NCBI GenBank assembly: GCA_938091655.1
Contig: CALKOA010000057.1
Coordinates: 1-44,941, forward strand
Length of the DNA: 44,941 nt
Direction of reading: 5' to 3'
DNA from: an uncultured Balneolaceae bacterium
GTDB taxonomy: Bacteria > Bacteroidota > Rhodothermia > Balneolales > Balneolaceae
In this document: positions 1 to 44,941 of the stretch, piece by piece
Layout: every line of letters starts with the position of its first letter
Position numbering within the stretch: position 1 is the stretch's first letter
The notes under the pieces: model-generated
What the model was told of the DNA's origin: nothing
The model's input: the letters and a program-made list of their open reading frames with translations, nothing else
The model's database searches: none
Translations under genes and position numbers: made by a program

Positions 1-1217
1 AGAGGATCCTCATCTTTTTTATCTTCGTATGCAGGCAAAAGTATTTGTTGATTTAACTGCTCAGAGTTATAGTAATCGGAATGGTCACAGCTTATACCAC
101 CAATATGAATACGTTTATAACTATGTTCCCACTTATTAATAGGGAGTAGAATAAATTTTTCATTGATGGACCAAGCATCAGGTATGGTATTCATTAAGCT
201 ATTATCTATGATATACCATAATTCAGTATCGTTTTGTTGTTTTTGTTCGATCACTTTAAAGATAACTGCTCCACTTTCACCAACGGTGTATTTTCCGAAT
301 TCAGTATAAATGTCAGGTACTGAAACCTGTGCTTCTACACAGGTTTCTTTGATGTTTCGAACGATTTCATCTACAATGTATTCGTAATCATATTCGAATC
401 CCAAGCTGTTTCGAATAGGAAAGCCACCACCAATATTTAAGGCTTGGAGGGATGGGGCCAATTGCTTAATCTGGGTGTATAATTGCAGAGCTTTTTTGAA
501 CTCACCCCAGTAATATAAATTGTCATTGATCCCTGAATCCACAAAGAAATGGATCATATGAAGCTCAAGTAAGGGGTTTTGCTGTATTTTTTCCTTTACC
601 AGTTCCATTAATTCTCGTTTATTAATACCTAATCTAGATGTGTAATAAGCTGCTTGAGGTTCTTCATCAATGGTTATCCTAAGTCCGATTTTTATTGGCC
701 TATCTGGCATATGCATAGTAATTCGATCTAGTTCTTGTACACTATCCAATATGGTGATAGTATGCTCAAAGCCTTGGTTTTGTAAAAATCGAATTTTTTC
801 AATGTACTCTTCGGTCTTAATACCATTATGAACTATCGTGGTTTTTTTTGTTAACGCACCTTGTTCGTATAGTTTTAAAATCAGATCTATGTCAAATGAA
901 GAAGATGTTTCTAGCGAAACCTTTTCTTTAAGCGCCGTTTTAACCACATGACTAAAATGACAGCACTTGGTACAATAGCAGAATTCATACGAACCTTCAT
1001 AGGAATGCTTCTCAATAGCCTTATTAAATAGACTTCGAGCTTTTTGTATTTGTTCTCTAATTTTTGGTAAATAATTAATTCTAAATGGAGTTCCATAGGT
1101 ATCTATAATCTTCTTAAGGTCGATTCCATTAAAGTGAAGAGTTCCATCGTGGAGATCAAAACCTTCTTGGGGAAAGTAGTAGGTCTGTTCAATAAGTTCT
1201 TTGTAACTGTTTTTCAT
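1..1217 (-). CDS. speA: arginine decarboxylase-like, group IV PLP decarboxylase (3' end outside window)
   Basis: Open reading frame of 405 codons from an ATG at 1217 that runs off the left edge without a stop. The fold is the alanine-racemase-like PLP decarboxylase family (Orn/DAP/Arg decarboxylase group 2). The PLP lysine is probably Lys84 in CYCTKCCHF, a glycine-rich phosphate loop reads NIGGGFP near residue 245, and GISCDHSD near residue 380 looks like the conserved Cys-Asp active-site segment. The N-terminus resembles the proteins annotated as arginine decarboxylase in Bacteroidota, which are about 460 residues long, so roughly 55-60 residues are missing. The expected reaction is arginine to agmatine for polyamine synthesis. 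Diaminopimelate or carboxynorspermidine decarboxylase is less likely. The 276-nt spacer to the divergent barrel gene is AT-rich; it holds a TATAAT-like box at 1434-1439 but no convincing -35, and nothing else I recognise. Confidence 0.75.
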   Translation of the reverse strand, partial: MKNSYKELIEQTYYFPQEGFDLHDGTLHFNGIDLKKIIDTYGTPFRINYLPKIREQIQKARSLFNKAIEKHSYEGSYEFCYCTKCCHFSHVVKTALKEKVSLETSSSFDIDLILKLYEQGALTKKTTIVHNGIKTEEYIEKIRFLQNQGFEHTITILDSVQELDRITMHMPDRPIKIGLRITIDEEPQAAYYTSRLGINKRELMELVKEKIQQNPLLELHMIHFFVDSGINDNLYYWGEFKKALQLYTQIKQLAPSLQALNIGGGFPIRNSLGFEYDYEYIVDEIVRNIKETCVEAQVSVPDIYTEFGKYTVGESGAVIFKVIEQKQQNDTELWYIIDNSLMNTIPDAWSINEKFILLPINKWEHSYKRIHIGGISCDHSDYYNSEQLNQQILLPAYEDKKDEDP

Positions 1218-1493
1218 GTAGGCATTGAATTATTGTGAAATAAAATGAAAAGATTAAAATGAAAGCTTCAAAAAGAGATAAAAACGAGATAAGACTAATG
1301 AAAAAAGCCGATAAACAAGACTGCTTAATGGCTGTCAAAAAAACGACGATTAACCAACAAAATTAATCACATTTACATCCAAAAAGAATAGTTAGGTCAA
1401 TTTTTTTTACTATCTATTTTATGGCTTCTATGCTATAATAGAATCTTTAGCTGGTCATGAACAAGCTCAAATAATCAACACTAATTCATCGCA

Positions 1494-2864
1494 TTGCACC
1501 TGTTTCGTTCTGCAATTTTTTTCATCTGCGTAAGCCTGTTAGTCATAGGTTTTTCATCAATTGTGTATGCTCAAATCGCCCAAAATCCATACAAATTAAC
1601 CCGATTTGTACTGGTTGATGCAACCCTCAATCAATCAAAAGCTACGGATTATACACCTGGCTTAGGTCAGCAAAATAAGCCATCGGAAATAATGATGTTA
1701 ATACCCGATGTTATTATAGATACACTATTGAATGCACCCTATAACGATGAATGGATAAGTGAATTGGTGACAAATGTGTTAGTCGAAAAGCAGCGACCAC
1801 TAGCTTCCAATGAATGGCTTCAGATTGATCAACTCAAAGAAGACCATTCAAAAGAACAAATTGAATTATTTTTAAGCATACAAACTAGTGAAGCAGCAAG
1901 CCAATTGGATAAAAATTCGGGGACACCTATTTCTAAAAGTTCGGTCGAAGGTGTGTTAGGGGTAGTGCCCTTAGATGAAAATCGATGGATGTTAGTTGGT
2001 GATTTAGCGTTACGGATTCCTGAACTATGGAAGGTTAATCAGGCTCTGGATTTTCGATTCACTCGAACCGATATCGATTATACCTCAACTTCACTAAGCA
2101 TTCAGCAACCAATTCGCGAGCAATTTCTCATAGATGCTTTTGTCGAGCTTGAACAAAGAGACAGTGTATATCAACAAAGTATAGTTGGCTTAGGAGGACG
2201 TTGGATTGTAGATGCAGATCAAACGTATACTCTGAATTTGACTTGGGAGAATAGCAGCTCTACCCGTCAGCTACAAACCAATTTACATGCCTACCAAGGT
2301 ATTGCTTTGGAATTAGGGACTTATCAGCGTAGAAACATAGCTCAATGGAGCTTAGCTACACAATTAGACTTGCAATCAACCTATCAAAAAAGCACACAGA
2401 TAGGAAACAAATTTTCTGGAAATACGACTCAATGGCTTCATTCTATGCACTTTGAAACTACACTTGAATCACCAACAATAGGCGTAGGTTATGTGCGACT
2501 AACTCAAGTCTACGATCAGGTTTGGGCTGATGAATTACCTTGGACCTACGCTATTGTATTTGGTGGCGCCAAAAGCCTACCTGGTTTTTATGAGCGTCAA
2601 TTCGATGCACAATGGGCCTATCGATTCAAAACTAGTTATGTAATTCGTATGAACGACAGCGATTATTGGGAGTTTTTCACCGCAGGAGCCTATTTTCAAT
2701 TCTTTGAGCCCAATATGGATATACCAAATACCAATGAAACAGTGTGGTCGGCTGGGTTTAGCTATTCCTTTAGAACCGACTTTGGAAGAGTGCAGTTGGC
2801 ATTAGCTACTCCCTTATGGTCCCTATATAAAGGCTCGAAGTTGCACTTGAACGTAGCACGCTAA
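1494..2864 (+). CDS. outer-membrane beta-barrel, Omp85/BamA-like C-terminal barrel
   Basis: A 456-residue protein with a signal peptide (residues 1-27, ending VYAQ). The start is TTG at 1494: the in-frame stop TAA lies at 1482, and the first in-frame ATG would remove the signal sequence. From about residue 165 the protein alternates hydrophobic and polar residues as membrane beta-strands do. FGGAKSLPGF at 356-364 resembles the loop-6 (V/L)RGF region of Omp85 proteins, with Pro replacing Arg. The C-terminus (TDFGRVQLALATPLW, then a last strand ending LHLNVAR) follows the usual Omp85 ending, but lacks the terminal aromatic residue. No POTRA domain is obvious in the first 160 residues. The family call is from motif resemblance only. 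It stands alone between the divergent decarboxylase and the metH operon. Confidence 0.55.
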   Translation: MHLFRSAIFFICVSLLVIGFSSIVYAQIAQNPYKLTRFVLVDATLNQSKATDYTPGLGQQNKPSEIMMLIPDVIIDTLLNAPYNDEWISELVTNVLVEKQRPLASNEWLQIDQLKEDHSKEQIELFLSIQTSEAASQLDKNSGTPISKSSVEGVLGVVPLDENRWMLVGDLALRIPELWKVNQALDFRFTRTDIDYTSTSLSIQQPIREQFLIDAFVELEQRDSVYQQSIVGLGGRWIVDADQTYTLNLTWENSSSTRQLQTNLHAYQGIALELGTYQRRNIAQWSLATQLDLQSTYQKSTQIGNKFSGNTTQWLHSMHFETTLESPTIGVGYVRLTQVYDQVWADELPWTYAIVFGGAKSLPGFYERQFDAQWAYRFKTSYVIRMNDSDYWEFFTAGAYFQFFEPNMDIPNTNETVWSAGFSYSFRTDFGRVQLALATPLWSLYKGSKLHLNVAR

Positions 2865-2892
2865 TGCTTGGGCATTGTACAAATGTAATGTG

Positions 2893-2900
2893 TATTTTTG
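2893..2900 (+). promoter_or_regulatory. TAnnTTTG-type -7 element upstream of metH
   Basis: TATTTTTG at 2893-2900 matches the -7 element (TAnnTTTG) known for Bacteroidota primary sigma factor promoters and lies 19 nt before the metH start codon. TTG at 2875-2877 (15-nt spacing) or 2868-2870 (22 nt) is only a fair -33 element, because neither has the usual spacing of 19-20 nt. A short AATGC/GCATT hairpin overlaps it. No cobalamin or SAM riboswitch fits in the 55-nt spacer. Confidence 0.35.
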
Positions 2901-2919
2901 TGCATTAATTTAAGGGTAA

Positions 2920-3912
2920 ATGATTCAACAAGATTTAGAAAAGCGGATATTGATTCTAGATGGTGCAATGGGAACCATGATTCAGCAGCACCAACTTGGA
3001 GAGGCGGATTTTCGAGGGGATCGGTTTATCGACCATCATGTTGACCTAAAAGGCAACAACGACCTTTTATCTCTGACTCGGCCAGAAATCATAAAGAATA
3101 TCCACCTAGCCTACTTGGATGCAGGAGCCGATATTTTAGAGACCAACACGTTTTCTAGTACCTCCATTGCACAAGCAGACTATGAGTTGAGTGACTATGC
3201 ATACGAGTTGAATAAAGTGAGTGCTCAATTAGCTAGGCAGGCTATAAAAGAGTTTGCATCCGAACAGCCTAAATATGTAGCAGGAGCCTTGGGCCCTACC
3301 AATCGCACCGCATCCATTTCACCCGACGTAACACGGCCTGGGTACAGGGCTGTACATTTTGACGAACTAGCGCAGGCATATAAAGAGCAAGCAAGCGGGT
3401 TAATGGATGGGGGAGCCGATCTACTACTAATTGAAACCATCTTTGATACTTTGAATGCCAAAGCTGCCATATTTGGATTGTTGGAACTATTTGACGAACG
3501 CAATCAACAGCTACCAATCATGATTTCAGGTACCATTACCGATGCAAGTGGGAGAACCCTGTCTGGGCAAACCGTTGAAGCCTTTTTCATATCGGTTTCC
3601 CATGCGCCAATACTTAGTGTTGGATTAAATTGTGCCTTAGGAGCGTCTCAGCTTAAGAATTATGTTCGAGTTTTGGCCAATAATGCGCCACATTTTATCA
3701 GTGCCTATCCAAATGCAGGATTACCTAATGAATTTGGTGAGTATGACCAAAGTCCAGAGGAAATGGCGACAGAATTACGCCCATTTTTGCAAGAGAATAT
3801 GATCAATATTATTGGGGGATGTTGTGGCACTACACCAGAGCATATAAAACAGATAGCGACACTTGCCAGTGAATATGAGCCAAGGGTACGCACTGTAAAG
3901 GAGGAGCAATGA
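2920..3912 (+). CDS. metH: methionine synthase, homocysteine-binding module (split MetH, N-terminal part)
   Basis: A 330-residue protein equal to the first domain of cobalamin-dependent methionine synthase, the homocysteine S-methyltransferase TIM barrel. It opens with [12 protein letters not shown], and the three zinc-binding cysteines are present: Cys238 in GLNCALG and Cys301/Cys302 in GGCCGT. It activates homocysteine thiolate for methyl transfer from methylcobalamin. In E. coli this is part of one chain of about 1,230 residues. Here it is a separate protein whose stop overlaps the next start by 4 nt (ATGA), so the two parts are probably translated together. It lacks folate and B12 domains, so on its own it should not complete the cycle. 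Confidence 0.93.
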
Positions 3913-6653
3913 AACCCTCACCCTTACGGTTAAGTGGTTTAGAACCTTTTATTGTAGGCCCTAACACCAACTTCATTAACGTAGGCGAACGTACCAATGT
4001 AACGGGCTCTAAACGATTTTTACGACTCATTAAAGAAGGTTTGTACGAGCAGGCACTAGATGTTGCTCGTGACCAAGTAGAAGGGGGTGCTCAGATACTC
4101 GATGTGAATATGGACGAAGGGCTTTTAGATAGCGCTCAGGAAATGGCACACTTCCTAAACCTTATTGCTTCTGAGCCTGACATTGCTCGAATACCTATAA
4201 TGGTAGATTCCTCAAAATGGGATGTAATTCTAGCAGGATTGAAAACCCTGCAGGGAAAGGGGGTGGTTAATTCCATTTCTTTAAAGGATGGAGAACAGAT
4301 TTTTATCGAGCGAGCACGAATTATTCAAAAATTTGGTGCTGCTGTCATCGCCATGGCCTTTGACGAAAATGGTCAAGCGGATACATTGGAGCGGAGAATT
4401 GAAATTTGTGAGCGTTCTTATCGCATATTAGTAGAAGACCTAGGATATGATGCATCGGACGTCATTTTAGATCCTAACATATTTCCAGTAGCAACTGGGA
4501 TGGATGAACACCGTAACAATGCAGTGGATTTTTTCTTGACAGCTAAATGGATTAGAGAGCATTTACCCGGTGCGCATATTATTGGTGGGGTAAGCAATGT
4601 CTCCTTTTCTTTTCGCGGAAATAACAAAGTGCGAGAAGCCATTCATGCGGCCTTCTTATACCATGCTATTCAACACGGTATGGATATGGGCATTGTTAAT
4701 CCGACTCAATTAGAAGTGTATAACGAAATACCTGAAGAACTACTCACATGTGTTGAGGATGTGCTTTGGAATAAGCGTGAGGATGCAACTGAGCGACTTT
4801 TAGATTTAGCCGATTCGTATAAGAATGACGGACAAATTAAAGAAAAAGTTCAACTAGCTTGGAGAGAACAGGGAGTGAGCAAGCGATTAGAGCATGCCTT
4901 GATCAAAGGAGTAACCGAGTTCATTATCGATGATGTAGAAGAAGCTCGACTCCATTACTCTTCGCCCCTGGAGGTTATAGAGGGTCCTTTAATGGATGGA
5001 ATGAATGTAGTTGGAGACCTATTTGGCGAAGGAAAAATGTTTTTACCACAAGTGGTTAAAAGTGCAAGGGTTATGAAACAAGCAGTTTCCCACTTAACTC
5101 CTTATTTAGAAGCTGAAAAAGAACTTCTTAAACAAGATACGTCACGTACCAAAGTGTTACTCGCTACGGTAAAGGGGGATGTTCATGATATTGGAAAAAA
5201 TATTGTAGGAGTGGTACTTGCCTGTAATAACTACGAGGTAATTGATCTCGGGGTTATGGTACCCACGCACAAGATTATTGAAGCTGCTGTTGAGCATAAA
5301 GTGGCAATGATTGGATTAAGCGGCTTAATTACCCCATCCCTCGATGAAATGGTCGATGTTGCTCAGGAAATGAAGAAAGCTGGCCTTAGCATACCGCTTT
5401 TAATTGGTGGTGCAACTACTTCCAAACTACACACCGCAGTTAAAATTGAACCAGCATACGAACATGGGGTTATCCATGTTTTAGATGCATCCCGAGCTGT
5501 GACCGTTAGTAATGATCTCTTAAGTGTTGAACATGGCCCTGTTTATTTAGCCAAGATTAAAGCCGAATATGAGCAAATGAGGGTGCAATACGCGGGAAGA
5601 ACCCAAAAGAAAGAATATATTGATTTGGATCAAGCTAGGGCCAATAAATGGACGACAGATTGGGCAAATTATGAACCTAGAAAACCAAAGATACAAGGTA
5701 CTCATCAACTAGAAATAGAAAACATAGACGAGTTAATCCCTTTTATTGATTGGACTCCATTTTTTAAGACCTGGATGCTAACTGGAAAATACCCCGCCAT
5801 TTTGCAGGATCATGTCGTTGGGGAGCAGGCTAGAGAATTGTGGAAGGATGCTCAGGCGATGTTAGATCGAATGCGTAGCGATTGTCCGCAGACTGCGAAA
5901 GGAATATTTGGTATATATCCTGCACTTAGCACTCACGAATCAGTCGAATTATATCCTGCTTATAGTGAACAGGAACTCACTCTAGGAAAGGTTGAACCTA
6001 TCCAACGATTTGAGTTTCTTCGACAGCAAGCCAAAAAGCGAAGTGGACAACCCAACATTTCATTAGCCGATTTTATTGGTCCAAAAGATCAGAATAAAGT
6101 GGATTATATAGGGTTGTTTGCGGTCACAGCAGGTTTGAATATTTCTGCTTTAATCGATGAATTTGAAGCTAATTCGGATGACTACTCAATTATACTTGTA
6201 AAAGCGTTAGCCGATCGTTTAGCGGAGGCATTTGCGGAGTATTTACACTATAAAGTACGAACAGAATACTGGGCTTACAGTCATGAAGTGGTTGACAACG
6301 AAGCGCTTATTGCCGAACAGTACGAGGGTATTCGCCCTGCACCAGGATACCCAGCATGTCCTGATCATACCGAAAAATGGAAACTCTTTTCATTGCTCGG
6401 GGTACCAGAAAGAATTGGGATTAGTCTTACGGAATCTCTGGCTATGTTACCAGCGAGTTCGGTAAGTGGTTTTTATATTTCCCATCCCGATTCTAGATAC
6501 TTTGCCCTTGGTAACATTCAACAGGATCAGGTGCTTGATTATAGTGCACGTAAAGATATGTCTGTCGAGGAAACTGAAACTTGGCTTCGTTCGCATCTTA
6601 ACTATGAACCCAAGATGACCCTTAATAAGGAATCTAATAAACAGCCTGCCTAA
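3909..6653 (+). CDS. metH: methionine synthase, folate/cobalamin/activation modules (split MetH, C-terminal part)
   Basis: A 914-residue protein with the remaining MetH modules in order. The pterin-binding TIM barrel (about 15-300) contains [14 protein letters not shown]. The B12 cap helices (about 320-410) and Rossmann B12 domain (about 412-550) carry DVHDIG at 424-429, with His426 as the lower cobalt ligand. The C-terminal SAM-dependent reactivation domain (about 590-900) has [15 protein letters not shown] at 809-823. It transfers the methyl group from 5-methyltetrahydrofolate to cobalamin and on to the homocysteine held by the upstream module. The start is ATG at 3909, preceded by a good Shine-Dalgarno (AAGGAGGAG), which is rare in this window. 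metF follows after 2 nt, so the operon supplies its own methylfolate. Confidence 0.95.
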
Positions 6654-6655
6654 CC

Positions 6656-7612
6656 ATGAAAGTAACGCAATACTTTGAAAACGCTGGTGATTCAACCCTA
6701 TTTAGCTTTGAGGTTTTACCTCCTCTAAAAGGACAACATATACAAACTCTTTTCGATCATATAGATCCCCTAATGGAGTTTAATCCGCCTTTTATAGACG
6801 TAACCTATCACCGTGAAGAGTTTGAATATAAAAAACTTCCCAACGGACTCATGGAACGAAAAACGGTACGTAAACGACCGGGAACAGTGGGTATTTGTGC
6901 GGCACTCCAAAACAAATATAAAATAGATGCAGTACCCCATATAATTTGCGGTGGGTTTACAAAAGAAGAGACAGAAAATGCGTTGATCGATCTAAATTTT
7001 TTAGGCATTGATAATATCATGGTGCTTCAGGGTGATGCACGTAAACCAGATCGAGACTTTAAGCCAGAGATAGGTGGACATGCATACGCTTCCGAGTTAT
7101 TAGAACAGGTGGTAAATTTAAATCGGGGTATATTTCTGGATGATGAACTCGAGCAAGCCCATCACTCAGATTTTTGTATTGGGGTATCTGGTTATCCAGA
7201 GAAGCATATGGCGGCTCCCAACTTAGAATTGGATATGAAGTATTTGAAACAAAAAGTGGAAAAGGGGGCCGACTATATCGTAACCCAGATGTTTTTTGAT
7301 AATCAAAAATACATTGACTTTGTTACTAAATGCCGAGAAATGGACATAAAAATACCTATCGTACCAGGTTTAAAACCCATAACATCACTACGACAGCTTA
7401 CGATCTTACCACAGATATTTCATATCGATTTACCGTATGATTTAACCAATGCACTAGAAAAGGCTAAAAATAACGATCAGGCAAAAGAAATTGGGATTGA
7501 ATGGGCTATACAGCAATCAAAGGAGCTCATTGAATTTGGTGTTCCCACCTTACATTATTATTCAATGGGTAAGAGTGAGTCGGTTTTTAAAGTAGCTCAA
7601 GAGGTATTTTAG
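6656..7612 (+). CDS. metF: methylenetetrahydrofolate reductase
   Basis: A 318-residue FAD-dependent TIM-barrel protein that reduces 5,10-methylenetetrahydrofolate to 5-methyltetrahydrofolate, the methyl donor for the adjacent MetH. Visible features are the N-terminal FSFEVLPP, IDVTYHREE, the FAD-site region NIMVLQGDARKPD, and VTQMFFDNQKYIDFVTKCR. The length is close to the bacterial MetF norm (about 290-320). There is no C-terminal regulatory domain like that of eukaryotic enzymes. It starts 2 nt after the metH stop and ends the operon. No terminator is visible before the next promoter-like motif. Confidence 0.94.
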   Translation: MKVTQYFENAGDSTLFSFEVLPPLKGQHIQTLFDHIDPLMEFNPPFIDVTYHREEFEYKKLPNGLMERKTVRKRPGTVGICAALQNKYKIDAVPHIICGGFTKEETENALIDLNFLGIDNIMVLQGDARKPDRDFKPEIGGHAYASELLEQVVNLNRGIFLDDELEQAHHSDFCIGVSGYPEKHMAAPNLELDMKYLKQKVEKGADYIVTQMFFDNQKYIDFVTKCREMDIKIPIVPGLKPITSLRQLTILPQIFHIDLPYDLTNALEKAKNNDQAKEIGIEWAIQQSKELIEFGVPTLHYYSMGKSESVFKVAQEVF

Positions 7613-7630
7613 TTCGACCTTAAATAATGC

Positions 7631-7638
7631 TATCTTTG
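7631..7638 (+). promoter_or_regulatory. TAnnTTTG-type -7 element upstream of the DUF151 gene
   Basis: TATCTTTG (followed by CA) at 7631-7638 is an exact TAnnTTTG match in the 117-nt spacer. The region 20 nt upstream reads TTTT rather than TTTG, so the -33 element is imperfect. It would start a transcript with a leader of about 85 nt and suggests that the 7730 gene begins a new transcription unit. Confidence 0.4.
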
Positions 7639-7729
7639 CAGCTCATGCATAATGGAGTAACGTTTACTTAAAATGCAGTTCTAATGCGAAACGGTTATCG
7701 CAAAAGCACACACTTTATTCGCTGAATTT

Positions 7730-8308
7730 ATGGTCGAAATGGAAATTTTTGGACTTACCACGAGTACTAGGACAGCCTCTGCGTATGCTCTCATTTTAAT
7801 TGAAGTAGGTGGAAATCGGCGACTACCCATCATTATTGGGGCCTATGAAGCGCAAGCAATCGCATTGGAAATGGAGCAAATAAAACCACCTAGACCGATG
7901 ACACATGACTTGACTATGCAAATAATTACTGATTTAGGTGGTCAAATTGAACATGTAGTAGTTCATCATTTAAAGGAAGGAACTTATTATGCCAATATTT
8001 CCATTAAAGATCCAATTTCCCACCACGAAATCGATGCTCGACCTAGTGATGCTATTGCTCTAGCGGTTCGTTTTTCTTGTCCTATTTATGTTGATGAGCT
8101 TGTGTTGGAAGAAGCAGGGGTAGAGCACGAAGATAACCCCACCAAGGAGGGGCACACGAACCCGACAAAAAAATCGAGTAAGCATATAACTGAAGAAGAG
8201 AAAAACCCATTTGAATTGCTTCATGAACAATTGCAGATAGCGATAGAAACTGAAAATTATGAAAAAGCGGCCAGTTTAAGAGATCAAATACAACGACTAA
8301 AAGGTTAA
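7730..8308 (+). CDS. DUF151 bifunctional nuclease domain protein with C-terminal UVR motif
   Basis: A 192-residue protein. Residues 1-130 form a DUF151 (bifunctional nuclease, BFN) domain, including LPIIIGAYEAQAIA and the conserved IDARPSDAIALAVR. A charged linker (about 130-155) leads to a UvrB/UvrC-type helical hairpin (about 158-190, NPFELL then YEKAASLRDQI). DUF151 proteins have been reported to have RNase/DNase activity. The UVR motif usually mediates protein contacts, as between UvrB and UvrC. This domain pair is common in FCB bacteria, but its cellular role is not established. The start is ATG at 7730, and bshC follows after 7 nt. Confidence 0.85.
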   Translation: MVEMEIFGLTTSTRTASAYALILIEVGGNRRLPIIIGAYEAQAIALEMEQIKPPRPMTHDLTMQIITDLGGQIEHVVVHHLKEGTYYANISIKDPISHHEIDARPSDAIALAVRFSCPIYVDELVLEEAGVEHEDNPTKEGHTNPTKKSSKHITEEEKNPFELLHEQLQIAIETENYEKAASLRDQIQRLKG

Positions 8309-8315
8309 GAATATC

Positions 8316-10091
8316 GTGAAATTTAGTCCAATTCCTCTTTCTGACTTACATCCTGATTCTTTTTTATCAAACTACACAAAAGGGGACTCTTCATTAGAAG
8401 ATTTTTATAGATTTTATCCATTATCCAGCAATAGGTTAAAAGATATATCTAACAAAAAAATTAACTCTTTACATTCGACGTTTGCTAGCTCTAGAGCAGA
8501 AATAGTCGAGGCGCTGAAAGACTTACATCAATTCTTAGGTATCGATGAATCACAGGCAAGTCTCCGAACTAAATTATTACAAAAAGATTGTTATTGTGTA
8601 GTCACAGGTCAGCAACTTTCATGGTATGGTGGTCCACTTTATACCTATTTCAAGCTTATGAGTGCCATACAATGGAGTACTCGTTTATCGAAAGAACTAG
8701 GTAAAACTATTATACCGGTATTCTGGCTGGCTGATGAGGATCATGATTATGCTGAAATTAATCAAATTAATTGGTATCAATCCTCTAATGATTCGGGCTA
8801 TTTTGAGCATGAATCGTTCGTTCGTCAATTCCATGCGGATGTTAAACAGGAGTTGTTGAAACTACAGGTTGGAATGCCCGTTAGTCAGATTAAAGGGGAT
8901 AGCCCTCTCGTTACAGATGATTTCTTTGATTGGTTAAGCAACCATTATTTTAATGAGCAAGCAACAACCGATAAAGAAGAAGAACAATTAGAACACAAAA
9001 ACGTCAAGTCAAGTGCCCAATTCAGGAAAAATACATGGGTCGAATCCTTTTTACAAGATGCCAAAGGGGCTTATTCTGAGGATAGGACTCACTCGCAAAA
9101 CTTCTCTCAGTGGATTACTCATGTATTTGACGGATACGATTTTTTAATTGCTGGCAGTAATCACGGTAGCATTAAAAAGCTCTTAGGTCCAGTAATACAG
9201 AAAGCGGTAACCAATGATGATTCGATTACGGAATTGCTAAAAAAGCAAACCGCACGTGTAATTGAAAAGATAGGGCAGAGTCAGGTAACTGTAATGGATA
9301 GTCAATGGTTTGTATTCAATAAGGAGGCTAAGCGAGTTAAATTATATCGAGATTCAACTAATACGTATTCCTTTCAGCAAAATGGCACATCAAAAACAAT
9401 GACTCTGGATGAGCTCAAACAGCTGACTCAGCTGCATCCGGAAAAGTTTTCGCCTAATGTATTTTTACGACCTATCCTTCAGGATAATTTACTCCCTGTC
9501 ATTGCCTATGTGGGTGGTCCAGCAGAAATTGCATATCATGGTCAAATGAAATCGATGTATGAGTTCTTTGGCATGGATATGCCCATCCTTATACCTCGTT
9601 TTTCTGCAACCATACGCGAGAAAAAAGTTCACCGATTAATGGAAAAATTTCCATTTTCCTTGTCTAGCTATCAAGCCAGCTATTCTTCACTCAAGCATAG
9701 TTGGTTGGCTAGTTTACCCGAGCAGTTTCCGGATGCCAAAATCGATGAGTTAGAACGTAATATGCTTCAACATTACCATTCTCAGGCTCGTGATATTCTC
9801 TCATTTGATCCAACCTTGGAAGGCTCAATAGGAAAATCTGAAAATGACATTCATAAGGCCATTCAATCGCTTAAGAAAAAAGCTAAACAGGCTCATGAAT
9901 CTAAATTTGAGCGAGAATTAGGACAATTACATTTTCTTAAGTCCTATTTATTTCCAAATGGACCTATGGAGCGCGTGCTACATCCAACTTATTTCATGCT
10001 CCATTATGGAAAGAATTTTTGGCAGGATCTATTGCGTGAATTGTTGGATTATGAGACAGACATCTCCCAACATTATATGATCGACCTTTAA
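8316..10091 (+). CDS. bshC: BshC, putative cysteine-adding enzyme of bacillithiol biosynthesis
   Basis: A 591-residue protein starting at GTG 8316. It matches the BshC family: CVVTGQQLSWYGGPLYTYFK near residue 92-111, then PVFWLADEDHDYAEIN, and later FLRPILQDNLLPVIAYVGGPAEIAYHGQ. The family has a Rossmann-like nucleotide-binding core and a C-terminal coiled coil, seen here from about 510 to 550 as lysine-rich helices. It is thought to add cysteine to glucosamine-malate in making the low-molecular-weight thiol bacillithiol. It is somewhat longer than the common size of about 540 residues, with extra acidic sequence near 220-260. bshA and bshB are not in this window. Confidence 0.9.
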   Translation: MKFSPIPLSDLHPDSFLSNYTKGDSSLEDFYRFYPLSSNRLKDISNKKINSLHSTFASSRAEIVEALKDLHQFLGIDESQASLRTKLLQKDCYCVVTGQQLSWYGGPLYTYFKLMSAIQWSTRLSKELGKTIIPVFWLADEDHDYAEINQINWYQSSNDSGYFEHESFVRQFHADVKQELLKLQVGMPVSQIKGDSPLVTDDFFDWLSNHYFNEQATTDKEEEQLEHKNVKSSAQFRKNTWVESFLQDAKGAYSEDRTHSQNFSQWITHVFDGYDFLIAGSNHGSIKKLLGPVIQKAVTNDDSITELLKKQTARVIEKIGQSQVTVMDSQWFVFNKEAKRVKLYRDSTNTYSFQQNGTSKTMTLDELKQLTQLHPEKFSPNVFLRPILQDNLLPVIAYVGGPAEIAYHGQMKSMYEFFGMDMPILIPRFSATIREKKVHRLMEKFPFSLSSYQASYSSLKHSWLASLPEQFPDAKIDELERNMLQHYHSQARDILSFDPTLEGSIGKSENDIHKAIQSLKKKAKQAHESKFERELGQLHFLKSYLFPNGPMERVLHPTYFMLHYGKNFWQDLLRELLDYETDISQHYMIDL

Positions 10092-10125
10092 TTCAGTCTC
10101 TGAGTATAATTAGTACATATTGGGT

Positions 10126-10707
10126 ATGAATTTAAGAACTAAATCATTCAAACAGTCATTACGGACGCATTTTAAGAGTAAAAGAATTGGCCTTAAAAAA
10201 AGAGAATGGGAAAGATCCAATGAAGGTATTCGTAAACATTTGATTGAATGGGATGTATTTAAACAAGCGGAAATAATACATAGTTATCTCTCCATTGCAA
10301 CACAAAAAGAGGTCGATACGCTAGAGATTATCAAATACTGTTTAGCTCAAGGTAAAAAGACGGTCGTACCTATTATGGAAGCGAATAGGCAACTACGACA
10401 CAGTTATTTGCTGGATGTAAATGAGCTTAAAGAAAATGACTGGGGTGTGCTCGAACCTGTTTCTGAAATAAAGGCCGATTTACACCTCCTAGATTTAGTC
10501 TTGGTGCCTTTACTAGCTCTGGATAAACATGGGACTAGGCTGGGGTATGGCGCTGGATATTACGATGGCTTTTTATCCGAAATCCCTCGCTCGACCCTTA
10601 AAATTGGGTTACTTGCAGATGACTTTAATGTATGCTCTTTACCCAAAGATCCATGGGATGTAGCTTTGGATGGTTTTATTAGCGAGAAAGGTGTTCATTT
10701 ATTGTAA
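10126..10707 (+). CDS. 5-formyltetrahydrofolate cyclo-ligase
   Basis: A 193-residue protein of the 5-FTHF cyclo-ligase (YgfA/MTHFS) family. It uses ATP to convert 5-formyltetrahydrofolate to 5,10-methenyltetrahydrofolate, returning it to the active folate pool. Evidence is the basic N-terminal segment (SLRTHFKSKRIGLKKREW), LVLVPLLALDKHGTRLGYG, and the family signature RLGYGAGYYDGFL at about 144-156. I take ATG 10126 as the start; a TTG at 10120 would add two residues. A TATAAT-like box lies in the 34-nt gap after bshC. Folate salvage fits functionally with metH and metF upstream. Confidence 0.9.
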   Translation: MNLRTKSFKQSLRTHFKSKRIGLKKREWERSNEGIRKHLIEWDVFKQAEIIHSYLSIATQKEVDTLEIIKYCLAQGKKTVVPIMEANRQLRHSYLLDVNELKENDWGVLEPVSEIKADLHLLDLVLVPLLALDKHGTRLGYGAGYYDGFLSEIPRSTLKIGLLADDFNVCSLPKDPWDVALDGFISEKGVHLL

Positions 10708-10737
10708 CCTAGTCTTAATTTTATCGTATTATTAAGC

Positions 10738-11577
10738 ATGTTTAAGACAAAAAACAAATCCTTTAGATTCCCCGGTTCAACGGATAGTACAACGGAACAA
10801 GAAATACCTTTTGGTAAGAGTTCCTTAGACCACACACTCGAAGATTTTTTAGGGAAAGAACAAGACAAAAAACCTAGCTACATTAACGCAGCTACCTTAT
10901 CGGGTGCATTTATAATACTAACAACCTTCTCGTTTATTTTATACAGAATGGGTTTAGATTTTGGGCCTGGGTCTATTGATGCTCTTCCATTCCTAGGCGG
11001 TATTTTTTTACTACTTGCCGCTGTTAGTAGTCGCTTTGTAGGTGAAAAAAAACCAAAGAAAAGGAAGAAGAATAAAATTAAGGAGGATGTGTTTGGGGGG
11101 CAACATTATCCTGATGAACCACTCCGGTATGAGGGATTCGGCTCTGATTCAAAACAAACTTCTCAGTATTCTAAATATCACTCTGCAACTAATAAACAGG
11201 TCGACACTAATAATTTTGATGTCTTCGGTTCAGGGGATTCAAAACAATCGTCATCGGGTAATGCCCAATACGATAATAATAAACCATATGCCGAGCGTGG
11301 CAGGTCCAATACCTTTCAAGCTGATTCAACCACCTATTCTTGGGGTTATTTTCAGCAAAGACGATCAAAGCGACTTTATAAGTCAAGGGATGACAAGAAG
11401 CTTTGGGGCGTTTGTGGTGGTCTAGCCGATTTCTTCGGAATTGGATCTATGTGGGTGCGTTCTGTTTTTGTGTTGGCTTTTTTTATGGGATGGGGTTCAA
11501 GTTTATTTATTTATGTAGCACTTAGTTTGATATTGAATAAAGAACCCTTGGATTTGGACTATCCGGAAAAATGGTAA
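10738..11577 (+). CDS. membrane protein with C-terminal PspC domain
   Basis: A 279-residue protein. Two membrane segments lie at about 46-68 and 76-96, followed by a basic stretch (KKPKKRKKNK) and a long, low-complexity polar linker rich in Ser, Asn and Gln (about 115-210). A PspC domain follows at about 214-275: SKRLYKSRDDKKLWGVCGGL, then a hydrophobic helix GWGSSLFIYVALSLILN. PspC domains occur in phage-shock and envelope-stress proteins. The N-terminal half is not a family I recognise, so the role is inferred only as envelope-associated. It starts 30 nt after the cyclo-ligase gene and ends 10 nt before tmk. Confidence 0.8.
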   Translation: MFKTKNKSFRFPGSTDSTTEQEIPFGKSSLDHTLEDFLGKEQDKKPSYINAATLSGAFIILTTFSFILYRMGLDFGPGSIDALPFLGGIFLLLAAVSSRFVGEKKPKKRKKNKIKEDVFGGQHYPDEPLRYEGFGSDSKQTSQYSKYHSATNKQVDTNNFDVFGSGDSKQSSSGNAQYDNNKPYAERGRSNTFQADSTTYSWGYFQQRRSKRLYKSRDDKKLWGVCGGLADFFGIGSMWVRSVFVLAFFMGWGSSLFIYVALSLILNKEPLDLDYPEKW

Positions 11578-11587
11578 TCACTTAACC

Positions 11588-12178
11588 ATGCTAATAACAT
11601 TTGAGGGCATAGATGGTTGTGGTAAATCAACCCAAATCAATTTATTGAAGCAGTACCTTGAAGTTAAAGGGGAGCATGTACAAGTATATCGAGAACCTGG
11701 GGGAGCGCATATTGCCGAAGAAATACGAACTCTATTGTTAGATTCAAAGAATAAGATATCGGCCATTTCGGAATTGCTCTTATTCTCGGCGGCTCGTGCA
11801 CAGTTAGTACAGGAAAAAATAATCCCAGATTTAGAGAATGGGTCGATAGTTATTCTAGATCGTTTTTATGATTCAACAACAGCATATCAAGGGTATGGTC
11901 GATCAGTTTTACCTTTAAAGGATATTATTGCACTGAATAAGATGGCTTCGCATGGCCTAATACCAGATCTCACCTTTTATCTACGTTTGCCTTTAAATGT
12001 AGCATCGCAGAGACGATTAAAACGCGCCCAAGACCGAATGGAAATGGCGGGTAATGAATTCTACAACCGGGTGTTAGAGGGGTATGAGCTCATGGTCAAA
12101 GAGCACCCTCGATTCATCGTACTTGATGGGACTCATCCTATTGAATCCATTGCATTAGAGATTCAGCAACACCTGTAA
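11588..12178 (+). CDS. tmk: thymidylate kinase
   Basis: A 196-residue P-loop kinase that phosphorylates dTMP to dTDP. The Walker A motif GIDGCGKST is at residues 7-15. The dTMP-binding REPGG is at 37-41, the DRFYDSTTAYQGYGR signature is at about 91-105, and a LID region (RLKRAQDRME) at about 139-148. The length is slightly below the typical 205-215 residues but all signatures are present. The start ATG 11588 follows the PspC gene by 10 nt, so co-transcription is likely. Confidence 0.95.
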   Translation: MLITFEGIDGCGKSTQINLLKQYLEVKGEHVQVYREPGGAHIAEEIRTLLLDSKNKISAISELLLFSAARAQLVQEKIIPDLENGSIVILDRFYDSTTAYQGYGRSVLPLKDIIALNKMASHGLIPDLTFYLRLPLNVASQRRLKRAQDRMEMAGNEFYNRVLEGYELMVKEHPRFIVLDGTHPIESIALEIQQHL

Positions 12179-12327
12179 TCGGAGGGATAAATTTATTCGG
12201 GTTAGTCATTGAGGCTTATACATATTATGCGTAAATTAGGAGCATAATGGATGAATCTCACCTGTTTCCCCATAAACGGTTCATCGTTTACTAAATAACT
12301 ATTATTCCAAGAACCAAGGTACATTTT

Positions 12328-12792
12328 ATGGCGCACGAACGTATAGAAATCGACTTACCCTTATCAAAGGTATATGAACTTTTAAGCAATCCAGTTGATT
12401 TCCCGAAGTTTCTAGAGCGTATTGATTCTGTAGACCGAATCAATTCCCAAACTTTTGAATATAAAACCACTATTAATGGTGAAACTTTTCACTGGACTAC
12501 CAATCTAATCGATAATTTACGAAATACTCGTTTTGCTTGGATTACTATCAACGGTAATATAAACCAAACAGGTACTATCCGTTTTACTCCGCTTGACAAC
12601 GGTAATCGAACTAGAGTAGAGTTTTCTTTAGACTATCGTACATTTTTTGGCGATCCTTCTGAGGGACTAGCATCTTTTATAGAACAATCTGCGGATCAAC
12701 TAGTTAAAGATTTAGAATCTTTTAAAAAACTAGCTGAGAGCGATACCTTCAAAGAAGGTTCTCTAGAGCCAACTGAAGAAGTTACAGCTTAA
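12328..12792 (+). CDS. SRPBCC (START/cyclase-like) ligand-binding protein
   Basis: A 154-residue protein with the SRPBCC/START-like alpha-beta sandwich pattern: N-terminal IDLPLSKVYELLSNPVDFPKF typical of polyketide cyclase/CoqJ-like members, a central beta-sheet (FEYKTTINGETFHW, TRFAWITIN), and a C-terminal long helix (GLASFIEQSADQLVKDLESFKKL). Such proteins bind hydrophobic ligands, and the substrate here cannot be told. It is separated from tmk by 149 nt and is followed by an intrinsic terminator at 12818. The 149-nt spacer is AT-rich and includes a 15-codon ATG frame (12247-12294) with an AGGAG just upstream, but no clear promoter. Confidence 0.75.
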   Translation: MAHERIEIDLPLSKVYELLSNPVDFPKFLERIDSVDRINSQTFEYKTTINGETFHWTTNLIDNLRNTRFAWITINGNINQTGTIRFTPLDNGNRTRVEFSLDYRTFFGDPSEGLASFIEQSADQLVKDLESFKKLAESDTFKEGSLEPTEEVTA

Positions 12793-12817
12793 ACTAACAA
12801 AGCTATCATTCTAAATT

Positions 12818-12845
12818 GCGCAACCATTGGTTGCGCTTTTTTTTT
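12818..12845 (+). terminator. intrinsic terminator between the SRPBCC gene and aroE
   Basis: Perfect 8-bp stem GCGCAACC (12818-12825) with GGTTGCGC (12829-12836), a 3-nt loop, then nine T residues (12837-12845). It is the cleanest rho-independent terminator in the window. It lies 26 nt after the SRPBCC stop codon and ends 2 nt before the aroE ATG at 12848, leaving no room for a promoter between terminator and aroE. Confidence 0.9.
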
Positions 12846-12847
12846 AT

Positions 12848-13696
12848 ATGAAGTTTTCTGAATTCTTACACGACCCTGTTTCTTCATGTGATCACTTGTT
12901 GTTGATTGGAAACCCAGTCTCGCACAGTGTCTCACCAATTATGCACAATCTAGCTATAGATCATCATGCATTAGATTTGAAGTATGTTGCCGTTGAGGTA
13001 CTTGTTCAAGAACTTCCTAGTCTTATTGCACATTTCAATTCTGTTCATTTTAAAGGAGCAAACATCACCCTACCATACAAGGAAACTCTGTTTAGTGCGG
13101 TTGATCGACATTCTTATTTAGCGGAAGACATGCAGGTGATCAATTGCATTCAGAAGATAGACCATGAGCTAATTGGACATAACACTGATAGTTATGGTTT
13201 TGTACAGCCTCTGAGGGATTTAGGTATTTTTAAATTGGATTCAGCATTAATCTTTGGATATGGTGGTGCGACCAAGGCAGTAATACACGGGCTTAGAGTT
13301 ATGGGAGTTGATGAATGCTGGGTAGTAAGTAGAAATCCTGTACAGGTAAAGAACGATTTGCCCATAAATTTGATTTCTTATGATGAATGGGTAGACTACG
13401 CAGTTGATGTAGATTTGATTGTAAATACCACACCACTTGGCATGCAACCAAATATAGAACAATCACCAGTTGACGCAAAGTTTGCCGAGTTTTTAGCTGA
13501 TTCCATTTGCTATGATATCGTTTACAATCCACAGAATACCCTTTTTTTACAACAAGCCGCGAAGTATAATTGTACTACAATTGGCGGCCTACCTATGCTC
13601 ATATATCAGGCAGCACGTTCCTTTGAATTATGGACAGATCATTCATTTCCAATGTCAAAAATCAAGGAACACTTAGCACATGTCTTCCCCTCTTAA
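12848..13696 (+). CDS. aroE: shikimate dehydrogenase
   Basis: A 282-residue NADP-dependent shikimate dehydrogenase (3-dehydroshikimate to shikimate). Shikimate-binding residues are in NPVSHSVSPIMHN (22-34). Catalytic Lys78 is in NITLPYKE and catalytic Asp114 in HNTDSYGF. The nucleotide loop is GYGGAT at about 136-141, where the usual motif is GAGGA, and the C-terminal GLPMLIYQAARSFELWT is typical. I chose ATG 12848; a TTG at 12827 would place the initiation region inside the terminator stem-loop. The 3' end overlaps pgeF by 17 nt. It heads the aroE-pgeF-dxr-rseP-psd-pssA chain. Confidence 0.93.
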   Translation: MKFSEFLHDPVSSCDHLLLIGNPVSHSVSPIMHNLAIDHHALDLKYVAVEVLVQELPSLIAHFNSVHFKGANITLPYKETLFSAVDRHSYLAEDMQVINCIQKIDHELIGHNTDSYGFVQPLRDLGIFKLDSALIFGYGGATKAVIHGLRVMGVDECWVVSRNPVQVKNDLPINLISYDEWVDYAVDVDLIVNTTPLGMQPNIEQSPVDAKFAEFLADSICYDIVYNPQNTLFLQQAAKYNCTTIGGLPMLIYQAARSFELWTDHSFPMSKIKEHLAHVFPS

Positions 13697-14438
13697 ATTT
13701 ATACGGCCCCGCAATTTAAATGAATCTAGAATTCTGAGTTGGTTCAGTCAAAAAAATGCTCATTATAGCGTCGAAAATGCCCGTATTCCGGGGCTAAACG
13801 TAGGGTTCAATTCCGATGAAAATCAAGAGGTCATCTTAGAACAATTACACGTTTTAGCCAAAGAGACGGATACTTCGTTAAAGAATATTGCCATAGCTCA
13901 ACAAATACACTCAGACCGTGTTAAGGTGGTCACGAAAGGTGGAATTTATCCTGACACGGATGCCTTTGTAAGTTCAACCCTTGGCATTTCCCTACTTATA
14001 CAGGTTGCTGACTGTGGTGCAGTTCTTCTGGGTGATGCAACCAATCAGGTTATTGGTGCCGCCCATGCTGGTTGGAGGGGGGCTCAAAAGGGTATAATAG
14101 GTAAGACTGTTGAGTCCATGATAGAAATTGGGGCAGAAATCAATTCTATAGAAGCCTATATAAGTCCATGTATTTCAGTTGATGCCTTCGAGGTAGGTCA
14201 GGAAGTTGCCGATTTGTTCCCAGATCAGTATGTAGAAAAAAACAAAAATGCCAAACCGCATGTGGATCTGAAAGGCTATATTTTTGGGCAACTTGTACAT
14301 ATGGGAATACCTGAGTCTCACATTGTTATGGATACAGGATGCACCTTTAACGATGAAAACGATTTTTATTCTTATAGAAGACAAGCAAAGAAAGCTGGAA
14401 GGATGGCTGCTGTGATAAAATTGAACGAAATAGGGTGA
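13680..14438 (+). CDS. pgeF: PgeF/YfiH laccase-domain protein (peptidoglycan editing factor)
   Basis: A 252-residue member of the YfiH family (DUF152, once called multicopper polyphenol oxidase). The metal-binding residues are visible in QQIHSDRV, VADCGAVLL and AAHAGWRG, and the C-terminus has the conserved NDFYSYRRQ. In E. coli the family removes wrongly incorporated residues from peptidoglycan precursors, while other members have purine nucleoside phosphorylase or adenosine deaminase activity, so the substrate here is uncertain. The start ATG 13680 lies within the aroE 3' end (17-nt overlap), and dxr begins 1 nt after its stop. Confidence 0.88.
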   Translation: MSSPLKFIRPRNLNESRILSWFSQKNAHYSVENARIPGLNVGFNSDENQEVILEQLHVLAKETDTSLKNIAIAQQIHSDRVKVVTKGGIYPDTDAFVSSTLGISLLIQVADCGAVLLGDATNQVIGAAHAGWRGAQKGIIGKTVESMIEIGAEINSIEAYISPCISVDAFEVGQEVADLFPDQYVEKNKNAKPHVDLKGYIFGQLVHMGIPESHIVMDTGCTFNDENDFYSYRRQAKKAGRMAAVIKLNEIG

Positions 14439-14439
14439 A

Positions 14440-15612
14440 ATGAAACATAAGAAGATCCGAATAGCTATTCTAGGATCAACTGGCTCCATTGGAACACAAG
14501 CGTTAGAAATTATTCAAGAACACCATGAGTTGTTCGAAATTGTTTTACTAAGTGCTCATAAAAATTGGGAGCTTTTGAATGATCAGGCCAAAACATTCCA
14601 GGCTCGTTATGCAGTTTTGACAGGAATGGGCCATACTCACAGGAACCTACAATTAGGTGACCCTACGATAACTAAAACATATATTGACCCACTCGCATTA
14701 AATGAGCTAGTATGCCTGCCTGAAATTGATGTTGTACTGAATAGCTTGGTGGGTTTTGCAGGCTTCTCACCGACTTTTTACGCGTTGAAAGCTCACAAAA
14801 AAGTTGCCTTAGCCAACAAAGAAAGTCTAGTGGTAGGCGGAGCAATTATAACCGAACTTTTGAAGGATTCCCAAGGTAGTTTAATACCAATTGATTCCGA
14901 ACATAGCGCAATGCTACAATCACTAATTGGAGAAGAAAAGGAATCAATTGAAGAAATCATTATTACCGCAAGTGGTGGTCCCTTTAGGACTCTTAGCATT
15001 GAGCAAATGAAGGATGTTACTGTGCAACAGGCATTACAGCATCCTAATTGGAGTATGGGTTCTAAGATTACTATTGATAGCGCAACAATGATGAATAAAG
15101 GCTTAGAAATAATAGAAGCACATTGGTTATTTGACCTGCCCATTGAGAAAATTACCCCAATAGTTCATCCTGAAAGTATCATCCATTCAATGGTGACCTA
15201 TGTTGATGGCTCAACTAAAGCACAACTTGGTCCACCTGACATGAAAGTCCCTATTCTATATGCGTTGTCTTATCCCCGTAGGTTACCCTTAAACAGCTCA
15301 CGAATGGATTGGACACAAATGCATAAACTTCATTTTGAACCCGTGGATTATTCACGATTCCCATGCGTTGAATTAGCCATGGAATCTGTAAAACTCCACA
15401 AAGGTGGCCCCGCAGTATTAAATGCGGCTAATGAAATTGCAGTTGAGTACTTTTTAGAGGGTAAAATTAAGTATATTGAAATAGCAACAATTATTGAACG
15501 TTGCCTTAACCAAATACGCTTTAATTCGACCTTGAGTTATGATTCACTCGTAGAATTAGATCAGCAAACCAGAGCTTACGCAAGAACTATTTGTCAATAT
15601 GGAACTACTTGA
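14440..15612 (+). CDS. dxr: 1-deoxy-D-xylulose 5-phosphate reductoisomerase
   Basis: A 390-residue enzyme for the second step of the MEP isoprenoid pathway (DXP plus NADPH to MEP). The NADPH loop is GSTGSIGTQALEII at about 9-22. ANKESLVVGG is followed by metal-binding IPIDSEHSA, and the flexible substrate region TASGGPFR and HPNWSMGSKITIDSATMMNKG are all intact. The length is typical (about 385-400). The 3' end overlaps rseP by 14 nt. The dxr-rseP pairing is common in bacteria. Confidence 0.96.
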   Translation: MKHKKIRIAILGSTGSIGTQALEIIQEHHELFEIVLLSAHKNWELLNDQAKTFQARYAVLTGMGHTHRNLQLGDPTITKTYIDPLALNELVCLPEIDVVLNSLVGFAGFSPTFYALKAHKKVALANKESLVVGGAIITELLKDSQGSLIPIDSEHSAMLQSLIGEEKESIEEIIITASGGPFRTLSIEQMKDVTVQQALQHPNWSMGSKITIDSATMMNKGLEIIEAHWLFDLPIEKITPIVHPESIIHSMVTYVDGSTKAQLGPPDMKVPILYALSYPRRLPLNSSRMDWTQMHKLHFEPVDYSRFPCVELAMESVKLHKGGPAVLNAANEIAVEYFLEGKIKYIEIATIIERCLNQIRFNSTLSYDSLVELDQQTRAYARTICQYGTT

Positions 15613-16927
15613 ACTAACACAAACTATCCTCATTTTCATCGGTGCACTAATGATTCTTGTATTTATACATGAGTTAGGGCACTTTTTGGCGGCTAAAATG
15701 TTTGGAATGAGAGTCGAAAGATTCTCAGTAGGTTTTCCTCCACGTATTTGGGGATTTAAACGAGGCGATACTGATTATTGTATTGGTGCTACACCGTTGG
15801 GAGGCTATGTAAAAATTTCTGGGATGGTGGATGAAAGCATGGATACGGAACACCTGGCAACTGAACCGCAACCCTGGGAGTATCGATCTAAGCCAGTTTG
15901 GCAGCGTATGGTAGTGATAACGGCAGGGGTAATTTTCAATATGATTCTTGCTTTTTTTATTTATGTGGGTATGAGTTGGAGTCTAGGAAAACAGAGTTTG
16001 CCTATAGAACAGGTTACTGGTATTTACGTGCCTGAAGGTAGTTTACTTGAGAAAGTTGGATTTAAGACTGATGACGTAATCGTTGGTGTAAATGGAAATT
16101 ATGTTGACGTATTTGGGGACTTAATTACTATCTCAGAGTTGACAAGTAGCAACTTATCGTATCAAGTATTGCGAGAAGGAATGATAACGGACTTATATAT
16201 TCCGTCCACTATACTGGATAGTTTACAAAAACAACCATTCTTGCAAGATAATAACACCTATCCATCAGTTACCTCTGGTATTAGTCTAGGTTCACCAGCA
16301 GAAGATGCAGGCTTGCAAGCTGGAGATCGTTTTGTAGAAGTTAATGGTGAACCTGTAGAATATTGGTTAGAATTAACCCATGCTATACGTAATTCTGAGG
16401 GTGTAATAGAGTTTGTGGTAGAAAGAGAAGGGCAGATAATAACGATGAGTATTGAGCCTAATCAAGATAGAACTATTGGAATAACTCAACCAAGCTTGGC
16501 CCAAGTCGGTGCAACATTCACTCGACTTAGTTTTGTAGCGTCGATTAAAGAAGGATGGGATCGAGTTGGGGAACAAACTATGGGCATCATTGGGGGCTTT
16601 TCTAGAATGTTGTCTGGGGACATCTCTGTTCGGCAGAATCTCGGTGGTCCTGTTGCTATCGCTGATTTAACTAAGCAAGCAGTCGACCAAGCCGGATGGA
16701 TTGGGTTTTGGGAAATAACAGCACTATTAAGCATCACCTTAGCCATTATGAATATACTCCCTATACCGGCCTTAGATGGAGGACATTTAGCCTTTTTGAT
16801 TTATGAAGGAATAGCTCGTAAAGAACCCTCCGAGAAAGTTAAGATTGCGGCACAAAATATTGGTTTTTTGTTGTTGGTTAGTTTGATGGTGTTTGTCATA
16901 TTTAACGATGTGTCAAGACTCTTCTAA
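15599..16927 (+). CDS. rseP: RseP-family site-2 membrane metalloprotease
   Basis: A 442-residue intramembrane zinc protease. HELGHF with zinc ligands His24 and His28 and catalytic Glu25 lies in the first membrane helix, a second hydrophobic segment is at about 105-125, two PDZ-like regions follow (about 140-210 and 215-290), and the third ligand motif MNILPIPALDGGH lies near 385-395 with a final membrane helix. Members cut transmembrane anchors of anti-sigma factors or leftover signal peptides. The substrate here is unknown. ATG 15599 lies inside the dxr end, and the stop shares one base with psd (TAATG). Confidence 0.94.
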   Translation: MELLELTQTILIFIGALMILVFIHELGHFLAAKMFGMRVERFSVGFPPRIWGFKRGDTDYCIGATPLGGYVKISGMVDESMDTEHLATEPQPWEYRSKPVWQRMVVITAGVIFNMILAFFIYVGMSWSLGKQSLPIEQVTGIYVPEGSLLEKVGFKTDDVIVGVNGNYVDVFGDLITISELTSSNLSYQVLREGMITDLYIPSTILDSLQKQPFLQDNNTYPSVTSGISLGSPAEDAGLQAGDRFVEVNGEPVEYWLELTHAIRNSEGVIEFVVEREGQIITMSIEPNQDRTIGITQPSLAQVGATFTRLSFVASIKEGWDRVGEQTMGIIGGFSRMLSGDISVRQNLGGPVAIADLTKQAVDQAGWIGFWEITALLSITLAIMNILPIPALDGGHLAFLIYEGIARKEPSEKVKIAAQNIGFLLLVSLMVFVIFNDVSRLF

Positions 16928-17592
16928 TGAAGATAGCGCACGAAGGTTTTCCTACCATTGCAATAGTAGGAGTATGTACAGCCATAGCTTTAGTTCTAAG
17001 CTGGAGCTACCTACCTTTATGGGTAAGTATTGCCCTCAGTTCTATACTACTACCAGTATGGTTTCTGAGTATCTACTTTTTTCGAGATCCAGAACGTACA
17101 CTACCAACTAATCTGTCAGAGGAAGTGCTATTATCACCGGCAGATGGGAAAGTTGTTGTAGTTAAAGAAGTACAAGCTGTTGAGTATCTAGAGCAAGAAG
17201 CTATTCAAATCAGTATTTTTCTTTCCCCTTTGAACGTACATATAAATCGTATCCCAGTGAGTGGTGTTTTGGAGTACCTGGTCTATCAAACCGGAGAATA
17301 TTTAATGGCATGGGATGACCGAGCAACGATGGATAATGAGCAGGCAAAATTTGGGGTGAAACACGCTACTGGGCAAAAGATATTATTTCGTCAAATTACC
17401 GGCTTTCTAGCTCGCCGTGTTGTCTATTATTTAAATGAGGGAGATACACTAGAAAGAGGTAAACGTTTTGGACTCATGAAATTTGGAAGCAGAATGGATG
17501 TCGTACTTCCACGTTCTGCTAAGGTACTCGTAAAAGAGGGGGATAAAGTAGTTGCTGGTGAATCTATTATTGCTAAATTAGCCATACAATGA
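16927..17592 (+). CDS. psd: phosphatidylserine decarboxylase proenzyme
   Basis: A 221-residue short-form enzyme that decarboxylates phosphatidylserine to phosphatidylethanolamine. There is an N-terminal membrane hairpin (about 10-52), then FFRDPERTLP, SPADGKV and NVHINRIPVSG. The self-cleavage site that yields the pyruvoyl group is Gly187-Ser188 in LMKFGSRMD. The length fits the shorter Psd class (about 210-230) rather than the E. coli type of about 320. It shares one base with the rseP stop and overlaps pssA by 4 nt, so synthesis and decarboxylation of phosphatidylserine are co-encoded. Confidence 0.94.
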   Translation: MKIAHEGFPTIAIVGVCTAIALVLSWSYLPLWVSIALSSILLPVWFLSIYFFRDPERTLPTNLSEEVLLSPADGKVVVVKEVQAVEYLEQEAIQISIFLSPLNVHINRIPVSGVLEYLVYQTGEYLMAWDDRATMDNEQAKFGVKHATGQKILFRQITGFLARRVVYYLNEGDTLERGKRFGLMKFGSRMDVVLPRSAKVLVKEGDKVVAGESIIAKLAIQ

Positions 17593-18398
17593 AATACCCT
17601 ATTCAACATAGATATCAAAGTTTCAAACAAAAAAGACTAGCAAAACGGGAATCAAAACCTCCTGTAAATCACAAAATTGTGGTTCCTAGTTTCTTTACTC
17701 TAATGAACCTTTTTTCTGGCTTTCTCTCTATCGTAGCTGTATCTGAAGGAGAGTTATTTCGAGGAGCCTGGTTCATTGTAGCGGCTGGTTTTTTTGATGT
17801 AATGGATGGATACATTGCGCGATTAGCGAATGCAGATAGTGATTTTGGAGTGGAACTTGATTCATTAAGTGACATCGTTTCATTTGGTGTGGCTCCATCT
17901 TTCCTTATTTATACCTTTGCTTTACACGAGTTTCAGTTTCTAGGTATGTTAATTAGTGCCGTGCCCGCTATGTGTGGTGCTGTTCGTTTAGCTCGTTTTA
18001 ATGTTAATACCCGTCTTACACCGAATCAGCATCATTTCATCGGCTTACCCATTCCATCTCTAGCCATTATTTTGGCGGCTTTTTATCTTAGTTTTCATCA
18101 CCAGTTGGAGTTATTTGATCTATTTCGAAACGGAGTAAGTAGTGTATTAGGACCCTTGATTATTCTGTTATCCGTGCTTATGCTAAGCACGTTACCTTTC
18201 GACAAAGTTCCTAAAATGGACCGTGCTTCCTTTCAACAAAATGGGTTCAAATCCTTTCTTTTCTTAGGTTATTTTACCCTGATACTACTATTCAGAGAAT
18301 TAGGCCTTATGGCTGTTATTCTCATCTATATATTGAAAGGAATCGTTGATGGATTAAGAGAGTATTTTTCAACGGAGCAGCGATTCATAAGCAGCTAA
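17589..18398 (+). CDS. pssA: CDP-diacylglycerol-serine O-phosphatidyltransferase
   Basis: A 269-residue membrane protein of the CDP-alcohol phosphotransferase family that makes phosphatidylserine from CDP-diacylglycerol and serine. The full signature is present: Asp70, Asp73-Gly74, Ala77-Arg78, Gly87, Asp91 and Asp95. Several hydrophobic segments follow. It starts at ATG 17589 (4-nt overlap with psd). Its last 30 nt overlap the 3' end of the convergent glycosyltransferase gene on the other strand, and there is no terminator between them. Confidence 0.94.
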   Translation: MKYPIQHRYQSFKQKRLAKRESKPPVNHKIVVPSFFTLMNLFSGFLSIVAVSEGELFRGAWFIVAAGFFDVMDGYIARLANADSDFGVELDSLSDIVSFGVAPSFLIYTFALHEFQFLGMLISAVPAMCGAVRLARFNVNTRLTPNQHHFIGLPIPSLAIILAAFYLSFHHQLELFDLFRNGVSSVLGPLIILLSVLMLSTLPFDKVPKMDRASFQQNGFKSFLFLGYFTLILLFRELGLMAVILIYILKGIVDGLREYFSTEQRFISS

Positions 18399-19442
18399 GC
18401 TCATTGATCCGACAGTATCCCAGCTATAATGGGTTAGTATATGATCTTTGAGTTGAGCGTTTTGGACTTCGAGTTGCGTCACATTGGTGCCAAGTAGCTC
18501 ATTTATCGAAGCTCGTAATTGTCCAGTGTCTAATGGATTAATATAGCTTGCCATATCCTTAAAATACTCTTTGGTTCCCCCATTTTGAGTAATTACAATC
18601 GCACAACCAGCTAGCGCAGCTTCCATGGCGGCTATACCAGGTGTTTCAAAAAGCGAAGGAAGCACAAAAACTTTAGCCGTGGCATAGGCAGAAGCTAACA
18701 GGCTAGAGTGGTGTTCAAGGGTTGGTAAATGAACAATATTATGTTTTTTAATTGAGTCTAAACACTTTTGGCTATATGCATCCTTACCTAAGTCACCGAT
18801 AACCACCAAAGGTGCATCTAAGCTCGGTGCTATCTCAAGAAGTTTAAGAATATTTTTTCGTGTTGCCGATGCCTGTCCCACAAACAAAACGAAGTCCTTT
18901 ACCCCGTATCGCTGCTCAAATTCATCTGATTTTTCCTGCATAAAACGCGTCTCTACACCATTAGGAATGATTTGCATACGATCGATTGGAATATCAAATA
19001 ACCGGTTAATTTGATTCTGTTCCGCTCGCGTATTAGGTAGAATTATATTAGCCAGTTGGCATATTTGTTTTTTTATACCGTATTCGGAGCTAATGCCGGT
19101 AAAAACTCTTCCGACTATAGACTCCGCATGTAGTTTAAACTTCGTTAACTGAATATGCTTTGGTGCAAAAAAAACGGGGGATAGGACAATAGGCGTTCGA
19201 TTTTTACCGCTTTGTTGAGGGATAGAGTTTAGTTGGCGCAACAATCCCCAGTGTTCACTGCTGGCCACAAAAACATGCAGTATATCGATGGATGGGAAAG
19301 GTTCATTACTTTGTATCCACACGATTTCATGCCCTAAACGTTGTAGTGCTTCTGCGGTTTGGCTAACCTGTGTTCGTACACCACCATTTACTAAGGAGAT
19401 ACTCGGAGGAGCCAATATACCAATGCGCAATACTTTACTCAT
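18369..19442 (-). CDS. glycosyltransferase, GT4-like (group 1)
   Basis: A 357-residue GT-B fold glycosyltransferase. The N-terminal domain starts RIGILAPPSISLVNGGVRTQV (acceptor-side glycine-rich loop). The linker FVLFVGQASATRKN begins the donor domain, and the donor signature PSLFETPGIAAMEAALAGCAIV with GGTKEYF follows near residues 262-295. It would transfer a sugar from a nucleotide-sugar donor at the cytoplasmic face; donor and acceptor are unknown. The start ATG 19442 overlaps the preceding deacetylase-like gene by 4 nt. It is the last gene of the eight-gene minus-strand operon and converges on pssA with a 30-nt overlap. Confidence 0.87.
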   Translation of the reverse strand: MSKVLRIGILAPPSISLVNGGVRTQVSQTAEALQRLGHEIVWIQSNEPFPSIDILHVFVASSEHWGLLRQLNSIPQQSGKNRTPIVLSPVFFAPKHIQLTKFKLHAESIVGRVFTGISSEYGIKKQICQLANIILPNTRAEQNQINRLFDIPIDRMQIIPNGVETRFMQEKSDEFEQRYGVKDFVLFVGQASATRKNILKLLEIAPSLDAPLVVIGDLGKDAYSQKCLDSIKKHNIVHLPTLEHHSSLLASAYATAKVFVLPSLFETPGIAAMEAALAGCAIVITQNGGTKEYFKDMASYINPLDTGQLRASINELLGTNVTQLEVQNAQLKDHILTHYSWDTVGSMSLAAYESLLR

Positions 19443-21037
19443 AAGCGAATTCTGTTTCTATGTTGAATAAAGGATTCCTTCCAGAGCTGCCACTTATTGG
19501 AAAAACGATTTTGTACATAACCTTTATCGGCCATTGTTCCGCACTTTTTTGTCTGGTAAGACAGTGTATGAATCGGTAGCATATTCTGAGTATCCCAATC
19601 ATTAGGATGTATAATAGCAAAGTCACGGTTGTTTTGCTGTACTTCATACAACATGGTAGGCGTATCCTTAGATATCAACAGTTTTTTTTGCTTATCATAA
19701 TATACATTGATTCGCTCTAAGGCTCTTTGCACCCAAAAAGTGGCCCATTCATGATAAGAAAGCCATTGTAAATCTAATTCTTGAGCGTACTTCATAATTA
19801 ATTCAATACTACTCAACCCAGGTTGTAAAGGATGGTGATACAGCATAATGGGTTGTTGCATTCCACACTGAACATCCATGTAGTGCTTAAAATAGGTGTT
19901 AAAGTCTTTTTCAACGGCCCGGTATCGGTGGAGACTTCCGGTGCAAATTGGATGCATTGGAATCTGTAAACGCTTGCTGAATAGGGCAGGTTTACTGGCT
20001 AATGCGTTAGGTATCCAATAAGGAAGTGCGTCATACCCATGCGTGAATTCAGAGCTATACGAAAAGGGATAAGCATCTAGGGCCTTGGAAAGTTGTTCGC
20101 TCCAGATGCCATAAGGAGCTGCGTAGCCTTTGGGTGTTATTCCTGCGTCTACCATGGCTTGATACCCATTTTCGATATCTTGATACATAGGATAGGAAGA
20201 GCTTATGTACGCATGCTCATAGCCATGTAGGGAATGTTCATGGTTAGACCATTGAGTAAACCATTCTAACCAATCTTCATGTGCTTTAACATGCAGGAAG
20301 GTTGTTAGAATAGCTGAATGTGAATTGGCGAGTTCATAGATGGCTTGTAAGGATTTCTTCGTACCAAAATCACTATCAATACGTAGGGTAATAATAGGTT
20401 GGTTACTTGGAAAGTTCCACTTGCTTAGGTAAGGTAAATCTACTGAATAAAATAGCCGTTCCAGAGCATAACGTAAAAGGTGTTGCAAGTGACCTTTATG
20501 AGCGCGTGACACTATTTCATTGGGTTTATGGCCTGTTGGGCTTGAGAAAACTTTTCTAGTGTACGAAAATTTCGATACACTAGCCTCCAAAGGTATGCCT
20601 AAGTATATAGATTGCTCAATATGTTCGTTTTTCTGCCTTTCTACATAACATATTCCATCCAGATCTTGCTTCCCACCGTAAAAGCTAACTTTTGAGTCAC
20701 AATCGATTACACTGAGATGGGCCAAAGGTCCTGCTATTAAATGTGGGCTATGTACACTAGTACAATATTTTTTTTGCACCGAAGTACTTTTTGGTTGGAT
20801 GCCGGATTCCAATGTAAATAGTACGGCTATGGGACTAGCTTTTTCGTGTTGGTTATGTAACCAATTCTGTTCTTTGCTACTTAGTGCGCGATGTACAATA
20901 TATACCGAGTAAGAGGGTACATCGAATTTCTGTGTATTACACTCCTCATAATTCACCCCTAAACTGTCCAAGAGGGACATTAAGCCGTTGTTCAGTCCAA
21001 ATACTCCAATTCCTAGGTTATGCAGTCTATCGCTCAT
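19439..21037 (-). CDS. NodB-like polysaccharide deacetylase with an uncharacterised N-terminal region
   Basis: A 532-residue protein. Residues 215-430 look like a carbohydrate esterase 4 (NodB) domain: TLRIDSDFG with Asp221 and Asp223, a histidine cluster HEHSLHGYEH (His266, 268, 271, 275), GYAAPYG at 304-310, and MLYHHPLQ (His401/402). The pattern suggests an active metal-dependent deacetylase or a close relative. Residues 1-200 show an alternating sheet-helix pattern I do not recognise, and 440-532 are also unassigned. No signal peptide is seen, which is odd for an enzyme acting on exported polysaccharide. It lies between flippase and glycosyltransferase genes. Confidence 0.7.
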   Translation of the reverse strand: MSDRLHNLGIGVFGLNNGLMSLLDSLGVNYEECNTQKFDVPSYSVYIVHRALSSKEQNWLHNQHEKASPIAVLFTLESGIQPKSTSVQKKYCTSVHSPHLIAGPLAHLSVIDCDSKVSFYGGKQDLDGICYVERQKNEHIEQSIYLGIPLEASVSKFSYTRKVFSSPTGHKPNEIVSRAHKGHLQHLLRYALERLFYSVDLPYLSKWNFPSNQPIITLRIDSDFGTKKSLQAIYELANSHSAILTTFLHVKAHEDWLEWFTQWSNHEHSLHGYEHAYISSSYPMYQDIENGYQAMVDAGITPKGYAAPYGIWSEQLSKALDAYPFSYSSEFTHGYDALPYWIPNALASKPALFSKRLQIPMHPICTGSLHRYRAVEKDFNTYFKHYMDVQCGMQQPIMLYHHPLQPGLSSIELIMKYAQELDLQWLSYHEWATFWVQRALERINVYYDKQKKLLISKDTPTMLYEVQQNNRDFAIIHPNDWDTQNMLPIHTLSYQTKKCGTMADKGYVQNRFSNKWQLWKESFIQHRNRIRL

Positions 21038-21046
21038 CTAGTTAAC

Positions 21047-22540
21047 TTATGGCTGTGGTCTGTGTTTCATTAGTTCTCGAATGTATTTCCAATCCGATCG
21101 TTTAATGGTCTTAGTTACCAAGAGAGGGATGAAGGCCATTAAGAGTGTAAGGCTTAACATCAACCAGTTAGGTAATTCTGTAAGATGGATGTTGGGTAGA
21201 AAGGTAAGGGCACTCATCAACACCGGATTCCCCATGAACCATAAATAACTTAGTAAGCCAACGGCTAATGATAGGTACATAGGATAGAAGGCGAAGGAAG
21301 TTTTAAGTAAGCTATATTTATTGAAAAAATAGTAGGATAAATACATCATAATTCCTTCACTAAGTACAATAAAATAGAGTGCATAATTCGGATAATCTAT
21401 AAGAAGGTAAGTCCCTATTCCAATAAATATAGCACAAATAACACCTCCTAATAGATTCGCTTTTAAATAGTATGTACTTTGCTGTGTAGCGATTAAGGAG
21501 GTCGCAAATACACTGTTTTGAAAGGTTAAAAAAAGTAGAGGTGAGAGTATTTGGAGCATTGGGATACTTTCAGTGTACAAATCCCCATAAATCAGTGGTA
21601 TAACGTAGGGAGCTAAAAATAGTATCCCGAAGCTACCAAATAACCCAAGCAAGGTATGGTATCGATAGGCTAGCTGAATCCTTTTGCTCATTTTTGCTGT
21701 GTTACTAGTCCAACCTTTGGATAGGTTCGGAAGCAAAAGTTGTACGAAAATTCGATCCAGCACCATATAGAGCATAATTATGCGTAATGCGGCTCCGTAC
21801 CAACCCACAAATGATTCACTATAAACCAATGCAAATACAAGTGGTGGAAATAGTAGAATGACCTGGCTACTTACCCATCCAACACCAAGCTGAAGAGATT
21901 CTTTAATAAGAGATACTATGCTAGTAATCGAGATCTTTGTTACACTGTGTTTAGTAAAGACTAAATGTCTTTTATGCAGGCTAATTACCCATAGTAAAAG
22001 GGATGCAATCCCCACCGATATGCCATAGAAGACCGGTAGCTTCTCTAGATCATCTGCTTGTTGAATACCATACATGATGAAGCCAAAAAATACCGTAGCC
22101 TGAAGGGCTTTAATCCCTTGTAAACTCAAAAAATCTTGCTTTCCTGAAAACAACCACTCCGTATGCAAAGCATAGGGGATCAAACTAAATAGTAAGAGCC
22201 AAATGAGAGCATTTATATCCTCAGAATAGGGTAAAAATGGCGAGATTATAAATAAAATAATAAATGCAAGGAGGGCCCATAAACACTTACCAAAAAATAG
22301 CTCAGCGGCACTAAAAACTTGCTCATCGGCTTTTTTTGCCATTTCCCTGGTTCCTAATTGCATTATTCCTACATCCGAAAACCATAGCATATAACTAAAA
22401 ATAGCCAAGGCTGTGGTCCATATCCCATAGCTTTCGGGTCCTAAGACTCGGGCAAGCACCATGCTAGTTAGAAACCCTAAGCCTCTAGCTACTATGTCTC
22501 CAATGGCTAAACTCGCTACTTTCTGGGTGATGCTACTCAT
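21047..22540 (-). CDS. Wzx-like polysaccharide flippase
   Basis: A 497-residue integral membrane protein with about 12-14 hydrophobic helices, beginning with the typical N-terminus (KVASLAIGDIVARGLGFLTSMVLARVLGPESYGIW). The family (MATE/MOP, polysaccharide biosynthesis/export) flips lipid-linked glycans across the inner membrane. I place the start at ATG 22540, giving an ATGAGTAG overlap of 8 nt with the preceding glycosyltransferase gene. A longer frame opening at 22663 would mostly lie inside that gene and add a non-conserved hydrophilic extension. Substrate unknown. Confidence 0.88.
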   Translation of the reverse strand: MSSITQKVASLAIGDIVARGLGFLTSMVLARVLGPESYGIWTTALAIFSYMLWFSDVGIMQLGTREMAKKADEQVFSAAELFFGKCLWALLAFIILFIISPFLPYSEDINALIWLLLFSLIPYALHTEWLFSGKQDFLSLQGIKALQATVFFGFIMYGIQQADDLEKLPVFYGISVGIASLLLWVISLHKRHLVFTKHSVTKISITSIVSLIKESLQLGVGWVSSQVILLFPPLVFALVYSESFVGWYGAALRIIMLYMVLDRIFVQLLLPNLSKGWTSNTAKMSKRIQLAYRYHTLLGLFGSFGILFLAPYVIPLIYGDLYTESIPMLQILSPLLFLTFQNSVFATSLIATQQSTYYLKANLLGGVICAIFIGIGTYLLIDYPNYALYFIVLSEGIMMYLSYYFFNKYSLLKTSFAFYPMYLSLAVGLLSYLWFMGNPVLMSALTFLPNIHLTELPNWLMLSLTLLMAFIPLLVTKTIKRSDWKYIRELMKHRPQP

Positions 22541-23624
22541 GCCTGGTTTTATGAGTGGATGAATGTAATTGGTCAATGATCTGTCGTAATTCATCTTTTC
22601 CTGTAAAAAGTTGAACCCGTGAGTCATTACGAAGGCTTGAAAATATGCCAATATCGGGTGCAATCACCTTTCTTTCATATGATAACGCCATCATTAAACC
22701 ACCCGAACTATGGATGTTTTTATAATTAAAAAGACAATAATCGGATGCAGAAAGCAAAAATGGATATTCTTCTTCAGGAAAAAAATGGGGGAGATGGCTA
22801 AAATAATGAGGAAGTTGTCTAACAGCGGATGTTATTTTCTGATGATAAGTCTCCTGTCCCTTTTTCACTGGTCCGGCTATGATAACATGTATCGTTTCAT
22901 TCGAAATTCCTGCTTCAATAGCTTCAACAGATTCAATAAACAACTCAACAAATTCCAATATGCCTTTATAGGCACTAATGTTACCAAACAATAAAAGGAT
23001 TGTGGCATCCTCGGGTATGGTACAAGAATAACGCCTGTTCAGTTCATCAATGGAAGTTGATCGGTCTATAATTTCAGCTGGAAAGCTAGGATGAGGTATG
23101 ACACACCACTTATTACTATCTAATGGAATATCTAAATAGTTAGAGGTTCTCTCCAATAATGCTTGCGAATGTATGTGCAGCCTCTGAGCTCGCTTAGCCA
23201 TACTTCGATGAAGCCATCGGTGAGGCCGAAGCCATTTTCGATCATGAGGTTCTAAATTATGAACCGTCCAAATGACAGGAGTACCTAACGAACTGAAAAG
23301 ACTAAACCAGAGTAACTTATAAGGAAAAGCTAAAAGTGATTTTAGGTCTTGGAATTCGAGCCAATGATAATGCAAGGCGACTTTTCCGCGGTGCTTAAGG
23401 GCAAGAAAGGGCAGTAAAAGATGCTGTAATGCATTGATACTTTTTAAGGAATAGGGTGCTGGATTTTGTTCCAACAGATCTGAGTACAAGAGGTAGAGAT
23501 AATCCGTCTTTGGAAACTTTTCTCGAATGGGTGGGAAAACAAGCACCAAGGAACCACGGGGCAACATATCTTCATAACATTCAGTGATGTTTTCAAAGTA
23601 AGTATAGTAAGTACTAAGATTCAT
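22533..23624 (-). CDS. glycosyltransferase, GT4-like
   Basis: A 363-residue GT-B type protein. The N-terminal domain has VALHYHWLEF and PVIWTVHNLEPHDR, typical of GT4-like enzymes. A C-terminal donor half begins ATILLLFGNISAYKGI at about 209-224, and the donor site LLSASDYCLFNYKNIHSSGGLMMALSYERKVIA is near 298-330 with Ser-Gly in place of the common Glu-x7-Glu pattern. It probably adds a sugar to the same lipid-linked glycan as the downstream genes. The start is taken as ATG 23624; ATG codons a few residues in (for example before LPRGS) are possible. It overlaps the flippase start by 8 nt. Confidence 0.8.
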   Translation of the reverse strand: MNLSTYYTYFENITECYEDMLPRGSLVLVFPPIREKFPKTDYLYLLYSDLLEQNPAPYSLKSINALQHLLLPFLALKHRGKVALHYHWLEFQDLKSLLAFPYKLLWFSLFSSLGTPVIWTVHNLEPHDRKWLRPHRWLHRSMAKRAQRLHIHSQALLERTSNYLDIPLDSNKWCVIPHPSFPAEIIDRSTSIDELNRRYSCTIPEDATILLLFGNISAYKGILEFVELFIESVEAIEAGISNETIHVIIAGPVKKGQETYHQKITSAVRQLPHYFSHLPHFFPEEEYPFLLSASDYCLFNYKNIHSSGGLMMALSYERKVIAPDIGIFSSLRNDSRVQLFTGKDELRQIIDQLHSSTHKTRHE

Positions 23625-23655
23625 AAGGTAGATCGTTCATGATACCGTGAAACTT

Positions 23656-24660
23656 CTACTTAAATAGGTACTGTAAACCAACCGAATGCACAGTACCAAA
23701 GCCAGTGTCAAAAGGGATAATCGCGTAATTAAATCGGATATCTGGAAGTACATAACCTACACCAAATGAATATGGACGGGTTGTAGAGCCTGTTCTAACG
23801 CCGCTGGTGAGTTGTAAGGTTTCCGCTATTAATAGTTCTAATCCTACCTTGGTATATGGATTGGGGTTAAAAAACTCGCCTTCAGCTGAACCATCTGTAT
23901 CATTGAGGGGGTAGATATAATCCGCATGCATTCGTATAAATACAGGTAATTCAGGGTTTTTGCTACCGCTCCATTCTAATAAACCTACAGATAGTCCGCT
24001 AATCCAAGCCTTTGGTAGTGGTGTTGCTTCTACATCTAGTGATTGCATTTCTCCTAAGCTTCGTAACGCACTGCCTAATTGAATACGATCTTTAGCATAG
24101 GAACGAGATAAGCCTACATTGAATGCATATCCATTTGAACGATAGGGATAGATTTCTTCGCTAATATAATGCACACTCGCGCCTAGATTAAACCATTTAA
24201 ATGATTGAGCGTAGGCCGCAGAAATGCTTAGATACTGAACTGAAAATAATCCATTGGTAGGCCCAGGCTCGTCTCTTTGCTCTAAATCCTGAAGCCCTGA
24301 ACTATAAAAACTTATAGCAAATGCATGATCATCTAGTTTTTTATGAAACGAGCCAAAGATGTTTTTTGTATCGGCAATCCAATTTGTATATCCGATTTCA
24401 AGAGATGATCTGTCCGAGCTAACCAACAAAGAGGGATTACCAAAGGAATTACTACCGCCTTGTCCCCAAGCACTCCCTGCTTCTGAGATAGAAAGAGCAA
24501 ATGGATTGGGGGCAACGTCCAGCAAAGCGACCCCCGAACGCTGGGCATGTATGGTGGCCTGGCTTACCCAGAAAACCAACAAACTATAAATAAAAAAACG
24601 TGTACGAGAATGCAATTGATAAGGAAAACAGCATTTTTGAAAATCGGTGATAGTTTTCAT
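23656..24660 (-). CDS. PorV/PorQ-family outer-membrane barrel
   Basis: A 334-residue protein with a long signal peptide (hydrophobic core at about 22-37, cleavage after IHAQ). The mature N-terminus (ALLDVAPNPFALSISEAGSAW then NPSLL) is characteristic of PorV/PorQ-type barrels of the FadL-like superfamily. Repeated amphipathic strands run to a C-terminus ending VGLQYLFK with an aromatic near the end. In Bacteroidota, PorV shuttles type IX secretion substrates and PorQ is a T9SS accessory barrel. Whether this one has either role is an inference from family and context. It lies 10 nt after the other barrel gene. Confidence 0.75.
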   Translation of the reverse strand: MKTITDFQKCCFPYQLHSRTRFFIYSLLVFWVSQATIHAQRSGVALLDVAPNPFALSISEAGSAWGQGGSNSFGNPSLLVSSDRSSLEIGYTNWIADTKNIFGSFHKKLDDHAFAISFYSSGLQDLEQRDEPGPTNGLFSVQYLSISAAYAQSFKWFNLGASVHYISEEIYPYRSNGYAFNVGLSRSYAKDRIQLGSALRSLGEMQSLDVEATPLPKAWISGLSVGLLEWSGSKNPELPVFIRMHADYIYPLNDTDGSAEGEFFNPNPYTKVGLELLIAETLQLTSGVRTGSTTRPYSFGVGYVLPDIRFNYAIIPFDTGFGTVHSVGLQYLFK

Positions 24661-24670
24661 AGATAGAATA

Positions 24671-25744
24671 TCATAAAATATATCGTAGGGTAAAAATATG
24701 TGTGGATTTTAGGTGATCACTACTGGTCGAAAATCCGTAATCTACTTTTATAGCAGGTTGAAAGGGCATAGAAAGACTAAATCCGCTCCGCCATTCATTT
24801 GAAGATAACCCACCTAAGTAGCGGTTCCAACCCATGTGTAAGCGAAAAAAGGGGTGGAGTGATCGGGAAGCAGCTATTCGAAGAAAGCTAGCTCTAGTAA
24901 AGCGTGTTTCTAGTGCTTCTACATATTGTACAGATGCACCATCTGATAGAAATAATTCTCGTGTGGTTACCTCCGAACTAAATCGTTTTATCTCATATTC
25001 TGCAAACAAGTTGGTATCCAATACATACGTACTAATACTAGTTTTAAGCCTTAAAGGCATGGCTTCGACTCGATTTCTGGATTGAGGTTGATTGTATAAA
25101 TCTCCAGAATTCCAAGTATGTTCCGCCAATAAATCCTGTACAACAAATGCCCAACGGGTATGCTGACTTAGTCCGAACTGCACACCTACATCCACACCCA
25201 CACTAGTAGAAGGCTTCATTTCGGCATGATAATCGGCTCGGTTTATCTTAAATCCAATACCCGCATGAACTCTCTCACTTAAGCGAATACCAAAGGCCGA
25301 TTGAAGTTGTACATCTGAGGTAGAAACCATTCCTAGTGGATAACCACTTAGGCTTCGTGTGTCTATATCATGGACACCCGCTCTAATTAATCCTATAAAC
25401 AAACCTGCTTTGGGAGGAAGGGCTAATCGAGCACCAAGACTCTGATAGTGCCTGTCCAAACCCAACTGAAAAACACTAAGGCTAAAATGGGTGTTGGAGG
25501 TGTTTCTAGCAGCTAAAGCAGGATTGTAGTAGGGTTGAACCTCTAAATCGGTACTATCCATCGGATTTTGTTTACCGAATCCGGCACTAACAGCATTACC
25601 AAGTGCGACACTTTGAGCATCAAAACCTAACTGAAGGCTGGACCCGGCATATCCTCCAAACTGGGCATGAGCAGTAGTGGACTGTATTGTGATCAAGATC
25701 AGCATGGTGGTAAGAGCAACAGAAATTGGGCGTGCTTTCTTCAT
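24671..25744 (-). CDS. PorV/PorQ-like outer-membrane barrel
   Basis: A 357-residue protein with a signal peptide (about 1-27, ending AHAQ). The mature sequence begins with LQLGFDAQSVALGNAVSAGF, then YYNPALAA, the same layout as the next gene product and other PorV-type barrels. Amphipathic strands continue to a terminus ending HIFTLRYIL. The two neighbours probably arose as distant paralogues, though similarity is weak by eye. Its ATG shares one base with the stop of the beta-propeller gene upstream (TAATG), which suggests translational coupling to a possible secreted client. Confidence 0.65.
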   Translation of the reverse strand: MKKARPISVALTTMLILITIQSTTAHAQFGGYAGSSLQLGFDAQSVALGNAVSAGFGKQNPMDSTDLEVQPYYNPALAARNTSNTHFSLSVFQLGLDRHYQSLGARLALPPKAGLFIGLIRAGVHDIDTRSLSGYPLGMVSTSDVQLQSAFGIRLSERVHAGIGFKINRADYHAEMKPSTSVGVDVGVQFGLSQHTRWAFVVQDLLAEHTWNSGDLYNQPQSRNRVEAMPLRLKTSISTYVLDTNLFAEYEIKRFSSEVTTRELFLSDGASVQYVEALETRFTRASFLRIAASRSLHPFFRLHMGWNRYLGGLSSNEWRSGFSLSMPFQPAIKVDYGFSTSSDHLKSTHIFTLRYIL

Positions 25745-27345
25745 TAATCGATGACCAGGATTTTTCCGTTAATCTTAGACGATCCTTGGGTAATTTCATA
25801 AAAGTAAACCCCATTACTCACTTTAGAACCCATATCGTTATAGCCAGTCCAAATTATTTCGAAATCCCCGGGCAAAACCTGTTGTTGCTGTTCATGCACT
25901 AGGTTCATACCAAAATCAACTATTCGCAAGGTTGCTGTACTGGTTGATGTGCTCTCAAAACGAATTCTAAGCTCGCTGTGTAGATTTGGTGAAAAGGGAT
26001 TTGGGTAAGCGTAGGTTGAAACAGAGGCAGCCTCCGGGCTGTATTGATTACCTCCGCTAAGCGGGAAATTTACTCGTTCGATATTCCAGCCATTGTCCGG
26101 GTCATTGGTCCACAACAATCCATCTGAGGTGCCAATAAACAAATAATTTGATGTGCTACTTATACTCTGATACGAGGTATTGGGCTTTAAACGGTTAGTT
26201 GTTGTAATGGGCACCGATATCATCTCCCAGGTAGTGCCCTGATCACTTGAGCGGAATAAACCATTTTCACCTGCAGCCCATACATCACCTTTGAAAAAGC
26301 CAATAGCGAGAATCTTTTGACCTATGAGTCGTTGCTCAAAGCTAGAGCCTCCATCGTCTGTAAACACAATCCCGTATTGATCTAAGCCCTGTAAATTGGA
26401 AGAACTGTTTTCCGCGATCCAATTTGTCATCCAAATTCGATCACGATCAGGATCTTCTGCAACTTCAATAACCCAACGGGCTAAAAGACCATCAGGATCA
26501 TAGCTAAAGCCCACGTTATTCCATCGTATCGAGTCAATGGGGGCGAAGAGTGCATTGTCAGAGACATTTATTCCTCCAGCACTACCATACCAAACGCGGT
26601 TATTGCGATCGATGTGTACTGCGAATCCCTTAAGGTTATCGTCACTTACAGCGGTATATAATTCTTCGAATTGAGAACAGGCATTTGCTGAACCGCTAAT
26701 GCAATTTCGCCAGATGTATCGGCTCCCGTCTGGTCGCATTGTAGAATTCCCAAAAGGTGGGAGGCTAATTCGTTCCCAACTATTTCCAAGATCTGTACTT
26801 CGAAGCAAACCAGACGCCCAGTTAGCAGAAAAGAGAACACCGTTTTTAACGGCTACACTATAAGGGGGGGATTGCTCGGGAACAATAATTCGTGCTCTGT
26901 TATACTGTATTCCACCGTATACAAAGGTGGTATCCTCGTCAATGTAGCGATCTAATGGGAAAGGTGAAAAATTCCAATTTTGCCCGTTATTTATACTTAT
27001 ATAATATCCATAACCTGCGGGCACTGTACCTGCTGGGGTAGATGAGCTAAACCCCAAACCAGCAACAACAGTGTCCCCTTGGGTTGCTATAGAGAACACT
27101 CGCCCTTTACCGTTAGTTAAACTATCCAAACCCTCAGGAATGGCCCAGGAGTGATCGGGTTGTTCAATTGAAGCAACGTTCAGCAGAGGGGAGATCCAAA
27201 CTAAGCCATTACTTGTTTCAACCGTCGATATACCATTTTGCCTAAACCGCTCAAAATCACCGTTTAAAGGCCCAAGCCATTGTGCTTGGGTAGCTGGGCA
27301 ACATATCGTCACCACTAACACCAGGAAATAGGCAAATTTTGGCAT
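25744..27345 (-). CDS. secreted Asp-box beta-propeller protein with T9SS/FlgD-like C-terminal domain
   Basis: A 533-residue exported protein (signal peptide about 1-22, ending TQAQ). Four Asp-box or BNR-like turns are visible: INNGQNW near 118, STDLGNSW at 183-190, TDDGGSSF at 329-336 and SSDQGTTW at 367-374, indicating a sialidase-like or Ycf48-like beta-propeller. Residues 447-533 form a C-terminal domain with YPNPFSP, WTGYNDMGSKVSNGVYFYEI and a final KILVID, the arrangement of FlgD-Ig-like and type IX secretion sorting domains. It may be a secretion substrate, a scaffold or a structural outer-surface protein. Catalytic sialidase residues were not identified. Confidence 0.7.
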   Translation of the reverse strand: MPKFAYFLVLVVTICCPATQAQWLGPLNGDFERFRQNGISTVETSNGLVWISPLLNVASIEQPDHSWAIPEGLDSLTNGKGRVFSIATQGDTVVAGLGFSSSTPAGTVPAGYGYYISINNGQNWNFSPFPLDRYIDEDTTFVYGGIQYNRARIIVPEQSPPYSVAVKNGVLFSANWASGLLRSTDLGNSWERISLPPFGNSTMRPDGSRYIWRNCISGSANACSQFEELYTAVSDDNLKGFAVHIDRNNRVWYGSAGGINVSDNALFAPIDSIRWNNVGFSYDPDGLLARWVIEVAEDPDRDRIWMTNWIAENSSSNLQGLDQYGIVFTDDGGSSFEQRLIGQKILAIGFFKGDVWAAGENGLFRSSDQGTTWEMISVPITTTNRLKPNTSYQSISSTSNYLFIGTSDGLLWTNDPDNGWNIERVNFPLSGGNQYSPEAASVSTYAYPNPFSPNLHSELRIRFESTSTSTATLRIVDFGMNLVHEQQQQVLPGDFEIIWTGYNDMGSKVSNGVYFYEITQGSSKINGKILVID

Positions 27346-27346
27346 A

Positions 27347-28156
27347 CTAGGGATTGATAATATTAAAACTAGATTTCAATGTATCACTAAAAAGTCCCGC
27401 TTTATCCCTTGCGAAATATAAAACTGTTCTGTTCTGAGGACTGTTAGAACTATTTACAGAGAATGTAATGGTGAATACCGAATCCCCCGCTACTTCATCC
27501 AATCCAGTGCCGGTATCGGTTAGGATATTAGGATTGGGTATTAGGATGCTTCCATCTTCGTTTTCAAATGCAATGAATACACGATCTAGGGTTTCTTGAC
27601 CATCCGGATCCGTTACTTTAGCTTGGAATGGAATATTTAAAGTGGTAGAACCAGTCGGGATTTCAACGGAGCTTGGGTTATTGACCCAAATTATTTGGGG
27701 TGGTGAACTCGCAATACCTTCTATGGTTAGGGTAGCTTGATGCTGTATACCATAGCCATAACGGTCCAAGGCGTATAACTCTACTAATAATTGCTCAAAG
27801 TTAGTCGTACTTGTTTCCCAGTTGAATGTCCCCTGTATTTCTATAGGTAAAGGGTTTGAAACAGGTATTTTTAATGGTTCTTGTAGAAGAATCACACCCG
27901 TTCTTGGTTCGCGTACAATATAACCTAAATACTCTAAAAGTTCGGAATTATGGAGTTGAGCATACAAGGTGTATTGGATGGTAGTATCCTTGAACCCATC
28001 TGTTTCTACATTAAAATTAACTTCCGTTGGTTCGACTCGAAAATGGCCTAGATCTACATATGCATAGGATTGAGTAGGACTATCTGGTAGGCTATCACAA
28101 TGGATACTACCTAAAATAGCAAGAACAAGTATAGATAAAATCGCTTTACTAAACAT
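27347..28156 (-). CDS. putative exported Ig-like protein, possibly a lipoprotein
   Basis: A 269-residue protein with a hydrophobic N-terminus (FSKAILSILVLAILGSIHC). Cys20 could be lipidated, but SIHC is a poor lipobox. The rest is beta-rich. The second half (PPQIIWVNNPSSVEIP, then KVTDPDG and DEVAGDSVFTITF) resembles Ig-like or cadherin-like modules that often sit on cell-surface proteins. I do not recognise a named family. It is the first gene of the eight-gene operon, with the next start 1 nt after its stop, so it probably works with the adjacent beta-propeller and barrel proteins. Confidence 0.6.
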   Translation of the reverse strand: MFSKAILSILVLAILGSIHCDSLPDSPTQSYAYVDLGHFRVEPTEVNFNVETDGFKDTTIQYTLYAQLHNSELLEYLGYIVREPRTGVILLQEPLKIPVSNPLPIEIQGTFNWETSTTNFEQLLVELYALDRYGYGIQHQATLTIEGIASSPPQIIWVNNPSSVEIPTGSTTLNIPFQAKVTDPDGQETLDRVFIAFENEDGSILIPNPNILTDTGTGLDEVAGDSVFTITFSVNSSNSPQNRTVLYFARDKAGLFSDTLKSSFNIINP

Positions 28157-28270
28157 CCAGCATGCTACATCTAAAATTTGGAGATGGCTTTGAACGCCGT
28201 TTCTTTATAGATGTAAAATATAAGGCAAGTTTTTCTATTTATTTGCTCAAAGGGTCATCTAATTTTTGCT

Positions 28271-28287
28271 ATCTAAGCTACTTAGAT
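28271..28287. promoter_or_regulatory. palindrome, candidate operator
   Basis: ATCTAAG (28271-28277) and CTTAGAT (28281-28287) form a perfect 7-bp inverted repeat around a CTA centre. It lies 17 nt upstream of the -33 TTG of the trp promoter. The size and symmetry fit a dimeric DNA-binding regulator, but no regulator gene is nearby and AT-rich DNA yields such repeats by chance. Confidence 0.35.
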
Positions 28288-28304
28288 TAATATGTTATCG
28301 TTCA

Positions 28305-28335
28305 TTGCAATTAGACAACATCTAGAGTATATTTG
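28305..28335 (+). promoter_or_regulatory. Bacteroidota-type promoter of the trp operon
   Basis: TTG at 28305-28307, a 20-nt spacer, and TATATTTG at 28328-28335 match the -33/-7 (TTTG, TAnnTTTG) promoter format, with ATTG in place of TTTG. It is the best-spaced such promoter in the window. Transcription would begin near 28342, leaving a leader of about 170 nt that contains the hairpin before trpE. Confidence 0.5.
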
Positions 28336-28414
28336 TTTTGATAGTTGCGTATGGGTGTTTAATTCAAACCTCCAAAGGTTGCCAACATGATATGTAAAAC
28401 TGTCACTAGTGTTT

Positions 28415-28447
28415 ACCCACTTTTTGTACAAAAAGTGGGTTTTTTTT
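28415..28447 (+). terminator. terminator hairpin in the trp leader, candidate attenuator
   Basis: ACCCACTTTTTGT (28415-28427) and ACAAAAAGTGGGT (28428-28440) are a perfect 13-bp inverted repeat; the central bases must open as the loop. An uninterrupted T run (28440-28447) follows, on the plus strand only. The gene to its left is divergent, so the hairpin can only act on transcripts entering the trp operon. TGGGTG at 28352-28357 could pair with TACCCA at 28414-28419 (one G-U) and compete with the stem, but this is speculative. Confidence 0.75.
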
Positions 28448-28510
28448 ATGTATTAAACGGAATGTTTTGGAATCACCTAATTCTCAAACACTTTTACATA
28501 CCTTAGTTAA

Positions 28511-29989
28511 ATGAATGTTGAATCATTTAAGCACTTAGCCAAAACATATACGGCTATACCAATATATCGACAGTTGTTGGCCGATACATTAACTCCTGTA
28601 TCTCTTTTTTTAAATATTCGAGAAGGTAGTACTCATCCATTTCTTTTTGAATCCGTTGAAGGGGGTGATCAATTGGCTAGATACTCTTTTTTAGGGTGTA
28701 ATCCCTACGAGCTTCTACGGTTTGATGGAAAAAAAACTGAATTACAGCGTAAAGATGGAACGGTAACTGAATTCGATTCATACTTTGACGCCCTGAAAAC
28801 CTGTACTACCAAATACACAGAACCTCATTTACCTGGATTACCGAGGTTAACTGGTGGGGCTGTTGGCTTCTCCTCTTACGATACCTTTAGACAAGTTGAG
28901 TATTTGCCGAACACCCCTCATGATGACCTAGGACTTCCCGAAGCTGTATGGGGATTTTATGATGAAATTTACGCGTTTGATCACGTTAAACATCAAGTTA
29001 TACTTATTCACACTGTCCGTATAGAGGAGGCTACAACTAATGATAGCCTACTTGATGAATGGTATGAGCAGGCTCAATATGCTTTGGACCAAATGGAGGC
29101 TAAGGTGAATAGAGGGGTGAATAAAGCACCCGATTTTTTTATTGATCCCGATCAACTTACTAGTAATATGGAAGAGTCATATTTCTCTAGTATGGTTGAA
29201 AAAGCGAAGCAGCATATATACGAAGGGGACATTTTTCAAGTAGTATTATCACAGCGATTTGAAACGGAAATGTCCGGAGATACTTTCATGCTTTACCGTG
29301 CCTTACGTATGGTTAATCCGTCACCATATTTGTTCTATCTGGATTTTGACTCATTTACTTTAGTAGGCAGTTCACCCGAGGTATTAGTTAGTGTACAAAA
29401 CCAGAGAGTACGAGTATTACCGATTGCGGGAACAAGGAAAAGGGGGGCAACCTTAAAAGAAGATTTAGAGTTAGAAGCTGACTTAAAACAGGACCCAAAA
29501 GAAATTGCCGAACATATTATGTTGGTTGACTTGGGACGAAATGATGTGTCTAGAGTAAGTAAGCCAGGCTCGGTTCAGCTGGATAGAAATCAGGTAATTG
29601 AACGTTATTCTCACGTTATGCATATTGTGAGTGATGTTTCTGGGCAATTAGATGAGGAGAAAACAGCGGTTGATGCTCTCATGCAATGCTTTCCGGCCGG
29701 CACTGTCAGTGGTGCACCTAAAATTAGAGCCATGCAAATAATCGATGAAATGGAACCCACAAAACGAGGAATCTATGCAGGTGCTGTCGGCTATTTTGAC
29801 TATTCTGGAAATATGGATACCTGTATTGCAATTAGAACAATGGTAGTAACAGGTAATAAGGTGTATATTCAAGCCGGGGCAGGAATTGTTGCGGACAGTA
29901 TAGCAGAAAATGAATTTGAAGAGACCGTGAATAAAGCTGGCGCACTGGTCAAGGCGCTAAGTACAGCCTTAGATATTCGAGACAACTAA
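28511..29989 (+). CDS. trpE: anthranilate synthase component I
   Basis: A 492-residue chorismate-binding enzyme that, with TrpG, makes anthranilate from chorismate and glutamine. The N-terminal feedback-inhibition region is FLFESVEGGDQLARYSFLG, analogous to the LLES tryptophan site. The catalytic half contains YEGDIFQVVLSQRFE, GSSPEVL, IAGTRKRG, HVMHIVSDVSG and FPAGTVSGAPKIRAMQIID. Sensitivity to tryptophan is therefore likely. The start ATG 28511 lies 63 nt after the leader hairpin. trpS follows after 6 nt, so its natural partner trpG is one gene away. Confidence 0.95.
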   Translation: MNVESFKHLAKTYTAIPIYRQLLADTLTPVSLFLNIREGSTHPFLFESVEGGDQLARYSFLGCNPYELLRFDGKKTELQRKDGTVTEFDSYFDALKTCTTKYTEPHLPGLPRLTGGAVGFSSYDTFRQVEYLPNTPHDDLGLPEAVWGFYDEIYAFDHVKHQVILIHTVRIEEATTNDSLLDEWYEQAQYALDQMEAKVNRGVNKAPDFFIDPDQLTSNMEESYFSSMVEKAKQHIYEGDIFQVVLSQRFETEMSGDTFMLYRALRMVNPSPYLFYLDFDSFTLVGSSPEVLVSVQNQRVRVLPIAGTRKRGATLKEDLELEADLKQDPKEIAEHIMLVDLGRNDVSRVSKPGSVQLDRNQVIERYSHVMHIVSDVSGQLDEEKTAVDALMQCFPAGTVSGAPKIRAMQIIDEMEPTKRGIYAGAVGYFDYSGNMDTCIAIRTMVVTGNKVYIQAGAGIVADSIAENEFEETVNKAGALVKALSTALDIRDN

Positions 29990-29995
29990 TTTACT

Positions 29996-30991
29996 ATGCA
30001 AAACGAATCAACCCTTCCAATAATATTATCCGGTATTCAACCCTCCGGAAAACTACATATTGGTAATTATTTCGGTGCAATTAGGCAACATATTGATATG
30101 CAAGAAAAGGGTAGAGCCTTTTATTTTATTGCAAATTTTCATTCACTCACCTCTCTAAAGAATGGAAAGGCATTACGGGAGTATACTTATGAAGTAGCAT
30201 TAGATTATCTTGCACTTGGCCTAAATCCTGAAGAAGCTACTTTTTTTGCTCAATCCGATGTGCCTCAAGTAACTGAATTGGCCTGGATTTTATCTACTCT
30301 AACCCCGGTTAGCCTAATGGAAAAAGGGGTTTCATATAAAGATAAAATCGCCGCTGGTTTAATTCCTAACATAGGTTTGTTCACTTATCCGATACTACAA
30401 GCAGCAGATATATTAATCTATCATTCAAATATTGTACCAGTAGGTGAGGATCAAAAACAAAATATTGAGATATGCCGAGATTTGGCGGGTAAATTCAATC
30501 GAACCTATGAGGGTGATTTTTTAATAGAGCCAGAAGAGTATATCGTCAAATCGGTTGCAACTGTTCCTGGAACCGATGGGCAGAAAATGAGTAAGAGTTA
30601 TGATAATACCTTACCCATTTTTGAAGAGCCTAAAGCATTGAAAAAGAAAATTATGAGCATACAAACGGACTCAACCCCCTTAGAAGAACCCAAGGATCCA
30701 ACAACAGATAATGTATATGCCTTAATTTCTCTTTTTGCCACTCAAGAAAAAAAAGAAGAAATAGCTCAAAAATATCGAGACGGTGGATATGGGTATGGTC
30801 ATGCTAAGAAAGAATTATTAGGTCTCATGACGGATTATTTTGCGGAAGCTACCGAACGCAGAAATGAACTCCAGCAGCATCCTGACAGGGTGTTTGATGT
30901 ACTTCATGAGGGAGCTAAACGAGCTCAAATTCAAGCCGAAAAAGTTATGCAGCCTATACGTGAAGTGGTTGGAATACATAAAAGTTTTTAA
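29996..30991 (+). CDS. trpS: tryptophanyl-tRNA synthetase
   Basis: A 331-residue class I aminoacyl-tRNA synthetase. The HIGH-type motif is HIGN at 21-24 within GIQPSGKLHIGNYFGA, and KMSKS is at 197-201 after VPGTDGQ. The length is typical for bacterial TrpRS. It charges tRNA-Trp, the main cellular outlet of the pathway encoded around it. It is embedded between trpE (6-nt gap) and trpG (8-nt gap) on the same strand, so charging capacity and synthesis should be co-regulated. No frameshift or codon break suggests a recent insertion. Confidence 0.96.
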   Translation: MQNESTLPIILSGIQPSGKLHIGNYFGAIRQHIDMQEKGRAFYFIANFHSLTSLKNGKALREYTYEVALDYLALGLNPEEATFFAQSDVPQVTELAWILSTLTPVSLMEKGVSYKDKIAAGLIPNIGLFTYPILQAADILIYHSNIVPVGEDQKQNIEICRDLAGKFNRTYEGDFLIEPEEYIVKSVATVPGTDGQKMSKSYDNTLPIFEEPKALKKKIMSIQTDSTPLEEPKDPTTDNVYALISLFATQEKKEEIAQKYRDGGYGYGHAKKELLGLMTDYFAEATERRNELQQHPDRVFDVLHEGAKRAQIQAEKVMQPIREVVGIHKSF

Positions 30992-30999
30992 GGTACGGT

Positions 31000-31572
31000 A
31001 TGATATTAATTATAGATAATTACGACTCTTTTACTTACAACTTGGTTCATCTAGTCGCAGAACAAACTGAGGATTACAGAGTAATCAGGAATGATGAATA
31101 TAGTATAGATCAAATAAAAGCCTTAAAGCCTACCAAAATATTAATATCGCCAGGTCCAGGAAAACCTCAAGATGCTGGTGTGACAAAGCAAGTAATTGCC
31201 GAGTTAGGCCCAAAAATACCCATACTGGGTGTTTGTTTGGGTCACCAAGCTATTGGGGAGGTATTTGGAGCAAAGGTAGTACATGCACCTAGTCTAATGC
31301 ACGGCAAAACCTCAATGGTTACTCATGGGGGCAGCACCTTATTTAACTCTATCCCAAAAGAATTTATCGCAACCCGGTATCATTCGTTAGTACTGAATCC
31401 TGAAAGCATACCGGACTCACTTGAAGTGACCGCGATGACCGATGATCATACCGGAACCATCGTGATGGGTGTGCGTCATAAAACCTATCCGATTGAAGGA
31501 ATTCAGTTCCATCCTGAAAGTATATTAACTACTGAGGGACCTCAAATGATTAAGAATTGGTTAGGACAGTAA
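31000..31572 (+). CDS. trpG: anthranilate synthase component II (glutamine amidotransferase)
   Basis: A 190-residue class I glutamine amidotransferase that supplies ammonia to TrpE. The triad is visible: nucleophile Cys79 in GVCLGHQAIG, and His171 and Glu173 in FHPES. The oxyanion loop PGPGKPQDAG lies at 51-60. It is a stand-alone TrpG, not fused to trpD. Sequence alone cannot exclude dual use as PabA for folate synthesis. An 87-nt gap to trpD contains a GCTTAAT/ATTAAGC inverted repeat (31598-31604 and 31644-31650). Confidence 0.94.
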   Translation: MILIIDNYDSFTYNLVHLVAEQTEDYRVIRNDEYSIDQIKALKPTKILISPGPGKPQDAGVTKQVIAELGPKIPILGVCLGHQAIGEVFGAKVVHAPSLMHGKTSMVTHGGSTLFNSIPKEFIATRYHSLVLNPESIPDSLEVTAMTDDHTGTIVMGVRHKTYPIEGIQFHPESILTTEGPQMIKNWLGQ

Positions 31573-31659
31573 AAGATCGACGTAATTCATCCCAATAGCT
31601 TAATCAATCAAGCCTAACAAACTTTATAAGAGCTCCAAGACTAATTAAGCCAGATAATC

Positions 31660-32688
31660 ATGAGTTTTAGTTTTAAAGAAATACTTCAAAAAATTACCTT
31701 GGGGCATGACCTTAGTTCCAGCCAAGCTGTCTATGCCTTAGAGTGTGTTATGAATGGGGAAGTTAGCTCCGAAGAGATAGCATCCTTTTTGACTGCAATG
31801 AAGATGAAAGGAGAGACTATTGAAGAGTTATCATCTTTTGTACAAGTAATGAGGTCAAAATCGATTAAAGTTGAAACGGATATAACAGGTGCGGTAGATA
31901 TCGTTGGTACTGGAGGAGATAAATCTGGCACTTTTAATATATCGACCATCACGGCATTTGTTACAGCAGCAGCAGGTGTACCCGTCATAAAACATGGAAA
32001 CAGAAGTGCGTCAAGCAAATGTGGCAGTGCCGATGTATTAGAAATCCTTGGCGCTAATATAGAGTTACATCCAGGCCAGGTTGCGCAGGTATTTGAGCGT
32101 GTAGGTATTGCCTTTATGTATGCTCCAATGTTTCATCCTGCTATGAAATATGTAATGCCAGCGCGAAAGGCCATCGGATTTCGAACATTTTTCAATATTC
32201 TCGGGCCTTTGACAAACCCTGCAGGTGTTCGAAATTATGTCATAGGAGCGTACAATAAAGATGTTGCGCATCAAATGGCTCAAATATTGGCAACTCTAGA
32301 TACCCAATTTGCCTATACCTTTAGTTCCGAGGATGGCCTCGATGAAATAAGTTTGTGCAATCCAACCACTTTTTTTGAAGTAAAAGAGCAATTAAGTTCA
32401 CAGCAAAGAACTTTTAAACCCGAAGAATTAGGCTTTAAACGTGTGGAAATGACCGAACTTTTAGGTGGGGAACCATCGTTGAATGCTCGTATTTTTACCG
32501 ATATTTTAGCCAATAAGGCAACAGCGGCTCAAACAAACATGGTAGTACTAAATGCAGCATTTGCCATACATGCTGTTACCGATGTGCAAAATCTTCAGGA
32601 AGCTAAAATATTAGCCGAGGAAGCAATTCAATCGGGTGCAGCATTAACTAAACTTAATGAGTTCATTACTGCGACTCAATCTTGTTAA
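31660..32688 (+). CDS. trpD: anthranilate phosphoribosyltransferase
   Basis: A 342-residue enzyme joining anthranilate to PRPP. The PRPP/pyrophosphate loop VGTGGDKSGTFNIST and the anthranilate-site KHGNRSASSKCGSADVLE are both intact, followed by HPAMKYVMPARKAIGFRTFFNILGPLTNPA. The length is typical. The stop is followed by one base and then the trpC ATG. Confidence 0.95.
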   Translation: MSFSFKEILQKITLGHDLSSSQAVYALECVMNGEVSSEEIASFLTAMKMKGETIEELSSFVQVMRSKSIKVETDITGAVDIVGTGGDKSGTFNISTITAFVTAAAGVPVIKHGNRSASSKCGSADVLEILGANIELHPGQVAQVFERVGIAFMYAPMFHPAMKYVMPARKAIGFRTFFNILGPLTNPAGVRNYVIGAYNKDVAHQMAQILATLDTQFAYTFSSEDGLDEISLCNPTTFFEVKEQLSSQQRTFKPEELGFKRVEMTELLGGEPSLNARIFTDILANKATAAQTNMVVLNAAFAIHAVTDVQNLQEAKILAEEAIQSGAALTKLNEFITATQSC

Positions 32689-32689
32689 T

Positions 32690-33502
32690 ATGAGTATACT
32701 TGATAAGATAGTCACCCAAACCAAAATTGATCTCAAAAAGCGAATTGCACAACGAAGTGTACAGAGTTTAGAATCGGAATGGGGATATGAAAAAGAATTT
32801 AAATCTTTCTCTCAAGTAATTAGGGGAAATGAGGTTAAGTTTATAACGGAAGTAAAAAAAGCTTCACCTTCTAAGGGTATAATTAGAGAAGATTTTGAGC
32901 CTGTAACTCTCGCTAAAATCTATGAAGACTCTGGGGCTTCCGCCATTTCAGTTCTAACCGATGAGCCTTTTTTTAAGGGACATTTGTCGTATATGAACGA
33001 TATCGCAAAACAATCAAGCATTCCTATTTTGCGAAAAGACTTTATCATAGATCCCTATCAAATCGTTGAAGCTAAGGCCTATGGCGCAGATGCCATTTTG
33101 TTGATCGTTCGTATACTTTCTAATGCTCAACTAGATGAGCTGTTATCTGTAGCAAAAGAGCTAGACTTAGATGCTTTAGTCGAATGTTACGATATAATTG
33201 ATCAAGAACGCATCGACTATGATAAAGTATCCATTCTTGGGGTTAATAACCGTGATTTAGAAGCTTTTAATGTAAACGTACACCGTGGGGTATCACAATT
33301 AAAAATGGCCCCTGAATCTACCATAACAGTATCTGAAAGTGGTATTTCTACGGTTGAGGATATACAGTATCTACAGCAAAACGGAATACATGCGGTATTA
33401 ATAGGCGAACACTTAATGCGACAGTCCAATGTTGGTGAAGAACTGAAAAAACTAGTCTTAGCAGCACAAGAAGCTGCTGACAAGCCTAATACTTCACACT
33501 AG
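32690..33502 (+). CDS. trpC: indole-3-glycerol phosphate synthase
   Basis: A 270-residue TIM-barrel enzyme that converts CdRP to indole-3-glycerol phosphate. FITEVKKASPSKG carries the catalytic lysine region, IPILRKDFIIDPYQIVEAKAYGADAILLI and LGVNNRDLEAFNV supply active-site strands, and SESGIST with VLIGEHLMR close the barrel. The start is ATG 32690; an in-frame alternative at 32657 lies within trpD and is unlikely. It is separate from trpF, unlike the fused E. coli enzyme. The 85-nt gap to trpF holds a GATCAA/TTGATC repeat but no clear promoter. Confidence 0.95.
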   Translation: MSILDKIVTQTKIDLKKRIAQRSVQSLESEWGYEKEFKSFSQVIRGNEVKFITEVKKASPSKGIIREDFEPVTLAKIYEDSGASAISVLTDEPFFKGHLSYMNDIAKQSSIPILRKDFIIDPYQIVEAKAYGADAILLIVRILSNAQLDELLSVAKELDLDALVECYDIIDQERIDYDKVSILGVNNRDLEAFNVNVHRGVSQLKMAPESTITVSESGISTVEDIQYLQQNGIHAVLIGEHLMRQSNVGEELKKLVLAAQEAADKPNTSH

Positions 33503-33587
33503 AGTAATAGATCAATTTATACGCTCAAATTATATACACTTGATCCAGCATATCCGATAACATATACACAACAAATATGGTTATTAC

Positions 33588-34238
33588 ATGAAAAAAAGTA
33601 AGGTGAAAATATGTGGTCTTACTAATTTAGCAGATGCTCGATTCGCTGCCGGAGCGGGAGCTGACTATTTAGGTTTTATTTTTGTCGAGGGAACCCCGCG
33701 ATACATTGAACCGGCTATGGTAGGTGCAATAAGTGAATGGGTTGAAGGTCCATACAAAGTAGGAGTATTTCAAAATCAAGATCTTAGTTTTGTGACTGAA
33801 ACAGCTAGACTGGTGGGGTTGGACATGATTCAACTACATGGCCAAGAATCCACCGAATATTGCTCAAAACTGTCAGAAAATCATCGCGTAATCAAGGTCT
33901 TTTCTGTGGATGAACAGACTAAATCAACGGACCTTTCACGAGAACTCCAAGGCTATAAAAACGTGTGTGAATACATCATGTTTGACACTAAAGTGGGCAG
34001 TCAAAGTGGGGGCACTGGTGTGTCTTTTGATTGGAAACTCATCAATGAACTGGATATCCCATTACCTTATTTCCTATCAGGTGGTATTTCACATGAAACT
34101 GTTAATGAAGCCTTTAAACTACTTTCCGGGAACCCTCCAATGGCTATTGATGTATCTTCTAAGATAGAAGAAAGTATCGGTATAAAAGATTTCGATAAGT
34201 TATCTTTACTTATGGAAGCCGTGAATACAACGACCTAA
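33588..34238 (+). CDS. trpF: phosphoribosylanthranilate isomerase
   Basis: A 216-residue TIM barrel catalysing the Amadori rearrangement of PRA to CdRP. It begins with KVKICGLTNLADARFAAGAGADYLGFIF (catalytic Cys in KICGLT), followed by MIQLHGQES, the catalytic-aspartate strand YIMFDTKVG, and PYFLSGGISHETV. Its final codons form the left arm of a terminator-like hairpin (34214-34258). Confidence 0.93.
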   Translation: MKKSKVKICGLTNLADARFAAGAGADYLGFIFVEGTPRYIEPAMVGAISEWVEGPYKVGVFQNQDLSFVTETARLVGLDMIQLHGQESTEYCSKLSENHRVIKVFSVDEQTKSTDLSRELQGYKNVCEYIMFDTKVGSQSGGTGVSFDWKLINELDIPLPYFLSGGISHETVNEAFKLLSGNPPMAIDVSSKIEESIGIKDFDKLSLLMEAVNTTT

Positions 34239-34258
34239 GAGGCGGCTTCCCTTTTTTT
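34214..34258 (+). terminator. terminator-like hairpin between trpF and trpB
   Basis: GGAAGCCG (34214-34221, within the trpF end) pairs perfectly with CGGCTTCC (34243-34250), a GC-rich 8-bp stem with a 21-nt loop, followed by C and seven T residues (34252-34258). It lies inside the trp operon, 46 nt before the trpB ATG. It could lower trpBA expression, mark the end of one transcript, or be regulated. The long loop makes it weaker than the other two hairpins. Confidence 0.5.
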
Positions 34259-34304
34259 GTTTTGTCGTCTTCAACTAAATTGGACTAAATCTCAACTCAC
34301 TATC

Positions 34305-35504
34305 ATGTCAGTCATTACTAAAACCAGTTATTCTGAACCCAATCAAAAAGGATATTTTGGTGCTTATGGGGGTAAATTTGTGCCCGAAACCCTGATTCCT
34401 GCACTCAACGAGCTTGAAAATGCATACAAAAAAGCCAGTGAAGATCCTGAATTTGAAAAAGAGTATCTCTACTTACTAAGAGAATATGTAGGGCGTCCTA
34501 CCGAACTCAGTTTTGCCAACCGCTTAACAGATCATTATGGTAAAGCAAAAATCTATTTAAAGAGAGAAGACCTTTGTCACACGGGAGCGCATAAAATAAA
34601 TAATGCGATTGGACAGATACTTTTAGCCCTTAGAATGGGGAAAAAACGAATTATTGCTGAAACGGGTGCCGGCCAACATGGGGTGGCTACGGCAACAGCA
34701 TGTGCTAAATTCGGTGTTGAATGTATAGTATACATGGGGGAGGAAGACATGGTACGTCAGAAACTCAACGTCGACAGAATGCGATTGATGGGAGCCGAGG
34801 TACGCGGAGTCAGTAGTGGTTCCAAAACGTTAAAAGACGCAACAAATGAAGCTATTCGAGATTGGGTAACCAATGTTGAAGACACTTTTTATATCATAGG
34901 CTCGGTGGTGGGACCACATCCATATCCGATGATGGTAAGAAATTTCCATCGAATTATCGGTGACGAAACCAAGCGGCAGTTAATGGAAATGGAGGGTCGT
35001 CTACCTGATTACCTTATTGCCTGTGTGGGCGGTGGTTCCAACGCTATGGGTATTTTTTATCCATTCATTAATGATGATGTACATATCATTGGCATTGAAG
35101 CGGGTGGATTAGGTGTACATTCCGGACAAACAGCAGCTACGTTAACAAAAGGTCGTCCCGGTGTGCTACATGGATCTATGAGTTACTTGCTTCATGATCA
35201 GGAAGGGCAAATCGAATTAGCTCATTCCATTAGTGCTGGTTTGGATTATCCTGGTATTGGTCCTGAACATGCCTATCTACATGATACAAAGCGAGTAGAA
35301 TATCGTGCTGTTACTGATGCCCAAGCACTTGAAGCAGTATCCTTATTATCGAGGATGGAAGGAATAATACCTGCTTTAGAGACTGCTCATGCTTTTGCTT
35401 GGTTGGAAGAACTTATGCCAACCACTTCTTCAGACGAAATAGTTGTGTTGAACTGCTCTGGAAGAGGCGATAAAGACATGGAAACTATTTCTAAGTATCT
35501 TTAA
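34305..35504 (+). CDS. trpB: tryptophan synthase beta chain
   Basis: A 399-residue PLP enzyme condensing indole and serine. PLP Lys97 lies in [10 protein letters not shown], the catalytic glutamate region is in AETGAGQHG, and the phosphate loop [10 protein letters not shown] is intact. The N-terminus [13 protein letters not shown] is characteristic of the classic TrpB1 form. I chose ATG 34305; an upstream TTG at 34257 would begin inside the T run of the hairpin and add 16 non-conserved residues. trpA follows after 17 nt. Confidence 0.96.
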
Positions 35505-35521
35505 ATAGCCAATTAGACCCA

Positions 35522-36325
35522 ATGAATCGAATTAATAAGGTTTTCGAAGACAAAAAGAATGAGAAGATAATGAGTCTTTTCATCACGGCAGGGTACCCTG
35601 ATGTAACTGAAACCGTAGACTTAGTTTTAGGTTTTGAACGTAACGGTGCCGATATCATTGAATTAGGTATTCCCTTTAGTGACCCATTAGCAGACGGACC
35701 GACCATTCAATACTCATCGAATATAGCTATATCCAAAGGAATAACTATCCAAGGCATTTTTAATATGGTTGTAGATATTAGAAAGGAGTCGGATATACCT
35801 ATTGTTTTAATGGGCTACATAAATCCTATGCTTAGGTTTGGCTTGGAGAACTTTTTTACCACTGCAGCTGAGGCAGGTGTAGATGGGTTAATTGTACCAG
35901 ATTTACCACTCGATGAAGGGGCTATGATTGAAGATTTAGCCCGTGTAAATGGGATTCAACTTATTTATTTGATAGCGCCCAACACTAGTGATGAAAGAAT
36001 GCAGCTAAGTGATCAGAAGTCTGATGGCTTTGTATACTGCGTCTCTGTGACTGGGGTAACTGGTGCTAGGGAAGGGAGTGAAGTTCAACAATCAGTAGAT
36101 AAATTTATTCAACGATCGAAAGAAAATATCACAAAAAATCCCTTAATGGTGGGTTTTGGTATAAAAAACTTCACAGATGCGCAAAATATTTCTAAGGAAG
36201 TGGAGGGATTTATTGTTGGTAGTGCTCTCATTGAAACGATTAGAAATTCCTATCCAAAAGATCATTGGAAGGAAGAGGTGTTCACCTTTGTGCATCAACT
36301 CAAATTTGGCTATCCTAACACCTAA
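35522..36325 (+). CDS. trpA: tryptophan synthase alpha chain
   Basis: A 267-residue TIM barrel cleaving indole-3-glycerol phosphate to indole, which is channelled to TrpB. Catalytic Glu47 and Asp58 lie in IIELGIPFSDPLADGP. The loop YCVSVTGVTGARE and phosphate-binding VGFGIKN are present. It is the last trp gene. The 81-nt gap after it contains an AATAATG/CATTATT hairpin (near 36325-36351) without a T run, so no convincing intrinsic terminator ends the operon. Confidence 0.95.
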   Translation: MNRINKVFEDKKNEKIMSLFITAGYPDVTETVDLVLGFERNGADIIELGIPFSDPLADGPTIQYSSNIAISKGITIQGIFNMVVDIRKESDIPIVLMGYINPMLRFGLENFFTTAAEAGVDGLIVPDLPLDEGAMIEDLARVNGIQLIYLIAPNTSDERMQLSDQKSDGFVYCVSVTGVTGAREGSEVQQSVDKFIQRSKENITKNPLMVGFGIKNFTDAQNISKEVEGFIVGSALIETIRNSYPKDHWKEEVFTFVHQLKFGYPNT

Positions 36326-36406
36326 ATAATGGTCATTGGATTATCATTATTCCACACACTTTCAAATGAATCCATTGGTTAAAAATTTCAGTAAAAAATC
36401 TGTTCT

Positions 36407-37480
36407 ATGCGCTTTTTATCCCATTTAGCCTTTATTACACTAGTTGTTCATTCGTTGGCTTGTAATACTGACTTTCGAGAAAGAGCTAAGGGTGATACCC
36501 GTGAATTTGTAGTGGTTATGGATTCAGTTGAGTGGAATAGTGAAACGGCCAACGCTATAAGGGAAACCTTTGGCAAATTCGTTTTTAGTCTACCTAATCC
36601 CGAACCATATTATGACCTAACCTTTATGCACATACGTTCTCGATCGCAACTAGAACGTATTATGGGGTATAAAAATATTATCTTTGCTGCGCCAATTGAT
36701 GATTCAACCACCGTGGCTGCCCAAATACGAGCTTTCTTAGACGAGGGTACAGAGCAACGTGTCCGGAATGGTGATAGCTTTGCCTTTCCACTTATAGATC
36801 AATGGTATAAAGATCAATATGCTTTAATATTAAGTTCAAGTACTGATTCAGCATTGGCGGCTAAAATTCGTAATACCGAAAGTGCGTTATTAAACAACGC
36901 ATTAGATAAAGAGCTTTTGCGATGGAATTGGTTTGTTTACGAAAAAAAAGAACAAACCCAGTATAGTGACTCATTGTGGAATGACCATGGTTTTATGGTC
37001 AGGATTCAACATGATTATATTAAACGAATTGATACTACCAATTTTATAAGCTATCGCCGATTTTTACCAGACAATGATCGTTGGATGTGGGTCTGGTGGC
37101 AGGATGATGTAAGAGATATTAGCTTCCTTGATGATGACTGGATCAATCGAACCAGGGATTCATTAAATCAACAGTTTATCAAGGGTAGAACTGATTCCAT
37201 GTTTATTACGACAGAATATCGAAGACCTGTTGAAAGTACTAGTTTCCAAAAAGGGCGATATCTTAGCTATGAGACACTAGGTACTTGGCAAATGATTAAT
37301 GGAGCAATGGGTGGACCATTTGTCAACTTTACCTATTTTGATGAATCAACCTCTAGGCTATTTATGATTGAATATTCGCAGTTTGCACCTTCTGTTAGGA
37401 AAAAACTGCCATTTGTACGTCAATTTAGGGCAATGGGCAGAACTTTTGAATCTGATAGCCTTTATTCAATGACTCCCTAA
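36407..37480 (+). CDS. DUF4837 family protein, probable lipoprotein
   Basis: A 357-residue protein resembling DUF4837, a family largely restricted to Bacteroidota and relatives and of unknown function. The N-terminal hydrophobic stretch (FLSHLAFITLVVHSLAC) ends at Cys19, which may be lipidated although Ser at -3 is not ideal. Other visible features are a conserved-looking segment RWMWVWWQDDVRDI near 222-235 and GRYLSYETLGTWQMINGAMGGPF near 284-306. It starts 81 nt after trpA and converges on the trmH-like gene 11 nt beyond its stop, with no clear terminator. Confidence 0.75.
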   Translation: MRFLSHLAFITLVVHSLACNTDFRERAKGDTREFVVVMDSVEWNSETANAIRETFGKFVFSLPNPEPYYDLTFMHIRSRSQLERIMGYKNIIFAAPIDDSTTVAAQIRAFLDEGTEQRVRNGDSFAFPLIDQWYKDQYALILSSSTDSALAAKIRNTESALLNNALDKELLRWNWFVYEKKEQTQYSDSLWNDHGFMVRIQHDYIKRIDTTNFISYRRFLPDNDRWMWVWWQDDVRDISFLDDDWINRTRDSLNQQFIKGRTDSMFITTEYRRPVESTSFQKGRYLSYETLGTWQMINGAMGGPFVNFTYFDESTSRLFMIEYSQFAPSVRKKLPFVRQFRAMGRTFESDSLYSMTP

Positions 37481-37491
37481 TACATCTGCTG

Positions 37492-38025
37492 CTAAACTGA
37501 TTTGCACAATAAATCGTACATTACTACGCCTGTAGCAACTGATACATTTAGTGAATGTTTTGTACCAAACTGGGGTATAATCAAGTGATTGTCAGCTGAA
37601 TCTAATACTTCATCGTCTAAGCCCTTAACTTCATTGCCAAAAACAAAGGCCATGTTTGGTATGGTAACTTCGTTGAAATCAAATTCGGTGAGGGGTTTAG
37701 ATTTTTTGGTTTGTTCTACCGCAAATATTTCAGATTCAATCATCTGAAGTTCTTCATTACAAGCACTCCAAAGTGTGAAATAGCTCCATGGAACTTCTTT
37801 TTCAGCCCCAATGGCTGTCTTAGAAACTTCAATATTGGTATCCGGAGTAGGGGTAAAGCCTGAAAGAAATACCTGCTTTATACCAAATGCATCCGCATTT
37901 CTAAAAACAGCCCCGACGTTGTAGGCACTTCGGATATTATGAAGGCATATGATAGATTTAGATAATAGACTTGGTGTATCTGCTTTTGTATGCCTAATGA
38001 ACAGCTCTTCGGTGGTTAATTTCAT
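37492..38025 (-). CDS. TrmH/SpoU-family RNA 2'-O-methyltransferase
   Basis: A 177-residue SPOUT-class methyltransferase. Motif 1 is NIRSAYNVGAVFRNADAFG, motif 2 is FVFGNEVKGL, and motif 3 is IPQFGTKHSLNVSVATGV, which build the knotted SAM site. It lacks the extra N-terminal substrate-binding domain found in RlmB. The target tRNA or rRNA nucleotide cannot be predicted. Its ATG follows the protease stop with no gap (TAAATG), so it is the last gene of the minus-strand operon. Confidence 0.88.
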   Translation of the reverse strand: MKLTTEELFIRHTKADTPSLLSKSIICLHNIRSAYNVGAVFRNADAFGIKQVFLSGFTPTPDTNIEVSKTAIGAEKEVPWSYFTLWSACNEELQMIESEIFAVEQTKKSKPLTEFDFNEVTIPNMAFVFGNEVKGLDDEVLDSADNHLIIPQFGTKHSLNVSVATGVVMYDLLCKSV

Positions 38026-39741
38026 TTAATTCTCTAGTCTTTTCAGTGCTTCCCTAACCGCTCTATAAGCATTTATAATACCACCATGTTTTGATAAGTG
38101 GTCAAAGGGAGCATATTGCGCTTCTATGCTTTGACCAGGTAGCAAGTTTTGTTCATCGGTTTTTAACACAGATGAAACGATAATATTCTTTATTTCAAGT
38201 GGAGAATATTCAGGAAAATATTGCATTAACAGAGCAATTACACCTGAAACCACAGGAGCGGCCATACTAGTACCATTACTTAACTCATACTCTTGGTTTG
38301 GCATAGTTGAATAAATATCTACCCCAGGTGCAAATAGATCCACTGTAGACCTCCCATAGTTACTAAAGGAAGCCGCTAGTTCATTAACACCTTGCCAACC
38401 AGAAGCTCCGACCGTAATTACGTATGGGCTAGATGAGCCATCGCTTATTATGGGGCTAGGGTAATTAGCAACACTATCTATATTTGCCCCATCATTTCCC
38501 GCAGCATGAACCATAAGAACTTTATTTTGTGCTGCATATTCTATTGCTTGTTGAACATAAAACAAATCGGGTGAATATGATTTACCAAAACTCATATTTA
38601 TGACATCTGCGCCATTATCTACTGCATATCGTATGGCATTTGCCACATCTTTATCGCGTTCATCTCCATTTGGTACAGCCCGAATGATCAACAATTCCGC
38701 TTGTGTTATCCCATTTGCTCCAATGTTATTATCCCGGTTAGCTGCTATAATTCCTGCAACATGAGTCCCATGATCATAATCGGGACCTTTAACGTCGGAA
38801 TTTCCATAAAAACGATTATCAAGGTCCTCATAATCATCCCCTACAATACTACGTGGGTCAAAGGAAATATTGTACCCGTATTCTAACTGCACACCAATCT
38901 GTTCGATGTATTCCTCAATAAGTTCCTGATTAATTCCATTGTCTTGTAATAAAGCAACAAAACCTAATGCTTCCTGCATCTGCATGGAGGGTTCAATTTC
39001 TTCACTTAGATAGCTATGCACATTTACTGAATCAAGGGATGATTCACCTAAAAAGAATAAGATACTCTCGATATTTTGCTGAAGTTGTTTTATTTGAATC
39101 AGTTCTGACTCTAGGTTAGAGCGCTCCGCTTCAAATTCTTCTTCTATGTCTTTGAATTGTAGATACTCATCGTTTAGAGAGTCAGGAATATTGGTCAAGG
39201 TATCAAAAGAAGAAAATAACTCAAGCCCCTTTACATATAACCTGGTTAACTCATAGGTATCATAATTAACATGGCTCGAATCTTTACCTCCTATAAAATT
39301 CCAACCAAACACATCATCTACATATCCATTAGCATCATCATCCAGCATATTTCCAACTATTTCATCATCATTGATCCAAATATTATCCTTAAGGTCTTCG
39401 TGATCAACATCGGTTCCTGAATCGATGATTGCCACCACAACTTTTTTTGGACTACGTGCCGTCGAATCTAGCAAAGAATAAGCTTGATAGAGCGCAATAC
39501 CTTGGTTGGTCCATTCATTAGCGGATGCTTCCATAGCGGTAATAGCTCCCAACAAATGCCAAGCCTCAATGGGTTTAGCCGCGGTCACTAAATTTTGTTC
39601 TGCAGTGCTGTCATATTGCTGTTCGGTATCTACCGCGTTGCCAGGTACTTGATCGTTATCGGTGATGGCTCTATTGGTACCACAACCATAAAAGAAAATA
39701 ACACTGCCTAGTAAAAGGCATCCATATTTTATGTTGGACAT
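38026..39741 (-). CDS. S8 (subtilisin-like) peptidase lipoprotein with a large insertion
   Basis: A 571-residue predicted lipoprotein (Cys20 in FFYGC). The catalytic residues are Asp107 (IIDSGTDVDHEDL), His324 (DHGTHVAG), oxyanion Asn416 (HAAGNDG) and Ser492 (NGTSMAAP), so it should be active. The Asp-to-His spacing is about 217 residues against about 32 in subtilisin. The extra region, roughly 150-310, includes a Glu/Gln/Leu-rich probable coiled coil at about 190-232. Related inserts occur in Bacteroidota subtilases. It probably acts in the periplasm or at the outer membrane. It lies 8 nt after the DUF445 gene. Confidence 0.88.
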   Translation of the reverse strand: MSNIKYGCLLLGSVIFFYGCGTNRAITDNDQVPGNAVDTEQQYDSTAEQNLVTAAKPIEAWHLLGAITAMEASANEWTNQGIALYQAYSLLDSTARSPKKVVVAIIDSGTDVDHEDLKDNIWINDDEIVGNMLDDDANGYVDDVFGWNFIGGKDSSHVNYDTYELTRLYVKGLELFSSFDTLTNIPDSLNDEYLQFKDIEEEFEAERSNLESELIQIKQLQQNIESILFFLGESSLDSVNVHSYLSEEIEPSMQMQEALGFVALLQDNGINQELIEEYIEQIGVQLEYGYNISFDPRSIVGDDYEDLDNRFYGNSDVKGPDYDHGTHVAGIIAANRDNNIGANGITQAELLIIRAVPNGDERDKDVANAIRYAVDNGADVINMSFGKSYSPDLFYVQQAIEYAAQNKVLMVHAAGNDGANIDSVANYPSPIISDGSSSPYVITVGASGWQGVNELAASFSNYGRSTVDLFAPGVDIYSTMPNQEYELSNGTSMAAPVVSGVIALLMQYFPEYSPLEIKNIIVSSVLKTDEQNLLPGQSIEAQYAPFDHLSKHGGIINAYRAVREALKRLEN

Positions 39742-39749
39742 ACGTCTGA

Positions 39750-40877
39750 TTATTTTTGAGTTTTATGTAGAAGCATATCTAAAAGATACAAGCTTAGTAA
39801 TAGTATTGCGATGGAAATCATGCTAAACACTGGGTTCCATATCACTAACCCACCGATCGTACCTATTACTGCCCCAAGCTGTTGAATGTATCGTAATTCT
39901 TCATTGGTTGAAGTTCGAATTAACGCTTCAATTTTAGATTCATCATACTCTTTCAAATGCTGAGCAATAAATTGGTAAATGTCTAAACGATTAATGAGTT
40001 CATGTATCCAATTTGTGATTTGTGTCTCTATGGCCCCAACGTGCTCATCAATTAGAGCTGGTAATTTGTCAAATAATCCATCTAATTGTTCTAATTGACG
40101 TCCTAGTTCATCGGGTAATTCCATGAGCGCTTCATTGACTAATTCCTGGACATTAGCCCCTTTAATAATGGTATAGGTTTTTAATGCGATACGATCTAAA
40201 GTACGGTTTTCGACTTTTCGATTAACCTCGGACTCAATGGTTGAGGCAATACTCATTCTAAACTCATCCTTATTTAATATTCGAATGACCAATTCTAAAA
40301 TACTCTGTTGAACCTCTGATCTAAAAGATGTGTCTGACAATATATTCTTTGAACGAAGTACCCATAGCTCTCTGTAGTATTGAATGAAAGCGGAACGATG
40401 GACATATTCACTAATGAGCTCAGGATGTAAAAGTTCAGATGAAATGGTTTTTGCCAATCGGTCAGCTATTCTATTTTTTTGACGGGGTATGAGTCCTTGA
40501 CCCAGGATAGGTCTTTTATGTACTGGTTTGAAGAGCATGGTAATGGCCAACCAATTAGTGGCGTACCCTATTAAACCACTTACGCTTAACATTCTAAGTA
40601 TATGTTCTAATGAATAGGACGTATTAAATATTATGATTTCTTGAGTTGTGAAATCCCAAAAATAACTTACAACAAAGACCACTAAGACAAGAAATGGATA
40701 CCACCTAAGTCCTTGTGTGAGTATTATTTTTTTTAATCCAATGTCATTTTTTTGTGAGCCATGAGTTAGTAGTTTTTGGTCAGTAGAAGTGGGAAGAGTC
40801 CATTCGTTTGGCTCGGAATATTTTTTCCAGTATTGCCTAACACTCTGGCTTAATTGTTCAAAAAAATGTAACAGCAC
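39750..40877 (-). CDS. DUF445 family membrane protein
   Basis: A 375-residue protein with two N-terminal membrane segments (about 58-78 and 88-108). The family motif GYATNWLAITMLFKPVHKRPILGQGLIPRQKNRIA lies at about 107-141. A long helical middle region and a C-terminal membrane segment (AVIGTIGGLVIWNPVFSMISIAILLLSLYLLDML) follow. DUF445/YheB-like proteins are poorly characterised membrane proteins. The start is GTG 40877; no ATG precedes it in frame. It lies between ybeY (16-nt gap) and the protease. Confidence 0.82.
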   Translation of the reverse strand: MLLHFFEQLSQSVRQYWKKYSEPNEWTLPTSTDQKLLTHGSQKNDIGLKKIILTQGLRWYPFLVLVVFVVSYFWDFTTQEIIIFNTSYSLEHILRMLSVSGLIGYATNWLAITMLFKPVHKRPILGQGLIPRQKNRIADRLAKTISSELLHPELISEYVHRSAFIQYYRELWVLRSKNILSDTSFRSEVQQSILELVIRILNKDEFRMSIASTIESEVNRKVENRTLDRIALKTYTIIKGANVQELVNEALMELPDELGRQLEQLDGLFDKLPALIDEHVGAIETQITNWIHELINRLDIYQFIAQHLKEYDESKIEALIRTSTNEELRYIQQLGAVIGTIGGLVIWNPVFSMISIAILLLSLYLLDMLLHKTQK

Positions 40878-40893
40878 GTACTTACCAAGAAAA

Positions 40894-41352
40894 CTAGATG
40901 GTTAACTGTTGTATGATCGTGTCCTCTTCTGTGGTCATTGATTCTTTTTGTTTTATCGTTGAATCCTCATAACCAAGGATATGTAATAAACCGTGAATCA
41001 CAATACGTAGACACTCTGTAGAAACGTCTACGTTAAACTCTGTAGATTGTTCTATAATCCTTGGCAAACAACAGTACATAGTGCCCTCTAACGCAGGAGT
41101 AATGAGCGTATCCTTGGTTTCGTTAGAATCATGATAATGAAAACTGATAATATCGGTTACATAATCCTTTTGAAGATACTCACGATTAATACGTTTTATT
41201 TCTTCCTCATCAACAAGAACAATTTCAACGAATTCGATGGTACATGAATGTCGTTGTGTAAATAACTTTATTGCCTTATTGATGGTACTCTCAGCAACAG
41301 GATAATCCAGTTTTGTGGTATTGAAAAGCTGAAAATTATTCGATTTAGACAT
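40894..41352 (-). CDS. ybeY: YbeY endoribonuclease (rRNA maturation)
   Basis: A 152-residue UPF0054 family metalloenzyme involved in 16S rRNA 3'-end maturation and ribosome quality control. The metal motif is HGLLHILGYED, with ligands His120 and His124 and Asp130 where E. coli-type proteins have a third His. The Asp form is the usual one in Bacteroidota. The central REYLQKDYVTDIISFHY matches the family motif (replaced Thr-Asp-Val-Leu-Ser-Phe). It lies 16 nt before DUF445. Confidence 0.9.
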   Translation of the reverse strand: MSKSNNFQLFNTTKLDYPVAESTINKAIKLFTQRHSCTIEFVEIVLVDEEEIKRINREYLQKDYVTDIISFHYHDSNETKDTLITPALEGTMYCCLPRIIEQSTEFNVDVSTECLRIVIHGLLHILGYEDSTIKQKESMTTEEDTIIQQLTI

Positions 41353-41371
41353 ACATTTGAGGCGTTAAGAG

Positions 41372-41824
41372 CTAGTCCTCAAAGCTGAAATCATCATCCA
41401 TTGACTCGGTTAGGGACAAGGCTATACCACACATCATCAAGTCCTCGGGAAGTTGAGTAAAGTTTCCAGATTTAATTGCTTCATCCACATTGGCATAAAG
41501 ACTACATCCCGCTTCTTTTTCAATGATTAAACCGGACGTTTTACTTCCTGATGTACCAAAAAATGTGACTTGATGTAAAATATCACTTGCCACAAATGCG
41601 GTGCAATTATGTAGCTGGAGGAAGGTGTTGCTTGCATATACGGACACCATATTCATCGATTCACCTTGAACAAGTAAACCAAGGTGTATTTCAAGAGCTA
41701 ATTTTCTGTCTGTTTCTATATGGGTGAGTTCTAATCGAAAAACATCTTCACCCAAGGGTTTTGCTTGAGTGCCCAAAACCTTAGCAATAGTTTCAATATT
41801 TTCGGCTGTGAATGTATGTATCAT
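41372..41824 (-). CDS. hypothetical protein
   Basis: A 150-residue protein that I do not recognise. The start is taken as ATG 41824 (IHTFTAENIET follows); GTG codons at 41848 and 41845 would add eight or seven residues. It is soluble and mixed alpha/beta, with no signal peptide or membrane helix, and ends in an acidic tail (ESMDDDFSFED). Cysteines at about 74, 107 and 132 do not form a standard metal motif. It lies 19 nt upstream of ybeY, so a link with ribosome biogenesis is possible but unproven. Confidence 0.7.
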   Translation of the reverse strand: MIHTFTAENIETIAKVLGTQAKPLGEDVFRLELTHIETDRKLALEIHLGLLVQGESMNMVSVYASNTFLQLHNCTAFVASDILHQVTFFGTSGSKTSGLIIEKEAGCSLYANVDEAIKSGNFTQLPEDLMMCGIALSLTESMDDDFSFED

Positions 41825-41952
41825 AAAGGATGTGTGATGGTTCACCACTTAAGTAGGAATAGTATAAATTAAATTACTAAAAAATGATACTCTCGAGTTT
41901 AATCTATCTTCCTTTGTAGTTCCTGTATTTTAATTACTTAGCATGAGCTAAT

Positions 41953-44937
41953 TTACAATATCCCATATCTACGTACTTCTTGATTACTTTCTTCCTTACT
42001 AAGGGGTAGGGTAGGGATTGGTGTTCCCAGTAGAATGGAATTTGCCTCTTGTGATAACTCAGATGCTTCATTTTCATTTCCAGACTCGTAGAGTAAATAC
42101 TGGGTAATTACTAGGTACTGTCGTATCTGTATAATTTGCTCACCTAGTCGTTGCGTCTCGTTGTAAGCGGCCTGAACACTAGCCCTTAAATCACGCTGTT
42201 TTTTGACATCACCGGATCTTCTAGAGGCTTCGAATTCATTATTCAACTCATCAAATTCTTGTTGGTAGCGTTGAAAGACTTCAAAATCATTGATGAACTC
42301 TCTGTTAATAATAGGTTTAATCCTTTTTGCTATGGCTGCAGCCTGATCTTGAGCATTTAACTTGAGATAGTTAATTGCAAATAAAGACTGAATATTATAG
42401 CTCTCTTCATCTGATCTGAAAGGTATGTTTTGCTCAGAGAAATCTAACCAATATCGTGCAGAATCTGGCTCATTTAGCTCTTGATAGCGTTCAGATAATT
42501 GTAAAAACGTATACCGATAATTACTTAGCATTCGACGAATATTCTCATCAAAATAGGCATCTGGATTATTCCATTCAGTAAACGAAAAATTACGAAGGCG
42601 CTTAACATGAATAGCAGGATCAATATATCCCATGGTTCTTACATTAAACCGCTTGGGTACAACACGGTAGGCTTTTCCTTCCGTTCTGAAGTAGGGTTGG
42701 AGATCTAACATACTGGATGATGAAACCGTATTTGCAAAATAGATGGGACGTAACCAATTGTTGGATTGGAGCAAATCAATAATCATCAAGTCTTGAACTT
42801 GCATGTAGTAAATACCATTACCTTGCTGGTCACGTCCGTATAAGCGGCCTTCCACGCGCCATTTTAATTCTTCATCTAACTCCTCTAAAGGTATCTCAAA
42901 ATCGACGCCTGTTTTTAGAATTTGCAAACTGGTGTCTGGCCGTACACCTATAGCTTCTTTATATTTCTGATCTTCTGAGAAGGCTGTATTCAAAGCCTCT
43001 TTGTTAACAGGTATGGTTATCGTTTTTGGTTCCCAACGGTCAATGCGTGAAGTAATTTGGTCAATCTGCTGATCCGTATAACTAAAGGGTAATGGAGCTG
43101 ATTCGTGTGACCACTGATTTTTTAGTTGTTTTATATACCAATCCGTATTCAATAAACTTAGGCAAACAATTCTTACATCGGTACGAACTCCCTCTACTTC
43201 TTGTGCATACCAAAGTGGGAATGTATCATTATCCCCGTTGGTAAATACTATCGCGTTAGGAGCTAATGAATTCAATAGGTTTTTAGCATAATCGGGAGCA
43301 ACGTATCGATTACTGCGATCATGATCATCCCAATTCTGAAAAGCCATCCAAACAGGTGATGCTATAAGAAGAATTACCAAGGCGGTTAAACTTATGGAGG
43401 TGTTCTTAAGCTTGTTTTGTATGAATTCAAGTAATCCAGTACTTCCTAATCCTATCCAAATAGCAAATGCAAAAAACGATCCTACATATGCGTAATCTCT
43501 TTCTCGTGGTTGATAGGGGGGTTGGTTCAAAAACACAATAATGGCTAAACCTGTTACAATGAAAAGAACAAGTACTGCTAATGCTCGATTTCTATCTGCT
43601 TTGAAATGATATAATACCCCTATTAGTCCGAGTAGAAGCGGGATAAAATAATACGCATTACTAGCTCGGTTTTCCGGATACTTTTCTTCTTCAAACCCTG
43701 ATTGCCATCCAGTATCTTGAATATCAGCTACTCTTCCTACGAAATTCCAATTGAAATAGCGCAGGTACATATGACGCACTTGATAATCCCAAAAATACTC
43801 TAAATCACTGTCGTATCGAGCATAGTAAGATAAGTGGTTAGGTGCCTGTGAATGTCTACGAGGAAGCCAGACTTCTTTTTGTGTATTAATCTGCCCAGTT
43901 GCAGCATCATAGGAATTCCCTTTGAGTATTGGGGTATCTCCATATTGCTCACGTTTTAAGTAGCTCACAAAATCTTCCACGGTTTCTGGGTCATTCTCGT
44001 CTACAGGGGGGTCAGCAATAGATCGTATCATTATAACAGAGTATGATGAATACCCTATTATAATCATCACGTAACTAATAAGAGCAATGTTGGCAAGACG
44101 ATGTTTATGCTTCTGAGTGTAATAAATACCGTATATCAACAGACCTATCAGCAGGAATATGAACGTAAACGGACCAATTAATCCGTAGGATGCATCATTA
44201 ATTTTAGACGCCCAATCTGGAAGTTTTTGAATGGTTATTGGGTATATGAGGAAGAATGAAAATACTGCAATAACCCCCATTATGCCGAAACTTTTAATTT
44301 CGATCGTATCCTTCACTTTGAAGTATACAATGAGTGCGACAAAAAATATGGCTAGTAAATTGAGAAGGTGAACACCAATAGCCAATCCAAACATATATGC
44401 AATGAGTACCAACCAACGTTCACTGTACGGCTTTTCATAATGCTCTGACCATTTAAGAGCTAACCACACTACAATTGCAGTAAAAAACATAGACATAGCA
44501 TATACTTCAGCTTCTACCGCATTAAACCAGAAAGTATCGGTAACCGCAAAGGTTAGACTTCCAATTAATGCTCCTCCATAATTGGCGATTTTATCCCCTG
44601 ATGTCCATTCATTGACATTTGGTTTAAACTCACGGATAAGCCTAATAACTATTAGGTAAAGTAGCATAACTGTAAGTGCTGAGGAAAGTACACTCATAAA
44701 ATTAATGCTTACAGCTACGTACTCGGTTGGCATAAACATAGAGAATAGCCGGCCTAAGATTGAGTAAAAGGGAGCCCCCGGTGGGTGATTTACTTGGAGA
44801 CCATGTGCCACTGCAATGAATTCCCCTGCATCCCAAAAACTAGCTGTAGGAGCCATGGTTAAGCTATATATAACAAGGGAGATGAAAAAGGTAGCTAGAG
44901 CAAGCCACTTATTTGTTTTCTGATGTGAGTCAAACAT
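41953..44937 (-). CDS. DUF2723 polytopic membrane protein (GT-C/PMT-like)
   Basis: A 994-residue protein with many hydrophobic helices in the first 550 residues and a soluble helical, TPR-like C-terminal region (about 800-960). The N-terminal loop TMAPTASFWDAGEFI with Asp36 and Glu39, then NHPPGAPFY, resembles the first periplasmic loop of protein O-mannosyltransferase-like GT-C enzymes and defines DUF2723. The family is typical of Bacteroidota and is suspected to act in glycosylation or surface assembly; the substrate is unknown. The ATG 44937 is 4 nt from the right edge of the window, so its promoter lies outside. A 128-nt spacer separates it from the next gene. Confidence 0.85.
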   Translation of the reverse strand: MFDSHQKTNKWLALATFFISLVIYSLTMAPTASFWDAGEFIAVAHGLQVNHPPGAPFYSILGRLFSMFMPTEYVAVSINFMSVLSSALTVMLLYLIVIRLIREFKPNVNEWTSGDKIANYGGALIGSLTFAVTDTFWFNAVEAEVYAMSMFFTAIVVWLALKWSEHYEKPYSERWLVLIAYMFGLAIGVHLLNLLAIFFVALIVYFKVKDTIEIKSFGIMGVIAVFSFFLIYPITIQKLPDWASKINDASYGLIGPFTFIFLLIGLLIYGIYYTQKHKHRLANIALISYVMIIIGYSSYSVIMIRSIADPPVDENDPETVEDFVSYLKREQYGDTPILKGNSYDAATGQINTQKEVWLPRRHSQAPNHLSYYARYDSDLEYFWDYQVRHMYLRYFNWNFVGRVADIQDTGWQSGFEEEKYPENRASNAYYFIPLLLGLIGVLYHFKADRNRALAVLVLFIVTGLAIIVFLNQPPYQPRERDYAYVGSFFAFAIWIGLGSTGLLEFIQNKLKNTSISLTALVILLIASPVWMAFQNWDDHDRSNRYVAPDYAKNLLNSLAPNAIVFTNGDNDTFPLWYAQEVEGVRTDVRIVCLSLLNTDWYIKQLKNQWSHESAPLPFSYTDQQIDQITSRIDRWEPKTITIPVNKEALNTAFSEDQKYKEAIGVRPDTSLQILKTGVDFEIPLEELDEELKWRVEGRLYGRDQQGNGIYYMQVQDLMIIDLLQSNNWLRPIYFANTVSSSSMLDLQPYFRTEGKAYRVVPKRFNVRTMGYIDPAIHVKRLRNFSFTEWNNPDAYFDENIRRMLSNYRYTFLQLSERYQELNEPDSARYWLDFSEQNIPFRSDEESYNIQSLFAINYLKLNAQDQAAAIAKRIKPIINREFINDFEVFQRYQQEFDELNNEFEASRRSGDVKKQRDLRASVQAAYNETQRLGEQIIQIRQYLVITQYLLYESGNENEASELSQEANSILLGTPIPTLPLSKEESNQEVRRYGIL

Positions 44938-44941
44938 TTAG

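Follow-up and report, generated by a model that had tools for sequence, protein, structure and literature searches.

A trp leader in one Balneolaceae genus that keeps the hairpin and terminator of an attenuator and lacks its leader peptide

The closest described systems are the classical trp leader-peptide attenuators of Escherichia coli and of relatives within the Balneolales, which the locus reported here resembles in operon position, in its promoter-proximal leader and in having a 5' hairpin ahead of an intrinsic terminator. It differs from them in having neither a Trp-rich peptide nor an antiterminator, while its terminator core is the same as in the relatives. In syntenic attenuators, the same gene is attenuated by a sensing device that differs by lineage, with a T-box or a leader peptide taking over; before that survey's own case from Firmicutes, leader-peptide systems were known only from Proteobacteria and Actinobacteria (Naville and Gautheret 2010, PMC2965389). 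There, too, the same gene stays attenuated with different sensing, but in our genus no replacement sensor is recognisable. The TRAP-controlled trp leader of B. subtilis is similar in having a terminator without a leader peptide, but the TRAP gene (mtrB, PF02081) was found in none of the nine genomes of the genus, with a positive B. subtilis control, and no row of (G/U)AG triplets was seen on reading the leader. Among openly licensed papers, we found none on trp leaders of Balneolota.

The window, meaning the whole 44,941-nt stretch that was analysed, comes from a draft assembly of 2.05 Mb. Its Balneolaceae genus is sampled by nine species genomes, which form about four independent clades and several of which are incomplete. 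The window's trp operon has the order trpE-trpS-trpG-trpD-trpC-trpF-trpB-trpA, confirmed with NCBIfam, and lies on the plus strand, as do all leader features below: trpE encodes anthranilate synthase component I (28511–29989, TIGR00564), trpS tryptophanyl-tRNA synthetase (29996–30991, TIGR00233), and trpG, trpD, trpC, trpF, trpB and trpA occupy 31000–36325. Almost every Balneolales locus examined has trpS beside trpE, so this arrangement is not special to this genus. The gene 5' of the leader (27347–28156) is on the minus strand and divergent from trpE. Between it and the trp promoter, AAATATAAGGCAAGT (28216–28230) is kept in all nine congeners and is perhaps part of the divergent gene's promoter.

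A sigma70-like promoter (TTGCAA-17-TATATT, 28305–28333) is kept in 9/9 congeners and resembles that of the leader-peptide relatives. Folding each congener separately uncovered a helix, P1, that sequence alignment had masked; it pairs GAUAGUU (28340–28346) with AACUGUC (28398–28404). Its first base sits exactly 6 nt past the -10 box in all nine, from which we infer a transcript start near 28340, with P1 at the 5' end of a leader of ~171 nt; this start, like termination and the tryptophan response discussed below, is deduced from sequence. Three of the seven P1 pairs changed on both sides and 95% of cells are paired, compared with 23–60% in slid controls, whereas individual pairs are broken in L028 and L029. 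Since the nine species form about four independent clades, this covariation rests on few events, and the pair-counter shuffles ignore kinship and therefore count as supporting evidence only.

The intrinsic terminator (28415–28447) was recovered by palindrome, folding and terminator scan. ACCCACTTTTTGT and ACAAAAAGTGGGT form a perfect 13+13 palindrome (28415–28440) with T8 at 28440–28447, 71 bases 5' of trpE; as RNA, the palindrome folds into 11 pairs with a 4-nt loop, and the scan found one site where 0.1 were expected in shuffles. A terminator between promoter and trpE is kept in 9/9 congeners with both arms nearly unchanged, and its core (ACCCAC..GTGGGT) is common to the window and the leader-peptide relatives. 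A repeat of the terminator 5' arm, CACTTTTA (28489–28496), stands ahead of trpE; in read-through mRNA it might pair with the 3' arm. The original prediction, made from this DNA alone, had described a divergent upstream gene, a leader of about 170 nt and a 13-bp perfect hairpin with a T run, all of which hold; it had also called the promoter Bacteroidota-type, and here a promoter does exist, but its conserved elements are those given above and not a TAnnTTTG box.

A uniform scan found a Trp-rich leader ORF in 71/71 other genomes of the family and at 11/11 further Balneolales loci, but 5' of the terminator in 0/9 genomes of the window's genus. For three of those 71 genomes, the scan halted at another upstream ORF, and their WWW or WW leaders were read separately. 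The family's peptides, of which MKNRFAHTSTWWWPSAKYSSGYFV is an example, are mostly WWWP, with WCW and WRW variants. Throughout the Balneolaceae, these peptides (L108–L128 and L160–L209, 5' of trpE) start within ~10 nt of the -10 box and so would be leaderless or nearly so. The relatives' leaders fold, without a stalled ribosome, into a long 5' hairpin followed by the terminator. An antiterminator can form instead when a segment such as CAGTGGGTAT pairs with the terminator 5' arm, ATACCCACTG. Between leader and terminator 5' arm, this duplex averages -15.4 kcal/mol in other genera (z -2.6 versus shuffles), a family norm rather than a genome-by-genome test, compared with -5.1 kcal/mol (z +0.5) in the genus, which is no better than shuffled sequence and amounts to no antiterminator.

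The TrpE tree groups the genus in a single clade, with support 100/100, that lies within the leader-peptide carriers. By this comparison, the loss of peptide and antiterminator is one derived event on the stem lineage of the genus. A His-rich leader peptide 5' of hisG is kept in 6/7 congeners in which hisG was found (MYQSPLHNSSLHTSVHVVHVHLRGFVHLHPC in the window's genome); the loss is therefore specific to trp, and leader-peptide attenuation was not dropped wholesale. Such His-rich peptides (L212–L231) precede hisG across the Balneolaceae and are often GTG-initiated, for example VNLDNLHTAHHPHHGIHHGHHRVH; those of the window's genus are kept but poorer in His.

The reading we favour, to which we give about even confidence, is that a former ribosome-mediated trp attenuator has been reduced to a hairpin and a terminator, with termination as the default and relief, if any, by a putative factor. 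In the ancestor, a ribosome on the promoter-proximal WWWP peptide would have stalled when charged tRNA-Trp was short, opening the 5' hairpin, whose 3' part would then have paired with the terminator 5' arm so that no terminator formed. What remains is a predicted 5'-terminal hairpin (28340–28404) followed by the terminator. With nothing left to open this hairpin, transcription would mostly stop near 28447, leaving the trp genes and trpS to be expressed by read-through. The original prediction had implied a sensing system separate from the textbook ones; the relatives show instead that it descends from an attenuator of the textbook kind, with a Trp leader peptide, and that the genus lost the sensing half.

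The leader might also be an unregulated relic, its sensor lost in genome reduction and its terminator left as a fixed partial brake with no tryptophan response. We consider this possible though not probable. Sensor and antiterminator are both gone, an unregulated terminator would also explain most of the data, and congener genomes are small (1.4–2.7 Mb, several incomplete, versus mostly 2.7–5.3 Mb in the family). No known regulator was found in the genus either. As originally predicted, the leader shows neither a Trp-rich peptide nor a T-box nor TRAP-type triplets: there is no T-box match in Rfam at the gathering score, nor any among leader matches to E 10, and no Rfam family comes near its cut-off, the best being a chance-level match to PyrR (25 bits versus 54). 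TrpR (PF01371) occurs in only 1/9 genomes. That lone TrpR-superfamily protein (L211/G003:C5:174022–174267) is encoded 155 nt 5' of a hisG. It may therefore be a YerC/HisR-like regulator of his genes rather than a trp repressor, or else sit on a contaminant contig.

Against a relic stand the compensatory changes that maintain P1 and the conservation of unpaired bases. Between clades of the genus, change at the 4-fold sites of trpE has reached saturation: 8/154 are invariant in all nine genomes, and identity at these sites is 27–41% among the three most distant clades and ~52% to L030 in the window's own clade. Nevertheless, the CUCYAARG loop (28370–28377), the 19-nt block CTGTYACTAGTGTTTACCC (28400–28418), both terminator arms and UGUUUUGG are almost unchanged. 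The block runs from the end of P1 through the unpaired linker ACTAGTGTTT into the beginning of the terminator stem, and occurs once per genome at 0–1 mismatch in 9/9 congeners; a plain terminator needs neither linker nor loop. The loop is carried by an apical hairpin (AACCU-CCAA-AGGUU, 28367–28380) that finds support in seven genomes, of which one has a mismatch; in clade L034/L035 this stem is not formed, and another fold surrounds the same loop.

Because these unpaired bases of apical loop and linker are conserved, a bound factor is suggested. On the favoured reading of a reduced attenuator, a putative trans-acting factor would adjust read-through; it would probably be an RNA-binding protein that serves this operon alone. 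Against this reading, neither such a factor nor a conserved alternative structure that would keep the terminator from forming was found. An operon-specific factor would suit the single locus per genome: a covariance model of the leader matched this locus alone, with no convincing other copy in the genus or the order. Its weak order-level matches include two trp leaders (G034 and G030), fitting terminator homology. More doubtful is a further step, in which the terminator was put to use by a newly evolved attenuator that responds to tryptophan in another way, with a putative RNA-binding protein or ligand reading P1, the CUCYAARG loop and the linker.

The ligand might be tryptophan or a related molecule bound by the P1-closed domain itself, a riboswitch stabilising termination. 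Such a domain directly 5' of a terminator is a common riboswitch layout, its closing stem covaries and no protein sensor is known; yet the sequence from P1 to the apical loop is hardly conserved across the clades of the genus, L034/L035 fold differently, and no conserved switch between P1 and an antiterminator was found in the genus. We regard a riboswitch as quite improbable. A competing pair proposed in the original prediction (28352–28357 with 28414–28419) is possible in this genome only (TGGGTG/TACCCA), the relatives having no GGGU at that place. Other candidates were rejected as well: an antiterminator formed by an AGUG/CACU mini-hairpin within the linker is broken in L033; the linker as a DNA palindrome, CACTAGTG, is absent in L028/L029 and L031–L033; a search for a downstream partner of the linker, covering the terminator through its 5' arm, gave no position common to the congeners; and a coding reading of the pre-terminator leader yields no common start codon or Trp codons.

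Least credible, and in our judgement very unlikely, is that the apical loop imitates the anticodon loop of tRNA-Trp and is bound for that reason by the operon-encoded TrpRS. trpS is the second operon gene, and in four genomes, the window's among them, the loop reads CUCCAAA, exactly as the tRNA-Trp loop of the genus does. The other 5/9, however, read CUCUAAR, with the middle anticodon base changed, and in members of those clades tRNA-Trp stays CUCCAAA.

Between terminator and trpE, a further hairpin (UGUUU-U-GGAAU..AUUCU-C-AAACA, 28463–28490) shows weak covariation, with its 5' arm UGUUUUGG, a potential pairing partner of the CUCYAARG loop, invariant in the genus and a different but similar hairpin at this site in clade L034/L035. 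RNAalifold pairs the CUCYAARG loop with UUUUGG across the terminator, which is possible in 9/9 genomes; with no two-sided changes, this pairing is only suggestive. Control past the terminator might be translational, with UGUUUUGG and the hairpin, or a short coupled ORF, sensing Trp-tRNA in read-through mRNA, which seems to us improbable. The hairpin is kept through changes from A-U to G-U to G-C. The ORF (ATG/TTG-TTT-TGG, from 28462) has Trp as its third codon (TGG at 28468) and ends close to the start codon of trpE, between 4 nt before and 11 nt after it; its start and TGG are kept in 9/9 genomes, and all clades inspected have its stop where trpE begins. But its changes between clades hit all three codon positions, so it does not evolve like coding sequence; it has a single Trp codon; and a ribosome stalled there should reduce rather than increase the coupled translation of trpE.

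What endures of the original prediction is a conserved attenuator-like leader without a peptide 5' of trpE, whose structure, P1 and terminator, is shared by close relatives; the competing pair and the implied separate system do not. Across the order, Trp leader peptides are now documented throughout the Balneolales. The genus offers a single-event natural experiment, in which the sensing half of an attenuator is gone while promoter, hairpin and terminator appear to be still under selection. A different tryptophan-responsive attenuator on the retained terminator, if true, would be a new kind of trp attenuation, and the locus thus raises the question of whether an attenuator may persist without its sensor or has been rewired to a new one.
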